Positions 1-64,000 of a DNA stretch of 64,000 nt are shown one piece after another. Under the pieces are notes generated by a model that was not told the origin of the DNA, ran no database searches, and saw nothing but the letters and a program-made list of their open reading frames with translations. Source of the DNA: Martelella sp. AD-3 (GTDB lineage: Bacteria; Pseudomonadota; Alphaproteobacteria; Rhizobiales; Rhizobiaceae); assembly GCF_001578105.1 (NCBI RefSeq), contig NZ_CP014275.1:4303001-4367000 (forward strand). The letters run 5' to 3'. How positions within the stretch are numbered: position 1 is the first letter of the stretch; the number at the start of each line of letters is the position of its first letter. The position numbers and the translations under genes were made by a program.

Positions 1-1
1 G

Positions 2-115
2 CGCGTCGTCGACGCCTCGATCATGCCGACGCTGATTTCGTCGAACACAAACGCGGCGGCGATCATGATCGGCGAAAAGGCCGCCGACATGATTGCGCGC
101 GAATACCGGCTTTGA
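2..115 (+). CDS. GMC-family FAD oxidoreductase (choline/alcohol dehydrogenase type), C-terminal fragment
   Basis: Only the last 37 codons lie in the window; the 5' part is off the left edge. The peptide contains [18 protein letters not shown] followed by a helix ending IAREYRL. This is the hallmark C-terminal end of glucose-methanol-choline oxidoreductases, with the conserved DAS-(I/V)-MP and a Asn-Thr-Asn-x-(A/P) segment next to the FAD and active site. The family oxidises alcohols such as choline or other polyols with FAD. The fragment cannot distinguish choline dehydrogenase from other GMC enzymes. A LacI-type regulator follows on the same strand after a palindromic repeat, so it may belong to a sugar or polyol utilisation locus that begins outside the window. 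Confidence 0.8.
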
Positions 116-213
116 GGGCTTGCGGCGGAAAACCGGCGGCCTTGGACGTTATAGAGATGAATGATTCACCCATCTGGCATAGACTCGCCAAACGGAAAGC
201 CTTGCCGCCATCA

Positions 214-346
214 ATCTCCCCCCTTGAGGGGAGATGTCGCGAAAGCGACAGAGAGGGGTCTGGGCATAAGCCACACGTCCGGTGTCTCGGAAGCAGATCA
301 CCCCCCTCTGCCCCTGTCGGGGCATCTCCCCCTCAAGGGGGGAGAT
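214..346. repeat. Palindromic intergenic repeat, copy R1
   Basis: A 133-bp element with the shape of a folded cloverleaf. Each end is itself a palindrome (ATCTCCCCCCTTGAGGGGAG and its counterpart CCCCTCAAGGGG). Inside each end sits a small hairpin, GTCGC-GAAA-GCGAC on the left and GCCCC-TGTC-GGGGC on the right. The inner arms AGAGAGGGGT and ACCCCCCTCT pair across a central spacer. Three more copies occur at 3894, 24276 and 56370. The structure resembles the RIME-type mosaic repeats described in rhizobia, but that assignment is from memory. The copy lies between a stop codon and the next start. Confidence 0.9.
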
Positions 347-410
347 GGTGGGGTGCCTGCTTGTCATCCAGAGGACGAAGGGCACGACGAAGCACACGGA
401 AAGGCCGGAC

Positions 411-1418
411 ATGGCGAAACGACCGACGATCATCGATGTGGCCCGCCATGCAGGGCTTTCCAAGTCGACGGTTTCGCTCGTGCTGCAGAATTCGCCGCTG
501 GTGAAGCAGGAGACCCGCAAGCGCGTCGAACAATCGATGCAGGCGCTGAACTATGTCTATAACCGCGCGGCGGCAAACCTGCGCGGCGCGGAGGCCGGGC
601 TGATCGGGCTCGTCATCAACGATCTCAGAAACCCCTTCTTCGCCGAATTCGCGGCGAGCGCCCAGATGGCCTTTGCCGAACACGGCTTTGCCACCGTGAT
701 CGCCAACACCGACGAGGACACCGCGATACAGGATCAAGTGATCGCCTCCATGGTGGAGCACGGCGTTTCGGCGCTGATCATGTCGCCGGCCTATGGTGAT
801 GACGGCGCGGTGTTCGAGCGGATCGCACGCGCCGGCATCCCGGCATTGCAGGTGCTGCGCATGGCCAATGCCGACACCACCCGCTTTCCCTTCGCCTCGC
901 TCGATTACGAGGCCGGAAGCCTTGCCGCCGCCCGCCATCTCATTGAAACCGGCGCGAGGAACATCGCCTTCGTCGGCGGCCTGCCGGACAGGGCCGTCAC
1001 CCACGAGCGCATGGCCGGCTACCGCGCGGTGATCGCCGAGACCGGCGCCGAACCCTTTACCCTGCTCGGACGCCCGACGCGCGCCTTCGGCCGCGATGCG
1101 GCGCTGAAGCTGTCGCAGGATCGCCGCAGACTCGACGCCGTGCTCTGCTTCAACGACCTTGTGGCGCTCGGCATGCTGGCGGGCTTTGCTGAAACCGGCG
1201 TCATTGTCGGTCGCGACATCGCCCTGGTCGGCTTTGACGACATCGAGGAATGCGCGCTGGCCTATCCCAAGCTCTCCTCCGTCCACTGCGACATCGGCGC
1301 CTTTGGCCGCAGCGCCGCCGCCACCATGCTGACATGGCTCGAGACCGGCGAGCGCCCGCCGGAGAAAGCGTTCTCGCCGGTAACGATGACCGTCAGGGAT
1401 TCCAGCGGTGCGCGTTAG
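411..1418 (+). CDS. LacI-family transcriptional regulator
   Basis: A 335-residue repressor-type regulator. Residues about 5-25 (TIIDVARHAGLSKSTVSLVL) form the LacI helix-turn-helix, residues about 45-60 the hinge helix (NRAAANLRG), and the remainder a periplasmic-binding-protein-like effector domain with the usual IGLVINDLRNPFF opening and the VGFDDIEEC segment near the end. The reading frame is open further upstream into repeat R1, but the ATG at 411 is chosen because it starts immediately before the DNA-binding domain and has GGAAAGG upstream. The GMC oxidoreductase just upstream on the same strand is its most likely regulated partner. The effector is probably a sugar or polyol, but the sequence does not identify it. 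Confidence 0.88.
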   Translation: MAKRPTIIDVARHAGLSKSTVSLVLQNSPLVKQETRKRVEQSMQALNYVYNRAAANLRGAEAGLIGLVINDLRNPFFAEFAASAQMAFAEHGFATVIANTDEDTAIQDQVIASMVEHGVSALIMSPAYGDDGAVFERIARAGIPALQVLRMANADTTRFPFASLDYEAGSLAAARHLIETGARNIAFVGGLPDRAVTHERMAGYRAVIAETGAEPFTLLGRPTRAFGRDAALKLSQDRRRLDAVLCFNDLVALGMLAGFAETGVIVGRDIALVGFDDIEECALAYPKLSSVHCDIGAFGRSAAATMLTWLETGERPPEKAFSPVTMTVRDSSGAR

Positions 1419-1529
1419 TCCTCCGGCGCCGGAGCGGCAGACCGAAATTTCCCCGTCGAAAATCGATCCCACCTGACGATCTGCAAGGCGTGAAGGCGCG
1501 AATCGGTTCATCGATGGTCTTGGCCGAAA

Positions 1530-1576
1530 CCACCATATCTTGATGCGGTATTGATAAGACATACCATATACGGTGC
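1530..1576. promoter_or_regulatory. Tandem NrdR-box-like sites upstream of nrdD
   Basis: Two sites share the core CCATAT, one at 1533-1538 inside CCATATCTTGATG and one at 1564-1569 inside CCATATACGGTG. Against the NrdR consensus acaCwAtATaTwGtgt they match about 10 and 11 of 16 positions. Their centres are exactly 31 bp apart, three helical turns, which is the usual geometry of paired NrdR boxes. Both lie just before the chosen nrdD start at 1608. NrdR represses ribonucleotide reductase operons in many bacteria. The assignment is inference from motif and spacing; no nrdR gene is in the window. Confidence 0.5.
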
Positions 1577-1607
1577 GGCCATGATCTCGAACCGAGGGGA
1601 AGCCATC

Positions 1608-3665
1608 ATGCCGGAAGCGCCTGCCGCGTTGGAAAAACTGTCCGCTGGAGCAGAGGAAAGACTGCCATCCTTCGTCGTCAAACGAAACGGCGCGCGGGTC
1701 GCGTTTTCGGCGGAAAAGATCGAGCGCGCGATCGAAAAGGCGGGCGAGGCGACCGGCGCATTCGGACCCGGCGAGGCGCGCAGGCTCACAGACCAGGTGG
1801 TCAAGGTCATCAGCCACAGCGCGCTTGACGATGCGATCGAAATCGAGCGCATTCAGGACATCGTCGAGCAGGCGCTGATTTCGGCAAACTTCTTCGAGAC
1901 CGCCCGCGCCTATATCGTCTACCGCGAAAAACACGCCAAGCTGCGTGAAACCGGCAAGGTCGCCGTCGATGTGATTTCGTCGATCGACGAATATCTCGAC
2001 CGCTCCGACTGGCGCGTCAATGCCAATGCCAATCAGGGCTATTCGCTGGGCGGGCTGATCCTCAACGTCTCCGGCAAGGTCGTCGCCAATTACTGGCTCT
2101 CCCATGTCTATGATCCGCAGATCGGCGAGGCCCACCGCGCCGGCGACCTGCATATCCACGATCTCGACATGCTGTCGGGCTATTGCGCCGGCTGGTCGCT
2201 TCGCACCCTGATCACCGAAGGGCTGAACGGCGTGCCGGGCAAGGTCGAGGCCGATCCGCCGAAACACATGTCGTCGGCCGTCGGCCAGATCGTCAATTTC
2301 CTCGGCACGCTGCAGAACGAATGGGCCGGCGCCCAGGCGTTTTCCTCCTTCGACACCTATATGGCCCCCTTCATCCGCAAGGACGGCCTCTCCTATGAAG
2401 ACGTGCTGCAGTCGATCCAGGAGCTGATCTACAATCTGAACGTCCCCTCGCGCTGGGGCACGCAGACGCCCTTTACCAACCTCACCTTCGACTGGGTCTG
2501 CCCGGACGACCTGAAGGAACAGCGCCCGATCATCGGCGGTGAGGAAATGCCGTTCGCCTATGGCGAGCTGCAGGTCGAGATGGACATGATCAACCGCGCC
2601 TATATGGAGATCATGACCAAGGGCGATGCCAAGGGCCGGGTGTTCACCTTCCCGATCCCGACCTACAACATCACGCCCGATTTCCCCTGGGAAAGCGAAA
2701 ACGCCACACGGCTCTTCGAGATGACGGCCAAATACGGCCTGCCCTATTTCCAGAATTTCCTGAACTCCGACCTTTCGCCCAACATGGTGCGCTCCATGTG
2801 TTGCCGGCTGCAGCTTGACCTGACGGAGCTTCTGAAGCGCGGCAACGGGCTTTTCGGCTCGGCCGAACAGACCGGCTCGCTCGGCGTCGTCACCATCAAC
2901 TGCGCCCGCCTCGGCTTTTCCCACAAGGGCGACGAGGCCGGACTTCTGGCCCGCCTCGACGAATTGCTCGAGCTTGGCCGCGACAGCCTCGAAATCAAGC
3001 GCAAGGTGATCCAGCGGCTGATCGACGAGGGACTGTTCCCCTATACCAAGCGCTATCTCGGCACGCTGCGCAATCATTTCTCCACGCTCGGTGTCAACGG
3101 CGTCAACGAGATGATCCGCAATTTCACCGGCGACCGCGAGGATATCACCACCGAATGGGGCCATGATTTCGCACTGACAGTTCTCGATCATGTGCGCGAA
3201 AAGATCGTCTCCTTCCAGGAGGAGACCGGCCATCTCTACAATCTCGAAGCCACGCCGGCGGAAGGCACGGCCCACCGCTTCGCCCGCGAGGATGCCAAAC
3301 GCTTCCCCGGCATCATCCAGGCGGGCACGCCGGAAAACGCCTATTATACCAATTCGAGCCAGCTGCCCGTCGGCTTCACCGAAGATCCTTTCGAGGCTCT
3401 CTCCCGCCAGGAGGCGCTGCAGAAGAAATATACCGGCGGCACGGTGCTGCACCTCTACATGGGCAGCCGCATCTCCTCCGGCGAGGCCTGCAAGGCGCTG
3501 GTCAAGCGCGCGCTGACAAATTTCCGCCTGCCCTACATCACCGTCACCCCGACATTCTCCATCTGCCCGACCCATGGCTATCTGGAGGGCGAGCACCAGT
3601 TCTGCCCGCAATGCGATGCCGAACGTCTGTCGAAAAAACGCGCCACGCTGATGGCCGCCGAATGA
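1608..3665 (+). CDS. nrdD: Class III anaerobic ribonucleoside-triphosphate reductase, catalytic body without its glycyl-radical tail
   Basis: A 685-residue enzyme body that reduces ribonucleoside triphosphates without oxygen. An N-terminal ATP-cone (about residues 20-110, PSFVVKRNGARVAFSAEKIE) is followed by the ten-stranded barrel. The MVRSMCCRL segment carries the probable thiyl-radical cysteine, and GSLGVVTINCARLG is a conserved barrel strand. The C-terminus has the metal-binding knot as C-P-T-H then C-P-Q-C, with one cysteine replaced by His. The protein stops 14 residues later. The glycyl-radical motif that should follow is not in this protein; it is encoded by the next gene at 3677. ATG 1608 is preferred because GAGGGGA lies seven bases upstream. 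First gene of an operon with the radical peptide and nrdG. Confidence 0.92.
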   Translation: MPEAPAALEKLSAGAEERLPSFVVKRNGARVAFSAEKIERAIEKAGEATGAFGPGEARRLTDQVVKVISHSALDDAIEIERIQDIVEQALISANFFETARAYIVYREKHAKLRETGKVAVDVISSIDEYLDRSDWRVNANANQGYSLGGLILNVSGKVVANYWLSHVYDPQIGEAHRAGDLHIHDLDMLSGYCAGWSLRTLITEGLNGVPGKVEADPPKHMSSAVGQIVNFLGTLQNEWAGAQAFSSFDTYMAPFIRKDGLSYEDVLQSIQELIYNLNVPSRWGTQTPFTNLTFDWVCPDDLKEQRPIIGGEEMPFAYGELQVEMDMINRAYMEIMTKGDAKGRVFTFPIPTYNITPDFPWESENATRLFEMTAKYGLPYFQNFLNSDLSPNMVRSMCCRLQLDLTELLKRGNGLFGSAEQTGSLGVVTINCARLGFSHKGDEAGLLARLDELLELGRDSLEIKRKVIQRLIDEGLFPYTKRYLGTLRNHFSTLGVNGVNEMIRNFTGDREDITTEWGHDFALTVLDHVREKIVSFQEETGHLYNLEATPAEGTAHRFAREDAKRFPGIIQAGTPENAYYTNSSQLPVGFTEDPFEALSRQEALQKKYTGGTVLHLYMGSRISSGEACKALVKRALTNFRLPYITVTPTFSICPTHGYLEGEHQFCPQCDAERLSKKRATLMAAE

Positions 3666-3676
3666 AAGGAAAAACC

Positions 3677-3865
3677 ATGTCCGTGATTGAGAAAGACATC
3701 GTCGCCGAAACCGAGATCACGCTTTGCGATGACGAACGCCAACCCTGCGAGATCTGGACGCGGGTGATGGGCTATCACCGCCCGGTCTCCTCCTTCAACC
3801 GCGGCAAGAAAGGCGAATTCGCCGAGCGCCGCTATTTCCGGGAAATGCGCGGTGACCGGGCGTAA
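3677..3865 (+). CDS. Detached glycyl-radical domain of class III ribonucleotide reductase
   Basis: A 62-residue protein containing RQPCEIWTRVMGYHRPVSSF and then NRGKKGEF. The R-V-x-G-Y core is the glycyl-radical loop of NrdD enzymes, with Gly32 as the expected radical site. It begins 11 bases after the nrdD stop, in a different frame, and has its own AAGGA ribosome site, so it is a separate gene and not a simple frameshift. Together with nrdD it accounts for a complete class III reductase. The natural model is a two-part enzyme in which this peptide docks into the NrdD barrel and is activated by NrdG, much as GrcA/YfiD serves as a separate glycyl-radical part for pyruvate formate-lyase. I recall similar small NrdD-like proteins in other proteobacteria but cannot check this here. 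Confidence 0.85.
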   Translation: MSVIEKDIVAETEITLCDDERQPCEIWTRVMGYHRPVSSFNRGKKGEFAERRYFREMRGDRA

Positions 3866-4688
3866 CGAGGCGCAAGCGGAGAGGCACCGTTCAATCTCCC
3901 CCCTTGAGGGGGAGATGTCGCGGCAGCGACAGAGGGGGGTATGCAGAATATCCGCTGACGCTGAACCTGTCGAAATGGCTCACCCCCCTCTGCCCCGTTC
4001 GGGGCATCTCCCCCTCAAGTGGGGAGATCAAAAAGAGGCAGGCGGCGGTGCACATGACCTGCGCATCGGCGGCTTCGAGCCCTTTTCCCTTTGCGACTGG
4101 CCGGGCAAGATCGTGGCCACGCTGTTCCTGCAGGGGTGCCCGTGGCGGTGCCCCTATTGCCACAATCCCGCGCTTATCGATGCCTCGGCCGAAACCGGAT
4201 ACCGCTTTGCCGACATTCTCGAATTTCTCGAAACACGGCGCGGGCTGCTGGATGGCGTCGTCTTTTCCGGCGGCGAGCCGACGCTGCAGAAAGCACTCGT
4301 TCCGGCCATGACGACCGTGCGCGAAATGGGCTTCTGCGTCGGCTTGCACTCTGCAGGCCCTTATCCCGGGCGGTTGAAACATGCCCTGCCCCATGCCGAC
4401 TGGATCGGCCTCGACATCAAGGCTTCGCGCCGCGACTATGACCGGATGACCGACGCGCCGAAAAGCGGCGAACGCGCGTTCCGGAGCCTGGAGCACGTTC
4501 TTTCAAGCGGAATCGACTACGAGATCCGCACCACCGTGCATCCCGAACTCCTCACGGCCGCCGACTTGGCCGAGCTCGAGGCCGATCTTTCCCGCTTCGG
4601 CATCGACGCCCACAAGATACAGACCTTCCGGATGGACGGCGTCGACCGGGATCGGCTCGCCAGCGCGCTCGCCAAACGCCGCAGCTGA
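3852..4688 (+). CDS. nrdG: Anaerobic ribonucleotide reductase activating protein (radical SAM), with repeat-derived N-terminus
   Basis: Radical-SAM activase that installs the glycyl radical. The core begins near residue 69 (LRIGGFEPFSLCDWPGK), followed by GCPWRCPYCHNP with the C-x3-C-x2-C iron-sulfur motif, and later GGEPTLQ, which binds SAM. The core of about 210 residues is full length for NrdG. The frame upstream of the core is open through repeat R2 (3894-4028), and every in-frame ATG or GTG lies in or before that repeat: GTG 3852, ATG 3915 and ATG 3975. No ATG or GTG lies between the repeat and the conserved core. GTG 3852 overlaps the end of the radical-peptide gene by 14 bases, favouring coupled translation, but either ATG is possible. 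The N-terminal 43 to 68 residues are therefore repeat-encoded whichever start is used. Confidence 0.85.
   Translation: MTGRNEAQAERHRSISPLEGEMSRQRQRGVCRISADAEPVEMAHPPLPRSGHLPLKWGDQKEAGGGAHDLRIGGFEPFSLCDWPGKIVATLFLQGCPWRCPYCHNPALIDASAETGYRFADILEFLETRRGLLDGVVFSGGEPTLQKALVPAMTTVREMGFCVGLHSAGPYPGRLKHALPHADWIGLDIKASRRDYDRMTDAPKSGERAFRSLEHVLSSGIDYEIRTTVHPELLTAADLAELEADLSRFGIDAHKIQTFRMDGVDRDRLASALAKRRS
3894..4028. repeat. Palindromic repeat, copy R2, overlapping the nrdG 5' end
   Basis: A 135-bp copy of the element at 214-346 in the same orientation, with end palindromes ATCTCCCCCCTTGAGGGGGA and CCCCTCAAGTGGGGAGAT and inner hairpins GTCGC-GGCA-GCGAC and GCCCC-GTTC-GGGGC. Unlike the other copies it has no stop codon in the nrdG frame, so it is read as part of that gene. 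Confidence 0.9.
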
Positions 4689-4858
4689 GAAACCCGGGTC
4701 GCCCATACCCCGAGCCGAAATTCGGCATCGGCGCATTTTCGCCTTGTTTGGAAACAATACTGACAATCGAAAGAACAAGTCTTGAACCCAATAAAGAGCA
4801 TTTCCATATAGCTTCTGTCGGCAGATTTTATGCCGTAACAAAGCGAGGAAAACTTGAG

Positions 4859-5290
4859 ATGAACGAGACCGCATTGCTGCGTCCGGCGTGGACGCCACTT
4901 ACGATTGCCCTGATGGTGATCGGCTTTGTCGTCTTCTGGCCGCTGGGCCTGGTCATGCTTGCATACATCATCTGGGGCGACCGGCTGAACATGACGAAGG
5001 GCGAATGGAAACGCTCTGCCGAACGGGCTTTCGGATCCTGCAGGCGCAACATGCGCAATGCGGACACGACCATGCATTCGACCGGCAATGCCGCTTTCGA
5101 TGAATGGCGCCGCAGCGAGATGGACCGGATCGAGGCCGAGCGCCGCAAGCTTGACGAGATGCGCGCCGAATTCGACCGCTATACCGATGAGCTGCGCAGG
5201 GCGCGCGACCGGGAGGAATTCGACCGGTTCATGCGCGAGCGTGGTGGAAATTTCAATGCCTCCGGGTCGAACCCTGCGCCCGAAGCATAA
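4859..5290 (+). CDS. DUF2852-type membrane protein with coiled-coil tail
   Basis: A 143-residue protein. Residues about 13-36 form one hydrophobic membrane segment (TIALMVIGFVVFWPLGLVML), followed by the YIIWGDRLN turn. A long charged helix with many Arg and Glu residues follows from about residue 75 to 130 (RRSEMDRIEAERRKLDEMRA), a probable coiled coil. This layout fits the DUF2852 family found in Rhizobiales, whose function is unknown. ATG 4859 is chosen because GAGGA lies nine bases before it and the protein then begins at the usual short pre-membrane segment; the frame is open further upstream with no support. The 170 bp before it hold no gene that I can support. Confidence 0.75.
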   Translation: MNETALLRPAWTPLTIALMVIGFVVFWPLGLVMLAYIIWGDRLNMTKGEWKRSAERAFGSCRRNMRNADTTMHSTGNAAFDEWRRSEMDRIEAERRKLDEMRAEFDRYTDELRRARDREEFDRFMRERGGNFNASGSNPAPEA

Positions 5291-5409
5291 GAGAAAATGA
5301 CCTCCGATATCTTCCGGCATCGCCCTTTCCCCCAGGGTGGTGCCGTTTTTTTGTGCCCGCTTCTGGCGCGCCGGACGGAAAACCGCTACGCGTCAGCCGA
5401 TGATCCTCA

Positions 5410-6162
5410 ATGACGAGCCCTGACGTGGAAAAACGCGCCAAACCGACGACGATCGATCTCGGCGGCAGGGTGCTGCCGCTCAACCTGAAGACCAATGCGC
5501 GCGCCCGGCGGATGACGCTGAAGATCGAGCCCGGCGGCCATGCCGTCAGCCTCACGGTGCCGCCCGGTCTGGCGCGCCACGAGGTCGACGGTTTCCTGCG
5601 CCGCCACCATGACTGGCTGGTCGAACGGATGGCGCGGTTCGATGGCCGCAGCGCCGATATTACCGATGGCGGTGCGGTTTCGATCTTCGGCTTCGCCCAC
5701 ACAATCCGCCACAGCGGCAATCTGCGGGGGCTGACGACCGTTCGCGACGAGGGCGAGGGCAAGGTGCTGCTTGTTTCCGGCCCGGCCGAGAGCATCGGCC
5801 GCCGGGTCGCGGATTACCTGAAGAAGGAAGCGCGTCGCGAGATCACCGGGCGCGTGAAGGTGCATGCGGCAGCCAGCGGCAAATCCTATGCCTCGATTTC
5901 CTTCAAGGACACGCGTTCGCGCTGGGGGTCGTGCTCGTCTGCCGGCAATCTCAATTTCTCCTGGCGCATCGCCATGGCGCCCATGTTCGTCGTCGACTAT
6001 CTCGCCGCCCATGAAGTGGCCCATCTTTCCGAGATGAACCATGGACCGCGTTTCTGGGCGCTGTGCGAAAGGCTCTGCCCGCGAACGCCCGAAGCGCGCC
6101 AATGGCTGAAAAACGAAGGGTCCTTCCTGCATGCGGTGCGTTTCGAGGCGCCCTTTGCCTGA
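5410..6162 (+). CDS. YgjP/DUF45-type zinc metallopeptidase
   Basis: A 250-residue protein of the YgjP-like family in the M48/SprT-like metallopeptidase group. The C-terminal half carries SRWGSCSSAGNLNFSWRIA, the family-specific loop, and then HEVAHLSEMNHGPRFW, giving His201-Glu202-x-x-His205 plus His211 as zinc ligands. The N-terminal 100 residues (ARRMTLKIEPGGHAVSLTVP) form the beta-rich domain typical of the family. There is no signal peptide, so it should act in the cytoplasm. The physiological substrate of this family is not known to me. It stands alone, about 120 bp after the DUF2852 gene and 43 bp before trpF, on the same strand. Confidence 0.82.
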   Translation: MTSPDVEKRAKPTTIDLGGRVLPLNLKTNARARRMTLKIEPGGHAVSLTVPPGLARHEVDGFLRRHHDWLVERMARFDGRSADITDGGAVSIFGFAHTIRHSGNLRGLTTVRDEGEGKVLLVSGPAESIGRRVADYLKKEARREITGRVKVHAAASGKSYASISFKDTRSRWGSCSSAGNLNFSWRIAMAPMFVVDYLAAHEVAHLSEMNHGPRFWALCERLCPRTPEARQWLKNEGSFLHAVRFEAPFA

Positions 6163-6205
6163 TCAAGCCTTCGCAGGCTCCCCTTTGTTGTGATAGAAAA
6201 GCATC

Positions 6206-6868
6206 ATGAAAAGACCGGATATCAAGATCTGCGGTATAAGCACCAGGGAAACGCTCGACCACGTGATTGCCCGCGGCGCCACCCATGTGGGCTTCATCTT
6301 CTTCGAAAAGAGCCCGCGTCATGTGGAAATCGATGTTGCCGCCGGCCTGATCGAACACGTGCGCGGCCGGGCGAAGACGGTGGCCGTGAGTGTGAATGCC
6401 GACAACGAACTGCTTGAGGAAATCGTCTTCGGCGCTCGGCCCGACATGCTGCAGCTGCACGGCAAGGAGAGCGTCGACCGGGTGGTGACCGTCAAGGCAC
6501 TGTACGGGCTGCCGGTGATCAAGGCGTTTTCAATCCGCACGCCGGAAGACCTTGCCTTTGCGCGCGACTACGAAGATGTCGCCGACCGCATTCTCTTCGA
6601 TGCCAAGCCGCCGGAAAACGCCGTCCTTCCCGGCGGCAACGGCATTGCCTTTGATTGGCGCTTGCTTGCCGGCTATCAGGCGACTATCCCTTGGTTTCTG
6701 TCCGGAGGACTGAACGCGGAGAATGTGGGCACGGCGCTCACCGAGATCCACGCGCCGGGTCTTGACGTATCATCCGGTGTGGAAAGCGCGCCCGGCATAA
6801 AGGATCCGGCCCGGATCGATGCCTTTTTTGATGCCGTTGACAAGGCGCGGATGCGCCAGACGGCCTGA
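6206..6868 (+). CDS. trpF: Phosphoribosylanthranilate isomerase
   Basis: A 220-residue TIM-barrel enzyme that performs the Amadori rearrangement of phosphoribosylanthranilate to CdRP, the third step of tryptophan synthesis. KICGI places the catalytic base at Cys9, LFDAKPP supplies the catalytic Asp, and [11 protein letters not shown] and [14 protein letters not shown] form the phosphate-binding end. The length is normal for the family. Its stop overlaps the trpB start (ATGA at 6868), so the two are translationally coupled. A short AGCCT-TCGC-AGGCT hairpin lies 27 bp upstream. No leader peptide rich in Trp codons was seen in the 43-bp upstream gap, so attenuation is not supported here. Confidence 0.96.
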
Positions 6869-8100
6869 TGGAGACTGACGTGAACGAGACGCCAAAACCA
6901 AACTCCTTCAAATCCGGCCCCGACGAGAGCGGCCTGTTCGGCATTTTCGGCGGCCGTTTCGTCGCCGAGACCCTGATGCCGCTGATCCTCGACCTGCAGG
7001 CCGAATGGGAAAAGGCCAAGACCGACCCGGACTTCAAGGCGGAGTTGACCTCGCTCGGCAAGCATTATACCGGTCGTCCGAGCCCGCTCTATCACGCCGA
7101 ACGCCTGAGCGAACATCTCGGCGGCGCGAAGATCTATTTCAAGCGCGAGGAGCTGAACCACACCGGTTCGCACAAGATCAACAACTGTCTCGGCCAGATC
7201 CTTCTGGCCAAGCGCATGGGCAAGACGCGCATCATTGCCGAAACCGGCGCCGGCCAGCACGGCGTGGCCTCCGCCACCGTTGCCGCGCGTTTCGGCCTGC
7301 CCTGCGTCGTCTATATGGGCGCGACCGACGTCGAGCGTCAGGCTCCCAACGTCTTCCGCATGAAGCTTCTCGGCGCCGAGGTGAAGCCGGTGACCGCCGG
7401 TCACGGCACGCTGAAGGATGCGATGAACGAGGCGCTGCGCGACTGGGTCACAAACGTCGAAGACACCTATTACCTCATCGGCACGGCCGCGGGTCCGCAT
7501 CCCTACCCGGAAATGGTGCGTGATTTCCAGGCGGTGATCGGCCAGGAAGCGCGCGCGCAGATCATGGAAGCCGAAGGGCGGTTGCCCGATCTGGTGATCG
7601 CGGCCGTCGGCGGCGGCTCCAACGCCATCGGCATCTTCCACCCCTTCCTCGACGATCCGGACGTGAAGATCGTCGGCGTCGAGGCGGGCGGTCGCGGGCT
7701 CGACGGCGAGGAACACTGCGCCTCGCTCACGGCCGGCGCGCCGGGCGTGCTGCACGGAAACCGCACCTATCTGCTGCAGGATGGCGACGGCCAGATCAAG
7801 GAAGGCCATTCGGTCTCCGCCGGGCTCGACTATCCGGGCATCGGACCGGAGCACTCCTGGCTCAACGATATCGGCCGGGTGGACTATGTGCCGATCCTCG
7901 ACGACGAGGCGCTGGAAGCCTTCCAGCTGATGACCCGACTTGAGGGCATCATTCCCGCGCTCGAAGCCAGCCACGCGATTGCCGAGATCGTCAAGCGCGC
8001 GCCGAAAATGGGCAAGGACGAGATCATCCTCGCCAATCTTTCCGGTCGCGGCGACAAGGATGTTCACACGGTCGGCAAGATCCTCGGTATGGAGATGTAA
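6868..8100 (+). CDS. trpB: Tryptophan synthase beta subunit
   Basis: A 410-residue PLP enzyme that condenses indole with serine. The Schiff-base lysine is Lys103 in [12 protein letters not shown], preceded by the hallmark [17 protein letters not shown] is the phosphate-binding loop for PLP, and the protein ends with [12 protein letters not shown], diagnostic of TrpB1. It acts as an alpha2-beta2 complex with TrpA. The ATG overlaps the trpF stop. A small gene of unknown function lies between trpB and trpA, so the two synthase subunits are not directly adjacent as they usually are. Confidence 0.98.
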
Positions 8101-8105
8101 GGTCC

Positions 8106-8390
8106 ATGACGACAGGTTCGCGCGCGGACGCCATTGAGGAGATGTCGGAACTGGCGGAGGCCCTGTTCGACATTATCGAGGAGGAGAATGCGGACGTGCC
8201 GGATATCCGCCACGCCGTGGTGGAAGCGCTGGCCCACCAGAACCTCTACAATATCGAGATGGCGGCCGCGCTGTCAGCGCTTTCAGAAGGTCGACGGCCC
8301 GACGCCGAGCTGGACAGCCTCGTCTTGAACATGAAGGCGGTGCACAAATCGCTGGTCAAGGCGATTACGGCCTGGAACGAGGCGGAGTAG
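8106..8390 (+). CDS. Small hypothetical protein between trpB and trpA
   Basis: A 94-residue acidic protein that starts five bases after the trpB stop and ends 69 bases before trpA. It is predicted almost wholly helical (IEEMSELAEALFDIIEEENAD, then HAVVEALAHQNLYNIEMAAALS) with no signal peptide, membrane segment or cysteine. I do not recognise the family. Codon use matches its neighbours (GC-rich third positions), and the close spacing makes it very likely translated with the trp genes. It might be a structural or regulatory partner of tryptophan synthase, but that is speculation from position alone. Confidence 0.7.
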   Translation: MTTGSRADAIEEMSELAEALFDIIEEENADVPDIRHAVVEALAHQNLYNIEMAAALSALSEGRRPDAELDSLVLNMKAVHKSLVKAITAWNEAE

Positions 8391-8459
8391 CCGTTTCCGC
8401 AAGGCCGGACGCGCCGCACGCCGGATATTTCGCATCGAGGATGCCACGGAGTTTAGAGT

Positions 8460-9299
8460 ATGACCGAACGCATGGAAAAACGCTTTGCAGCCCTGAAGGC
8501 CGAGGGCCGGCCGGCGCTGATCACCTATTTCATGGGCGGCGATCCCGATTTCGATACCTCGCTTGAGATCATGAAGGCGTTGCCGAAGGCCGGCGCCGAC
8601 GTGATCGAGCTCGGAATGCCTTTCTCCGACCCGATGGCCGATGGCCCGGCGATCCAGATGGCGGGCTTGCGCGCGCTGAAGGGCGGGCAGACGCTGGAAA
8701 AGACGCTGGAACTGGCACGTCAATTCCGCAGGCAAGATGCCGACACGCCGATCGTGATGATGGGATACTACAACCCGATTTACATCTACGGCGTCGAGCG
8801 TTTCGTGGAAGCCGCGCTCGAAGCCGGGATCGACGGGTTGATCATCGTCGACCTGCCGCCGGAAATGGACAATGAGCTGTGCATTCCGGCTCTCGCAAAG
8901 GGCCTCAACTTCATCCGCCTCGCCACGCCGACGACCGATGAGAAGCGCCTGCCGACGGTTCTGCGGAACACTTCGGGCTTCGTCTACTACGTGTCGATGA
9001 ACGGCATTACCGGCTCGGCGCTGCCCGATCCCTCGCGCGTTGGCGCCGCCGTCTCACGCATCAAGGCGCATACCGATCTTCCCGTCTGCGTCGGCTTCGG
9101 CGTGAAGACGGCCGAACATGCCCGCCTGATCGGGGCTGCCGCCGACGGCGTCGTGGTCGGCACGGCCGTCGTCAACCAGATCGCCGGCACGCTGGACGCC
9201 AACGGCAAGGGCAGCAGGGATACTGTGGATGCCGTTGCCACTTTCGTGCGCGGGCTTTCGAGCGGCGTCCGCGACGCCCGCCTTGCGGCGGCGGAGTAA
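8460..9299 (+). CDS. trpA: Tryptophan synthase alpha subunit
   Basis: A 279-residue TIM barrel that cleaves indole-3-glycerol phosphate to indole and glyceraldehyde 3-phosphate and passes the indole to TrpB. The catalytic acids are Glu50 in [12 protein letters not shown] and Asp61 in [22 protein letters not shown] and [11 protein letters not shown] are the conserved phosphate-binding loops. The length is typical. GGAG lies upstream of the ATG in the 69-bp gap after the small gene. accD follows 42 bp later, the usual rhizobial order trpFBA-accD-folC. Confidence 0.97.
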
Positions 9300-9341
9300 A
9301 TCTGGCAAACCGCAGGCAATGCTATTCAGGAGGTTCATTTG

Positions 9342-10298
9342 GTGAACTGGATAACCAATTATGTGCGGCCGCGGATCAACTCCATGTTCGGCCGCCGCGA
9401 AGTTCCCGAGAATTTGTGGATCAAGTGCCCCGAAACCGGGGCCATGGTGTTTCACACCGATCTGGAAGAAAACAAGTGGGTCATTCCCTCCTCCGGCTAC
9501 CATATGAAGATGCCGGCACGGGCGCGTCTGGCCGACCTTTTCGACAATGGCGCGTTCGAGGAGCTGCCGCAGCCGAAAGTGGCGCAGGATCCGCTGAAAT
9601 TCCGCGATTCCAAGAAATATGCCGACCGGCTCAAGGAAAACCGCGCGAAGACCGGTCAGGAAGACACGATCATCGCCGGCGCCGGGACGCTTGAAGGCCT
9701 GAAGCTCGTTGCCGTTGTCCATGAGTTCAAGTTCCTTGGCGGTTCGCTCGGCATGGCCGCCGGCGAGGCGATCATCCAGGCCTTCGACCGGGCGCTGAAG
9801 GACCATTGCCCGCTGGTGATCTTCCCGGCTTCCGGCGGCGCGCGCATGCAGGAAGGCGTGTTGTCTCTGATGCAGATGCCGCGCGTGACGGTGATGGTGG
9901 AACTGATGCGCGAGGCCGGGCTACCCTATATCGTCGTCCTCACCAACCCGACCACCGGCGGCGTATCGGCCTCCTATGCCATGCTGGGCGACCTGCATAT
10001 CGCGGAGCCGGGCGCCGAAATCGGCTTTGCCGGTCGTCGCGTGATCGAGCAGACCATTCGCGAACAGCTGCCCGACGGGTTCCAGACGGCGGAATATCTG
10101 CTGGACCACGGCATGGTGGATATGGTGGTCAAGCGCCACGACATTCCCGAGACGCTGGCGCGCGTGCTGAAGATCATGACCGGCGCGCCGCCGACGGCGA
10201 CAGCAATGCTGGAAGCGCCGAGACAGAACGAGGCCATTGCCGACGAGACGCCGCACGAGCCCCTTGACAGCGGAGAGGCGCCGACGCCGCAGGGCTGA
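9342..10298 (+). CDS. accD: Acetyl-CoA carboxylase carboxyltransferase subunit beta
   Basis: About 318 residues; with AccA it transfers CO2 from biotin to acetyl-CoA in the first committed step of fatty acid synthesis. The crotonase-fold core is intact ([41 protein letters not shown]). The N-terminal zinc ribbon is degenerate: in place of the usual four cysteines it reads [10 protein letters not shown] and [13 protein letters not shown], leaving one cysteine. I recall the same loss in other rhizobial AccD proteins. GTG 9342 is preferred over TTG 9339 because CAGGAGG ends eight bases before it and the product then begins MNWITNYV as in relatives. The last 45 residues are a variable tail. Confidence 0.95.
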
Positions 10299-10469
10299 AG
10301 CGAACGCACAATGGAGGAGGAGGCCGCACCGGTTCCTTTCCGGCATGGCCCGCGCAGCAGGAGAAACGGTCCGGGAGTGAGATGCCGGGACCGGACACAT
10401 CTGCGCGAAACGACAAACGAAACAGTGCGCGGCTGTTGAGAGCCTGGCGCACCGGAAATCGGACCAATC

Positions 10470-11813
10470 ATGGACAACCATTCCTTCGGCGCCGCCGAGC
10501 GTGTGATCGATCACCTGATGCAGCTGCATCCCAAGGGCTTCGATCTGTCGCTGGAGCGGATCAGGGTTCTTCTTGAAAAGCTCGGCAATCCGCATCTGGC
10601 CCTGCCGCCGGTCATCCATATCGCCGGCACCAATGGCAAGGGCTCGGCAAGCGCCTTTTCACGCGCACTTCTCGAGGCGGCGGGTCTTTCCGTCCACGTC
10701 CATTCCTCGCCGCATCTCGTGCGCTGGCACGAGCGCTTCCGCATCGGCGGACCCGGGGGCGCAAGCGGCTATGTCGATGACCAGTTGCTGGCCGAAACGC
10801 TGAAGCGCGTGGAGGCGGCCAATGCCGGCGCCACGGCCACCGTCTTCGAGCTGCTGACCGCGGCGACCTTCGTGCTGTTTGCGGAGATCCCCGCCGATGC
10901 GGTTATTCTGGAAGTCGGCCTCGGCGGCCGCTTCGACGCCACCAATATCATCGACAAGCCGGCCGTCAGCGTCATCATGCCGATCTCGCTTGACCACCAG
11001 GCCTATCTCGGCGACCGGGTCGAACTGATCGCCGCCGAGAAGGCCGGCATCATGAAGCCGGGCGTGCCCGTCGTCATCGGCCAGCAGGAATACGAGGCCG
11101 CCGAGGAAGTGCTGATCGCCACCGCCGACCGCCTCGGCTGTCCGCTGCATCTCTACGGCCAGGACTACAGCGCCCATGAGGAACACGGACGCCTCGTCTA
11201 CCAGGACGGCGACGGGCTGATGGACCTGCCGCTGCCGGCGCTCCCCGGCCGACACCAGTATGCCAATGCGGCGGCCGCGATCTCCGCGGTGAAGGCGGCC
11301 GGCTTTTCCGTTGACGAGCAGGCGGCCGAGAAGGCGATGCGCAACGTGTTCTGGCCCGCGCGCCTGCAGCGGCTTTCTGAAGGCGACCTGGTGACGGCGG
11401 CGCCCGACGGCAGCGAGATCTGGCTGGACGGCGGGCACAATCCCGGCGCCGGCGAGGTGATTGCCGAAGCGCTTGCCGGCTTCGAGGAACGCGACCCGCG
11501 CCCGCTGTTTCTGATTATCGGCATGATCAATACCAAGGACCCGTTCGGCTTCTTCGAGCATTTCGCGGGGCTTGCGAACTACGTCTACTGCGCCCCGATC
11601 AAGGGCACGGAAGCCTCCATCGATCCCGTGGCGCTGGCGTCCTCGGCCGCCGATGCCGGATTGTCGGCCGAGCCGGTCTCCTCGATCGGAGAGGCGCTGG
11701 CGGCGATCTGCCTGCGAACCCGCGCCGATCAGCCGCCGCCGCGGATTCTCATCGGCGGTTCGCTCTATTTCGCCGGCAACGCGCTGTTCGAAAACGGCAC
11801 GCCGCCGCTTTGA
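10470..11813 (+). CDS. folC: Bifunctional dihydrofolate/folylpolyglutamate synthase
   Basis: A 447-residue Mur-ligase-type enzyme that adds glutamate to dihydropteroate and then further glutamates to folates. The P-loop GTNGKGS spans residues 53-59. VGLGGRFDATN and the ITSLDH-like segment PISLDHQAYLG carry metal and ATP contacts, and LDGGHNPGA marks the C-terminal domain. The length is normal. It follows accD after a 171-bp gap in which I see no other gene, and ends just before a strong bidirectional terminator. Confidence 0.96.
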   Translation: MDNHSFGAAERVIDHLMQLHPKGFDLSLERIRVLLEKLGNPHLALPPVIHIAGTNGKGSASAFSRALLEAAGLSVHVHSSPHLVRWHERFRIGGPGGASGYVDDQLLAETLKRVEAANAGATATVFELLTAATFVLFAEIPADAVILEVGLGGRFDATNIIDKPAVSVIMPISLDHQAYLGDRVELIAAEKAGIMKPGVPVVIGQQEYEAAEEVLIATADRLGCPLHLYGQDYSAHEEHGRLVYQDGDGLMDLPLPALPGRHQYANAAAAISAVKAAGFSVDEQAAEKAMRNVFWPARLQRLSEGDLVTAAPDGSEIWLDGGHNPGAGEVIAEALAGFEERDPRPLFLIIGMINTKDPFGFFEHFAGLANYVYCAPIKGTEASIDPVALASSAADAGLSAEPVSSIGEALAAICLRTRADQPPPRILIGGSLYFAGNALFENGTPPL

Positions 11814-11832
11814 CGCTCCGGATTTCGGACGC

Positions 11833-11873
11833 AAAAAGGCCGCAGCGACGTTGTCGTCCGCTGCGGCCTTTTT
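11833..11873. terminator. Bidirectional rho-independent terminator between folC and ahcY
   Basis: A perfect 15-bp inverted repeat, AAAAAGGCCGCAGCG at 11833-11847 and its complement at 11859-11873, with an 11-nt loop. Each strand ends in a run of T after a GC-rich stem, so it can stop transcription from both convergent genes. Confidence 0.93.
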
Positions 11874-11879
11874 TGTCGA

Positions 11880-13280
11880 TCAGTAGCGGTAGTGTTCCGG
11901 CTTGAACGGGCCTTCAGGCGTCACGCCGATATAGGCAGCCTGTTCTTCGGAAAGCACGGTCAGCTTCGCCCCGAGCTTGTCGAGATGAAGGCGCGCGACC
12001 TTCTCATCGAGATGTTTCGGCAGGACGTGAACGGTGTTTTCGTATTTGTCGCGGTTCTGGAAGATTTCCATCTGCGCCAGCACCTGGTTGGTGAACGATG
12101 CCGACATGACGAAGGAGGGGTGGCCCGTGGCATTGCCGAGGTTCAGCAGACGGCCCTCGGAGAGCAGGATCAGCCGCTTGCCGTCAGGGAAGGCAATCAT
12201 ATCCACCTGCGGCTTGATGTTGGTCCACTTGTAATTGCGCAGCGCGTTGACCTGAATTTCATTGTCGAAATGGCCGATATTGCCGACAATCGCCATGTCC
12301 TTCATCTCGCGCATATGCTCGAGGCGGATGATGTCCTTGTTGCCCGTGGTGGTGACGAAGATATCGGCGGTGGAGACGACATCTTCCAGCAGCACGACCT
12401 CGAACCCGTCCATGGCGGCCTGAAGCGCGCAGATCGGATCGGCTTCCGTCACTTTCACGCGGGCGCCGGCGCCCGAAAGCGATGCGGCCGAACCCTTGCC
12501 GACATCGCCATAGCCACAGACGACGGCAACCTTGCCCGCCATCATCACATCGGTCGCGCGGCGGATACCGTCAACCAGCGATTCCTTGCAGCCATATTTG
12601 TTGTCGAATTTCGACTTGGTGACGGAGTCATTGACGTTGATCGCCGGGAAGGGGAGCTGGCCGGCACGGGCAAGCTGGTAAAGCCGGTTGACGCCCGTCG
12701 TGGTTTCCTCGGTCACGCCCAGAAGCGCATCACGCTGTTTGGTGAAGAAGCCGGGCGTTTCGGCCATGCGCTTCTTGATTTGCGCGAACAGCACTTCCTC
12801 TTCTTCCGAGCCGGGCTTGGAAAGAACGTCTTCGCCGGCCTCGGCGCGCGCGCCGATCAGGATATACATGGTGGCATCGCCGCCATCATCGAGGATCAGG
12901 TTCGACTGGCCGCCGTCTGACCACTGGAAGATCCTGTCGGTGTAGGACCAGTATTCCTCGAGGCTCTCGCCCTTCACTGCAAAGACCGGCGTTCCGGTGG
13001 CGGCGATCGCGGCAGCGGCATGGTCCTGGGTGGAGAAGATGTTGCAGGAGGCCCAGCGGACATCGGCGCCGAGCGCTTTCAGCGTCTCGATCAGCACGCC
13101 GGTCTGGATCGTCATGTGCAGCGAGCCGGAAATGCGCGCGCCCTTCAGCGGCTGGCTTTCGCCAAACTCCTCGCGCGCGGCCATCAGGCCCGGCATTTCG
13201 GTTTCCGCGATATCCAGTTCCTTGCGGCCATAATCGGCCAGCGCGATATCGGCAACGATGAAATCTTCTGTGGCGCTCAT
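11880..13280 (-). CDS. ahcY: S-adenosylhomocysteine hydrolase
   Basis: A 466-residue NAD-dependent enzyme that splits S-adenosylhomocysteine to adenosine and homocysteine, clearing product inhibition of methyltransferases. NAD-binding GYGDVGKG, the substrate-binding segment around [16 protein letters not shown], and the C-terminal KPEHYRY shared by all family members are present. The length fits the bacterial form with its extra insertion. ATG 13280 is chosen because the conserved N-terminus ([17 protein letters not shown]) begins there; upstream codons in this frame are not conserved-looking. A 20-bp perfect palindrome at 13392 sits in its promoter region. Confidence 0.97.
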
Positions 13281-13391
13281 TGATAACTCCCGAGGCAAAA
13301 GGATAGTGCGGCGTCTGGCCCGGTCATGCGGGCAACGCGCATTTTCAGTTTGCATCGTTAGTAACAGCCCCGGAGGAAACTGACAAGAAAG

Positions 13392-13411
13392 ACATAAAGA
13401 TTTCTTTATGT
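13392..13411. promoter_or_regulatory. Palindromic operator candidate upstream of ahcY
   Basis: ACATAAAGATTTCTTTATGT is a perfect 9-bp inverted repeat around a 2-bp centre, 112 bp upstream of the ahcY ATG. AT-rich ATAAAGA/TCTTTAT palindromes are the type of site bound by ArsR-family methionine-cycle regulators such as SahR, which respond to S-adenosylhomocysteine. The link to SahR is inference from memory. No such regulator gene is in the window. Confidence 0.5.
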
Positions 13412-13491
13412 GCTTCTGGTCCTGTCTGCTTCTCGGCCAGTCATGGGTCCGTTGAACCAACAGACGTGACCGGTGGTTCGTATGGGTAGAA

Positions 13492-14373
13492 CTACCGATC
13501 TGCCTTGAACCCGCCGATGAGGTGTGCTCCTTCCTTCGCGCCCTGCCCGTCAATCACATAGGTGCCGCCCATAGCCTTGGCGGCATCCCCATAAAAGGCG
13601 CCTTCAACGGCAGAGGTATTCTGGTTGATAACGCTGGTGTCGTCATCGTAAATGCGATTGACGCCGCTCGGCGTATACTCTGATTCAAACAACGCGATTG
13701 TTCCGGGGTCGGAGGTGAACTCGGCGCCGTTAATCGTGCCATCAAACGAGATTCGCTGGTTCGGCCCGTCAGGATAGATGGACCCATAGAGCGTACCCTC
13801 ACCAAAGTTGACGGTAGCACCAAAGGTATCACTTATCGCTCCGGAAGAGCCATCCGATTGGAAGGCAAACCCGGAATGCTCACCATGATAAATTGCCCGT
13901 CCTGTCGTCGGCATGTTTTCGGTCAGGCCTTCGCTGGACCGGAAGGCATAGAGAGCGACGTCGTTATCCGAAACATCGTAGGCATCAATAACCGCAACGA
14001 TCGGATCATCGTCGAGGCTGTAGGTTGTCATATAGGCGGCCGCCTGACCGCCTGATCCACCACTACCGCTTCGCGGTGTGAACGTTCGCTCACTGCCGGC
14101 ATAGGCACCCTCCAGAATCCGGACCGTCATTGACCCATCATCATTCCGAGTGAACAAAGCATTTGAATCTTCCGACCGCCATCCTGCGCCGCCTTCATTT
14201 GTCGTCGCGGAGTAGCCGATAGCGTTTGGTGGCGGCATTTCTGGTTCTGCAGGCGCTCCACCATCGCCAATTGGCCCCCCATCGATGCCCCCGCCACTGC
14301 TGCCGCCGCCGCTGCAGCCTGCAAGCGCTGTCAGCGCCACCGCACCCGCCAGCTTGAGATAGATCGTCGTCAT
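13492..14373 (-). CDS. TbpB-like beta-barrel surface lipoprotein
   Basis: A 293-residue exported lipoprotein. The N-terminus is a lipoprotein signal ([15 protein letters not shown], lipid on Cys20) followed by a Gly/Ser/Pro-rich linker to about residue 55. The C-terminal part repeats short beta strands and has [20 protein letters not shown], the signature of the transferrin-binding-protein-B beta barrel, which is also found in Slam-dependent lipoproteins. No Slam (DUF560) export partner or TonB receptor lies in the window, so it is an orphan. Codon use is less GC-rich than the neighbouring genes, hinting at transfer or relaxed selection. A GTG seven codons upstream is an alternative start. 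Confidence 0.65.
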
Positions 14374-14525
14374 GTCCCCGGCCCCCACCGTCACTGTTCA
14401 CTACCCGTAAACCATGTGTCGCAACCGCGGCGCGTGCGATCAAGCGGAAAGTGGCGGAAATATGGTCAGTGGTTGACGAACCGCAAAAAGGGAAGCTACT
14501 TCACTTTCGCTCTCTCCACCTGCGC

Positions 14526-16091
14526 TCAAGTCCGAGCAAGCTGATCCCGGCAGGCCTGCAATATTCTGAGCCTTGCATATTGGCGGTCATAATAGCCGGC
14601 AAGCGCCGGATCGGGATCAAGCCGGGTAGGGGCGGCCTGCATGGCCGCTGCCGCCGGCGTGAGGCCGGGGTAGAGGTTTGAGGCAGCGGCGGCGTTGATG
14701 GCGGAGCCCAGCAGCACGACATCCTCGGTTGGCGAGATATGCACAGCAAGGCCGGTTACGTCGGCGTATAGCTTTGAAAGGAGAGGGTTTCTCCGGTGGC
14801 CTCCGGCAAGGTGAAGGCCGGAGGCGGGAATGCCGTTCCCGCCCAGATGTTCGAGGATCTGCCTGAGCGAAAGGGCAATGGCGATCGAGGCGCGCCAATA
14901 GAGCTTGCAGAGGCCGTCGAAGGATTTGTCGAGGGTGAGGCCGGCGATCATGCCGGTCATGGTCGGATCGGCAAAGGGTGAGCGGTTGCCGTGGAAATCC
15001 GGCAGGATATCGAGCCCGTCGGCAAAGCCGGGACCGTGTTCGGCGAGCGCTGCCGTGAGCCTGGCGATAACCTCCTGGTGGCGAGCTTCCGTTGCCTGGC
15101 CGCCCTCGGCATGAACTTCGAGCAGATGATTGAGCAAACCTCCGGTTGCGGATTGGCCGGCCTCGAAGGCCCACCGGCCCGGATGGATCGCGGCAAAATA
15201 GGGGCCCCACAGGCTTCCGGCAAAGACAGGCTCACGGCCCTGGCCGATCAGGCAGCTCGAGGTTCCGCCGATCAGCGCAAGTTCGCCCGGCGTCTCCGAT
15301 GCCGGAAGCGCGCCAAGGGCTCCGGCATAGGCATCGACCATGCCGGCGGCAACCGCGACCTTCTCGTCCAGTCCCAACGCCTGCGCCGCTTTGCCAGTCA
15401 GCCTGCCGACGGAGGCGCCGGGCGGGCAGGGCACGTGCGCGGTGCCCGCCTTTTCGGGCAGGTCATCAAGGCCGAATGTTCCGAGAAGCGCGCGCGGCCA
15501 GGGCGCGTCACTGTCGGCCCTGTAGAACCATTTTGTAACAAGCGTGGAGACCGAGCGCGCCGGATTGCCGGTGGCGCGATAGCTCAAATAGTCGGCGAGG
15601 TCGAAGAAGCCGCCCGCGCGTTGCCAAAGGTCGGGCCGGTTGCGCTTCAGCCACAACAGCTTCGGCACCTGCATTTCCGGCGAGATCGTTCCGCCCGAAT
15701 GCCGCACTGCCGGGTCATCGGTGGCGCTCAGCTCTTCCGCTTCAGCCTCGGCGCGGTGATCGAACCAGGCGAGGGTATCGAAAACACCGTCCTCATCCTC
15801 GGAGATCGGCAACGGATTGCCTGCCGCGTCGCGCAAAACCAGCGAGCAGGTCGCGCCGAAGGCAAGCCCCGCGACCTGCTCCGCGCCGAGGCCCGCTGCA
15901 AGACGTGCGGCCCGAACGGCAGTCGCCGTCGTCCGCCAGATATCGTCAGCGCTGTATTCGCCGCGCCGGGCGCCCGGGCGCCGCAGCCGCAGTGGCTCCA
16001 CCGTGCGGGCGAGCATGGTGCCGGTCTTATCGAAAACGCCTGCCCTGACGCTTGCCGTGCCGACATCGACCGCAATCACATGATCGCGCAT
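14526..16091 (-). CDS. FGGY-family pentulose kinase (D-ribulokinase-like)
   Basis: A 521-residue FGGY carbohydrate kinase. The N-terminal ATPase fold begins VIAVDVGTASVRAGVFD. LAWFDHRAEAEAEEL and GGTISPEMQVPKLLWLK are typical of the subgroup acting on ribulose-type ketopentoses rather than glycerol kinases. LIGGTSSCLIG and HLAGGHRRNPLLSKLYAD form the second domain. It is the last gene of the polyol operon, 164 bp after the mannitol dehydrogenase. Its likely role is to phosphorylate the ketose made by that dehydrogenase: xylulose or ribulose from a pentitol, possibly fructose from mannitol. The exact substrate cannot be read from sequence. Confidence 0.8.
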   Translation of the reverse strand: MRDHVIAVDVGTASVRAGVFDKTGTMLARTVEPLRLRRPGARRGEYSADDIWRTTATAVRAARLAAGLGAEQVAGLAFGATCSLVLRDAAGNPLPISEDEDGVFDTLAWFDHRAEAEAEELSATDDPAVRHSGGTISPEMQVPKLLWLKRNRPDLWQRAGGFFDLADYLSYRATGNPARSVSTLVTKWFYRADSDAPWPRALLGTFGLDDLPEKAGTAHVPCPPGASVGRLTGKAAQALGLDEKVAVAAGMVDAYAGALGALPASETPGELALIGGTSSCLIGQGREPVFAGSLWGPYFAAIHPGRWAFEAGQSATGGLLNHLLEVHAEGGQATEARHQEVIARLTAALAEHGPGFADGLDILPDFHGNRSPFADPTMTGMIAGLTLDKSFDGLCKLYWRASIAIALSLRQILEHLGGNGIPASGLHLAGGHRRNPLLSKLYADVTGLAVHISPTEDVVLLGSAINAAAASNLYPGLTPAAAAMQAAPTRLDPDPALAGYYDRQYARLRILQACRDQLART

Positions 16092-16255
16092 CCTGCACGC
16101 TCCCCCACCTGTCCGTATTTTCGCACAAAGTGGACGAGATTATTCGTTTCGTCAAACCTTCCGACAGCGCAGGGCCGCCCCCCGCGAAGTCGCGAGCGTG
16201 ACGAGAAAGAGAGGCGCCGGGCGCCTCGGGCCCGTATCGGTTTCAGCCGGATGGC

Positions 16256-17737
16256 CTATGCCAGGTCGCCGGCAATATAGCGCTTCAGCGTTTCGGCGGT
16301 TCCGACGGTCCTCAGGCTTTCAAGCGCCGTCGAAAAGCGCCTGCGGAAGGTTTCATTATCGGCGATCGAACCAAAGATGGCGCGGTCCTGAAGGAAGATC
16401 ATCGGATCCTGCCTGCTTTCAAGCGCCGCCTTGTGCAGGCGGTCCGCGCTTTCGTCGTTAAAGCGGATTTCCCTGCCGCTGTCGGACGTGCCCTCGAAAT
16501 AGCGGCACCAGAGCGCCGAGACCAGTGCGAGGCCGACGACGTCCAGCGCCTTCTCGAGCCGGGCGGCGGTCGAGGGCAGGATGAATTTCGGCTGACGGTT
16601 CGAGCCGTCGAGCGCCAGCCGTTCGATCGTGTCGCCGATCTTCGGATTGGCGAAGCGGCGGGCGATCAGTTTGTAGTAACCGGTGAGATCGGTATCGGGC
16701 ACGGGCGGCACGATCGGGATGATCTCGTCCTTTTCCAGCTTTTCGAGAAAGGCGGCGATCAGTTCGTTTTCCATCGCCTCGTGGACGAAGTGGATGTCGA
16801 GCAGCTCGCCCGGATAGGCGATTGCCGCATGGCCGCCGTTGAGGATCCTGAGCTTCATCAGTTCGTAAGGGCTGACGTCGTCAACAAAGGTGACGCCGAC
16901 CTCTTCCAGCGCCGGACGGCCGAGCGGGAAATCATCCTCCAGCACCCATTGCTTGAAGCCTTCGCAAAAAACCGGCCAGTTATCCTCAATGCCGTATTCG
17001 TCGCGCGTGATGTCACGCTCGCGCTTGCCGGTCGCCGGTGTGATCCGGTCGACCATGGCATTGGGAAAGGCGACATTCTCGCGGATCCATCCAGCGAAAG
17101 CGGGATCGGAGAGTTCGGCAAGGCCGGAAACCGTGGCTTTCGTCACCGCGCCGTTATGGGGGATGTTGTCGCAGCACATCACGGTAAACGGCGGAACACC
17201 TTCCGCGCGGCGCTTTTTGAGACCGGCGATGATCAGGCCGAAAGCCGTCTTCGGCACATCCGGATTTTTACCATCGGCGACGATTGCCGGATGGGCCGGG
17301 TCGAACTTGCCGGTTGCCGGATCGATGAAATAGCCGCCCTCCGTCACCGTCAGCGAGACGATGCGGATTGCCGGATCGGCGAGCCTTTCGATCATCCCCG
17401 CATAATCCGGCGGCGCGATCATGTCGATCATCGCGCCGGTGATGGTTGCAGCACTTGCATCGGCCTCCTGATCAACCACCGTCGTCAGAAAGTCCTGGCC
17501 GGCAAGAATCTCGCGCATCTTCGTGTCGGAAGGCATGACGCCGGCCCCGACGATCGCCCAGTCAAGATCCCGGCCCTTGTTGAAGAGCTCATGCAGATAG
17601 ACCGCCTGATGCGCCCGGTGAAAATTGCCGACGCCGAAATGGAAAATGCCGGCGGAAAGGGCGCTGCGGTCATAGGCCGGAATGGCCGCCCTGTCCGCGT
17701 GCTGGTCAAGGCTTTCGAGATTGAGGGGCTTTGTCAT
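16256..17737 (-). CDS. mtlK: Mannitol 2-dehydrogenase-type polyol dehydrogenase
   Basis: A 493-residue member of the long-chain polyol-specific dehydrogenase family, which oxidises mannitol to fructose, and often arabinitol or sorbitol, with NAD. FHFGVGNFHRAHQAVYL near residue 30 is the NAD-binding signature. SLTVTEGGYFID, CCDNIPHNG and the KLRILNGGHAAIAY segment with its catalytic lysine are all present. The length is as expected. It is downstream of a complete polyol ABC transporter, matching the smo operon arrangement of Rhodobacter. Confidence 0.9.
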   Translation of the reverse strand: MTKPLNLESLDQHADRAAIPAYDRSALSAGIFHFGVGNFHRAHQAVYLHELFNKGRDLDWAIVGAGVMPSDTKMREILAGQDFLTTVVDQEADASAATITGAMIDMIAPPDYAGMIERLADPAIRIVSLTVTEGGYFIDPATGKFDPAHPAIVADGKNPDVPKTAFGLIIAGLKKRRAEGVPPFTVMCCDNIPHNGAVTKATVSGLAELSDPAFAGWIRENVAFPNAMVDRITPATGKRERDITRDEYGIEDNWPVFCEGFKQWVLEDDFPLGRPALEEVGVTFVDDVSPYELMKLRILNGGHAAIAYPGELLDIHFVHEAMENELIAAFLEKLEKDEIIPIVPPVPDTDLTGYYKLIARRFANPKIGDTIERLALDGSNRQPKFILPSTAARLEKALDVVGLALVSALWCRYFEGTSDSGREIRFNDESADRLHKAALESRQDPMIFLQDRAIFGSIADNETFRRRFSTALESLRTVGTAETLKRYIAGDLA

Positions 17738-17789
17738 GTTTCAGTTCCGCTATTGGCATTTCGGTATTCGATCGGAAGCGGGACGGTTG

Positions 17790-18791
<1,002 letters not shown>

Positions 18792-18802
18792 TGGTCTTGT
18801 CC

Positions 18803-19633
18803 TTATTTAACCGCGCCGAAGGTGAGCCCGCGCACGAGCTGCTTCTGCGAAAACCAGCCGAGGATGACGATCGGCGCAATCGCCATGGTCGAGGCGGCGG
18901 AAAGCTTGGCGTAGAACAGGCCTTCCGGGCTCGAATAGGAAGCGATGAAGGCCGTCAGCGGCGCCGCCTTGGAGGCCGTCAGGTTGAGGGTCCAAAAGGC
19001 TTCGTTCCAGGCAAGGATGATATTGAGAAGAAGGGTCGAGGCGATGCCCGGCACCGCCATCGGGGTGAGCACATAGATCAGCTCCTTGCCGAGCGTCGCG
19101 CCGTCCATGCGGGCGGCCTCGAGAATTTCGCCGGGGATTTCCTTGAAATAGGTGTAGAGCATCCACACCATGATCGGCAGGTTGATCAGCATCATCACCA
19201 CGATCAGGCCGATGCGCGTGTCGAGCAGGCCGAGATCGCGGAAGATGATGTAGATCGGCACAAGCACGCCGACGGCCGGCAGCATCTTGGTGGAAAGCAT
19301 CCAGAGCAGCACGTCCTTGGTGCGGGGCGTAGGCGAGAACGCCATCGCCCAGGCAGCCGGCACGGAGATCAAAAGCCCGATCACCGTGGAGCCGAGGGAG
19401 ATCGCCACCGAGTTCCAGAAATGGTGGAAATAGCTGGAGCGCGCCTGCACCTCCACATAGTTCTCCAGCGTCCAGCGGAAAAACAAAAACGAGGGTGGCG
19501 AGGAAACAGCCTCGCTTTCCGTCTTGAAGCTCGTCAGCACCGTCCAGAGGATCGGAAAGAAAATGAGGAGTGCTACGACCCACGCAAGAAGCGTGAAGGC
19601 CAGCTTTTTCTGCGTCGTGACCTGGCGTGCCAT
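18803..19633 (-). CDS. smoG: Polyol/sugar ABC transporter permease (second)
   Basis: A 276-residue inner-membrane permease with six predicted transmembrane segments. The EAA loop, which contacts the ATPase, reads [24 protein letters not shown]. It starts at ATG 19633, two bases after the stop of the partner permease, so the two are coupled. A much longer frame open upstream on this strand runs through the partner gene and is not real. MalG-like family. Confidence 0.92.
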
Positions 19634-19635
19634 CG

Positions 19636-20508
19636 TCAGTCCTCCAGATTCTTGCCGATCATCCGCACCAGGAAGATCGCAACGATATTGGCGAGAATGA
19701 CGGCGATGATGCCGCCGGCAGAAGCGCCGCCTACGTCGAACTGCAGCAATGCCTGCATGTAGACGAGATAGGTGAGATTGGTGCTCTCCGTTCCCGGGCC
19801 GCCATTGGTGGTGACCAGGATTTCGGCGAAGACCGAAAGCAGGAAGATCGTCTCGATCAAAACGACGACGGTGATGGCGCGGGCCATATGCGGCAGAATG
19901 ATGTAGATCAGCCGGTTCCAGGCGTTCGCCCCGTCCATTTCGGCCGCCTCCTTCTGCTCTTCGGACAGCGACTGAAGCGCGGTCAGAAGAATGAGCGTGG
20001 CGAAGGGCAGCCACTGCCAGGCGACGATCAGGCTGATCGAGGTGAGCGGGATCGATGACAGGAAGTCGATCGGCTGGATGCCGATGAAGCGCGCGAGCGA
20101 GGCGAACAGCCCGTTGACCGGGTTCATCAGCATGTTCTTCCACACGAGCGCCGAAACCGTCGGCATGACGAAGAAGGGAGCGATCACCAGAATGCGGACA
20201 ATGCCCTGGCCGAAAATCGGCTGGTCGAGCAGCAGCGCCAGCGCGATGCCGCCGACAACTGTGGCAAACAGCACGCCCCCGACGAGGATCAGCGTATTGC
20301 CGATCGCCTGGAAGAAGGCCGGATCGGTGAGGAAGAAGCGGTAGTTCATGAAGCCGGCAAAGCTCTCCGTTCCCGGCATCAGCAGATTGTACCGGAGGAA
20401 GGAGAAGTAGACGGTCATCGACAGCGGAACGATCATCCACAAGAGGAGCAGAATGACCGAGGGCGCCATCATCAGCCGCGCCGCGTTTCGGGTATGGGTC
20501 GTCGCCAT
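19636..20508 (-). CDS. smoF: Polyol/sugar ABC transporter permease (first)
   Basis: A 290-residue MalF-type permease with about six membrane segments (VILLLLWMIVPLSMTVYFSF is the first). The EAA loop is EEQKEAAEMDGANAWNRLIYIILPHM. It forms the membrane channel with the next permease for the sugar alcohol delivered by the binding protein. It lies 200 bp after the binding-protein gene; that gap holds two strong hairpins that may separate the expression levels of the two genes. Confidence 0.92.
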   Translation of the reverse strand: MATTHTRNAARLMMAPSVILLLLWMIVPLSMTVYFSFLRYNLLMPGTESFAGFMNYRFFLTDPAFFQAIGNTLILVGGVLFATVVGGIALALLLDQPIFGQGIVRILVIAPFFVMPTVSALVWKNMLMNPVNGLFASLARFIGIQPIDFLSSIPLTSISLIVAWQWLPFATLILLTALQSLSEEQKEAAEMDGANAWNRLIYIILPHMARAITVVVLIETIFLLSVFAEILVTTNGGPGTESTNLTYLVYMQALLQFDVGGASAGGIIAVILANIVAIFLVRMIGKNLED

Positions 20509-20602
20509 TTCGGTTTTCCCCGCTCTGTGAGGCGGGCCGCATATCCGGCCGCGTCACGTCATAATAGTTCCGCAACGGGCTTTGCCCGGCACCGGAAATC
20601 GC

Positions 20603-20695
20603 GAGAGCCGCCGACGGCAAAACGCGCGGCGGCTCTCAAGAACAGTTTGGCAGAAAGGAAAAGGCGGGCGGCCGGACAACGGGTTCCGACCGCCC
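20603..20695 (-). other. Two intercistronic hairpins between smoE and smoF
   Basis: The first is a perfect 11-bp stem, GAGAGCCGCCG at 20603-20613 with CGGCGGCTCTC at 20627-20637 and a 13-nt loop. The second pairs GGGCGG near 20666 with CCGCCC at 20690-20695, extended by an imperfect inner part. Neither is followed by a T-run in the direction of transcription. Such structures after binding-protein genes usually stabilise the upstream mRNA and give excess binding protein over permease; that role is inferred. Confidence 0.6.
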
Positions 20696-20708
20696 TCAGG
20701 AGGAAGCC

Positions 20709-22022
20709 TTACTTCGGGTAACCAGCCTTCATCATCTCACGCGCGGTGAGCTGCTGCGCATTCGAGAGCGCCTGGTCGGCCGTGGTGTTGCCGGCAAGAG
20801 CTGCCGAGAACTGCTGACCAACCGCGGTGCCAATGCCCTGGAATTCCGGGATCGAGACGAACTGCGCGCCGGTATAGGGGATATCCTGAACCGAAGGCTT
20901 CTTGGTGTCGACCGCGTTGATCGATTCCAGCGTCATCTCGGCGAAGGGGGCTGCCTTCTGGTAGTCCGCGTTCTCGTAAAGCGAGGTGCGGGTGCCGGGA
21001 GGGGCCGCGCGCCAGCCGTCCTGTTTCGCAACAAGATCGGTATAGTGCTTGGAGGTTGCCCAGGCGACGAAGGCCTTGGCCGCATCGGCCTTGGTCGTCG
21101 AAGCCGGGATGGCGAGGTTCCACGACCACAGCCAGTTGCCGCGATTGCCGATATCGCCCTTTTCCGGGAAAAGGGCGAAGCCGACCGAATCGGCGACCTT
21201 GGATTCATCCGGATCGGTCACGAAGGAAGCGGCGACCGTGGCATCGATCCACATGCCGCACTTGCCCTGCTGGAACAGCGCCAGATTTTCGTTGAAGCCA
21301 TTGGAAGAAGCGCCGGGCGGACCGTAGTTGTTCATCAGGTCCAGATAATCCGTCAGCGTCGCCTTCCATTCCGGCGTGTCGAACTGGGGTTTCCACTCCA
21401 TGTCGAACCAGCGCGCGCCGTAGGAATTGGACATGGCGCCGAGGAAGGCCATGTTCTCGCCCCAGCCGGCCTTGCCGCGCAGGCAGATGCCGTAAATGCC
21501 GGCATCCTTGTCCGTCATGGCGGCGGCCGCCTTCTTGATGTCGTCCCATTTCGGTTCGGCCGGAATGGTTACGCCGGCCTTTTCAGCCAGATCCGTGCGG
21601 TACATGACCATGGCGCTCTCGCCGTAGAAGGGCACGGCATAAAGCGTATCATCGACCGAAAGGCCGCCGGCGATCGCCGGCAGAAGGTCGCCCGCGTCAT
21701 AATCGGCGGGCAGATCGTTAAGCGCCAGGAGCCAGTCCTGCTTTGCCCAGATCGGAACCTCGTAATTGCCGATGGTCAGCACGTCGTACTGGCCGCCCTT
21801 GGTGGCGATGTCGGTGGTCACCTTCTGGCGCAGCACGTTTTCCTCAAGCGTGACCCACTCAAGTTCGATATCGGGATGCTGCGAGGTGAAATCGTCGGTG
21901 AGCTTCTGCATGCGGATCATGTCGCCGTTGTTGACGGTGGCAATGGTCAGCGTTTCGGCCGAAGCGACGCCGGTGAGCGCCGCAAGCGAGCACGCGCCCA
22001 GAAGTATCGTGTGCAGTCTCAT
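20709..22022 (-). CDS. smoE: Polyol ABC transporter periplasmic substrate-binding protein
   Basis: A 437-residue extracellular solute-binding protein of the MalE-like family. The signal peptide (MRLHTILLGACSLAALTGVASA) has a probable cut after Ala22. The mature part contains the family features YDVLTIGNYEVPIWAKQ, TLYAVPFYGESAMVMYRTDL and CGMWIDATVAASFV. It delivers a sugar alcohol to the permeases. It is the first gene of the operon, preceded by GGGAGGAA and by a promoter region full of related palindromes. Sequence style and neighbours match SmoE/MtlE sorbitol-mannitol binding proteins. Confidence 0.9.
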   Translation of the reverse strand: MRLHTILLGACSLAALTGVASAETLTIATVNNGDMIRMQKLTDDFTSQHPDIELEWVTLEENVLRQKVTTDIATKGGQYDVLTIGNYEVPIWAKQDWLLALNDLPADYDAGDLLPAIAGGLSVDDTLYAVPFYGESAMVMYRTDLAEKAGVTIPAEPKWDDIKKAAAAMTDKDAGIYGICLRGKAGWGENMAFLGAMSNSYGARWFDMEWKPQFDTPEWKATLTDYLDLMNNYGPPGASSNGFNENLALFQQGKCGMWIDATVAASFVTDPDESKVADSVGFALFPEKGDIGNRGNWLWSWNLAIPASTTKADAAKAFVAWATSKHYTDLVAKQDGWRAAPPGTRTSLYENADYQKAAPFAEMTLESINAVDTKKPSVQDIPYTGAQFVSIPEFQGIGTAVGQQFSAALAGNTTADQALSNAQQLTAREMMKAGYPK

Positions 22023-22042
22023 ACTCGTTCCTCCCTCAGAAT

Positions 22043-22130
22043 TGAGCAATAGCTTACGATGTGGGCAATTACCCATCATTCATTGCTAAGTGTCAAGTGG
22101 GCGAATGCTCATACTTTGGGCGAATGCAAC
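22043..22130. promoter_or_regulatory. Array of palindromic operators upstream of the polyol operon
   Basis: Four related 14-mers fit the pattern TGRGCRAT-N2-CYCA to varying degree: TGAGCAATAGCTTA (22043), TGGGCAATTACCCA (22062), TGGGCGAATGCTCA (22098) and TGGGCGAATGCAAC (22117). A weaker reverse copy sits at 22076. The first pair and the last pair are each 19 bp apart. They lie between the SorC-type regulator gene and the transporter operon, the expected place for its binding sites. Assignment to that regulator is inference. Confidence 0.6.
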
Positions 22131-22230
22131 ATCCTCCTGTTTTTCAAGAAGAAATTCTCAGCATGATCACAGCGCCACAACAGTGAACTGCTGCAGCGAT
22201 CGCGATCAGAGTCGACAGATGTCGGAAAAG

Positions 22231-23187
22231 TCAGTCCTGCAGCAGCAGATAACGCGCCGCGTCCTCGTCGGTGATCAGGGCATTGATCAGGCGGCCTCTC
22301 AGCGCGCCGCGGATGGCGCGGTGCTTGGGCTTGCCGCGGGCCATGCCGAAGATGATCGTATCCTCGGTCGAGGGCAGGGGGATGCTGGCGACGCGCTGGT
22401 TGATCGGGTGATCGAGCAGCCTCCCGTCATCATTGAAAAGCCAGCCGCAGATCTCGCCCGCCGCGCCAACGGCCACCAGTTCCTCCATCTCGCCTGCGGT
22501 AAGAAAGCCGTCCAAGAGCAGAGGACCCTTCGGGCCGAGCTCGCCGATGCCGACGAAGGTGACATCGGCCTTGCCGCCAAGCTCCAGCGTCGGCTTCACC
22601 AGCGGCTGGGCGTGGAACAGGGCGCGTTCCTCCGGCGTCGACACCAGAACCGGCAGCGGCATCGGAAAATGCCGCGCCTGGATGGCGTCGGCCATCAGAA
22701 AGATGACGTTGTAATAGGCGGCCGAGCCATCGGGGCTGATGTTGCCGGTGAGGGAGACGATACGGTGTTGCGGGCAGGCCATCGGCGGCAATTGCTCCAC
22801 CGCCGAGCGCAGCGTGCGCCCCGTGCCCATGGCGAGCACGGTCGGCTCGTTTCGCTTCAGCCAACGCTCGATCTCGGCCGCGCCTTCCTCGGCTATGCCG
22901 GTCGGCGCCGTATCACTGTTCGGATCGCTCGGCACGACCTGCACCTGCTTCAGCCCGTAACGCTCCTGAAGCGCCGCCGAGAGCGCCATGCATTCGGCGA
23001 TGGGGTGGTCGAGGCGCACCTTGATCAGCCGTTCGGACATGGCAAGCGAGACGAGGCGCTGCGCGCTCTGGCGCGAAATTCCCATGGCGGCGGCGATCTC
23101 GTCCTGCGTGCGACCCGCCACATAATAGAGCCAGCCGGCCCGAGCCGCCTCGTCAAGCCGCGATGCGCTGCCGGATTTTTTCGCCAT
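22231..23187 (-). CDS. SorC/DeoR-type sugar-binding transcriptional regulator
   Basis: A 318-residue regulator. Residues about 8-60 (EAARAGWLYYVAGRTQDEIA, then AMGISRQSAQRLVSLAMSE) form the winged helix-turn-helix typical of the SorC family, and the rest is the phosphosugar-isomerase-like effector domain (VLAMGTGRTLRSAVEQLPP, then SLTGNISPDGSAAYYNVIFLMAD). Members sense sugar phosphates or free polyols. ATG 23187 is chosen as the start of the conserved region; earlier in-frame starts exist without good support. It is transcribed in the same direction as, and 208 bp upstream of, the transporter operon it probably controls. Confidence 0.88.
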   Translation of the reverse strand: MAKKSGSASRLDEAARAGWLYYVAGRTQDEIAAAMGISRQSAQRLVSLAMSERLIKVRLDHPIAECMALSAALQERYGLKQVQVVPSDPNSDTAPTGIAEEGAAEIERWLKRNEPTVLAMGTGRTLRSAVEQLPPMACPQHRIVSLTGNISPDGSAAYYNVIFLMADAIQARHFPMPLPVLVSTPEERALFHAQPLVKPTLELGGKADVTFVGIGELGPKGPLLLDGFLTAGEMEELVAVGAAGEICGWLFNDDGRLLDHPINQRVASIPLPSTEDTIIFGMARGKPKHRAIRGALRGRLINALITDEDAARYLLLQD

Positions 23188-23361
23188 TTTCTCGCTTACC
23201 CCGCCTGGTTGACCCCTCGTCAATATCGCGCGCCAGAATAGCCATGTCATGGCCGCCCTGCCAAGCGGCCCCGTCAAAAGCCGCTAAAATCGATTTGACG
23301 CCTCGTTCCGATCGTTGCACGATCCCGTCCATTCGAGGAGCATCCCAAGAGCGAGGAAAAA

Positions 23362-24252
23362 ATGACGAAACGCATCGTTTTCACCGGCGGCAGCGGCAAG
23401 GCTGGCCGCGACGTGATCCCCTATCTTCTCGACAGGGGACATGACGTCCTCAATCTCGATCTGGTCGCGCTCGATCATCCGGACGTCACGACGCTGATCA
23501 CGGATCTGACCGACAGCGGCCAGGTGTTCAATGCCATGTCCATGCATTTCGGCATGGACCGCTATGAGAACGGCAAACTGCCGGAAGCACCCGACGCAGT
23601 CGTCCACTTCGCTGCCATTCCGCGCGTGATGATCACGCCCGACAACGTCACCTACCAGACCAATGTGATCTCGACCTACAACGTAATCGAGGCGGCGATG
23701 AAGCTCGGCGTGCGCAAGGTCATCATTGCCTCCAGCGAGACCACCTACGGCGTCTGCTTTGCCGAGGGCGACCGGGACTTTCACGCCTTTCCGCTGGAAG
23801 AGGATTACGATGTCGATCCCCTCGACAGCTACGGGCTCTCCAAGGTCTGCAACGAGAAGACGGCGCGCGCCTTCGCGCTGCGCTTCGGCGCCGATATCTA
23901 TGCGCTCCGGATCGGCAATGTCATCTCGCCGGACGATTATGCCAAGTTCCCGGCCTTCCTCGCCGATCCGCCCTCACGCAAGCGCAATGCCTGGAGCTAT
24001 ATCGATGCGCGCGACCTCGGGCAGATCGTCGATCTCTGCCTCGAGAAGGACGGTCTCGGCTTCGAAGTCTTCAACGCCACCAATGACACGATCACGGCCA
24101 ACGAGAAGACGGTCGACTTCCTGAAGAAATACGCACCGAACACGCCGATCACCCGGGAGATGGGCGATTACGAAGCGCCGCTTTCCAACCGCAAGATCCG
24201 CGAGGTTCTGGGGTTTGAGGAACAGCACGACTGGCGCAAATATGTGAAGTGA
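23362..24252 (+). CDS. NAD-dependent epimerase/dehydratase (extended SDR)
   Basis: A 296-residue extended short-chain dehydrogenase. The nucleotide-binding motif is TGGSGKAG near residue 8, the active site is YGLSK (Tyr-x-x-x-Lys) with an upstream Ser in IIASSETTYG, and ISPDDY and NAWSYIDARDLG are typical of sugar-nucleotide or sugar-acid SDRs. The long insertion after the third strand (MSMHFGMDRYENGKLPEAP) is unusual. It is oriented away from the SorC-type regulator, so the two share a divergent promoter region, and may act on a product of the same sugar. Substrate unknown. Confidence 0.8.
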   Translation: MTKRIVFTGGSGKAGRDVIPYLLDRGHDVLNLDLVALDHPDVTTLITDLTDSGQVFNAMSMHFGMDRYENGKLPEAPDAVVHFAAIPRVMITPDNVTYQTNVISTYNVIEAAMKLGVRKVIIASSETTYGVCFAEGDRDFHAFPLEEDYDVDPLDSYGLSKVCNEKTARAFALRFGADIYALRIGNVISPDDYAKFPAFLADPPSRKRNAWSYIDARDLGQIVDLCLEKDGLGFEVFNATNDTITANEKTVDFLKKYAPNTPITREMGDYEAPLSNRKIREVLGFEEQHDWRKYVK

Positions 24253-24275
24253 AGACAGGGGGCGTTGCCCCACCA

Positions 24276-24411
24276 ATCTCTCCCCTTGAGGGAGAGATGC
24301 CCCGAAAGGGGCAGAGAGGGGTGAACCCCTTCAACGAACGCGGCCTATGCGGCTCATGCCCTTTACCCCCCTCTGTCGCTTTCGCGACATCTCCCCCTCA
24401 AGGGGGGAGAT
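24276..24411. repeat. Palindromic intergenic repeat, copy R3 (reverse orientation)
   Basis: A 136-bp copy of the element at 214-346. The order of inner hairpins is swapped: GCCCC-GAAA-GGGGC first and GTCGC-TTTC-GCGAC second. This copy is therefore inverted relative to R1 and R2. It lies between the SDR stop and the end of dnaQ and fills most of that gap. Confidence 0.9.
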
Positions 24412-24472
24412 CGGTGGGCGGAAGATCGGCCAGCACCTGATTTCGGCAACAGCCTAACCAGACAGCCGCTCC

Positions 24473-25186
24473 TCACGTCCCCGAAACGCTGTGCCACAGC
24501 GCCTTGTCGCCGATCTCGGCGAGCATTTTCGCGTGCGCCTCGGCCTCTTCCGCGTGAACGCGCGAGGGGAGCGGGCGGGGGCGGACGAGGGGCGGCAGCT
24601 TGCGCAAATTGCCGTCGCTGTCATATTCATCCGCCGAGCCCGCATTGACCAGGCGAAAGGCCGCCTGACGCCCGCCAGACATCTCGATATAGACCTCTGC
24701 CAGCAATTCCGCATCGAGAAGCGCGCCGTGCTTGGTGCGGTGGGCATTGTCGATCGAATAGCGCTTGCAGAGAGCGTCGAGGCTGTTGGGACCCATCGGG
24801 TGCTTGCGGCGCGCAAGCGCCAGCGTGTCGACCACCATCTCCTGGTCGATCGGCGGTTTGCCGAGCCGGCCGAGTTCGGCGTTGATGAAGCCCATGTCGA
24901 AGGCGGCATTATGGGCGATCCAGCGGGCGCCGTCAAAAAAGGCCAGGAGATCGTCGACCACATCGGCAAAGACCGGCTTGTCCTTCAGGAACTCGTCCGA
25001 AATGCCGTGCACCTGAAGTGCTTCCGGATGCACGGTCTTGCCGTCCGGATTGACATAGACATGGAAGGTCTTTCCGGTCGGGAAATGGTCGATCAGCTCG
25101 ACGCCGCCGATCTCGATCAGCCGGTCGTCATTCTTGTCCATGCCCGTTGTTTCGGTATCGAAAATGATATCGCGCGTGACCTTCAT
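24473..25186 (-). CDS. dnaQ: DNA polymerase III epsilon subunit (3'-5' proofreading exonuclease)
   Basis: A 237-residue DEDDh exonuclease. ExoI is IIFDTETTGMD (Asp10, Glu12), ExoII lies in WIAHNAAFDMGF, and ExoIII is AHRTKHGALLDAELLAEVY with the His and Asp. The length is normal for the alphaproteobacterial epsilon subunit. ATG 25186 is preferred to the GTG one codon earlier. It is the last of five leftward genes leading away from the predicted origin and follows coaE by nine bases. Confidence 0.95.
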   Translation of the reverse strand: MKVTRDIIFDTETTGMDKNDDRLIEIGGVELIDHFPTGKTFHVYVNPDGKTVHPEALQVHGISDEFLKDKPVFADVVDDLLAFFDGARWIAHNAAFDMGFINAELGRLGKPPIDQEMVVDTLALARRKHPMGPNSLDALCKRYSIDNAHRTKHGALLDAELLAEVYIEMSGGRQAAFRLVNAGSADEYDSDGNLRKLPPLVRPRPLPSRVHAEEAEAHAKMLAEIGDKALWHSVSGT

Positions 25187-25195
25187 CACCGCTCC

Positions 25196-25807
25196 TTAGT
25201 CTTTCTGCGCCGCGTCGTCCGCCGCCTTGTTCTTCAGCTCGGCAATGATGTGACCGACCGCCGCCCGCGCCTCGTCAATGCCGTGCCCCGTGTCGACAAT
25301 ATAGTCGGCCCGCGCGCGTTTTTCGCCATCGCCAAGCTGGCGTTTCAGCACTGTTTCGAACTTTTCCACTGTCATATCCGGCCGCGCCAGCACGCGTTCG
25401 CGCTGGATCGCGGGATCGCAGGTGACGACGAGCACGTAATCGACGGCGCGCTCGGCCCCGGTCTCGAACAGGAGGGGGATGTCAAGCACGGCGATCGGTG
25501 CTTCGTCGGCGCGCGCCTTTTCCAGGAAGCGGTCGCGCTCCTCGCGCACCAGCGGGTGGACGATCGCCTCCAGCTTCTCGAAATTTTCCGGCTTGCCCGC
25601 AAGCGCCCTGCTGAGGCGCGCGCGATCGATTACGCCATTTTCGACAACGCCCGGAAAGGCGGCCTCGACCGGGGCCACGGCCCGGCCGCGATAAAGCGCA
25701 TGCACCACCTCGTCGGCATTTTGTACCGGTATGCCGGCCTCGGTGAAAAAGCCCGCCGTGGTGGACTTTCCCATGCCGATCGATCCGGTGAGGCCGAGAA
25801 TGATCAT
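25196..25807 (-). CDS. coaE: Dephospho-CoA kinase
   Basis: A 203-residue P-loop kinase that phosphorylates dephospho-CoA in the last step of CoA synthesis. [12 protein letters not shown] (residues 5-16) is the Walker A. DADE-like [24 protein letters not shown] and the arginine-rich lid segment follow. The ATG overlaps the aroE stop (ATGA), so translation is coupled. Another CoA gene, coaBC, is at the right end of the window but is unlinked. Confidence 0.95.
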
Positions 25808-26664
25808 CCGTTCGCCTCAAGATCGGCGATGATTTCATTTCTTAACGCGTCATCGACCTCGGGCTTCCTGCCGAACCATTTTTCAAAACCCGGCACGGCC
25901 TGATGTAAAAGCATGCCGAGGCCGTCCGCCGTCCTCAACCCATGCGCCTTCGCCTGTTTCAGGATCGGCGTTTCGAGCGGCACATAGACGATATCGGCTA
26001 CAATGGCGTTTTCGGAGAGGAGGCCGAAGTCAAAGTCCGGCACGGCGCCGCCCTTCATGCCGAGCGACGTGGTGTTGACGAAAAGGCCGGCACCTTTCAT
26101 TACGTCGGCAAGCCGGTCCATGTCATGCGCATCGACGCGGTCGCCAAGCCGCGCGGCCAGTTCGGAGGCCCGCGCCAGCGTGCGGTTGATGATGTGGATG
26201 TGGGAAATGCCGCGTTGTTTCAGCGCCATGACGATCGAACGCGCGCTGCCGCCGGCGCCCAGCACTACGGCCTTTTCCGCATAATCCCAGCCGGGATGCG
26301 CCGCGTCGAGATTGCCGGTAAAGCCGAGGCCGTCCGTATTGGCGGCATGAACGCGTCCGTTTTCGACCCACAACGTGTTGGCAGCGCCCAGAAGCGTGGC
26401 ATTTTCATCGGCCTCGTCGGCAAGCTCGAAAGCGGCCATCTTGTGGGGGATGGTGACATTGCAGCCGACGAAACCGGCTTCGCCGGAGCGCAGACGATCG
26501 ATGAAGCCCGCGATTTCCCCCGGGGCCACGTCTTCGCGCACATAATCCCCGGAAATCCCGTATTTCCTCAGCCAATAGCCGTGAACCAGCGGCGAGCGGG
26601 ACTGGGAAACGGGATGGCCGATGACGCAGGCCCGCCGCAGATGGGTTTCACGTGAATCAGTCAT
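25804..26664 (-). CDS. aroE: Shikimate dehydrogenase
   Basis: A 286-residue NADP enzyme that reduces 3-dehydroshikimate in the aromatic pathway. [17 protein letters not shown] binds shikimate, GCNVTIPHK contains the catalytic lysine, [15 protein letters not shown] is the NADP loop, and NTTSLGMKG is a conserved C-terminal segment. The start at 26664 is within the maf 3' end (8-bp overlap). Codons 4-8 (SRETH) lie over a near-match to parS at 26644. Confidence 0.95.
26644..26659. other. Degenerate parS-like site inside aroE
   Basis: On the minus strand it reads TGATTCACGTGAAACC, matching 14 of 16 positions of parS (TGTTTCACGTGAAACA). It lies in the first codons of aroE, 1.5 kb from the predicted oriC and about 9 kb from parA. 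Binding by ParB is plausible but weaker than at the perfect site. Confidence 0.5.
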
Positions 26665-27262
26665 GCAATGCTCCGAGTTTGCGCAGGGCCGCCAGCAACT
26701 GAAGCATCGGCATGCCCAATATCGTGAAGAAATCGCCGTCGATCCGCTCGAACAGTCGCACGCCCGGGCCTTCCAGCTGGTAAACGCCCGAGGAAAACAG
26801 CACTTCGTCGGAAAGGCGCGCCAGATAGCGGTCGATCTCCGCCTCGTCGAGCGGGCGCATGTGCAAGGCCGCCGTCTCGCAGGCCTCGAACAGGATCTCG
26901 CCGTCACGGGCAATCGCGAAGGCGCTCATCAGGTAATGCGTCTTGCCGGAGAGACGCTTCAGGTGCTCGCGCGCTTCCTCCCGGTTTTCCGGCTTGGAAT
27001 AGGGACGACCCTCGAACGCCATCACCTGATCACCGCCGATGACGAAAGCGCCTCGCGCGCGGCCCGCGACGTCGAGCGCCTTTGCCCGCGACAAAAGGCC
27101 GGCGAGAAATTCCGGCGTCGCGCCGGTCTTCAGAAAGGGTGCTTCCGTTGACCGTTCATCCACATGCGGGCGCATGCTGGAAAAGGCAATCCCCGCGTTG
27201 GCGAGCAGCGCCCGCCTTGAAGGACTGGTGGAGGCCAGGATGATCGCTTCATTCTTCGGCAT
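26657..27262 (-). CDS. maf: Maf-family nucleotide pyrophosphatase
   Basis: A 201-residue Maf/HAM1-like protein. IILASTSPSRRALLANAG is the N-terminal phosphate-binding signature and VIGGDQVMAFEGRPYSKP the catalytic segment. The family hydrolyses dTTP/UTP or modified nucleotides. It overlaps aroE and follows ppsR by 30 bp, in the conserved alphaproteobacterial order ppsR-maf-aroE-coaE-dnaQ. Confidence 0.93.
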   Translation of the reverse strand: MPKNEAIILASTSPSRRALLANAGIAFSSMRPHVDERSTEAPFLKTGATPEFLAGLLSRAKALDVAGRARGAFVIGGDQVMAFEGRPYSKPENREEAREHLKRLSGKTHYLMSAFAIARDGEILFEACETAALHMRPLDEAEIDRYLARLSDEVLFSSGVYQLEGPGVRLFERIDGDFFTILGMPMLQLLAALRKLGALHD

Positions 27263-27292
27263 CGGCGCTTTCCTCTCGCAGCTCCGGCGTGA

Positions 27293-28114
27293 CTATTTCA
27301 GCTCGTATTTCAGGGCAAGAATGGCCGCCGCCGTCTCCTCGATCGAGCGGCGCGAGACATCGATGATCGGCCAGTTGTTCTGGGCGGCGAGGCTGCGGGC
27401 ATATTTCAGCTCCTCGGCAATCACCGCGCGATCGGTATATTCGCTCTTGCCCTCGTCCGCGCCGCTGCCGAACTCGCGGAACTCGCGCACCTGGGATATC
27501 CGTCCCGGCGAGGCGATCAGGCAGACGATCTGCGGCCTCTTCGCGCGGTAGAGACTTTCGGGCAGTTTCATTCCCGGCACGATCGGAATATTGGCCGCCT
27601 TCACGCCGCGATTGGCGAGATAGACGCTCGTCGGCGTCTTCGACGTGCGGGAGATGCCGAGAATGACCACATCGGCCTCGTCATAGGTCTCCGGCATCTG
27701 CCCGTCATCGTGATCCATGGCGTAGTTCAGCGCTTCGATCCGGGCGAAATAGTCCTCGTCCAGGCTGTGCTGGGCGCCGGAGCGCCTCCGCGAAGCCGTG
27801 CCGAGATAGGACTGGAACACCCTGGCGACCGGATCGAGAACGTTGACGCAGGGCACATTCATGTCCCGGCACATTTCTTCCAGAAGCGCGCCGAGTTCTT
27901 CATTGACCACCGTATAGAGAACGATGCCCGGCGCCTCGTCGATTGCCCTGAGCACGGCGAGCACCTGCTTGCGGCTGCGCACCAGCGGATAGACATGTTC
28001 GATCGGCTCATAGCCGCCGAACTGGGCGGAGACTGCGCGGCCGGTGGAGATCAGCGTCTCGCCCGTCGAATCGGAGATCAGATGGAGGTGAAAGAAGTTT
28101 TTGCGGTTTTCCAC
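27293..28114 (-). CDS. ppsR: Pyruvate, phosphate dikinase regulatory protein (DUF299)
   Basis: A 273-residue bifunctional kinase/pyrophosphorylase that switches pyruvate phosphate dikinase or PEP synthase off and on. It opens with [16 protein letters not shown], the family's N-terminal signature. [21 protein letters not shown] holds the P-loop-like segment. The frame is open far upstream, but GTG 28114 is the best start: GAAGGA lies six bases before it and the product then begins [12 protein letters not shown] as in rhizobial relatives. Its homologue (RP001 in Rickettsia) flanks the chromosome origin opposite hemE. Confidence 0.93.
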
Positions 28115-28524
28115 GATGTCCTTCGCCTCCTGTTCATAACGCTGGACAAAACGGGGCGAATGCGAAGCGCCGGTTTTGGCCTGTGGGTTGTCTTGCGATT
28201 TATCCACATATCCTTTTTCGTTGAATAGGTTCAAACGCCGCTGTTGAAAACGGGGAAAAGAATGGCTTTCGCGGCAAAATTCCAGTGGTTTTGCACAGGC
28301 CGACGACCGCCATCGCAACAGGCCAAGGATTTGAATCCATGAAATATTCCATGCGGATCCCCACAATTGCCATCAAGGCGGTATTTTAATCCCGCTGAAG
28401 AACGCCGAATGCGTGGAAAAGACTCATAATCCCGGAAAACCCTTTAATCCTTGATCCTCACAGACTCTAAGAAATAAAAGGAATCCAGACATAAACAGAT
28501 TCATTATTTACAAGGGCTGGGGAT
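28115..28524. other. Predicted chromosome replication origin (oriC)
   Basis: A 410-bp gap between divergent ppsR and hemE, the position of oriC in Caulobacter, Rickettsia and Sinorhizobium. It holds a perfect DnaA box TTATCCACA at 28200-28208, a second TTTTGCACA at 28289-28297 (fits TTWTNCACA) and a one-mismatch reverse box at 28412-28420. Five GANTC sites (28333, 28421, 28463, 28481 and 28498), the target of the CcrM methylase, crowd into 170 bp. The stretch from 28440 to 28510 is markedly AT-rich, a candidate unwinding element. Flanking genes point outward on both sides for about 3.6 kb to the left and 9 kb to the right. No clear CtrA full site (TTAA-N7-TTAA) was found. Confidence 0.82.
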
Positions 28525-29550
28525 ATGGCAGAACGGACGCTGGAACGCGTGCTTGAAGGCGAAACCGTCAACCCGCCGCCGATCTGGCTGATGCGACAAG
28601 CAGGCCGCTACCTTCCCGAATACCGGGCCTTGAGGGAGAAGGCCGGCGGTTTCCTCAACCTCTGTTACAATCCCGAATTTGCAACGGAAGTGACGCTGCA
28701 GCCGATCCGGCGTTACGGTTTTGACGCTGCCATTCTGTTTTCGGACATTCTGGTGATCCCCGACGCCCTGAAATGCGGGGTTCGCTTTGAAAAGGGCGAG
28801 GGACCGCGCCTTGATCCGATCGCGGTCGGCGATATCGCCGCACTGGAAACCCGTTACGAAGCTGATACGCTTGATCCGGTCATTGAGGCGGTCGGGCGTA
28901 TCCGGAAAAACCTGTCCCCTCAGACGAGCCTTCTCGGCTTTTGCGGCGCGCCCTGGACCGTGGCGACCTATATGATCGCGGGGAAGGGGACCAGCGACCA
29001 GGCGCCGGCCCGGCTTTTCGCCTATCGGCACAGGACGGAATTCCTGAAGCTTCTCGATCTGATCGCCGATCTTTCCGCCGACTATCTGATCCGGCAATTG
29101 AAGGCGGGCGCCGACGCGGTGCAGATTTTCGACAGCTGGGCCGGCGTGCTCGGCGAAGAGGATTTTGCCGATTTCGCCGCGCGTCCCGTCGCCCGGATCG
29201 TCAGGACGGTGCGGCAGGCCGTGCCGGGAGCGAAGATCATCGCCTTTGCCAAAGGCGCGGGCGCCAATCTTTCGACCTACCGGCAGAAAACCGATGCCAA
29301 TGCGATCGGCCTCGACTGGACGGTGCCGCTCGCCATTGCCAAGGAGCTGCAGAAGGATGGACCGGTGCAGGGCAATCTCGATCCACTGTCATTGGTTGCG
29401 GGTGGTGATCTGATGAAAGCGCGTGCGACCGCTATTGTTGAAGCCTTGTCGGACGGTCCGATGATCTTCAATCTCGGACACGGGATCACGCCGGAAGTGG
29501 ATCCGGAAACAGTCGCTACGCTCGTCAAGCTGGTGCGCGGCGAGAAATAA
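28525..29550 (+). CDS. hemE: Uroporphyrinogen III decarboxylase
   Basis: A 341-residue cofactor-free enzyme that removes four acetate carboxyls of uroporphyrinogen III to give coproporphyrinogen III in heme synthesis. [17 protein letters not shown] is the N-terminal signature with the catalytic arginines, and [16 protein letters not shown] is the second family signature. The length is normal. It is the first rightward gene from oriC, followed by hemJ 32 bp later. Confidence 0.97.
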
Positions 29551-29582
29551 ATCTTATAAAACAAATATATGCGGAGGAAATG

Positions 29583-30125
29583 ATGACGGAGCAGGGCGAA
29601 ACGGGGAAGGTCGCGGGCAGGAAGTCGGCGAGCCGGGCAATGACGGCGCTGCTTCTGTTCCTGTTCGTCTGTCTCGGACTCTTCGTCTTCCAGCGCGACA
29701 GTTTCTATCTCTGGGCGACGGCCATTCACGTGATCGCGGTGATCTCATGGATGGCGGGCATGTTCTACATGCCGCGGCTTTTCGTCTATCACGCCGACAG
29801 CGCGCCGGGTTCGGAGAAGTCGGAGACTTTCAAGGTGATGGAATATCGTCTGATGAAGGTGATCATGAACCCGGCCATGATCCTGACCTGGATCTTCGGC
29901 CTTTATCTGGCCTGGGACGGCGGATGGCTCTCCGATGGCTGGCTGCATGTAAAGCTTTTCGCCGTCTTCCTGATGTCCGGTGTCCACGGCTATTACAGCA
30001 AGGCGATCAAGGATTTTTCCGCCGACAAGCGTTCGACGAGCGCCCGGCACTGGCGTATCGTCAACGAGGCGCCGACCGTGCTGATGATCATTGCCGTGAT
30101 TATGGTGATCGTTAAACCCTTTTAA
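29583..30125 (+). CDS. hemJ: Protoporphyrinogen IX oxidase, HemJ type
   Basis: A 180-residue inner-membrane protein with about four transmembrane helices that oxidises protoporphyrinogen IX to protoporphyrin. HVIAVISWMAGMFYMPRLFVYH, with its His residues, and HVKLFAVFLMSGVHGYY are the family's conserved helices. GGAGG lies five bases before ATG 29583; another ATG lies directly before at 29580. The cytoplasmic N-terminus is longer than in some relatives. It forms a heme operon with hemE. Confidence 0.92.
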   Translation: MTEQGETGKVAGRKSASRAMTALLLFLFVCLGLFVFQRDSFYLWATAIHVIAVISWMAGMFYMPRLFVYHADSAPGSEKSETFKVMEYRLMKVIMNPAMILTWIFGLYLAWDGGWLSDGWLHVKLFAVFLMSGVHGYYSKAIKDFSADKRSTSARHWRIVNEAPTVLMIIAVIMVIVKPF

Positions 30126-30145
30126 TCGTTTGATAAATGGTTTGG

Positions 30146-30169
30146 CGCGTTTTCCGAGGCAAAAACGCG
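30146..30169 (+). other. Perfect hairpin downstream of hemJ
   Basis: CGCGTTTT and AAAACGCG form an 8-bp stem with an 8-nt loop, 21 bp after the hemJ stop. There is no T-run after it, so it is at best a weak terminator or an mRNA 3' stabiliser. Confidence 0.4.
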
Positions 30170-30249
30170 TATTTGCTCTTGTAACGACACGGGCAAATCA
30201 GTATCTTCCAGCCGACCCATCCAAAAAGGCTGTGCAATAATACCCCTGC

Positions 30250-30265
30250 GCCAATCCGAATTGGC
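30250..30265 (+). other. Small hairpin in the rho leader
   Basis: GCCAAT-CCGA-ATTGGC, a perfect 6-bp stem, lies 57 bp upstream of the rho start. The rho gene is autoregulated through its leader in other bacteria, so leader structure is of interest, but nothing here proves a role. Confidence 0.3.
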
Positions 30266-30322
30266 ACTGCTCCACCAGTGCAACCGGCCTTTCGATCATC
30301 ACAACAATTCACGGTTTACTTC

Positions 30323-31588
30323 ATGTCTCAAATGAAGCTTCAGGAACTGAAGAGCAAGACACCAACCGACCTCCTGGCCTTTGCCGAATCGCTCGAGGTC
30401 GAGGGCGCCAGCACGATGCGCAAGCAGGAGCTGATGTTCGCCATTCTCAAAGTGCTGGCCACGCAGGATGTCGAGATCATCGGCGAGGGCGTCGTCGAGG
30501 TTCTTCAGGACGGCTTTGGCTTCCTGCGTTCGGCAAATGCCAATTATCTGCCGGGTCCGGACGACATCTATATCTCTCCCTCCCAGATCCGGCGTTTTGC
30601 GCTGAAGACGGGCGATACTGTCGAAGGCCCAATCCGCGGACCGAAGGAAGGTGAGCGTTATTTCGCCCTTCTGAAGGTCAACACGATCAATTCCGACGAT
30701 CCGGAGAAAATCCGTCACAAGGTCCATTTCGATAATCTGACGCCGCTTTATCCCGATGAACGGTTCAAGATGGAACTGGAGAACCCGACATCGAAGGATC
30801 TCTCGCCGCGCGTCATCGACCTCGTCGCGCCGCTCGGCAAGGGACAGCGCGGACTGATCGTCGCGCCGCCGCGCACGGGCAAGACGGTTCTCTTGCAGAA
30901 CATCGCCCATTCGATCACGGCCAATCATCCCGAATGCTTCCTGATCGTTCTCTTGATCGACGAGCGTCCGGAAGAGGTGACCGACATGCAGCGCTCGGTG
31001 AAGGGCGAGGTCGTGTCGTCGACCTTCGATGAACCGGCCGTACGCCACGTTCAGGTCGCCGAAATGGTGATCGAGAAGGCCAAACGCCTGGTCGAGCACG
31101 GCCGCGACGTCGTCATCCTGCTCGATTCCATCACCCGTCTCGGACGCGCCTACAACACCGTCGTACCGTCTTCCGGCAAGGTGCTGACCGGCGGCGTCGA
31201 TGCCAACGCCCTGCAGCGGCCGAAGCGCTTCTTCGGCGCGGCGCGCAATATCGAGGAGGGCGGTTCGCTGACGATCATCGCCACGGCCCTGATCGACACC
31301 GGCAGCCGCATGGACGAGGTAATCTTTGAGGAGTTCAAGGGCACCGGCAACTCGGAAATCGTGCTCGATCGCAAGGTCGCCGACAAGCGCATTTTCCCGG
31401 CGATCGATATCCTCAAGTCGGGCACGCGCAAGGAGGACCTGCTTGTCCCGCGTCAGGATCTGCAGAAGGTCTTCGTGCTGCGGCGGATTCTTGCGCCGAT
31501 GGGCACGACCGACGGCATCGAGTTCCTGATCGACAAGCTGAAGCAGACGAAGAGCAATGCCGAGTTCTTCGAATCGATGAACACCTGA
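30323..31588 (+). CDS. rho: Transcription termination factor Rho
   Basis: A 421-residue hexameric RNA helicase. The N-terminal Rho domain ([19 protein letters not shown]), the RNA-binding cold-shock-like domain ([23 protein letters not shown]), Walker A ([15 protein letters not shown]), Walker B ([17 protein letters not shown]) and the Q-loop ([15 protein letters not shown]) are in order. ATG 30323 gives the standard rhizobial length. Upstream frame extension lacks support. Confidence 0.97.
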
Positions 31589-31754
31589 GGAAAGTTGAGG
31601 CCGGGACCCGGAAGGGCCTGGCCGGATCTGGGTCGCGGGCAGCGGTGTCGTTGCCAAAGCGACCGATGACCGGTTTCTGGGTGACACCCGAATTCTGATT
31701 AAAGTATTGAAATATATAAATAATTTTGAACTCGATCTGTCATAGGCGCGTCTC

Positions 31755-33065
31755 ATGCGATCGACCGATACGATTTTTGCCCTCTCAAGCGGCGCTTTAC
31801 CCTCTGGCGTTGCGGTGATCCGCCTGTCGGGCGCAACAGCGTTCGATATCTGTGTCGGGGTTGCCGGCCGGGTGCCGCCGGCACGTCAGGCGCGATTGAT
31901 GACCCTGCGGGATGCGGAAGGCGTTTCCATCGACCAGGCTCTGGTGCTGGCCTTTGCCGGGCCGGCTTCCTTTACCGGCGAGGATTGCGTCGAGTTTCAT
32001 CTCCACGGCGGCCGCGCCGTGGTGAATGCCATGCTCGCCCGGCTCGCTGCCTTTCCTGGGGCGCGCCATGCGGAGGCCGGCGAGTTCACCCGCAGGGCCT
32101 TCGAGAACGGCAAGCTCGATCTTGTGGAAGCCGAGGGACTTTCCGATATCATCGTCGCCGAGACGGAAATGCAACGCCGGCTTGCGATGGAACAGGCAAG
32201 CGGCAGGCTGTCTGGACTCTATGAGCGTTGGGCCGAGGCGCTGACGCATGCGCGCGCCATGATCGAGGCCGAATTGGATTTCTCCGACGAGGACGATATA
32301 CCGGGCTCCGTTTCCGCCACCATCTGGCAAAGCGTCGATGGCGTGGCTGCCCAGATCCGCAAGCATCTTGCGGAGCTTCACACGGGAGAGATCATCCGGG
32401 ACGGCTACCAGGTGGTGATTGCCGGGGCGCCCAATGCGGGAAAGTCGAGCCTTTTGAACGCTCTCGCCAAACGCGATATCGCCATTGTCACCGACATTGC
32501 CGGTACCACTCGGGATATTCTCGAGGTTCACCTCGACATCGGCGGTTATGCTGTTCGTCTTTATGACACGGCGGGCCTGCGCGAGACCGAGGACAGGGTT
32601 GAAGCCGAGGGCGTGCGACGCGCCCGCGCCCTGCTGGAGAACGCCGATCTTGTTCTATCGCTTGCCGACATGACGGGCGTTGCCTTGCCTGAGGCCTTTC
32701 CGGATCGCGATTGCCTGCTCGTGGGAACCAAGTCCGATCTTGCATCGGGCGGAGGCGGCTTTGATCTGGTGCTCTCGGCCGAGACCGGGGAGGGGATCGA
32801 TCGGCTGATTACTGCGATCTCTAATCGGCTTTCCGCGCGGGTGGCGGGCTCATCGCTAAGCCTTCCGGTGCGCGCGCGGCAGGCAGACTATCTGCGCTTG
32901 GCGCTTGCCGCGCTTGAGGAGGCTGTGGAGGCCCGCGAATTATCGCCGGAACTGCCATCGGAATCCCTGCGTCGTGCCGCCGAGGCTCTGGGTCAGATCA
33001 CGGGCCGGGTAGATGTCGAAGATCTTCTCGACGTGATCTTTTCGTCCTTCTGTGTTGGCAAGTAG
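31755..33065 (+). CDS. mnmE: tRNA modification GTPase MnmE
   Basis: A 436-residue GTPase that works with MnmG to add the cmnm5 group to wobble uridine-34 of tRNAs. The N-terminal tetrahydrofolate-binding domain (DTIFALSSGALPSGVAVIR), the inserted G domain (GAPNAGKSSLLNALAKRDIA, GTTRDILE, DTAGLRETED) and the C-terminal CVGK motif carrying the essential cysteine are complete. The AT-rich stretch 31697-31740 just upstream may hold its promoter. mnmG follows after a 108-bp gap that contains a parS site. Confidence 0.96.
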   Translation: MRSTDTIFALSSGALPSGVAVIRLSGATAFDICVGVAGRVPPARQARLMTLRDAEGVSIDQALVLAFAGPASFTGEDCVEFHLHGGRAVVNAMLARLAAFPGARHAEAGEFTRRAFENGKLDLVEAEGLSDIIVAETEMQRRLAMEQASGRLSGLYERWAEALTHARAMIEAELDFSDEDDIPGSVSATIWQSVDGVAAQIRKHLAELHTGEIIRDGYQVVIAGAPNAGKSSLLNALAKRDIAIVTDIAGTTRDILEVHLDIGGYAVRLYDTAGLRETEDRVEAEGVRRARALLENADLVLSLADMTGVALPEAFPDRDCLLVGTKSDLASGGGGFDLVLSAETGEGIDRLITAISNRLSARVAGSSLSLPVRARQADYLRLALAALEEAVEARELSPELPSESLRRAAEALGQITGRVDVEDLLDVIFSSFCVGK

Positions 33066-33069
33066 ACCG

Positions 33070-33085
33070 TGTTTCACGTGAAACA
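33070..33085. other. parS centromere site, perfect
   Basis: TGTTTCACGTGAAACA, the universal 16-bp parS palindrome, with no mismatch. It lies between mnmE and mnmG, 2.6 kb from parA and 4.6 kb from the predicted oriC. ParB encoded at 36505 should nucleate here. Confidence 0.96.
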
Positions 33086-33173
33086 ATCTTGACTCTCCGG
33101 GGGCAAGACGGCAAAACCATCGCCAAAACAAGGGTTCCGGCCAGCGGTCGTCGAGCCTGAACGGAGCTTTTTC

Positions 33174-35036
33174 ATGAGCGATCATTTTGATGTCATCGTC
33201 ATCGGCGGTGGGCATGCTGGATGCGAGGCTGCTTCCACGGCCGCGCGGAGCGGCGCGCGGACGGCGCTGATCACCCATAAGCGTGAGACGATCGGCGTGA
33301 TGTCTTGCAATCCGGCCATTGGCGGGTTGGGGAAGGGGCATCTCGTTCGCGAGATCGATGCGCTTGACGGGCTGATGGGCCGCGTCGCCGATGCTGCCGC
33401 GATCCAGTATCGGATGCTGAACCGGCGCAAGGGACCGGCCGTTCGCGGACCGCGCAGCCAGGCAGATCGCCGCCTCTACCGGGAGGCAATGCAGGCCGCG
33501 CTGGCGGAGATCGACAATCTCAGTATCATCGAAGGCGATGTCTTCGATGTCGAGACCGACAATGACCGCGTTGTCGCCGTCGTGACGGAGGACGGGCGGC
33601 GGTATGGCTGCGGAGCCGCTGTGCTGACGACAGGCACGTTCCTGCGCGGGCTGATCCATATCGGCACACGGAAGATCCCGGCTGGCCGGGTCGGCGAGGC
33701 GCCCTCGGTCGGGCTGTCGCAAACGCTGGGTCGCCTTGGGCTAGCGCTCGGCCGGCTGAAGACGGGCACGCCGGCGCGACTTGACGGACGGACCATCGAT
33801 TGGGCCTCGCTCGATCGGCAGAAAGCTGATGACGACGCCGTTCCGTTTTCTTTCATGACAGCCGGCGTAAAGAACCCGCAGATCGATTGCGGCATCACAC
33901 GCACGACGCCCGACGTCCACGCGATCATTCGTGACAATATAGGCCTCTCTGCCATGTATTCGGGACAGATTGAGGGCGTGGGGCCACGCTATTGCCCGTC
34001 GATTGAAGACAAGATCATGCGCTTCGGCGATCGCGACGGACATCAGATTTTTCTGGAACCGGAAGGCCTGGATGATCATACCGTCTATCCCAACGGCATT
34101 TCGACCTCCTTGCCTGAGGCGGTTCAGCAGGCCTTTATCCACGCGATTCCCGGTCTTGAAAGGGTCTCGATCCTTCAGCCCGGCTATGCGATCGAATATG
34201 ACCATGTCGACCCACGCGAGTTGAAGGCGTCTCTGGAGCTGAAGAAGATGCCCGGTCTGTTTCTGGCCGGCCAGATCAACGGCACGACCGGTTATGAAGA
34301 GGCGGGCGCCCAGGGGTTGGTCGCGGGGTTGAATGCCGCCCGGTTTGCCGGCGACTCCGAGCCCGTGATTTTGTCGCGGACTGACTCTTATATTGGCGTG
34401 ATGGTTGATGACCTGACGACGCGCGGCGTTGCGGAGCCTTATCGCATGTTCACTTCGCGCGCCGAGTACCGGCTGACGCTTCGGGCCGACAATGCGGATG
34501 AGCGCCTGACGCCGCTTGCGATCTCGCTGGGCATCGCCTCGAACGCAAGGCGTTCGCTGTATGAGGACTATGCCTTGCGTCTGGAGCGGGCGCGGACGGC
34601 GCTGAAGGCACGTTCGGTGACGCCGAATGAGGCCACAGGCCATGGGCTCAAGCTTAACCAGGATGGCCAGCGCCGTACGGCCTATGATCTTCTTGCCTAT
34701 CCTGGACAGGATTTCGACGGGTTGATCGCCATCTGGCCGGAGCTTGCCGAGACGGACGAAAAAGTCCGCGGCGCGATAGAGATCGAGGCGGCTTATGCGG
34801 TTTATCTAGATCGGCAGGCCGCAGATATTTCCCAGATGCGCAAGGATGAGGGCAGGGTGATCCCCGACGACTTTGACTATGCGGCGTTGCCGGGCCTTTC
34901 CAATGAGCTCAAGGGCAAGCTTGCGAAGGCGCGCCCGGCGACGATTGCCCAGGCAAGCCGGATTGACGGGATGACGCCGGCCGCACTTTCCCTGCTGTTG
35001 GTGCGGTTGAAGACCGGCCGTGCGGCCGCGGCTTGA
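33174..35036 (+). CDS. mnmG: tRNA uridine-5-carboxymethylaminomethyl modification enzyme MnmG
   Basis: A 620-residue FAD enzyme, partner of MnmE in wobble uridine modification. The FAD-binding [17 protein letters not shown] opens the protein, [23 protein letters not shown] and the [11 protein letters not shown] segment are family hallmarks, and the C-terminal helical domain ends in [13 protein letters not shown]. The length is standard. rsmG starts nine bases after its stop. Confidence 0.97.
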
Positions 35037-35045
35037 AGGTGACTG

Positions 35046-35669
35046 ATGAAACTGAACGGCCGAACCGTTTCACGTGAAACACAAGACCGCCTCGAGGCCT
35101 TCGCGGGGCATTTCGAAAAATGGGCGAAGGCCATCAATCTGGTCGCGCCATCAACGCGGCAGCAGTTCTGGGATCGTCATGTCGCCGACAGCGCGCAGGT
35201 CTTCCAGCTGTCGCCGGAGCCGAAAACATGGATCGATATCGGTAGCGGCGGCGGATTTCCGGGCCTGATCACGGCAATCCTGCTGGCCGAACAGGGCGAG
35301 GGCTGGGTGCATCTCGTCGAGAGCAACAACAAGAAGGCATCCTTTCTTCGCACAGCGATCCGTGAGACCGGCGCGCGCGCCAGCGTGCATGCAATCCGCG
35401 CAGAAGCGGCGCCGGCCGAAATCGTGGAGGGGGATGCGATGTCGGCGCGCGCGCTCGCCGATCTTTCGCTGCTTCTGGAATATGCCGCACCCTGGTTTTC
35501 GGGGCGGCCTGCTTTCCGCGCGTTTTTCCACAAAGGCCGGGATTTTCGGCGCGAGGTCGACAAAGCGCGTGACCATTGGGACTTCGATCTGGTAAAACAT
35601 GAAAGCAAGGTTGAACCCGGCTCCGTGATCCTGGAAATATCGCGCCTTGCGTCGTTGTCGGCCTCTTGA
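35046..35669 (+). CDS. rsmG: 16S rRNA m7G527 methyltransferase
   Basis: A 207-residue SAM methyltransferase that modifies G527 of 16S r[16 protein letters not shown] is the SAM-binding motif, followed by [15 protein letters not shown]. Residues 6-13 (RTVSRETQ) are encoded over a near-perfect parS. Its end overlaps the upstream part of the parA frame. The order mnmG-rsmG-parA-parB is conserved in most alphaproteobacteria. Confidence 0.95.
35066..35081. other. parS site inside rsmG
   Basis: CGTTTCACGTGAAACA, 15 of 16 matches to parS, only the outermost base differing. It lies within codons 8-12 of rsmG and about 600 bp upstream of parA. Confidence 0.88.
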
Positions 35670-35686
35670 AACTGGCGGAATGGTCA

Positions 35687-36478
35687 ATGAATCGTAAAAC
35701 GCGTGTCATCACGGTCGCCAACCAGAAGGGTGGCGTCGGAAAAACCACCACGGCCATCAATCTGGCGACCGCGCTTGCGGCGATCGGCGAGAAGGTCCTG
35801 GTGCTCGATCTTGATCCGCAGGGCAACGCCAGTACCGGCCTCGGAATCGAGCGCGATCAGCGGGAGTTTTCGGCCTATGACGTTCTGGTTGGCGACAAGA
35901 CGATCGTTGAGGCTGCAATCCCCACGGCTGTCCCAAATCTTGATCTGGTGCCGTCGACACTCGATCTTCTCGGCTTCGAGCTTGAAATCGCGTCCGATCC
36001 TCGCAGGGTGTTCAAGCTCCGGGATGCGTTGGCCCAGTCGGATGTGAGCCGTTATCGCTATGTCTTCTGTGATTGCCCGCCTTCCTTCAATCTTCTGACG
36101 ATGAACGCCATGGGCGCCGCCCAGGCCATTCTCGTGCCGCTGCAGTGCGAATTCTTTGCGCTGGAAGGGTTGAGTCAACTGCTCGACACCGTGTCGGAAG
36201 TGCGCAGCACCATCAATCCGGGACTCGAGATTCAGGGCGTGGTGCTGACCATGTTTGATTCGCGCAACAATCTGGCGCAGCAGGTGGTTTCCGATGTGCG
36301 CGACTATATGGGCGACAAGGTCTACAAAACGCTGATCCCGCGCAATGTGCGTGTTTCCGAGGCACCGTCCTTCGGCAAGCCGGTGATCCTTTATGACCTC
36401 AAGTGCCAGGGAAGCCAGGCCTATATTCAGCTGGCCTCGGAAATCATCCAGCGCGAGCGGGCAATGGCGGCGGCTTGA
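35687..36478 (+). CDS. parA: Chromosome partitioning ATPase ParA
   Basis: A 263-residue deviant-Walker ATPase that forms a gradient over the nucleoid and moves ParB-parS complexes. ANQKGGVGKTTTAINLATALA is the deviant P-loop, YVFCDCPPSFNLLTMNA the switch region, and VVLTMFDSRNNLAQQV a conserved late segment. ATG 35687 puts the P-loop at about residue 15 as usual. A TTG seven codons upstream that overlaps rsmG is also possible. No strong ribosome site is visible, which suggests coupling to rsmG. Confidence 0.96.
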   Translation: MNRKTRVITVANQKGGVGKTTTAINLATALAAIGEKVLVLDLDPQGNASTGLGIERDQREFSAYDVLVGDKTIVEAAIPTAVPNLDLVPSTLDLLGFELEIASDPRRVFKLRDALAQSDVSRYRYVFCDCPPSFNLLTMNAMGAAQAILVPLQCEFFALEGLSQLLDTVSEVRSTINPGLEIQGVVLTMFDSRNNLAQQVVSDVRDYMGDKVYKTLIPRNVRVSEAPSFGKPVILYDLKCQGSQAYIQLASEIIQRERAMAAA

Positions 36479-36504
36479 GGCGGCGGCATTGGAAGGTGAA
36501 TAGC

Positions 36505-37386
36505 ATGAGCGAAGAGAACTCCAAACGGCGGCTCGGCCGCGGTCTTGCGGCGCTGATCGGCGACATCGAAAAGGCGGAGCCGACCGAGCCGGCAACGGTG
36601 CAGGTGACGGCGGATCGCCGCATCCCGGTCGAGTTCATCGTCCGCAACCCGCGGAATCCGCGTCGTCATTTCGAGGAAGAAGATCTTCGTGATCTAGCTG
36701 CCTCGGTTCGCCAGCATGGCATCGTCCAGCCGGTGGTCGTTCGCACCACTGGCGAGCAGCGCTTCGAGATTATTGCGGGCGAGCGCCGTTGGCGCGCGGC
36801 ACAGCTGGCCGGTCTATCCGAAGTCCCGGCGCTCATACGCGACGTCGATGACCGTACGGCGTTGGAAATTGCCATCGTCGAGAATGTGCAGCGCGCCGAT
36901 CTCAATCCCCTGGAGGAGGCGAACGGCTACGAATTGCTGATGGCGGAACATGGCTATACGCAGAATGATCTCGGCGAGATCATCGGCAAGAGCCGGAGCC
37001 ATGTCGCCAACAGCCTGCGTCTGCTGAAGCTGCCCGAAGGCGTTCGCACCATGCTGGCGGAGGGCGCTCTGTCCGCCGGCCATGCTCGCGCCTTGATCTC
37101 AACGCCGGATCCGCTGGCGCTGGCGCAGACGGTCGTGCAGAAAGGCCTGTCGGTGCGCGAGGCAGAAAAGCTTGCGCAAAAGGCGATTGATGGCGGCGGT
37201 CTCCGCGCCCCGCGCCCCGCCAAGCAGAAGGATGCCGATACGCTGGCGCTGGAACGCTCGCTCTCCGATCGTCTTGGATTGGCGATCACCATTGATCACA
37301 AGAACGACGGCGGACAGATCAGAATCGCCTACAGTTCGCTCGACCAGCTTGACGACATTTGTCGACGCCTGGAGCGCAACCCTTGA
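36505..37386 (+). CDS. parB: Chromosome partitioning protein ParB
   Basis: A 293-residue CTP-dependent parS-binding clamp. The N-terminal RRLGRGLAALIGDI binds ParA. NPRNPRRHFEEEDLRDLAASVRQHG and GERRWRAAQLAG form the CTPase domain, ENVQRADLNPLEEANGYE and IGKSRSHVANSLRLLKLP the helix-turn-helix, and the last 50 residues the dimerisation domain. GGAAGG lies eight bases before ATG 36505. Four parS-like sites lie within about 10 kb of it. Confidence 0.97.
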   Translation: MSEENSKRRLGRGLAALIGDIEKAEPTEPATVQVTADRRIPVEFIVRNPRNPRRHFEEEDLRDLAASVRQHGIVQPVVVRTTGEQRFEIIAGERRWRAAQLAGLSEVPALIRDVDDRTALEIAIVENVQRADLNPLEEANGYELLMAEHGYTQNDLGEIIGKSRSHVANSLRLLKLPEGVRTMLAEGALSAGHARALISTPDPLALAQTVVQKGLSVREAEKLAQKAIDGGGLRAPRPAKQKDADTLALERSLSDRLGLAITIDHKNDGGQIRIAYSSLDQLDDICRRLERNP

Positions 37387-37621
37387 GATTGTACCATATC
37401 AATTTGAAATGATACAATTTTCTCTCGCTTTTTCAAGATGATGCAGAGGATTTGCTGCGTCAGCGGTGTCTTGATGCGCATCAGCAGTAACCCGCGCAGC
37501 GGCCTCGTCGCAGAAGGGTCTTGTGGTCCCTTGCTGATGCCATGCATCGCGCCCTGCAAGGATCCGACCGCGAGCTGAATATCAGCGGCTGGTTTTCGGA
37601 AGGCCGACACGTTCCGCTCGG

Positions 37622-38662
37622 TTAGCCGCCGCGTCTGTTCGAACGCAGCGTCAGCGCCAGCAGCGTATGCATCGCGATGCTCTCTTCGAGCGCCGGGTAG
37701 CGCCTGGTGTTCAGCACCGCATCCGAGAGCATTCTGAGCGCGCGTTCGGCGGCGTTGCCGTTCCAGGCGGAAAGCGCCTTTTCGAAGATCGGCTTGCGGC
37801 GAAAGAAGATCTGGCGTCCGTGGCTTTGTATCACCTGGCTTGCGGCAACGCGTTTGCTCTCCATCTCGGCCCGCATCTGGTCGAGCAGATGGAACTGGCG
37901 GATGCAGCCGTTGAGGATCATGAAAATCGGCGTCTTGGACTGCGAGACCTTGGCCATGGCGTGCCTGAGAGCCGCCACGTCGCCGGAAAGCACGGCATCT
38001 ACGGCATCATCGGCGGAAATTGCGCTAGCATCGCCGATCACGGCCGCGACGTCTTCTTCCGTGATCATCTCCAGCCCGCGGCCGTAGAGCGCAAGTTTCT
38101 CGATCTCGTTGCGCGTGGCCAGGCGGTCACCGCCGATCATGGACACGAGAAGCTGCCGCGCCTGCGGCGTAATTCTAAGTTCCGCCTCGCCAAGTGTCTG
38201 ATCGATGAGCGCATTGAGCGCGCGGGCGTCATCGGCATAACAGGGAATGGCGGCGATCTGCCGTGCGCTCTCCGCGGCCTTGCGCATGGCCGTTCCCTTG
38301 CGCAGATCCCCGGCTTCGATGATCAGATACGCGCTCTCGGGCGGGTTTTCGGAAAGCGTGTTGAGCGCGCTCGTGAGCGCCTTGTCATTGCCTCCCGCGC
38401 GCACCCAGACAAGCCGTGACCCGCCGAAAAGCCCGATCGCGTTCACCTCGTCAACGATGCGTCCGGGATCACCTTCAACATCACCGATGTCGAGTTTCAT
38501 CACCGAGAAAGGGTCGTCGAGCGGTACGCCCGATGCCCTGGCGATCAATCCGGCGCGCTCGCTGACAAGACCACGGTCCGGCCCATAGACAAGGAACAGG
38601 CGATAGCGCCCGGCGTCCTGTCGCAGAAATTCGTCGAACTTGTAGGACTTGATTTCCGTCAT
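37622..38662 (-). CDS. holA: DNA polymerase III delta subunit
   Basis: A 346-residue clamp-loader subunit that opens the beta ring. The AAA+-like N-terminal domain lacks an active P-loop (FLVYGPDRGLVSERA), as expected for delta. FGGSRLVWVRAG, LIIEAGDLRKGTAMRK and ITPQARQLLVSMIGGDRLATRNEIEKL are family segments. It converges on parB across a 235-bp gap in which no gene is supported. Cotranscribed with lptE and leuS upstream. Confidence 0.93.
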   Translation of the reverse strand: MTEIKSYKFDEFLRQDAGRYRLFLVYGPDRGLVSERAGLIARASGVPLDDPFSVMKLDIGDVEGDPGRIVDEVNAIGLFGGSRLVWVRAGGNDKALTSALNTLSENPPESAYLIIEAGDLRKGTAMRKAAESARQIAAIPCYADDARALNALIDQTLGEAELRITPQARQLLVSMIGGDRLATRNEIEKLALYGRGLEMITEEDVAAVIGDASAISADDAVDAVLSGDVAALRHAMAKVSQSKTPIFMILNGCIRQFHLLDQMRAEMESKRVAASQVIQSHGRQIFFRRKPIFEKALSAWNGNAAERALRMLSDAVLNTRRYPALEESIAMHTLLALTLRSNRRGG

Positions 38663-38750
38663 TGTTTCGCCGGTTCAGATTGCTCGCGCTGGGCCACTCG
38701 CTCGATCGCTGAGGCCGCGCGGCCATGATAGCGTTTTCGGGCGGGTTCGC

Positions 38751-39311
38751 CTATTCGGCAAGCGGCTTGGGCAGGTCGAGCGGCGGTTCCTCGTTCAGCG
38801 CGATCGCAAGATCGGCATTAATGATCTCGGCCACTTCCCTGGAGGCGCGCTGCTCGGCGTCGCGAATGGCCCTCAGCTTGGCAAATTCCTGCGAGGGAAA
38901 ATCGAGAAGGGCGGTCGCCCGACGCCGGCCGGTCGCCAGAAGCTTGTTGTCCTCGCGCCGCCTCAGGGCAAAGTCTGCCGTGACGATGGTGCGCCCGGCG
39001 CTGGCCGTATCCGAACTGTCGTCCTGCAACAGTTCCGATGTGACGGCGAAGGCGGAAAGGTCGACGTCATATCTGGCGTTGATACTCTCGCCGGCGCCGC
39101 CGCTCGTCAGGAAGATCAGCTCGTTACGGACATATTGCGCAACCGGCGTCGTCGGCACGGAAAAGGCGAGTTCGTGCATTTTCGCGTTCAGCGCCGTGCC
39201 CTCCGCGCCGCCGTAAAGCGGACGTACCTGGCACGAGGCAAGCATGGAAACGGCGGCAAGGGCGCCAAGCGAAAGGGCAAGCGCTTTCAGGCGTGATCTA
39301 GACAACAACAT
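38751..39311 (-). CDS. lptE: LPS-assembly lipoprotein LptE
   Basis: A 186-residue outer-membrane lipoprotein that plugs the LptD barrel and is needed for LPS export. The lipoprotein signal is [21 protein letters not shown], with the lipid-bearing cysteine near residue 27 followed by the conserved [32 protein letters not shown] resembles the family core. The start overlaps the leuS stop by 14 bases. leuS-lptE-holA is a conserved proteobacterial cluster, which supports the call. Confidence 0.9.
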
Positions 39312-41928
39312 TCACGATCCTTTGCGGCACGACGATGATCTTGCGCGGCTCCTTGCCGTCCAGTGCGCGTATAACGGCCTCAAGCGCCAGCACCGCCGCC
39401 TTGATGCTCTCCTGATCGGCATCGCGCGCCACGGTCAGTTCGGCGCGCTTCTTGCCGTTGATCTGGACCGGCAGCATCACCTCATTGTCGGCGGTCAGGG
39501 CCTCGTCATGCTTCGGCCAGGCCGCCATGGCGATCATACCCTTCGCGCCGAGCGCCTGCCAGCATTCTTCGGCCAGATGCGGCATCATCGGTGCAAAACA
39601 ATGGGTGAGGAACAGGCTTGCCTGTTTCAGCGCGCCCTTCAACTCGTCATCGGCCTTGTCGACTTCCGAAAGCGGCTGGGCCAGCACGTTCACAAGTTCA
39701 TAGATGCGGGCGATGGCCTTATTGAAGGCAAGTCCGTCAAGATCGGCGGCAACGGCCTTCAGCGTCTTGTGGGCGGCGCGGGAGATTTCCAGCGCCCTGC
39801 CGTTCTCGCCCGCCTTAGCGTCAATGCCCGCAAGGGCAGGGGCCGCCTCGGAAATAAGCCGCCAGATGCGCTGCACAAAGCGGAACGTGCCCTGAACGCC
39901 GGCCTCGGTCCAGACCACGTCGCGGTCCGGCGGGGAATCCGACAGCACGAAAAAGCGGGCCGTATCGGCCCCATATGTCGCCAGGATATCATCCGGGTCG
40001 ATGACGTTCTTCTTCGACTTCGACATCTTCTCGATGGCGCCGATGGCAACCTCTTCGCCGGTCTCGGTCAGGATCGCCTTGCGGGCGCCGTCCGTTTCCT
40101 CGATCGTCACATCGCTCGGCGATACCCAGCGGCCGGATGTGCCGCTGCCGCCGAGGCGATAGGTTTCGTGCACCACCATGCCCTGGGTGAACAGGCCCTT
40201 GAACGGCTCGTCATGGTTCACATGGCCGGTGGCTTTCATGGCGCGCGTGAAGAAGCGCGAATAGAGCAGATGCAGGATCGCGTGCTCGATGCCGCCGATA
40301 TACTGGTCGACCGGCAGCCAGCGGTCGGCAATCGCCGGGTCCGTGGGGGCGTCTTCGTGAGGTGCGGTGAAGCGGGTGTAATACCAGCTCGAATCCACGA
40401 AAGTGTCCATCGTGTCCGTCTCGCGCCGCGCATCCTTGCCGCATTGCGGGCAGGCGACATGGCGCCAGGTGGCGTGCCGGTCGAGCGGATTGCCGGGCTT
40501 TTCGAAATCGATGTCGTCCGGCAGCTTTACCGGCAGATCGGACTTCGGAACCGGCACGACGCCGCAATCATCGCAATGGATCACCGGGATCGGGCAGCCC
40601 CAGTAGCGCTGGCGGGAAATGCCCCAGTCGCGCAGGCGGAAATTGACCTTGCGTTCGCCGCGCGGCGCGGCGCGCACGATATCGGACTCAAGCTTGAGCG
40701 CGATTGCCTCGAAGGCATCGTCCGTGCTCATGCCGTCAAGGAAGCGCGAATTGATCATCACGCCGTCATCTGTATAGGCCTCTTCGCCGATCTCGAAGGT
40801 CGCCGCATCGCCATCCTTCGGCATCACTACCGCGGTCACCGGCAGTCCGTATTTACGGGCAAAGTCCAGGTCGCGCTGGTCGCCGGAGGGGCAGCCGAAG
40901 ATGGCGCCCGTGCCGTAATCCATCAGCACGAAATTGGCGACGTAAACGGGCAGTTCCCAGGCCTCGTCAAAGGGATGGCGCACGCGGATGCCGGTATCGA
41001 CGCCCTTCTTTTCCGCCGTTTCGAGGGCCGCCAGAGAGGTTCCGGCGCGACGCGTCTCCTCGCAGAAGGCGGCGACCTTGTCGTCATGCTTCGCGGCTTC
41101 CTTCGCCAGCGGATGGTCGGCGGAAATCGCCATGAAGGAAGCGCCGAAGATCGTGTCCGGACGGGTGGTGTAGACCGTCAGTTCCTCATGGCTGCCGGCC
41201 TTCTCCGCACCGTCGGAAATGTCCCAGCGCACCATCATGCCCTCGGAGCGACCGATCCAGTTTTTCTGCATCAGCCGCACTTTTTCCGGCCAGCCGTCCA
41301 GCGTGTCGAGCGCATCGAGCAGGTCCTGGGCAAAATCGGTGATCTTGAAGAACCACTGCGTCAGCTCTCGCTGTTCGACCAGCGCGCCGGAGCGCCAGCC
41401 GCGGCCTTCGATCACCTGCTCATTGGCAAGGACGGTCATGTCGACCGGGTCCCAGTTTACCTTGGATTGCTTGCGGTAGACGAGGCCCTTTTCCAGCATA
41501 TCGATGAAGAGATGCTGCTGGCGCTGGTAATATTCGACATCGCAGGTGGCAAATTCACGGGTCCAGTCGAGCGACAGGCCCATGGATTTCAGCTGGTTGC
41601 GCATCGTGGCAATGTTGTCATAGGTCCAGTCCTTGGGGTGGACCTTGTTTTGCATCGCCGCATTTTCGGCCGGCATGCCGAAAGCATCCCAGCCCATGGG
41701 GTGGAGAACGTTGTAGCCGCGGGCGCGCTTGTAGCGCGCCACCACGTCGCCCATGGCGTAGTTGCGAACATGGCCGATATGAATGCGTCCCGAGGGATAG
41801 GGAAACATCTCAAGCACGTAGTAGGTCTCGCGCGGGTCGGCATTGTCGGTGACGAAGACATTGTCTTCGTTCCACTTCTTCTGCCAATTCGGTTCGACTT
41901 TGCGCGGGTTGTAACGTTCAGAGGCCAT
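39298..41928 (-). CDS. leuS: Leucyl-tRNA synthetase
   Basis: An 876-residue class I synthetase. The HIGH motif appears as [19 protein letters not shown], the KMSKS motif as [16 protein letters not shown], and the editing domain ([15 protein letters not shown], with the conserved Asp in the segment near [19 protein letters not shown]) is intact, so proofreading of mischarged tRNA is expected. The C-terminal [18 protein letters not shown] segment is normal. Upstream lies a 174-bp divergent promoter region shared with the YggS-type gene. Confidence 0.98.
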
Positions 41929-42102
41929 ATCGGTGCTACTCGGTCATTTTCTTGGTCATTTTGGCGGTGAGCTTCATCATGAAAGCGCCCCAGCGTCAAG
42001 TTATACGGGGCGATTTGCCGGTATGGGAAAGCGGTGTGGACCCGTTGCGGCGCGCCATGCGTTTGCCATAAGGTGCGGCGGCGGAAAAAGGAGTTGAAAC
42101 CG

Positions 42103-42774
42103 ATGGGTGTTGCCGAAAATCTTGAGGACGTGCGTGCAAGGATTCTCGCCGCCGAACATGAGGCCGAACGTCCGGAGAATGCGGTCACGCTGGTGGCGGT
42201 CTCCAAGACCCACGAGGCCGATGTCATCCGCGCGGCGATCGCGGCGGGGCAGCGGGTCTTCGGCGAAAACCGGGTCCAGGAAGCGCTGAAAAAGTTTCCG
42301 GCGCTGAAGGAAGAGACGCCGGATATCGAACTCCGCCTCATCGGGCCGTTGCAGTCCAACAAGGCGGAAGACGCGGTGAAGCTTTTCGATGTGATCGAAA
42401 GCGTCGATCGGGAAAAGATCGCCCGCGCGCTTGCGAAGGAAATGCAGAAGCAGGGCAGGGCGCCGAGACTTTACGTGCAGGTCAATACCGGCAACGAGCC
42501 CCAGAAGGCCGGCATCGACCCGCGTGAGGCGCAAGCCTTTCTCGATCTTTGCCGGGATGAGCTTGGGCTCGAGATCGAAGGCCTGATGTGTATTCCGCCG
42601 GCGGGCGAAAATCCGGGCCCGCATTTCGCTCTGCTTGCCGATCTCGCCAAGGAAAACAACGTGCCGAAGCTCTCCATTGGCATGTCCGGCGATTACGAGA
42701 TCGCGGTCGCCTTCGGCGCCACCAGCGTGCGCGTCGGATCCGCGATCTTCGGCGAACGGGATTATCCGGTCTGA
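42103..42774 (+). CDS. YggS-family PLP homeostasis protein
   Basis: A 223-residue single-domain TIM barrel of the PROSC/YggS family that binds PLP and balances vitamin B6 and some amino acids. VTLVAVSKTHEADVIRAAI has the PLP lysine, FGENRVQEA follows, IGPLQSNK matches the HxIGxLQxNK region, and SIGMSGDYEIAVAFGATSVRVGSAIFG is the conserved phosphate-binding C-terminus. AAGGAG lies nine bases before ATG 42103; the frame is open further upstream without support. Transcribed divergently from leuS. Confidence 0.92.
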   Translation: MGVAENLEDVRARILAAEHEAERPENAVTLVAVSKTHEADVIRAAIAAGQRVFGENRVQEALKKFPALKEETPDIELRLIGPLQSNKAEDAVKLFDVIESVDREKIARALAKEMQKQGRAPRLYVQVNTGNEPQKAGIDPREAQAFLDLCRDELGLEIEGLMCIPPAGENPGPHFALLADLAKENNVPKLSIGMSGDYEIAVAFGATSVRVGSAIFGERDYPV

Positions 42775-42824
42775 GGCAAAGCGAAAACACCGGTCGCCAA
42801 CAGGTGATGACGACCGGGCTGAGT

Positions 42825-43718
42825 TCAGTTTTCGAAGTAATGGCGTTGCGAAAGGTCCTCGAGCAGGGTCTTGTGAGTCGGTTCCCAACCGAGCTTTCGT
42901 CTTGTCCACTCGCTAGAGGCGCGACTGTCCATCATGGCGAAGTGGTAAAACCAGCCGTAATAGGCTTGCGCCTCATCGGGCGCGATCGCCCTCACAGGAA
43001 GGCCAAGACCCCTGCCGATCGCCGCGGCAATGTCTTGCATGGCAATCCCTTCCTCGGCGACGGCATGGAAACAGTCGCCGGCTTCGCCTTTCTCAAGCGC
43101 CAGGCGAAAGACGCGGGCCGCGTCGAAGCGATGCACTGCCGGCCAGATGGCGGCAACGCCTTCCACATAGGCCGCAAACCCCGTCTCACGGGCGATGTTG
43201 ATCAGGATCGGCATGAAGCCCTTGTCGCCCTTGCCGTGGGTGGTCGGCGGCAGGCGTACGATCATGGCGCGCACGCCCCTGTCGAGCATCGAGAATGCTG
43301 CCTGTTCCGATGCGCGCGGATAGCGCTCGGAGACGGCGGGGGCGGCGATCTGCTCTGTCAGCAATCCGTCCGTGGTCGGGATGGCCGCACCGGCGGTGAC
43401 GACAAGCGGCTTGCCGCTGCCGGCAAGCGCCTCACCCATGGCCTCGATGGCGCGGGCATCCTGGGCGCAGTTCTCCGCAAACCGGCTGAAGTCATGGTTG
43501 AAAGCGGTGTGAATAGTGCCGTCGGCTGACGCCGCTTCCGCTTTGAGAAGATCGAGATCATCGAGGCTGCCAAGGACTGCCCTTGCGCCGGCAGCCTCCA
43601 CGGCGGCGGCGGATTGATCGGAACGGGCAAGGCCCGCAACGGTGTGGCCGGCGTCCACCAGTTCCTTTACCGTCACGCTGCCCACCCAGCCGGATGCGCC
43701 GGTTACGAAAACACGCAT
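42825..43718 (-). CDS. NAD(P)-dependent atypical SDR
   Basis: A 297-residue Rossmann protein. VFVTGASGWVGSVTVKELVDAG is the TGxxGxxG nucleotide-binding motif. The usual YxxxK is not in its standard place, and residues HRFDAARVFRLALEKGEAGDCFHAVAEE resemble atypical SDRs of the NmrA/dTDP-rhamnose-reductase-like type. Substrate unknown. It is divergent from an AraC-type gene across about 107 bp, so that regulator is its probable controller. Start 43718 begins directly at the Rossmann strand. Confidence 0.75.
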   Translation of the reverse strand: MRVFVTGASGWVGSVTVKELVDAGHTVAGLARSDQSAAAVEAAGARAVLGSLDDLDLLKAEAASADGTIHTAFNHDFSRFAENCAQDARAIEAMGEALAGSGKPLVVTAGAAIPTTDGLLTEQIAAPAVSERYPRASEQAAFSMLDRGVRAMIVRLPPTTHGKGDKGFMPILINIARETGFAAYVEGVAAIWPAVHRFDAARVFRLALEKGEAGDCFHAVAEEGIAMQDIAAAIGRGLGLPVRAIAPDEAQAYYGWFYHFAMMDSRASSEWTRRKLGWEPTHKTLLEDLSQRHYFEN

Positions 43719-43825
43719 GATGCAAACTCCCATTGTCTGTTGATCTCGGGAGAAGCTAGACGCGGCTTTCCGGACAATCTATGTTGGAAAATCTGAAAAT
43801 CCTGTCCAATCGTCCGGAAGTTGCC

Positions 43826-44743
43826 ATGGATCCGCTCACAGACGTGCTTTCCCTGATGCGCCCGCAGAACCACATGTCCGCCGGCTTCAGGGCCGGTGGG
43901 CCATGGGCGATCGCCTTTCCGTCCGTTTCCGGCACGATCAAATGCGGCGCGGTGGTGCGTGGCGCATGCTGGCTTTCGGTGGAGGACGGCGGACGTCCGG
44001 TTTTCATGGGGGCAGGCGAGGGCTTCGTCCTGCCGCAGGGGCGGCCGTTTCGGCTGGCAAGCGATCTCGAACTCGTCCCGGTTCCAGCCGCTGCGGTGTT
44101 TCCGACGGCGCGGCGCGGCGGGATTGCCGAGCATGGACAAGGCGAGGACTGTTTTCTGGTTTCCAGCCGTTTCGTTCTGGAAGGGCCGAACGCCGATTTC
44201 CTGCTCTCCCTGCTGCCGCCGCTTATCCATATAGGCAATGGCGCGGAATGGCAGGCCCTGCGCTGGTCGGTGGAGCGCATGATGGCGGAACTCGATGATG
44301 AACGTCCGGGCAGCGAACTGATCATCCGGCAGCTCGCGCACATGATATTGGTTCAGGCCTTAAGGGCATATCTCGAGACGGAAAAAGGAAATGCCGGCGG
44401 TTGGCTGGCCGCGCTTTCCGACCGGCAGATCGGCGCGGCGATCCGTGCCATCCATGCCGATCCCGGTCGCCGTTTCACGATCGCCGATCTGGCCTCGGTC
44501 GCCGGCATGTCGCGTTCGACCTTCGCCCTGCGGTTCAAGGAAAAGGTCGGTCAGGCGCCGATGGAATATCTGACTGCCTGGCGGATGATCCTTGCCGCGG
44601 AACGCATGCAGTCATCGAACGCCCCGCTTTCGGCCATTGCCGCCGATCTCGGCTACGAGTCGGAGAGCGCTTTTTCGAAAGCCTTCCGCCGGGTCATGGC
44701 CGTCCCGCCGCGCCAGTTTGTTCGCATGGCGGCAACGGTATAG
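43826..44743 (+). CDS. AraC-family regulator with N-terminal cupin
   Basis: About 305 residues. The N-terminal half is a cupin-type ligand domain (GFRAGGPWAIAFP, CGAVVRGACWLSVE, GEGFVLPQGRPFRL). Residues about 205-300 hold two AraC helix-turn-helix motifs (FTIADLASVAGMSRSTFALRF and LSAIAADLGYESESAFSKAF, ending in VPPRQF). This architecture is common in regulators of adjacent SDR genes. ATG 43826 has CCGGAAG six bases upstream. An ATG at 43781 would add 15 residues. It faces away from the SDR at 42825. Confidence 0.85.
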   Translation: MDPLTDVLSLMRPQNHMSAGFRAGGPWAIAFPSVSGTIKCGAVVRGACWLSVEDGGRPVFMGAGEGFVLPQGRPFRLASDLELVPVPAAAVFPTARRGGIAEHGQGEDCFLVSSRFVLEGPNADFLLSLLPPLIHIGNGAEWQALRWSVERMMAELDDERPGSELIIRQLAHMILVQALRAYLETEKGNAGGWLAALSDRQIGAAIRAIHADPGRRFTIADLASVAGMSRSTFALRFKEKVGQAPMEYLTAWRMILAAERMQSSNAPLSAIAADLGYESESAFSKAFRRVMAVPPRQFVRMAATV

Positions 44744-44787
44744 GGGCCGGCCGGCCTCTCCGGCCCGCTCCTGGTCAAACGGGTCAG

Positions 44788-44803
44788 TGTTTCACGTGAA
44801 AAC
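44788..44803. other. Degenerate parS-like site
   Basis: TGTTTCACGTGAAAAC matches 14 of 16 parS positions, with an intact central TTTCACGTGAAA. It lies in the short convergent gap between the AraC-type gene and the next SDR, about 8 kb right of parB. Confidence 0.55.
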
Positions 44804-44817
44804 AGGTCGTCTTACCC

Positions 44818-45576
44818 TCACTTCGGCGTCAGCCGGTTTGCCCCGTCGAGACGGATCACCTCGCCGTTGAGATAATCGTTTTCAACCGCGAAAAGCACCG
44901 CATGGGCGAACTCCGCCGGATCGCCGAGGCGGGCGGGGAAGGGGATCGTCGCGGCGATCGATTTCTGCGCCTCTTCCGGCAGGTTGTAGAGCAGCGGCGT
45001 AAGGAAAATGCCGGGCGCCAGCGTGTTGACCCTGACGCCGAAGCGGGCGAATTCGCGCGCCAGCGGCAGGGTCATGGAAACGATGCCGCCCTTGGAGGCC
45101 GCATAGGCCGCCTGGCCGATCTGGCCCTCGAAGGCGGCGATCGAAGCCGTGTTGACGATCACGCCTCGGCTTTCGCCGACCGGTTCTGCAAGCGACATGC
45201 GGTGGGCCGAAAGCCGGACGACATTGAACGTGCCCATGAGGTTGACGCGGAGCGTGCGCTCGAAATCGGCCATCGGCATGGGGCCGTCGCGCGCCACCGC
45301 GCGGCCCGCCGTGCCGATTCCGGCGCAGCTCACCGCGATCCTGACCGTGCCATGGGCGGCTTCGCTAGCATCAAGCGCGGCGCTGACGTCAGCCCCGCTG
45401 GAAACATCGCCGATGGCGGCCAGTCCGCCGATCTCGGCGGCGATCTTCTCGGTCGCCTCGCCGTTCATGTCCAGCACCGTCACCCTGGCGCCTCTTGCCG
45501 CAAGCGCGCGCGCGGTTGCCGCGCCGAGCCCCGAACCCGCACCGGTCACCAATGCGGCCATGCCCTCAACCTTCAT
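44818..45576 (-). CDS. Short-chain dehydrogenase, 3-hydroxyacyl-CoA dehydrogenase type
   Basis: A 252-residue classical SDR. ALVTGAGSGLGAATARALAARGA is the NAD loop, VSCAGIGTAG the NNAG-equivalent, and YAASKGGIVSM gives the Tyr-x-x-x-Lys active site with an upstream Ser in VNTASIAAFEGQ. It most resembles type II 3-hydroxyacyl-CoA dehydrogenases. Its ATG lies two bases after the stop of the CoA-ligase gene, so the two are one operon. In context it probably oxidises the beta-hydroxy-CoA formed from p-hydroxycinnamoyl-CoA, the CouN-like step. Confidence 0.82.
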   Translation of the reverse strand: MKVEGMAALVTGAGSGLGAATARALAARGARVTVLDMNGEATEKIAAEIGGLAAIGDVSSGADVSAALDASEAAHGTVRIAVSCAGIGTAGRAVARDGPMPMADFERTLRVNLMGTFNVVRLSAHRMSLAEPVGESRGVIVNTASIAAFEGQIGQAAYAASKGGIVSMTLPLAREFARFGVRVNTLAPGIFLTPLLYNLPEEAQKSIAATIPFPARLGDPAEFAHAVLFAVENDYLNGEVIRLDGANRLTPK

Positions 45577-45578
45577 TG

Positions 45579-47444
45579 TCAGCCCGCCTTTCTGCCTTGC
45601 GGCTTTTCCGCGATGATTACCTCGGGGCCGCCCGCATAAAGAGCATCGACCAGGTCCGCGCGGTTGGCGAGAACCGCCCGCTGGTTGACCGAGCCCTTGT
45701 CGGTCACCTCGCCCTTGTCCATGCGCAGCGGCGCCGTCAGCAGCATGGCGCGGGCAATGCGGTTCGACGAGCCGGTCGCGCGTCCGGCAAAATCCGTCAG
45801 ACGTTCCCCGAGCCGGTCAAGCACCGTCGGATGCGCATAAAGCGCCGCGTCATCCATCTCGGCCCCGCCTTCGACCAGACGCTCGATTTGCGGACGGAAG
45901 GGCACGAGCAGGGCGCCGAGCTCGAACTGGCCCTCGCCGGCAATCACCGCGTCCCGGATCAGCCCGCCCATGGCGTCGACCAGCTTTGCCCGCATCGCGC
46001 CGACGGCGACCCAGGTTCCGGTCTGAAGCTTGAAGTTTTCCGCCGTGCGCCCGTCGAACAGATAGCCGCGCGCCGGATCGCCGGGAACGGCGGGGCGCAG
46101 CGCATCGCCCATATTGTAGAAGCCTTCCTCGTCGAAGGCCTTTTCCGTCAGGTCCGGCCGCCGCCAGTAGCCGGGCGTGACGTTCGGTCCCTTGAAACGC
46201 ACTTCCATCTTGCCGCCGGTGGGCACCAGTTTCATGGTGACGCCGCGCGCCGGAACGCCGCAATTGCCCGGCTCGTCCTGCGGTTCGGTCGAGAACATGG
46301 CAAACGGGCCGGTCTCGGTGGAGCCGAGCCCCGAACCCATCAGAGTAAAGAAGCCGGTGGAGCGTTCGGAAAGCGCGTTGAGGTGATGCCAGGTGTGGCT
46401 CGCCATGCCGGCGCCCGCATACATGATCATCTTCAGTTTCTTGAAAAAGGTGTCGCGCAGGACCGGGTCCTTCTCCATCGCCTCGCACAGCACTTCATAG
46501 CCCGCCGGCACGTTGAAATACCAGGTCGGCGATATCTCGCGCAGATTGCGGATCGTCTCGGCCATGCCCTTCGGCGTCGGCTTTCCGGCGTCGATATAAT
46601 AGGTGCCGCCATTGTAAAGCGCGATGTTGAACACCTTGTTGCCGCTGGCAACATGGTTCCAGGGAGCCCAGTCGACCAGGACCGGCGGCTCGTCGCCGAG
46701 GAAGCGATAGCAGTCAAGCACCTGCGCCATGTTGGCGCACAACATCCGCTGGGTCTGGATCACCGCCTTGGGTGTTCCGGTCGTGCCGGAGGTGAACAGG
46801 AATTTCGCGATCGTATCCGGTCCCGTGGCGGCAAAGGCCTTGTCGGCCGCCGGCGACGCGTCGGTCGCAATCACGTCTTCCCAGGCGAAATGCTCGCGCC
46901 CGGGCACGGCACCGCCCGCCAGAATGAGCGGCACGGCCGGATCGATGACCTCGATAATTGCATCCGCGAACCGATCCGCATCCTTGGCGAAGACCGCGCC
47001 GGGCGTCACTTCGCCGGCAATGTCGCGAAGCTTGGCGCGCCCCTCCGGGATCAGCGAATAGGCCGGCGCCACGGCGGCAGACGGAATGCCGACATACTGG
47101 GCGGACAGCGCGATGACGGCGTGTTCGAGCGAATTCTCCGACAGGATCATCAGCGGCCGTTCGGGCGAAAGGTCGTGGTCGAGGAGGAAGGCGCCGACGC
47201 GGCGCATCAGGTCGCGCAGCCGGCCGAAAGTGATCGTGCGCCACGCCCCGTCGGCGTCGCGCTCGGCCATCCACACGCGCTCGGGCACGGTTTCGGCAAA
47301 GTGCAGAATACGGTCGCCGAGGCGCGCCGGATAGTCGCCCAGCTCATCGTCCTGCCATATGATCTGGCTGCCGTCGGCGCGGTCCTCCACGCGGATGCGC
47401 GGCTCCCAGACCCGCACCGGACGTATCTTCTCCATGTCTGTCAT
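45579..47444 (-). CDS. Feruloyl/p-coumaroyl-CoA synthetase family
   Basis: A 621-residue adenylate-forming CoA ligase. FLFTSGTTGTPKAVIQTQRM is the AMP-binding P-loop, GSGLGSTETGPFAMFS the A5 region, and GYLFDGRTAENFKLQTGTWVAVG matches the special C-terminal region of feruloyl-CoA synthases, which differs from ordinary acyl-CoA synthetases. It is expected to activate ferulate, p-coumarate or caffeate with ATP and CoA. GGAGGATCC precedes the ATG. Divergent from the crotonase gene across a region rich in palindromes. Confidence 0.87.
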   Translation of the reverse strand: MTDMEKIRPVRVWEPRIRVEDRADGSQIIWQDDELGDYPARLGDRILHFAETVPERVWMAERDADGAWRTITFGRLRDLMRRVGAFLLDHDLSPERPLMILSENSLEHAVIALSAQYVGIPSAAVAPAYSLIPEGRAKLRDIAGEVTPGAVFAKDADRFADAIIEVIDPAVPLILAGGAVPGREHFAWEDVIATDASPAADKAFAATGPDTIAKFLFTSGTTGTPKAVIQTQRMLCANMAQVLDCYRFLGDEPPVLVDWAPWNHVASGNKVFNIALYNGGTYYIDAGKPTPKGMAETIRNLREISPTWYFNVPAGYEVLCEAMEKDPVLRDTFFKKLKMIMYAGAGMASHTWHHLNALSERSTGFFTLMGSGLGSTETGPFAMFSTEPQDEPGNCGVPARGVTMKLVPTGGKMEVRFKGPNVTPGYWRRPDLTEKAFDEEGFYNMGDALRPAVPGDPARGYLFDGRTAENFKLQTGTWVAVGAMRAKLVDAMGGLIRDAVIAGEGQFELGALLVPFRPQIERLVEGGAEMDDAALYAHPTVLDRLGERLTDFAGRATGSSNRIARAMLLTAPLRMDKGEVTDKGSVNQRAVLANRADLVDALYAGGPEVIIAEKPQGRKAG

Positions 47445-47550
47445 GGATCCTCCTCCAATTTTCGAGCGTCCCTGGCTCTCCGGGCCGCGAAATCCTCGCT
47501 GAGATCTTTGCCCGTCCGGCCGCTCCCGACGGGGGGGACAGGTTCAGGTT

Positions 47551-47593
47551 ATACAGTTTTTGAGTGTATTGTTTACAGGGAAAATATTTTCTC
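47551..47593. promoter_or_regulatory. Operator candidates in the ligase/hydratase divergent promoter
   Basis: Two inverted repeats lie close together. ATACA (47551) pairs with TGTAT (47565) across nine bases. GAAAATATTTTC at 47580-47591 is a perfect 12-bp palindrome, near-symmetric to 16 bp. The surrounding region is far richer in A and T than the flanks. MarR-type repressors bind short palindromes of this size, and a MarR gene is two genes away. Confidence 0.5.
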
Positions 47594-47631
47594 GTATAGA
47601 GAAAACTGGAATGGTCGAAAGGAAGCATGCA

Positions 47632-48420
47632 GTGACGACAAAGGCGGAGCTGGTAACCTATGAATTGCGCGGCGAGGTCGCGCTTCTCGGGCTTAATCGT
47701 CCGGACAAACGCAATGCGATCAGTGACCGTTTTGTCGAAGCGCTGGCCGATGCGATCGAGCGGGCGCGCACGGAGGCGAAGGCCGGCGTCATCTTTGGCA
47801 ATGGCAGGCATTTCTGCGCCGGACTGGACCTTTCCGAACATGTGAAGAAGTCGGCCTTCGAGGGCGTCGAAAGCTCGCGCCGCTGGCACGAGGTCTTCGG
47901 CCGGATCGAGTTTGGACCGATTCCCTGGTTTTGCGCATTGCACGGCGCCGTTGTCGGCGGCGGGCTGGAGCTGGCATCGTCCGCACAGGTGCGCGTTGCC
48001 GACGAGACGACCTTTTTCGCACTGCCGGAAGGCCAGCGCGGCATCTTTGTGGGCGGCGGCGGCTCGGTGCGCACCGCGCGCCTGATGGGCGTGGCGCGGA
48101 TGACGGACATGATGCTGACCGGCCGCTCGATCGATGCCGATACCGGGGAGCGGTGGAATCTGGCGCAATATGTCGTTCCGGCGGGCAAATCCATCGAAAA
48201 GGCGCTGGAGCTTGCCAGACAGGCGGCGACCAACGCCCAGCTTTCCAACTACGCCGTCATCAACGTGCTGCCGCGCATGCCCGAAATGAGCCGCGACGAC
48301 GGTCTTATGATGGAAAGCTTCATCTCGTCCTTCACCGCCACTTCGCCCGAGGCGGAAGAGCGGTTGATCGCCTTCCTTGAAAAGCGCGCCGCCAAGGTGG
48401 CGGCTCCCGGCGGGCGCTGA
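47632..48420 (+). CDS. Crotonase-family enoyl-CoA hydratase
   Basis: About 262 residues with the crotonase fold. VALLGLNRPDKRNAISD opens the domain, GNGRHFCAGLDLSE and ALHGAVVGGGLELASSAQVRVAD form the oxyanion hole, and FALPEGQRGIFVGGGGSVRTARLMG holds the catalytic region. It should hydrate the side-chain double bond of the p-hydroxycinnamoyl-CoA made by the divergent ligase (CouM-like). A hydratase-lyase giving an aldehyde is the alternative, but no vanillin-type dehydrogenase is near. GTG 47632 has AAGGA eight bases before it; ATG 47611 is also possible. Confidence 0.85.
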   Translation: MTTKAELVTYELRGEVALLGLNRPDKRNAISDRFVEALADAIERARTEAKAGVIFGNGRHFCAGLDLSEHVKKSAFEGVESSRRWHEVFGRIEFGPIPWFCALHGAVVGGGLELASSAQVRVADETTFFALPEGQRGIFVGGGGSVRTARLMGVARMTDMMLTGRSIDADTGERWNLAQYVVPAGKSIEKALELARQAATNAQLSNYAVINVLPRMPEMSRDDGLMMESFISSFTATSPEAEERLIAFLEKRAAKVAAPGGR

Positions 48421-48421
48421 C

Positions 48422-48904
48422 ATGGGGCAGGAGCCGCGCCTTTCCCCGCAACAGACCGAAGATGTCCGGCTTGGCGAGCTCAACAATTCGCTCGGCTTTC
48501 TGGTGCGCGTCGCGCAGGTGCGCGTCTATGATCAGTTCTATGAGCGTTTCGGCGCCGACGACCTGCGTCCGGGCGAGTTTTCCATGCTCTGGGTCATGCA
48601 TCTCAACCCCGGCATCAAGCAGGGCATACTGGCGCAGACGCTGAGGATCAAGCCCGCCCATATGACGAAGGCGGTGCGGCGTCTGGAGGACCAGGGCCTG
48701 ATCGAACGGGAGATCCCCGATCACGACCGTCGATCGGTGCTGCTTCGGCTGACCGGGAAGGGCGAGGGGTTCGTCGCGGCCAACAAGCGCAATTTCTTTG
48801 GCGAGAACGCCTATAACACGCATGGCCTGAGCGCGGAGGAGGCGGAAACGCTCGCGCATCTGCTCAAGCGGTATGTCGGGCTGGAGACGGAGGAGCGCAT
48901 ATGA
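48422..48904 (+). CDS. MarR-family regulator (CouR-like by context)
   Basis: A 160-residue winged-helix regulator. LGELNNSLGFLVRVAQVRVYDQFYE is the dimer helix, PGEFSMLWVMHLNPGIKQGILAQTLRIKPAHMTKAVRRLEDQGLIERE the recognition region, and DRRSVLLRLTGKGE the wing. It lies one base after the crotonase stop and overlaps the amidohydrolase start by ATGA, so it is embedded in the operon. In Rhodopseudomonas and Rhodococcus, MarR proteins in such clusters bind p-coumaroyl-CoA as inducer; that function here is inference. Confidence 0.85.
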   Translation: MGQEPRLSPQQTEDVRLGELNNSLGFLVRVAQVRVYDQFYERFGADDLRPGEFSMLWVMHLNPGIKQGILAQTLRIKPAHMTKAVRRLEDQGLIEREIPDHDRRSVLLRLTGKGEGFVAANKRNFFGENAYNTHGLSAEEAETLAHLLKRYVGLETEERI

Positions 48905-49776
48905 ATTTCGACGATCTGGTCGCCTTTGACGTCCATGTCCACGCCGAGGAGCCCTGCTGCACCCATCGCGATGACGGCTATATGGAATTCCAGGCCGGCA
49001 TGGCCAGTTATTTCAGAAACCCGGCAGGCCGCGACGGCATGCTGCCCACCGTCGAGGAGACCGCAGCCTATTTCCGCGAACGGAAGATCGGCTGCATCAT
49101 TTTTCCCGTCGATGCCGAACGCGAGACCGGCTTTCGCCGCTACTCCAATTATGAGGTGGCGGAGATCGCGGCAAGGAACACCGATATCATGGTCCCCTTC
49201 GCCTCCATCGACCCGGCCAAGGGCAAGCTCGGGGTCCGGGAAGCGAGGAGCCTGATGCGCGACCACGGCGTGCGCGGCTTCAAGTTCCACCCGACATTTC
49301 AGGGGTTTTACCCGAATGATCGGGCCGCCTACGGGCTCTATGAGGCGATCGAGGAGGAAGGCGGCATCGCCCTGTTTCACACCGGCCAGACCGGCGTCGG
49401 ATCCGGCATGCATGGCGGCATGGGCATGCGGCTGAAATATTCAAATCCGATGTATCTCGACGACGTGGCTGTGGACTTCCCCGACCTGAAGATCATCGCC
49501 GCCCATCCGTCCTTCCCCTGGCAGGAAGAGGCGCTCGCCGTCGCCCAGCACAAGCCCAATGTCTATATCGACCTGTCGGGCTGGAGCCCGAAATATTTCC
49601 CGCCGATCCTGGTGAAATACGCCAATTCTCTGCTGAAGCACAAATTGCTGTTCGGCTCCGACTGGCCCGCCATCACGCCGGATCGCTGGCTCGTCGATTT
49701 TGAAAAGATCGACATCAAGGAAGAGGTTCGCCCGCTGCTTCTGAAGGAGAATGCGAGGAAGCTTCTGGCGATGTAA
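48901..49776 (+). CDS. Amidohydrolase-superfamily hydrolase (CouO-like)
   Basis: A 291-residue metal-dependent amidohydrolase of the ACMSD/gamma-resorcylate decarboxylase group. AFDVHVHAEE gives His12-x-His14 as metal ligands, LFHTGQTG and IIAAHPSFPW provide further His, and LLFGSDWPAIT ends with the conserved Asp. Members of this group near hydroxycinnamate genes hydrolyse the beta-keto thioester to the benzoate and acetyl-CoA. Context with ligase, hydratase and dehydrogenase supports that role. Decarboxylase activity is the main alternative. Confidence 0.75.
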   Translation: MNFDDLVAFDVHVHAEEPCCTHRDDGYMEFQAGMASYFRNPAGRDGMLPTVEETAAYFRERKIGCIIFPVDAERETGFRRYSNYEVAEIAARNTDIMVPFASIDPAKGKLGVREARSLMRDHGVRGFKFHPTFQGFYPNDRAAYGLYEAIEEEGGIALFHTGQTGVGSGMHGGMGMRLKYSNPMYLDDVAVDFPDLKIIAAHPSFPWQEEALAVAQHKPNVYIDLSGWSPKYFPPILVKYANSLLKHKLLFGSDWPAITPDRWLVDFEKIDIKEEVRPLLLKENARKLLAM

Positions 49777-49822
49777 CTGACCTGACGAAACGTGGCATTC
49801 GGATTTTTTGGGAGGAGAATTC

Positions 49823-50917
49823 ATGAATCGCATACACACATTCGCTGCACTGGCCGCCGTCGCGATGATGGCCGCCGGAACAGCCGCGTCGGCGCGCGAA
49901 CTGCGTCTTGCGCCGGGAGGGCCGCCGGCGCATCCGGCCTATTACATGTATGAGCATTTCGCCGAAAACATCGCCGAAAACTCGGGCGGCGCCATGACCG
50001 GGCTGATCCTCGGACCGGAAGTCGTGTCTCTGCCGCAGATGAAGGATGCGCTCCAGACCGGGCTCGTGGATGCGGGCAATGTCCTGCCGCTTTACTTTCC
50101 GGCGGACATGGAAGTGACCGGCATTGCCGGCGATCTGGCGCTGATCGGCCGCAACCCGCACGCCATGGCCATGGCCATGACCGAGTACGGCATGACCTGT
50201 GAGCCCTGCCAGGAGGAGTTCAAGAAACTCGGCATGGTTTTCCTCGGCGCCGGTTCGTCAAACGTCTACAACCTGATCACCACCAGGCCCGTGCGCACCG
50301 CCGATGACCTGAAGGGCATGCGTCTGCGCACCGGCGGCGCGCCCTATTCGCGCTGGGCCGAGCATTTCGGCGCAACCCCGGTCAATATCGGCGTCGGCGA
50401 AACCTTCGAGGCGATGAGCCAGGGCACGATCGACGGCACCATGGCCTCGACCGTCGATCTCCTGTCATTCCGGCTGATCGATATTGCCAAGGACGTCACC
50501 ATCGTCCCGATCGGCACCTATCACGTGACGTCGAACTTCACGGCCGGGCTCAACACCTGGCGCTCGCTTTCCACCAAGGAGCGCGAGGAGATCGGCATGG
50601 CCGCCGCCCGCGCCAATTTCGACCTGACCGACCGCTGGGCCTTCCAGCTGCCGTCGGCGGCGAATGAGGCCCTGGCGAAAACCGATATCGAGGTGATCGA
50701 GCCGGATCCGGCCTTCCTTGAAGCCTCGGAAGCCTTTGCCGCCGAGGATGTGGCCGCCCGCACCGCGCTTTCGGGCGAGGAAGCCGTCTACTTCACCGAA
50801 CTGGTGGAAAAATGGACGGCGGTCGTCGAAGAAGTCGGCAACGATCCCGACGCTCTGGCCAGGCGCATGATCGACGACGTCTGGAGCAAGATCGACTTTT
50901 CGACCTACGGCATGTGA
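49823..50917 (+). CDS. TRAP transporter substrate-binding protein (DctP type)
   Basis: A 364-residue periplasmic protein. The signal peptide NRIHTFAALAAVAMMAAGTAASA is cut before Arg-Glu. RLRTGGAPYSRWAEHFGATPVNIGVGETFEAMSQGTIDG carries the conserved TRAP arginine and the specificity helix. GGAGGAG precedes ATG 49823. It binds the solute for the DctQ and DctM proteins that follow. Because it sits between hydroxycinnamate and pca genes, its ligand is probably an aromatic acid, like TarP of Rhodopseudomonas. The ligand cannot be proved here. Confidence 0.85.
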   Translation: MNRIHTFAALAAVAMMAAGTAASARELRLAPGGPPAHPAYYMYEHFAENIAENSGGAMTGLILGPEVVSLPQMKDALQTGLVDAGNVLPLYFPADMEVTGIAGDLALIGRNPHAMAMAMTEYGMTCEPCQEEFKKLGMVFLGAGSSNVYNLITTRPVRTADDLKGMRLRTGGAPYSRWAEHFGATPVNIGVGETFEAMSQGTIDGTMASTVDLLSFRLIDIAKDVTIVPIGTYHVTSNFTAGLNTWRSLSTKEREEIGMAAARANFDLTDRWAFQLPSAANEALAKTDIEVIEPDPAFLEASEAFAAEDVAARTALSGEEAVYFTELVEKWTAVVEEVGNDPDALARRMIDDVWSKIDFSTYGM

Positions 50918-51011
50918 TGCCTGAACAGGAGCGCGGCGGCCGGAAAGGCCGTCGCGCTTCGTGGAAGATGATGTTCTTCGTCGGCCTTCCTTTTTGCTCT
51001 GGAGCCCTTTG

Positions 51012-51518
51012 ATGACCGCACTCGTTCGGCTCGCCGCCGTGGTCGCGCGTATCCTGGCATTCATCGGCGCCGCAGGCGTCGTGATGATGATGGTGCACAT
51101 CAGTCTCGATGTGGCGCTGCGCAACCTGTTCCGCATCTCGATCCCGGTGACGACCGAGATGGTCGCGCGCTACTACATGGTCGCCACCGCCTTCCTGCCG
51201 CTGTCCTGGCTCGAACTGCGTCGCGAGATGGTGTCCGTCGAACTCTTCGATTTCGCGCTCACCCGACCGGTCCGCCGGGTTTCCGACGCGCTGGTCTGTC
51301 TTTTGTCGGCGGTCGTCTATGCGAGCCTTTCCTGGGCCACCTGGAATTCGGCGCTGTCCAATTTCCGCTCCGGCACCTATGTGGAGCTGGCCTCGATGAA
51401 GATGCCCGTCTGGCACAGCTATTTCCTGCCCTCGGCCGGTTTTGCCATCGCCGCGCTGACCTGCCTGCTTCTGACCTTCCAGGATCTTCATCCCGCCCCA
51501 TCGGAGGAAACCGCATGA
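51012..51518 (+). CDS. TRAP transporter small permease (DctQ type)
   Basis: A 168-residue protein with four predicted membrane helices (LAFIGAAGVVMMMVHISLDVAL is the first, then YMVATAFLPLSWLELR). REMVSVELFDF is a recognisable DctQ element. ATG 51012 has GGAG seven bases upstream. An ATG at 50961 would add 17 residues. Its end overlaps the large permease start by ATGA. Confidence 0.87.
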   Translation: MTALVRLAAVVARILAFIGAAGVVMMMVHISLDVALRNLFRISIPVTTEMVARYYMVATAFLPLSWLELRREMVSVELFDFALTRPVRRVSDALVCLLSAVVYASLSWATWNSALSNFRSGTYVELASMKMPVWHSYFLPSAGFAIAALTCLLLTFQDLHPAPSEETA

Positions 51519-52819
51519 ATCCCGAGGTCGGATTTGTCGGCATCGCCGTCCTGATCGTCCTGCTTCTGCTGCGTGTCCCGGTGGCCATGGCGTTGATCGC
51601 CGTCTCGTTCGGCGGCATCACCGCGCTTCTCGGCGTCACGCCGGCCTTCGGCATCCTGTCGAACACGCCCTATTCCTTTGTCGCCAGCTGGACCATGTCG
51701 GCGGTGCCGATGTTCCTGCTGATGGGCTTCGTCGCGTTTCATTCCGGGCTCACCGGCGGGCTCTTCGCCGCCGCCAAGGTTGTGCTGCGCCGCCTGCCGG
51801 GCGGCCTCGCGGTCTCGTCCATCTTTGCTTGTTCCGGCTTTGCCGCCGTCTCCGGTTCGTCGCTTGCCTGCGCCGCGGCCATGGGCCGGATCGCCATTCC
51901 GGAAATGGTCGCTGCCGGCTATCGTCCCTCGATCGCGGCCGGATCGATCGCCGCCGGCGGCACGATCGGCGCGCTGATCCCGCCGTCGATCCTGATGATC
52001 ATCTATGGCGTCTTCGCCGAAACCTCGGTCACCCAGGTCTTCATCGGCGGCATCGGCATCGGCGTCATCACCGCCATCGGCTATTGTCTCGTCATCATCG
52101 GCATCAGCCTCGTGCGGCCCGACCTCGTTCCCTCGCGCGATACCTCACCCGTCAATGCCGAAGGCCGCGCCGCCATCCTTCAGGTGATCCCGATCACCGT
52201 GCTTGTGCTTTTGATCTTCGGCGGCATGTTCTCGGGTTTTTTCACCGCGACGGAAGCCGGCGCTGTCGGCGCGCTCGGCACCATTTTGCTTGCCACCGCC
52301 ACCGGGCGGCTGACGAAGCGGAACATCACCCACTCCCTCATCGATACCGTGACCTCGACCGGCGCCCTGTTCATCATCGGGGTGGGGGCTGCGATGTTCA
52401 CCCGCTTTCTCGGAATTTCAGGGCTGTCGCACTTCCTCTCGTCCTTCGTTGCCGACGCGGATCTCGGCTATTTCAAGCTGATGCTGATCATCGTGCTGAT
52501 CTACCTGGCGCTCGGCACCTTCATGGAACCGTTCGGCGCCATGCTGACGACGCTGCCGATCTTCCTGCCGATCCTCAGGGCCGAGGACATCAGCCTCGTC
52601 TGGTTCGGCGTCGTCGTGGTGAAGATGCTGGAAATCGGCATGATCACGCCGCCGGTCGGCATGAATGTCTTCGTCATCAAGAATGTGGCGGGCAAATATG
52701 TCACGATCGCACAGGTCTTCGCCGGCGTCCTGCCCTTCATCATCATGGATCTCTTCGTGATCGCGCTGGTGATCGCCGCGCCCTCGGTGGTGATGTTCCT
52801 GCCGGATCTCCTGAAGTGA
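51515..52819 (+). CDS. TRAP transporter large permease (DctM type)
   Basis: A 434-residue membrane protein with about eleven or twelve helices, the Na+-coupled transport subunit. FVASWTMSAVPMFLLMGFVAFHSGL, SGSSLACAAAMGRIAIPEMVAAGY and AAGGTIGALIPPSILMIIYGV are the conserved DctM signatures, and GMITPPVGMNVFVIKNVAG lies in the second half. It forms a complete TRAP system with the two preceding genes. The convergent pcaQ begins just beyond its stop. Confidence 0.93.
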   Translation: MNPEVGFVGIAVLIVLLLLRVPVAMALIAVSFGGITALLGVTPAFGILSNTPYSFVASWTMSAVPMFLLMGFVAFHSGLTGGLFAAAKVVLRRLPGGLAVSSIFACSGFAAVSGSSLACAAAMGRIAIPEMVAAGYRPSIAAGSIAAGGTIGALIPPSILMIIYGVFAETSVTQVFIGGIGIGVITAIGYCLVIIGISLVRPDLVPSRDTSPVNAEGRAAILQVIPITVLVLLIFGGMFSGFFTATEAGAVGALGTILLATATGRLTKRNITHSLIDTVTSTGALFIIGVGAAMFTRFLGISGLSHFLSSFVADADLGYFKLMLIIVLIYLALGTFMEPFGAMLTTLPIFLPILRAEDISLVWFGVVVVKMLEIGMITPPVGMNVFVIKNVAGKYVTIAQVFAGVLPFIIMDLFVIALVIAAPSVVMFLPDLLK

Positions 52820-52827
52820 GCGGCAGG

Positions 52828-53760
52828 CTACGCCGGACCGGGCACGCTGCGGAAATCATTGCCCGCGGACTGTTCCAGCGCGGCGACGAACAGGCGCTGC
52901 TCGGCCGTCGGCGTCACATTGGTGCGCATGGAAACCCCGACCGGCCCGCCGAGGAGATCGTCTTCGATGGCAAGCGTTGCCAGCGTTCCACCTTCAAGCT
53001 CGTCGCGCACCACGCCCTCGGAGATGAACCAGACCGTGTCGGATTGAAGCACGACCCGCCGCCCGAAGGCGAGGGCCACGCTCTCGAAGGCGGGTTCCGG
53101 CTGGGCGAGGCCAAGCGCATGCAGATAGGCCGTCACCAGCGGCGCAATCACCGCGCCCGGCGGCGGCAGCATCAGCGGATGGCTCCTGAGGGCTTCGGCA
53201 TCGGGAATGAGACCGTCGAGCGGGTGGCCGCTGCGCACGACGGCAACGATCCGTTCCGAATAGAGCTGACGGAAGGAAAGCCCCTCCATCAGCGCCGCGG
53301 AAGCCATGCGGCCGACGACCATATCGAGCGCGCCTTCTCTCAACTGGGAAAGCAGCAGCCAGTTGGGCCCGGTGGTGACCCGCAGCATGCATTGGGGTGC
53401 GGTTTCGCGAAGCTTCAGGGCCGCCTGGGGCACGAGCGCGGTAGAGGCGGTCGGGAGCGCGCCGACGATGAGGCGGGTGCGCGCGGGACGGCCCTCGCGC
53501 ACCAGATCCTGGGCGCGGATGAGGTCCACCAGCGCCTGACCGCCAAATTGCTGGAAGGTCTTGCCCGCCTGCGTCAGCGTCAGCCGGCGGCCGGAGCGGT
53601 CGAACAGCTCGACCCGCAGGATGTCCTCCAGCTCGCGAATGGTTTTCGAGACGGCGGGCTGGCTGACGTGAAGCGCGTTCGCAGCCTCGCTGAGCGAACC
53701 GCGGCGCGCGGTTTCCAGAAACGAGCGCAGATGGCGCATGCGCAGGCGAGGGTCAAGCAT
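52828..53760 (-). CDS. pcaQ: LysR-type activator PcaQ
   Basis: A 310-residue LysR regulator. The helix-turn-helix is RHLRSFLETARRGSLSEAAN, then ALHVSQPAVSKTIRELEDIL, followed by the linker helix and a two-lobed effector domain (RLIVGALPTASTALVPQAAL). Divergent from the pcaDC fusion, with an exact PcaQ box between the two genes, it is confidently PcaQ, which activates the protocatechuate operon in response to beta-carboxymuconate and related metabolites. The ATG at 53760 starts close to the HTH, as in relatives. Confidence 0.92.
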   Translation of the reverse strand: MLDPRLRMRHLRSFLETARRGSLSEAANALHVSQPAVSKTIRELEDILRVELFDRSGRRLTLTQAGKTFQQFGGQALVDLIRAQDLVREGRPARTRLIVGALPTASTALVPQAALKLRETAPQCMLRVTTGPNWLLLSQLREGALDMVVGRMASAALMEGLSFRQLYSERIVAVVRSGHPLDGLIPDAEALRSHPLMLPPPGAVIAPLVTAYLHALGLAQPEPAFESVALAFGRRVVLQSDTVWFISEGVVRDELEGGTLATLAIEDDLLGGPVGVSMRTNVTPTAEQRLFVAALEQSAGNDFRSVPGPA

Positions 53761-53762
53761 TG

Positions 53763-53778
53763 TTAACCTATAGGTTAT
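53763..53778. promoter_or_regulatory. PcaQ binding site
   Basis: TTAACC-TATA-GGTTAT; on the minus strand it reads ATAACC-N4-GGTTAA, the consensus reported for Sinorhizobium PcaQ. It lies immediately upstream of pcaQ and 68 bp before the pcaDC start, so it can serve both autoregulation and operon activation. Confidence 0.85.
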
Positions 53779-53845
53779 GCGAATTTCCTCTAAATATAAT
53801 TTTTTGCGCCTTCTGGCTATGGCAAAACAGGCTGGGAGGAAGCGC

Positions 53846-55021
53846 ATGATCATTCACGCAGAAGACACGGCACTTCATGTGCGCCAGGAAGGGCCGGAGG
53901 ACGGCCGCGCGGTTTTGTTCATCAATTCGCTGGGGACCGATCTCAGGGTCTGGGACCGGCTCATAGAGCTTATGCCGAAGGGGCTTCGGCTCGTCCGCTA
54001 TGACAAGCGCGGCCACGGGCTTTCCAGCCTTGGTCCCGCCGGTGCCGGCCTTTCCATCGAAACCCTTGCCGATGACGCGATCGCCATTTGCGAGGCGCTG
54101 AAGCTCGAAGACGTGACGCTCGTCGGCCTTTCGATCGGCGGGCTGGTCGCGCAGTCCGTGGCGTTGAAGCGGCCCGACCTCGTTCGCGCCGTGGTGCTGA
54201 TGGATACGGCGATGCGCATCGGCACCGCCGAAATGTGGGGCGAGCGCATCGCAGCGCTTGGGGCCGGCGGCATCGCCGCGATCTCCGATGCCGTTCTCGC
54301 CCGCTGGTTCGCGCCGGACTTTCTGGCGTCATCCGAGGCCGCGATGTGGCGCGCCATGCTGGAACGCACCCCGCTGGAAGGCTACATCGCCTGCTGCAAG
54401 GCGCTGGCCGGCGCGGATTACACCAACCGCGCGGCGGAAGTGAAATGTCCGGTGCTGGCGCTTTGCGGCGCGCTCGACGGGTCGACGCCGCCCGATCTCG
54501 TGCGCGAGACCGCCGTTGCCTACAGGGCGCCGTTTCACCTGATCGTAAATGCCGGCCACCTGCCGCCGGTGGAACAGCCCGAGGCCGTTGCGAGCCTTCT
54601 TTCCGGCTTCTTGCAGAGCACGTCCGAGAGCGCCGGTGGCGGTCGCCTTGAAACCGGCATGCGGGTTCGCCGCGCGGTTCTGGGCGATGCCCATGTCGAT
54701 CGCGCCGAAGCGGCGAAGACGCCGCTCGATGAAGCCTTTCAGACATTGATCACCGAAAGCGCCTGGGGCACGGTCTGGGCCTCCGACGCGATCAGCCGGC
54801 GCGAACGCTCGATGCTGACGCTGGCGCTTCTGGCGGCAACCGGCAATTTCGAGGAAATCCCGATGCATATCCGCGCGACGACGCGCACCGGGGCCAGCCG
54901 GCGGGATGTGGTGGAGGCCTTCCAGCATGTCGCCATCTATGCCGGCGTGCCGCGCGCCAATCATGCCCTGAAACTTGCAAAGGCGGCCTTTGCCGCAATG
55001 GAGGAGAATAACGATGACTGA
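53846..55021 (+). CDS. pcaL: Fused 3-oxoadipate enol-lactonase / 4-carboxymuconolactone decarboxylase
   Basis: A 391-residue fusion. Residues 1 to about 258 are an alpha/beta hydrolase (FINSLGTDLRVWDRL, nucleophile elbow LVGLSIGGLVAQ, His in NAGHLPPVEQPE), the enol-lactonase PcaD. Residues about 270-391 are a carboxymuconolactone decarboxylase (SAWGTVWASDAISRRERSMLT, EIPMHIRATTRTGASRRDV), PcaC. Together they convert gamma-carboxymuconolactone to 3-oxoadipate. The two are separate genes in Sinorhizobium and Agrobacterium; the fused form is best known from actinobacteria. GGGAGGA lies five bases before ATG 53846. It overlaps pcaH by eight bases. Confidence 0.93.
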   Translation: MIIHAEDTALHVRQEGPEDGRAVLFINSLGTDLRVWDRLIELMPKGLRLVRYDKRGHGLSSLGPAGAGLSIETLADDAIAICEALKLEDVTLVGLSIGGLVAQSVALKRPDLVRAVVLMDTAMRIGTAEMWGERIAALGAGGIAAISDAVLARWFAPDFLASSEAAMWRAMLERTPLEGYIACCKALAGADYTNRAAEVKCPVLALCGALDGSTPPDLVRETAVAYRAPFHLIVNAGHLPPVEQPEAVASLLSGFLQSTSESAGGGRLETGMRVRRAVLGDAHVDRAEAAKTPLDEAFQTLITESAWGTVWASDAISRRERSMLTLALLAATGNFEEIPMHIRATTRTGASRRDVVEAFQHVAIYAGVPRANHALKLAKAAFAAMEENNDD

Positions 55022-55742
55022 CCTGGGACCCCTGATCCCGCGAAACCGGATGGTCCATCCGCCGGCCTTCACCCCGGGCTACAAGACCTCGGTTGCCCGC
55101 TCGCCGAACCTGCCGCTCCTCTCCCTGGAAAGCGGCCCCTCGGAGGAGACCGGTCCGGTCTTCGGGCACAACCAGCTCGGCCCGCTCGACAACAATCTGA
55201 TCCTCAACTGGACGAAGGGCGAGGCGCCGGCCGTTGGCGAACGGATCCTGGTTTATGGCCGTATCATGGATGAACGCGGCAAACCGGTGCCGGAAACGCT
55301 GATCGAGATCTGGCAGGCCAATGCCGGCGGACGTTACCGCCACAAGAAGGACACCTATTTCGCGCCGCTCGATCCGAATTTCGGCGGCTGCGGGCGCACG
55401 ATCACCGATGCCGAGGGCAACTATCAGTTCCTCACCATCAGGCCCGGCGCCTATCCCTGGCCCAATGGCGGCAATGACTGGCGGCCGATGCATATCCACG
55501 TCTCCGTCTACGGCCACAGCTTCGGCCAGCGCCTGATCACCCAGATGTATTTCGAGGGCGATCCGCTGATCCCGCTCTGTCCGATTGCCAACACCGTGCG
55601 TCAGCGCGGCGATCTCGACGGGCTCGTCGCGCCGCTCGACATGAACATGTCGCGACCGCATGATTTCCTGGCCTACAAGTTCGACATCGTCCTGCGCGGC
55701 CGCCGCCAGACTATGTTCGAGAACAAGATGGAGGGGATGTGA
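55014..55742 (+). CDS. pcaH: Protocatechuate 3,4-dioxygenase beta subunit
   Basis: A 242-residue iron-binding subunit of the ring-cleaving intradiol dioxygenase. NNLILNWTKGEAPAVGERILVYGRI, LIEIWQANAGGRYRHKKDTY (iron Tyr) and DWRPMHIHVSVYGHSFGQRLITQMYFEGD (iron His residues) are all intact, so it should be catalytically competent. The ATG overlaps the pcaL stop. pcaG starts one base after its end. Confidence 0.96.
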   Translation: MTDLGPLIPRNRMVHPPAFTPGYKTSVARSPNLPLLSLESGPSEETGPVFGHNQLGPLDNNLILNWTKGEAPAVGERILVYGRIMDERGKPVPETLIEIWQANAGGRYRHKKDTYFAPLDPNFGGCGRTITDAEGNYQFLTIRPGAYPWPNGGNDWRPMHIHVSVYGHSFGQRLITQMYFEGDPLIPLCPIANTVRQRGDLDGLVAPLDMNMSRPHDFLAYKFDIVLRGRRQTMFENKMEGM

Positions 55743-55743
55743 T

Positions 55744-56343
55744 ATGGTTCAGAAACTCGAAAATCTCAAGGAAACGGCATCCCAGACCGCCGGTCCCTAC
55801 GTCCATATCGGCCTGATGCCGACCTATGCCGGCAATCCCGGCTCCTACGAGGAGGAGATCGGTGCGAGTCCCATTTCGGAAGGGGCGAAGGGCGAGATCA
55901 TCGAAATCCGCGGTCAGGTCTTCGACGGAACGGGCAATGCGATCCGCGATGCCATGCTGGAAAGCTGGCAGCCGGATGCCTCCGGCATCTTTCCCGGCCA
56001 ACCGGGCGCCGATCCGGCCGTCTCCGGTCTCTGCCGCTTCGCCGCCGATGCCGACAGCGGCGAGTTCGTGCTGAAAACCGTCAAGCCCGGCGCCTTCAGG
56101 GGCAGGGGCGGTTCGCATAACGCGCCGCATATCTCGCTGTGGATCGTCGCGCGCGGCATCAATATCGGTCTCAACACCCGCATCTACTTCGATGACGAGG
56201 ACAATGCCGATGACCGTATCCTCAAGGCCGTTGAGCTGAAGCATCGCGTGCCGACGCTGATCGCGAAGAAAACCGGTGACGGGCAATACCGCTTCGACAT
56301 CCGCCTTCAGGGCGACGCCGAAACGGTGTTTCTGGATATCTGA
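55744..56343 (+). CDS. pcaG: Protocatechuate 3,4-dioxygenase alpha subunit
   Basis: A 199-residue structural subunit of the dioxygenase. TASQTAGPYVHIGLMPTYAG is the N-terminal signature, IEIRGQVFDGTGNAIRDAMLESWQ the core, and HISLWIVARGINIGLNTRIYFDDE the C-terminal part. The iron ligands are not conserved, as expected for the alpha chain. It forms a heteromer with PcaH. A 251-bp repeat separates it from pcaB. Confidence 0.96.
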   Translation: MVQKLENLKETASQTAGPYVHIGLMPTYAGNPGSYEEEIGASPISEGAKGEIIEIRGQVFDGTGNAIRDAMLESWQPDASGIFPGQPGADPAVSGLCRFAADADSGEFVLKTVKPGAFRGRGGSHNAPHISLWIVARGINIGLNTRIYFDDEDNADDRILKAVELKHRVPTLIAKKTGDGQYRFDIRLQGDAETVFLDI

Positions 56344-56369
56344 CGGGTCAGCAAACCTCGCCGCCACCA

Positions 56370-56620
56370 ATCTCCCCCTTGAGGGCAGGGCTCTCGCAAA
56401 TAGCGTTGCCGCACAGCCCTCAAGGCTTCTCGCCCCGGAGGGGAGAGATGTCGCGACAGCGACAGTGAGGGGGGAACTTATCCACGCGGACGCCCCCATG
56501 AACGGAAGTGCTGCTTCACCCGCACTGCCCCTTGCGGGGCATCTCTCCCGCACGCGGGAGAGCGTATATGGAGCGACATCCGAGGCCATCTGCGAAAGCC
56601 CTCCCCTCAAGGGGGGAGAT
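56370..56620. repeat. Palindromic repeat, copy R4, enlarged mosaic form
   Basis: The same element as at 214-346 but 251 bp long. Its two arms each carry an extra block, and the two blocks are inverted copies of one another: AGGGCTCTCGCAAATAGC near 56387 and, on the other strand, AGGGCTTTCGCAGATGGC from about 56602. The outer ends and the inner hairpins GTCGC-GACA-GCGAC and GCCCC-TTGC-GGGGC are kept. It fills nearly all of the 369-bp gap inside the pca operon; the rest of that gap holds only the pcaB ribosome site. Confidence 0.88.
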
Positions 56621-56712
56621 AGGCCAAGTGCGGTTGGCTTTCGACGGGCTTGAAGGCATTCTTTCCGAGTCAATCAGATAGAAGTGGCCCGGTTTTTCAA
56701 GGAGCACCACGC

Positions 56713-57765
56713 GTGACCATATCGGCATTCGAACATCCCTGGCTCGGCGGCTATTTCGGCGACCCGGAAACCGCCGCGATCTGGTCGCCGGAGCGGCAAT
56801 TGCGGCACATGCTGGCCTTCGAGGCAGCCTGGAGCCGGGCGCTGGGCGTCTCAGGCTTCTGCGATGCCGGGGAAGCCGAAATGGCGGCGAAGGCAATCGA
56901 GGCGGCTGAGATTTCGCCCGAAGCGCTCAGGCCGGGCATGGCCGCAGACGGCGTGCCGGTGCCGGCGCTTCTTGCTCTTCTGCGCAAGAGCGTGCCGGAT
57001 GCCGCCCTGCACAAGGGCGCAACCTCTCAAGACGTGGTCGACACCGCGCTGGCCCTGACCTTGCGGGAGACGACCGCGCTGTTTCTCGACCGCCTGGCAG
57101 AGCTTGGCGCAGCCTTGAAGGCGCTTGAGAGCGCTTATGGCGATGAGACGCTCATGGGCCGCACGCGGATGCAGGCGGCGGCCGAGATCAAGGTCCGCGA
57201 GCGGATCGCCACATGGCGGCTGCCGCTCGCAGACCATGCCGATCGGCTGAGCGCCCTTGGGCCGCGCGTCGAAAAGGTTCAGATCGGCGGGGCTGCCGGC
57301 GACCGTGCGGCGCTTGGCGAAAAGGCGGACGCCATGGTCGCCTCCGTCGCTGCCGAACTGGGTCTCCGGCCGACCGGCAAGGCCTGGCACGCCATGCGCG
57401 AGGGCATTGCCGACTATGCCTCGACGCTCTCGCTGGTTTCCGGAACGCTTGGCAAGATGGGTCAGGACGTGGCGCTGATGGCCCAGCAGGGCATTGACGA
57501 GATCGCCCTTTCCGGCGGCGGCGGTTCGTCCGCCATGCCGCACAAGAGCAACCCGGTCCTGGCCGAGCTTCTGGTGACGCTCGCGCGGTTCAACGCGGTG
57601 CAGGTCTCCGGCCTGCATCACGCGCTCGTCCATGAACAGGAACGCTCGGGCGCGGCCTGGAACCTTGAGTGGATGATCCTGCCGCAGATGGCGCTTGCAA
57701 CCGGTCGGTCTCTTTCGGCGGCGCTTGAGCTTTGCGGCAGGATCAGGCGGATCGGCAAGGGGTAG
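56713..57765 (+). CDS. pcaB: 3-carboxy-cis,cis-muconate cycloisomerase
   Basis: A 350-residue member of the fumarase/aspartase superfamily that closes carboxymuconate to gamma-carboxymuconolactone. ALHKGATSQDVVDTALAL is the superfamily active-site segment and SGGGGSSAMPHKSNP the signature loop. It is shorter than pseudomonad PcaB (about 450) but in line with the short rhizobial form. GTG 56713 has AAGGAG eight bases upstream. It completes the set that takes protocatechuate to 3-oxoadipate. Confidence 0.93.
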   Translation: MTISAFEHPWLGGYFGDPETAAIWSPERQLRHMLAFEAAWSRALGVSGFCDAGEAEMAAKAIEAAEISPEALRPGMAADGVPVPALLALLRKSVPDAALHKGATSQDVVDTALALTLRETTALFLDRLAELGAALKALESAYGDETLMGRTRMQAAAEIKVRERIATWRLPLADHADRLSALGPRVEKVQIGGAAGDRAALGEKADAMVASVAAELGLRPTGKAWHAMREGIADYASTLSLVSGTLGKMGQDVALMAQQGIDEIALSGGGGSSAMPHKSNPVLAELLVTLARFNAVQVSGLHHALVHEQERSGAAWNLEWMILPQMALATGRSLSAALELCGRIRRIGKG

Positions 57766-57786
57766 CGGGCCGTCCGCATTTCAGCC

Positions 57787-58284
57787 TCAGAAGGTCACGC
57801 CCTCCGCCTCCAGCCTCTCCAGTACAAGTTCGGCCGATGTCAGCCGTTCGGCGGCGTTGCGGGCAAAGGCAAGTGTCAGCAGTTTGCGCCGCGCCGGCGG
57901 CAGCCTGTGCTCGGGTGCGGGCCGGATGACTTCAGCGCCGTAGCGATCGGCGAGCAGCAGGCCGCAATCTTCCGGAAAGATGTCGAGCGGCACGCCCGCA
58001 TGGGTGGCGAAGAACAGCCGGTCGCAGTAGTCGCGGTATTCCGGCCATTTGGTGTCGACGCGAAAATCCTCGATCGATGACTTGATCTCGATGATCCAGA
58101 TCTCGCCTTTCTCGGTGAGACAGATGAGGTCGGCGCGGCGGCCGTTCCTGAGCGTCATCTCGCTGATCGAGGCGTTGCGCATATGTTTCATCAGGTACTG
58201 GACGCCGCGGCGGACCAAGAGCGCCCGTTCGGACTGGCGGCCGTCGGCCGTCGGGTTCTTGGCGTGAAGATCGACAATCGCCAT
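57787..58284 (-). CDS. mmcB: MmcB-family DNA repair protein
   Basis: A 165-residue protein with a PD-(D/E)xK nuclease-like core: RNGRRADLICLTEKGEIWIIEIKSS places Asp and Glu-x-Lys, followed by RVDTKWPEYRDYCDRLFFA. It matches the MmcB family, SOS-induced and involved in mitomycin resistance in Caulobacter. No convincing LexA box (GTTC-N7-GTTC or GAAC-N7-GTTC) was found upstream. Divergent from the L,D-transpeptidase gene. ATG 58284 begins the conserved part. Confidence 0.82.
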   Translation of the reverse strand: MAIVDLHAKNPTADGRQSERALLVRRGVQYLMKHMRNASISEMTLRNGRRADLICLTEKGEIWIIEIKSSIEDFRVDTKWPEYRDYCDRLFFATHAGVPLDIFPEDCGLLLADRYGAEVIRPAPEHRLPPARRKLLTLAFARNAAERLTSAELVLERLEAEGVTF

Positions 58285-58384
58285 GGAACTTCCTTTTGAT
58301 CGATGCATTTTCACAACAGCGCGGTGCCGCCGTGAGGTCGTTTACATGGCTTCCCACCACTTGCGCTTGTCACGCAATGAAATG

Positions 58385-58392
58385 TTAACCAT
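58385..58392. promoter_or_regulatory. CtrA half-site candidate
   Basis: TTAACCAT, the octamer form of the CtrA recognition site, in the AT-rich divergent promoter between mmcB and the L,D-transpeptidase gene, 60 bp before the latter. CtrA often controls envelope genes in Rhizobiales. Eight bases is weak evidence by itself. Confidence 0.35.
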
Positions 58393-58451
58393 AAGCTTTT
58401 ATCAGCTAACTATTATCACTTTTCGCTTCAATCGTCGCCACGAGACCGCTC

Positions 58452-59096
58452 ATGCACATCAGAACGCTTCTTCTTGCACTCTCTCTAACCGGACTGCTTG
58501 CCGCTGCGGGCTGCACCACGACCGACGGCATGTCCTCGGGCAAGATGGCGCCGATCTCCGCTTATGCGGCCGTCAGTGACGAGGGTATCGATCTGCCGCG
58601 CGTCCCGATTACCGAGGTCGACGACAAGTATCGACGCCAGGTCGTGGACTACGAGACGGATGAAGCGCCCGGCACGATCGTGGTCGATACCAAGGAGCGC
58701 CTGCTTTATTACGTCGAGGAAGACGGCAAGGCCGTGCGTTACGGCATCGGCGTCGGCCGCGACGGTTTCCGCTGGTCCGGCAACGCCTATATCGGCCGCC
58801 GCGCCGAGTGGCCCACCTGGTATCCGCCGTCGGCCATGATCAAGCGCCAGCCGGAACTGAAGGAATATGCCGGCGGCATGGAGCCCGGCATCATGAACCC
58901 GCTTGGCGCCCGCGCGCTCTACCTCTATCGCAACGGCAACGACACCATGTTCCGCATCCACGGCAATCCCAACTGGACCTCGATCGGCCAGGCGGTTTCC
59001 TCCGGCTGCATCCGCATGATCAACCAGGACATCATCGACCTTTATGCCCGCGTCGACCCCGACAAGCGCACCAAGGTCGTCGTGCTGCCGGGCTGA
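58452..59096 (+). CDS. L,D-transpeptidase (YkuD), lipoprotein
   Basis: A 214-residue cell-wall enzyme. The lipoprotein signal LLLALSLTGLLAAAGC places the lipid at Cys21. The YkuD domain runs from TIVVDTKERLLYYVEEDGKAVRYGIGVG to the active site HGNPNWTSIGQAVSSGCIRM, with catalytic Cys in SSGCIRM and the preceding His. It makes 3-3 peptidoglycan crosslinks or attaches proteins to the wall, important for polar growth in Rhizobiales. The promoter region holds a CtrA-like half-site. Confidence 0.92.
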   Translation: MHIRTLLLALSLTGLLAAAGCTTTDGMSSGKMAPISAYAAVSDEGIDLPRVPITEVDDKYRRQVVDYETDEAPGTIVVDTKERLLYYVEEDGKAVRYGIGVGRDGFRWSGNAYIGRRAEWPTWYPPSAMIKRQPELKEYAGGMEPGIMNPLGARALYLYRNGNDTMFRIHGNPNWTSIGQAVSSGCIRMINQDIIDLYARVDPDKRTKVVVLPG

Positions 59097-59261
59097 TTGC
59101 GGCGGCGACGCAGTTTCGAGGGCGGTTCTCCGGAGCCGCCTTTTTCATTTGCAAATCCGCGAATTGCAGCGCCCGCGCTTGATTTTGGCGACTGCTTCGA
59201 TAGATAGAGCCGATACACTTCAAGCGGCATGACCTTTCGCCGCATCCCGAAAGGCCCGGCT

Positions 59262-60356
59262 ATGCAGACCCCCTATTACCTCATCGACAGGTCCAGACTT
59301 CAGGAAAACCTCGACAAGATCGCCTGGCTGCGCGAGGCTTCCGGCGCCAAGGCGTTGCTGGCGCTCAAATGCTTTGCGACGTGGTCGGTCTTCGACCAGA
59401 TGCGCCGGTATATGGACGGCACCACCTCGTCCTCGCTTTATGAGGTCAAGCTCGGTTACGAAAAATTCGGCGGCGAGACCCATGCCTATTCGGTGGCCTA
59501 CGGCGAAGACGAGATCGACGAGGTGCTGGCGAACTGCGACAAGATCATCTTCAACTCGATCGGCCAGTTGAAGCGTTTTCAGGCGCAGTCGGAGGGCAGG
59601 ATCCGGGGCCTGCGCGTCAACCCGCAGGTCTCGACCTCGGATTTCGACCTTGCCGATCCGGCTCGTCCCTTCTCGCGCCTTGGCGAACACGACCCGGCGG
59701 TGATTGAAACCGTCCTCGATCAGGTTTCGGGCTTCATGTTTCACAACAACTGCGAAAACGAGGATTTCGACCGTTTCGACGAAATGCTCACCGTCATCGA
59801 GCAGCGCTTCGGTCATCTTATTTCCCGTCTCGACTGGGTGAGTCTCGGCGGCGGCATTCATTTCACCGGCGAGAACTATCCGCTGGAAAAGCTCGCTGCA
59901 CGGCTCAAGGCTTTTGCCGAAAAATACAGTGTGCAGGTCTATCTGGAGCCCGGTGAGGCGGCCATCACGGGGGCTGCGACGCTGGAAGTCACTGTGCTCG
60001 ATACGCTGAACAACGGCAAGGAGCTTGCCATTGTCGATTCATCGATCGAGGCGCATATGCTCGACCTGCTGATCTACCGCGAGAGCGCGAAGATTTCGCC
60101 CGATACCGGGCCGCACAAGGTGATGATCTGCGGAAAATCCTGCCTTGCCGGCGATATTTTCGGCGAGTTTTCCTTTGAGCAACCGGTCAAGGTCGGCGAC
60201 CGTCTGTCGATCGAGAACGCCGCCGGTTACACGATGGTCAAGAAGAACTGGTTCAATGGCGTGAAAATGCCGTCGATCGCGATCCGCGAGGAGAATGGCG
60301 AGATCCGCACCGTTCGCGAGTTTGGCTATGACGATTTCAGATCCGCCCTGTCGTGA
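59262..60356 (+). CDS. nspC: Carboxynorspermidine/carboxyspermidine decarboxylase
   Basis: A 364-residue PLP enzyme of the alanine-racemase-fold decarboxylase group. ALLALKCFATWSVFDQMRRYMDGTTSSSLYE carries the PLP lysine, FMFHNNCENEDFDRF and LDWVSLGGGIHFTGENYP are the family segments, and VMICGKSCLAGDIFGEF contains the substrate-specific cysteine. It decarboxylates carboxyspermidine to spermidine. ATG 59262 is preferred (AAAGG seven bases upstream). With the next gene it makes spermidine without decarboxylated SAM. Confidence 0.93.
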   Translation: MQTPYYLIDRSRLQENLDKIAWLREASGAKALLALKCFATWSVFDQMRRYMDGTTSSSLYEVKLGYEKFGGETHAYSVAYGEDEIDEVLANCDKIIFNSIGQLKRFQAQSEGRIRGLRVNPQVSTSDFDLADPARPFSRLGEHDPAVIETVLDQVSGFMFHNNCENEDFDRFDEMLTVIEQRFGHLISRLDWVSLGGGIHFTGENYPLEKLAARLKAFAEKYSVQVYLEPGEAAITGAATLEVTVLDTLNNGKELAIVDSSIEAHMLDLLIYRESAKISPDTGPHKVMICGKSCLAGDIFGEFSFEQPVKVGDRLSIENAAGYTMVKKNWFNGVKMPSIAIREENGEIRTVREFGYDDFRSALS

Positions 60357-60373
60357 GGCCGGGCTGACCCCGC

Positions 60374-60391
60374 GGAGCGGTTCGCCGCTCC
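60374..60391 (+). other. UUCG-capped hairpin between nspC and the synthase gene
   Basis: GGAGCGG-TTCG-CCGCTCC, a perfect 7-bp stem closed by a TTCG tetraloop. It lies 18 bp after the nspC stop and 53 bp before the next gene. There is no T-run, so it is not a terminator; it may block 3' decay or tune expression of the second gene. Confidence 0.55.
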
Positions 60392-60443
60392 AACCCTTGA
60401 TTTCGGGCAGGCGAAGCTGCCCAAAACCGGAGGCGTTGTTCCG

Positions 60444-61694
60444 ATGAAGAAAAATGTGCTGATTATCGGCGCGGGCGGCGTGGCCCAGGTGGTCGCCCAT
60501 AAATGTGCCCAGAACAATGATGTGCTCGGCGATATTCATATCGCCTCGCGCACCAAGGCGAAATGCGACGCGATCATCGAGAGCGTGCTGGAAAAGAAGG
60601 CGATGAAAGAGGATGGCGTTTTGCTCGCCCATCAGCTTGATGCGCTCGACATCCCGTCAACTGTGGCGCTGATTAACCAGACCGGCGTCGAGATCGTCAT
60701 CAATGTCGGCACGGCCTTCCTCAACATGTCGGTTCTGGAAGCCTGCCTTGAAACGGGCGCGGCCTATATCGACACGGCCATCCATGAGGAGCCCGACAAG
60801 ATCTGCGAAACGCCGCCGTGGTATGCGAATTACGAGTGGAAGCGCAAGGATCGCTGCGCTGAAAAGGGCGTCACCGCCATTCTCGGCGCCGGTTTCGATC
60901 CGGGCGTCGTCAATGCCTATGCGCGGCTCGCCAAGGATGACTATGTCGACGACATCACCGATATCGACATTGTCGACATCAATGCCGGCAGCCACGGCAA
61001 GTATTTCGCCACGAATTTCGACCCGGAAATCAATTTCCGCGAATTCACCGGCACGGTCTATGCCTGGCAGAACAATGAATGGACGACGAACAGGATGTTC
61101 GAGGTCGGCCATGAATTCGATCTGCCGGTGGTCGGCAAGCAGAAGGCCTATATGTCCGGCCATGACGAAATCCACTCGCTGTCGAAGAATATGGGCTCGC
61201 CCAATGTCCGCTTCTGGATGGGCTTCGGCGATCACTACATCAACGTTTTCACCGTGCTGAAAAGCCTCGGCCTCTTGTCCGAACAGCCGGTGATGACGGC
61301 GGAAGGCCAGGAAGTGGTGCCGCTGAAGGTGGTCAAGGCGGTTCTGCCCGATCCGTCATCGCTGGCGCCGAATTATACGGGCAAGACCTGCATCGGCGAT
61401 TTCGTCAAGGGCACGAAGGACGGCAAGCCGGCGGAAGTCTTCATCTACAACGTCTCCGACCACAAGGAGGCTTACAATGAAGTCGGTTCCCAGGGCATTT
61501 CGTTCACCGCCGGCGTTCCCCCGGTCGCCGCCGCCATTCTGGTCGCGTCGGGAGAATGGGACGTGAAGACCATGGCCAATGTCGAGGAACTGCCGCCGAA
61601 GCCCTTCCTCAACATCCTGAACCAGATCGGCCTGCCGACCCGGATCAAGGACGAGAACGGCGACCGCGCGCTCGATTTTTCGAAGTCGGTTTAG
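60444..61694 (+). CDS. Carboxynorspermidine/carboxyspermidine synthase (saccharopine dehydrogenase family)
   Basis: A 416-residue NADP-dependent enzyme. NVLIIGAGGVAQVVAHKCAQN is the dinucleotide-binding motif, GAGFDPGVVNAYARLA and NAGSHGKYFATNFDPEINFREF are typical of carboxynorspermidine dehydrogenase, and SHDEIHSLSKN-like GHDEIHSLSKN follows. It condenses putrescine or diaminopropane with aspartate semialdehyde. Paired with nspC it forms the alternative spermidine pathway common in rhizobia. Confidence 0.92.
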   Translation: MKKNVLIIGAGGVAQVVAHKCAQNNDVLGDIHIASRTKAKCDAIIESVLEKKAMKEDGVLLAHQLDALDIPSTVALINQTGVEIVINVGTAFLNMSVLEACLETGAAYIDTAIHEEPDKICETPPWYANYEWKRKDRCAEKGVTAILGAGFDPGVVNAYARLAKDDYVDDITDIDIVDINAGSHGKYFATNFDPEINFREFTGTVYAWQNNEWTTNRMFEVGHEFDLPVVGKQKAYMSGHDEIHSLSKNMGSPNVRFWMGFGDHYINVFTVLKSLGLLSEQPVMTAEGQEVVPLKVVKAVLPDPSSLAPNYTGKTCIGDFVKGTKDGKPAEVFIYNVSDHKEAYNEVGSQGISFTAGVPPVAAAILVASGEWDVKTMANVEELPPKPFLNILNQIGLPTRIKDENGDRALDFSKSV

Positions 61695-61749
61695 CTTTTC
61701 GAAACAAGACAGGGGCTGGCGCGGGGCGTCTTAAACCGCCGCGCCGGCT

Positions 61750-62214
61750 TCAGCGTGCAAGGCCGAACTGGATTTCGATCCTGTGATAGCCGGCTTTGGC
61801 GCCGTTCCATTTGTGATAGATTTCTCGGCTTTCGCCCGAAAAATCGTGGCGCGAGAACCGGATTTCCTCCACCAGCGGCGCATAGCCCTGCGTGAACAGA
61901 CCCCGCATCGTGCCCTGATAGGTCCGCGTTGCCACCATGATCGGCTCGAAGCGGCTGAGCTCAAAACGGCCTGCATGGTTATAGTCCTCGGGCTTTCGGA
62001 CCGGATAGCAAATCGTCCAGTCAAAACGCGTCTTTCCATCCTGCGGCAGGTTCCGCGCGACGAAAACCCAAGGTCCCGCCATGGCGAGCCCGTATTCCGC
62101 CGCCTCGCTTTCGATCTCGGGGGATAAGGTCGCCGCCGCCGCCTTAACGTCACGGATGGCGAGAAATCGCTTCCCGGTTAGCGCCCAGAATGCATCAGTC
62201 TCAACGATCTTCAT
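61750..62214 (-). CDS. Small GyrI-like ligand-binding protein (tentative)
   Basis: A 154-residue protein with no signal or membrane segment. The middle and end (PIMVATRTYQGTMRGLFTQG, then YAPLVEEIRFSRHDFSGESREIYHKWNG) resemble the GyrI/SOUL-type effector-binding fold found alone or fused to AraC regulators. There is no helix-turn-helix, so it is not itself a transcription factor. ATG 62214 begins KIVETDAFWALTGKRF. Function unknown. It converges with the synthase gene. The 213-bp gap before coaBC holds no supported gene. Confidence 0.55.
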   Translation of the reverse strand: MKIVETDAFWALTGKRFLAIRDVKAAAATLSPEIESEAAEYGLAMAGPWVFVARNLPQDGKTRFDWTICYPVRKPEDYNHAGRFELSRFEPIMVATRTYQGTMRGLFTQGYAPLVEEIRFSRHDFSGESREIYHKWNGAKAGYHRIEIQFGLAR

Positions 62215-62427
62215 CAGAACCGGCCTCTTTTGACATGCATGATGGAACGCATTAACTGGACAATCGTCCGGAGCCAACGAATATTCTAGAATGAACTTGC
62301 CAAGTTCATCGGGAAAGCCGCACCCTTTAGAAAAATATTTCTCACAAGGCAAAGTGCGCTCCGGAACCTTTTCCGCCCGGCTATTCATGATAATGATGTT
62401 GGCAAAACGCTGAAAAGAACGAAGCCC

Positions 62428-63627
62428 ATGTCGCTGAAAGACAAACGCATTCTCCTGATCATTTCCGGCGGGATCGCGGCTTACAAGAGCCTCGATCTGA
62501 TCCGCAGGCTGAAGGAACGCGGCGCACGGGTGACGCCGGTGATGACGGCGGCGGCGCAGCAATTCATTACCCCGCTGGCCGTCGGCGCGCTGTCCGGCGG
62601 GCATGTGTTTACCGATCTTTTCTCCCGCACGGAGGAACAGGATGTCGGCCATATCCGCCTTGCGCGCGAGAACGATCTGATCGTGGTCGCGCCCGCCACC
62701 GCCGATCTGATGGCCAGGATGGCGACGGGACTGGCAAATGATCTGGCGAGCGCCGTGCTGCTGGCGCGCGACTGTCCGGTTCTGCTGGCGCCGGCGATGA
62801 ACCCGAAAATGTGGTCGGCAGCCCCGACCAAGCGCAATCTGGCGACGCTTCTTGCGGATGGCGCAAAGACCGTCGGCCCGATGGCCGGCGAGATGGCCGA
62901 AAGCGGCGAGGCCGGAACCGGCCGCATGGCCGAGCCGATGGAAATCGTTGTCGCGATCGAGACCTTGTTCGATGATGCGCCGAAGCCCCTTCAGGGAAAA
63001 CGCGCGGTCGTCACGTCCGGCCCCACCTATGAGCCGATCGATCCGGTGCGCTATATCGCCAACCGCTCGTCCGGCCGCCAGGGCCATGCCATCGCCGCAG
63101 CGCTTGCCGAGCTTGGCGCGGATGTGACGCTCGTCTCCGGCCCGGTGACGATTGCCGATCCCGGGGGCGTGACCACCGTTCATGTGGAAAGCGCCCGCGA
63201 CATGCTGACCGCCGTGGAGGCGGCGCTTCCCGCCGATATCGCCGTCATGGTCGCCGCCGTCGCCGACTGGCGGGCGGCCGAAAACGCAACGCAGAAGATG
63301 AAGAAGAGGCCCGGCGAGGCCCCGCCGCCGCTCGCGCTTGCGGAAAACCCCGACATCCTGAAGACCATCGGGAATCACCAGCGCCGTCCGGCGCTCGTCG
63401 TCGGCTTTGCCGCCGAGACCAGCGATGTTGCCGCTTATGCCCGCGACAAGCTTTCCCGCAAGGGCGCCGACCTGATCGTCGCCAATGACGTATCGAAGGA
63501 GGGCGTCATGGGCGGCGCCCGCAACGAAGTGACGCTGGTGACGAAGGACGGCGCCGAGACCTGGCCGGACCTCGACAAGACCGAGGTCGCGGCAAGGCTC
63601 GCGGCGTGGATCGCCAATCGGTTCTGA
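62428..63627 (+). CDS. coaBC: Bifunctional phosphopantothenoylcysteine decarboxylase / phosphopantothenate-cysteine ligase
   Basis: A 399-residue fusion for two steps of CoA synthesis. The N-terminal flavoprotein CoaC domain (about 1-185) includes LLIISGGIAAYKSLDLIRRLKERG, VVAPATADLMARMATG, ARDCPVLLAPAMNPKMW and the flap with the conserved PMAGEMAESGEAGTGRM. The C-terminal CoaB domain includes AVVTSGPTYEPIDPVRYIANRSSGRQGHAIAAAL and the ligase segment LIVANDVSKEGVMGGARNEVTLV. The length is normal. Confidence 0.96.
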   Translation: MSLKDKRILLIISGGIAAYKSLDLIRRLKERGARVTPVMTAAAQQFITPLAVGALSGGHVFTDLFSRTEEQDVGHIRLARENDLIVVAPATADLMARMATGLANDLASAVLLARDCPVLLAPAMNPKMWSAAPTKRNLATLLADGAKTVGPMAGEMAESGEAGTGRMAEPMEIVVAIETLFDDAPKPLQGKRAVVTSGPTYEPIDPVRYIANRSSGRQGHAIAAALAELGADVTLVSGPVTIADPGGVTTVHVESARDMLTAVEAALPADIAVMVAAVADWRAAENATQKMKKRPGEAPPPLALAENPDILKTIGNHQRRPALVVGFAAETSDVAAYARDKLSRKGADLIVANDVSKEGVMGGARNEVTLVTKDGAETWPDLDKTEVAARLAAWIANRF

Positions 63628-63664
63628 GCAAGGCCTGGAGCGCGTCCAGGAAAGCGGACATGCT

Positions 63665-63994
63665 CTATCGCCGCTCCTGCAGCCGCTTGATCACCGCCGC
63701 GCGCACATCCTCGCCCTCGGCGTTCAGCGCCCGGTCCAGCGCCTTCATCCGTCGGCGCAGCGTGTTGAGCTCGTCCATCAGGCCGAGAACCACCGGAACT
63801 GCCTCGTCATTGACCTCGAGATCCTCCGTCAGCTCGACAATCAGTTGCAGGCGCGCGAGGTCGGTCTCGTCGAAAGCCGGGCCGCGTTCGCCCTGGCGGG
63901 GCTTGACCCATGATCGGGTGACGCAGATTTCCAGACGTTCGGCGCTCAGCCGGCCGACCCGTTCCAGCACTTGCGTTTTCGTCATGATGATCAT
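63665..63994 (-). CDS. cbpM: CbpM-like chaperone modulator
   Basis: About 109 residues, or 106 from the ATG at 63985, near the right edge. ICVTRSWVKPRQGERGPAFDETDLARLQLIVELTEDLEVNDEAVPVVLGLMDELNTLRRRMKAL is the MerR-like winged region and following helices of CbpM, which binds and restrains the DnaJ-like protein CbpA. The matching DnaJ-type gene would lie just beyond the window. Only six bases precede the first ATG, so the start cannot be judged. Confidence 0.75.
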   Translation of the reverse strand: MIIMTKTQVLERVGRLSAERLEICVTRSWVKPRQGERGPAFDETDLARLQLIVELTEDLEVNDEAVPVVLGLMDELNTLRRRMKALDRALNAEGEDVRAAVIKRLQERR

Positions 63995-64000
63995 CGCCGG

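Follow-up and report, generated by a model that had tools for sequence, protein, structure and literature searches.

Where does an anaerobic ribonucleotide reductase carry its radical glycine when the gene for its catalytic chain ends ahead of the glycyl-radical loop? The question is raised by the nrdD locus of Martelella sp. AD-3, which we analysed within a window of 64,000 nucleotides, i.e., the whole stretch of DNA under study (Table 1). A single chain carrying the radical glycine is a trait of class III enzymes; here the glycine is found on a separate peptide. The place of the division matters: class III reductase is a main source of DNA precursors in anaerobic life, and it is destroyed by oxygen, which cuts the chain at the radical glycine, a cleavage treated as established in earlier work (PMC2795772, PMC3019208).

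Table 1. Features of the nrdD region, in window positions (columns: feature, position, strand, basis or remark)
nrdD core	1608..3665	+	685-aa class III catalytic chain without the glycyl-radical loop; Pfam NRDD 2-530 of 562, ATP-cone, NF006126
ATP-cone of NrdD, residues 22-110	1671..1937	+	PF03477, E 5.9e-25
Cys-Cys in the SMCCR finger-loop motif	2799..2804	+	Sequence; invariant in alignments A2 and A3
Metal knot C-x-x-H ... C-x-x-C, near the NrdD end	3564..3614	+	Sequence
AAGGA ribosome-binding site of the small gene	3666..3670	+	Sequence
Stand-alone glycyl-radical subunit, 62 aa	3677..3865	+	PF13597 positions 526-562; 2853 short homologues
ERQPCE element of the small peptide	3734..3751	+	Present in stand-alone peptides, absent from the fused NrdD examined
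RVMGY loop	3761..3775	+	Radical-site Gly codon 3770-3772; columns invariant in alignment A1 (30 rows)
nrdG, radical-SAM activase	3852..4688	+	TIGR02495 (NrdG2) from residue 72; CxxxCxxC from 4137; start uncertain

The small open reading frame matches the last part of the Pfam family NRDD (positions 526-562 of 562, E 4.8e-9, over the cut-off), while the nrdD product covers positions 2-530, so that a single NrdD is accounted for by two genes jointly. NrdD terminates 16 residues past the last cysteine of the knot. The small gene begins with an ATG 11 bases beyond the nrdD stop, and its frame is -1 with respect to nrdD. A dedicated activase is present beside the split nrdD, since the nrdG product matches TIGR02495 at E 6.9e-58, over the cut-off. 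From the letters alone, the initial annotation had described a divided nrdD, with the loop on a separate gene ahead of nrdG, in another frame and behind its own AAGGA; the Pfam matches, the frame positions and the sequence itself place each of these elements where it had put them. Its broader claim, that this is a class III reductase in two parts whose radical glycine resides on a subunit of its own, is supported by the domain matches and by the conservation described below. Elsewhere in the genome no full-length NrdD was found, the nrdD core and the peptide being the two PF13597 matches. The same genome (G000:C1) also holds one match to a class I/II reductase large subunit (4505047-4506603) and a single PF01228 glycyl radical domain (2431951-2432271), the latter in a frame of 795 aa.

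A palindromic element with 47-base arms, 83% complementary (window 3894-4028), separates the small gene from the conserved portion of nrdG, and the nrdG frame stays open across it. The spacing from the stop of the small gene to CxxxCxxC is 248-392 bases in six Martelella loci (L001-L006) versus 80-98 in five others.

The small gene is not peculiar to this genome. A protein-database search returned 2853 relatives of 34-108 aa, some of which may be fragments, in line with the earlier surmise that similar small NrdD-like genes may exist elsewhere. Close to Martelella sp. AD-3 the peptide is patchy, occurring in 11 of 61 related genomes and in 2 of 49 genera; a match is absent from three Martelella genomes and 47 others of this set. 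Where it does occur, the layout is split in all 11 loci, which comprise the genome itself, nine of the 12 other Martelella and one genome of another family. Changes in the small gene are mostly silent: 14 of the 15 pairs from six Martelella loci give a dN/dS of 0 to 0.22, and the fifteenth gives 0.82, a value based on four changes. A scan of genome contigs yielded at least 578 relatives of the peptide, of which 80 were examined. Altogether the peptide lies split beside nrdD in 97 of the 106 loci L001-L106, which are not independent, as several share a genus and some pairs share a genome. Among these 106, L022, L025 and L026 are fused NrdD, and L014, L033, L045 and L058 have the peptide without an adjoining nrdD; L086 is also a solo peptide, its apparent adjoining nrdD being a chance match of 16 residues, and L024 has RSMGF in place of RVMGY. 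According to their record titles, the named split hosts belong to Hyphomicrobiales, Rhodospirillales, Rhodobacterales, Caulobacterales, Burkholderiales, Nitrosomonadales and some Gammaproteobacteria, and the split layout thus spans a large clade, mostly proteobacterial. Of 398 genomes sampled from the phylum, 56 have an NrdD match above the cut-off, and 13 of these 56 are split. None of 46 genomes selected for having the peptide contains an unbroken NrdD running from its start through the loop, and in one of them (G536) no NrdD core was found at all.

Two readings would turn the pair of genes back into one ordinary chain. The frame of the small gene is open backward into nrdD, and a run of six A lies near the nrdD end; with the -1 offset, this arrangement favours a programmed frameshift, or a read-through of the stop, giving a normal fused NrdD of which the small frame is merely the tail. 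The other loci speak strongly against it. The small gene occurs in all three frames relative to nrdD (same frame in 30, +1 in 27 and +2 in 40 of 97 loci); three relatives (L004, L005 and L008) have an interrupted A-run, and the small frame of L005 is open no further back than the nrdD stop; two or three stops intervene in L024, L044, L056, L057 and L095. Moreover, the gap from the nrdD stop to the peptide ATG varies from -4 to 415 bases, with a median of 29 (96 loci, L086 excluded), and in genome G370 (L225) the peptide gene is located about 9.5 kb upstream of nrdD on the same contig. We therefore reject programmed frameshifting or read-through as highly improbable. A frame change beside an A-run is also a classic site of sequencing error, and two assemblies (G521 and G523) do show nrdD in several frames; in the latter, Massilia sp. 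H-1 (L073), nrdD is broken into several frames and the knot and the loop share one open frame. Nevertheless, a sequencing error or a recently broken nrdD, i.e., a pseudogene, was rejected as practically negligible, because the layout is conserved in the related genomes (11/11) and in most loci examined (97/106), the small genes are under purifying selection, and their start, their ribosome site and the extra N-terminal element are all conserved. A Shine-Dalgarno match of at least five bases precedes the chosen peptide ATG in 92 of 96 loci versus 72 of 1134 in-frame ATGs of nrdD, a contrast somewhat inflated by the fact that peptide starts were picked favouring an ATG with a ribosome site and background ATGs were not.

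Does the sequence itself carry marks of the division? The initial annotation had singled out a Cys-to-His change in the metal knot. This residue proved ordinary: the four residues of C-x-x-H and C-x-x-C are identical in all 73 rows, split and fused, of alignment A3, and the change was dropped as a clue since it is common to the fused relatives. A more informative difference lies just ahead of the loop. In the closest fused relatives (the best 120 of 8000 scored, with the fused NrdD of L227 as query), the knot passes directly into the loop, in the style C-P-x-C-G-x-x-T-x-V-W-T-R-V-M-G-Y, whereas stand-alone peptides have a conserved lead-in, L-x-D-x-E-R-Q-P-C-E-I/V-W, in place of the knot. The pattern ERxxCE(I/V)W is found in 91 of 98 host loci, 74 of 80 viral peptides and 120 of 120 top stand-alone proteins, and in none of the same best 120 fused relatives of 8000 scored. 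The peptide thus has a feature tied to being separate, and this lead-in may form part of a docking surface. The split NrdD, in turn, has an extra tail relative to fused relatives. Conservation of the loop itself is partly by construction among the matches of the genome-contig scan and of both viral scans, whose patterns were derived from the loop.

In a tree of NrdD cores (43 of 89 split cores, 16 fused and one viral), the split and viral cores share one branch with support 98/93 and the near fused clade stands on a separate branch, in an analysis whose bootstrap had not settled and whose program warned of long branches. A single splitting event would be the simplest reading of this tree. The viral core is that of L110 (IMGVR_UViG_2889436542, 1136-9170), a viral split NrdD with an 808-aa core, a separate peptide and two radical-SAM genes; it branches with the divergent split NrdD of L024 (support 91/90).

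The complex of the two proteins, whose modelling had been proposed, was folded as a tethered chain. A first fold from 18 similar rows was poor (mean pLDDT 65.6), and the second, with 73 rows, was used. In this model the glycine of the peptide falls where the glycines of T4 and Thermotoga NrdD sit, i.e., the tethered peptide takes the canonical glycine position, a docking that was partly given by the read-through tether and by an alignment including fused relatives. The VIA-align rows for class III structures 8p2c, 8p28, 8p27, 8p2d and 4con stop short of the peptide, at model residue 641 or 642, and the S. thermophilus rows have rmsd values of 10.9-15.8. A PDB sequence search with the peptide returned no relative, its one match being a chance one at E 0.82.

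Taken together, the separate genes, their conservation, selection and frame independence, and the tethered model with the peptide in its canonical place argue for a two-polypeptide class III ribonucleotide reductase, a conclusion that we hold with high confidence. The 76-kDa NrdD chain would supply the ATP-cone, the barrel, the finger-loop cysteines and the metal knot, and the 62-residue peptide would dock on it and put the RVMGY loop into the barrel, as modelled. NrdG would make the radical on the peptide glycine, and a thiyl radical would then form at the NrdD finger-loop cysteine; the Cys-Cys of SMCCR is its expected site, in keeping with the role described in part of PMC9669993. We infer that the two proteins assemble in the cell and that the peptide is activated by NrdG.

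The same three-gene layout is present on pHG1 of Cupriavidus necator H16. Its NrdD has 676 aa, terminates past the knot and has a computed mass of 76.2 kDa; the peptide has 66 aa. The protein was reportedly given the same mass, 76.2 kDa, by Siedow and colleagues in 1999. RefSeq annotates both H16 pieces as reductase. H16 nrdDG is reported as essential for denitrification, and in C. metallidurans the genes are listed as Rmet_5137 and Rmet_5139, with no mention of the one in between. Very likely, then, a two-polypeptide enzyme works in a studied organism, H16, its third gene having passed unremarked in the open literature. In the open-access literature, to which the search was confined, we found no description of a separate NrdD glycyl subunit or of a phage version. 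Surveys of ribonucleotide reductases that drop short sequences miss the radical-carrying part of the split enzyme; one such survey removed sequences of fewer than 400 residues (PMC9531940).

Some hosts hold further copies of the peptide gene. An extra solo peptide away from nrdD was found in 4 of the 46 peptide-bearing genomes (G502, G508, G534 and G537). That of G534 is flanked by a tail-fibre assembly gene and an integrase, and that of G502 lies near RecE- and RecT-like genes and a reductase large subunit; judged by these neighbours, both loci look like prophages, in hosts with a split NrdD of their own. In G508 (Magnetospirillum fulvum; L045, 4674-8287), the solo peptide is directly upstream of class I nrdA and nrdB, the split nrdD being elsewhere. 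The neighbours of the G537 solo (L221, 6739-6924) are not phage-like, and its split nrdD is also elsewhere in the genome; a placement of this peptide beside nrdA was considered and proved wrong. The peptide gene is followed by one for a radical-SAM protein that has a B12-binding match, and an FAD oxidase and a methyltransferase are its other neighbours.

Viral contigs contain many more. A scan of IMG/VR with the peptide alignment gave 127 relatives, and for 79 of the 80 examined no same-strand NrdD relative was seen in the DNA around them. When 40 of these 80 records were searched whole with NRDD, 39 held just the last 30-odd positions of the family; the remaining one (G457) encodes a core and a peptide in separate frames and also has radical-SAM genes. 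As a control, the C-terminal 60 residues of a different fused NrdD, that of L190, were used as query and matched 65 short proteins, many of them on short contigs and likely fragments; several matches on long contigs are stand-alone genes of a second sequence type (VYSRVVGYFRPVKQW). A viral scan with this second type gave 191 relatives, and the 80 examined comprise 66 short frames without a core, 11 matches within long NrdD frames and three in which the searched motif is absent. Searched whole, 48 of the 66 records lacked the core in every case, with a peptide match over the cut-off in 47. For both families together, a stand-alone glycyl peptide without an NrdD core is thus found in 87 of 88 viral contigs searched whole, in records none of which is rated at least 90% complete, so that they may be fragments and a core elsewhere in the virus is possible. 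Two contigs (IMGVR_UViG_3300025600_000014 and 3300025750_000007) carry two different solo peptides each (L235/L279 and L236/L285). Among named phages, 2 of 50,697 records gave weak matches, one annotated as anaerobic ribonucleotide reductase and the other without annotation.

Tested against PHROGs, the neighbours of the peptide include phage genes at six of seven viral loci: tail fibre, endolysin and integrase at L131, portal and head protease at L126, a tail assembly chaperone at L163, tail and head genes at L276, and replication genes at L234 and L301. At the seventh, L110, the four neighbours tested matched radical-SAM, NrdD or unknown families. Near copies are common, with 62 distinct peptides among 78 of the first set and 53 among 66 of the second, and the ribosome sites are weaker than in hosts (at least five bases in 46 of 78 and 34 of 66, respectively). 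The glycine and its flanking residues are kept in all 80 first-set viral peptides, the scan patterns favouring such matches. At least three additional cysteines precede the loop in 8 of 144 viral peptides scanned (L126, L165, L168, L169, L178, L242, L276 and L301, the L165 and L169 peptides being the same); they are possibly a metal site of the peptide's own.

What could be gained by carrying the radical on a small separate chain? Since oxygen cuts a glycyl-radical protein at its glycine, in the split form the cut would destroy the peptide alone. We lean towards the view that oxygen would cost the cell just the 7-kDa peptide, that a fresh peptide would restore the enzyme, and that phages carry the peptide to keep the host reductase running; the exchange step seems somewhat probable for hosts with a split NrdD and less so for phages with the second family. 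Solo peptides in viral contigs and prophages are indeed what one would expect of an exchangeable part that limits the enzyme. The replaceable radical part proposed in the initial annotation thus gains indirect backing from the solo viral copies and the extra host copies, which are consistent with replacement. On the other hand, the division may have occurred without exchange, with the peptide binding once and permanently and the split being a neutral accident of one ancestor. One fixed event is compatible with the single branch formed by the sampled split cores, and in 97 of the 106 loci the gene adjoins nrdD as a fixed partner would; this reading is nevertheless somewhat less likely than not in view of the extra solos in four of 46 genomes, two of them prophage-like, and of the two sequence families of solos in viral contigs. 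A third reading takes the peptide, especially that of phages, as a regulator or decoy that occupies NrdG or the active site of NrdD. Phages in general are known to make small proteins that inhibit an enzyme of the host, and viral solos without NrdD could act on host enzymes. Such a role is improbable, however, because host NrdD cores stop short of the loop, which something must supply, and because the viral peptides of the first set all keep the glycine and its flanks, even though the scan patterns favour that.

Extending the exchange of the peptide to all these genes, we tentatively propose, as a possibility of slightly less than even odds, that stand-alone NrdD glycyl peptides are exchangeable radical cartridges: split hosts would swap oxygen-cut peptides cheaply, and phages of the two families would bring their own, those of the second family perhaps for hosts with an ordinary fused NrdD. 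If this is so, glycyl radical enzymes beyond pyruvate formate-lyase would gain their first spare-part system, provided by an auxiliary gene of just some 40-120 codons, and a role would be suggested for numerous very small viral genes of which no description of function was found. With the vulnerable part as a 7-kDa subunit, repair of a ribonucleotide reductase becomes directly testable in the genetically studied H16 (nrdDG).

How does this system relate to those already known? The initial annotation had likened the peptide to GrcA/YfiD, and the likeness holds in idea and fails in membership. The sole Pfam match of the peptide up to E 1 is PF13597 (NRDD); PF01228 (Gly_radical), the domain of GrcA, is absent from it, and the enzyme served is a different one. 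GrcA/YfiD repairs a full-length enzyme, whereas here the large chain is without a glycyl loop and this genome has no full-length NrdD to repair, so that the peptide would be an obligate subunit first. What is shared, according to the relevant passages of PMC8683613, is the design: GrcA/YfiD of E. coli and Y06I of T4 are likewise small stand-alone copies of the glycyl-radical domain of a large enzyme, and Y06I is phage-encoded, as are the viral NrdD peptides. The same passages name YfiD and T4 Y06I, both for pyruvate formate-lyase, as the sole validated spare parts and allow that others may exist.

As in ordinary class III NrdD (NF006126/PRK08270, TIGR02487), which the two chains match jointly, there are an ATP-cone, SMCCR, C-x-x-H..C-x-x-C and an adjoining NrdG; unlike it, the chain is divided between the knot and the radical loop, with an extra tail on NrdD and the extra ER..CE element on the peptide. 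A reductase that is usually one chain is likewise made as two in Pseudomonas aeruginosa NrdJa/NrdJb, as described in PMC9669993 and PMC4520616; that enzyme, however, is of class II, B12-dependent and without a glycyl radical, and it is divided elsewhere. Finally, phage nrdD and nrdA genes split by introns, inteins or homing endonucleases also exist in pieces, some of them functional (PMC3653736). Their breaks are scattered and several arose via mobile elements, whereas the division described here is clade-wide, falls at the radical loop and leaves the two genes a median of 29 bases apart.
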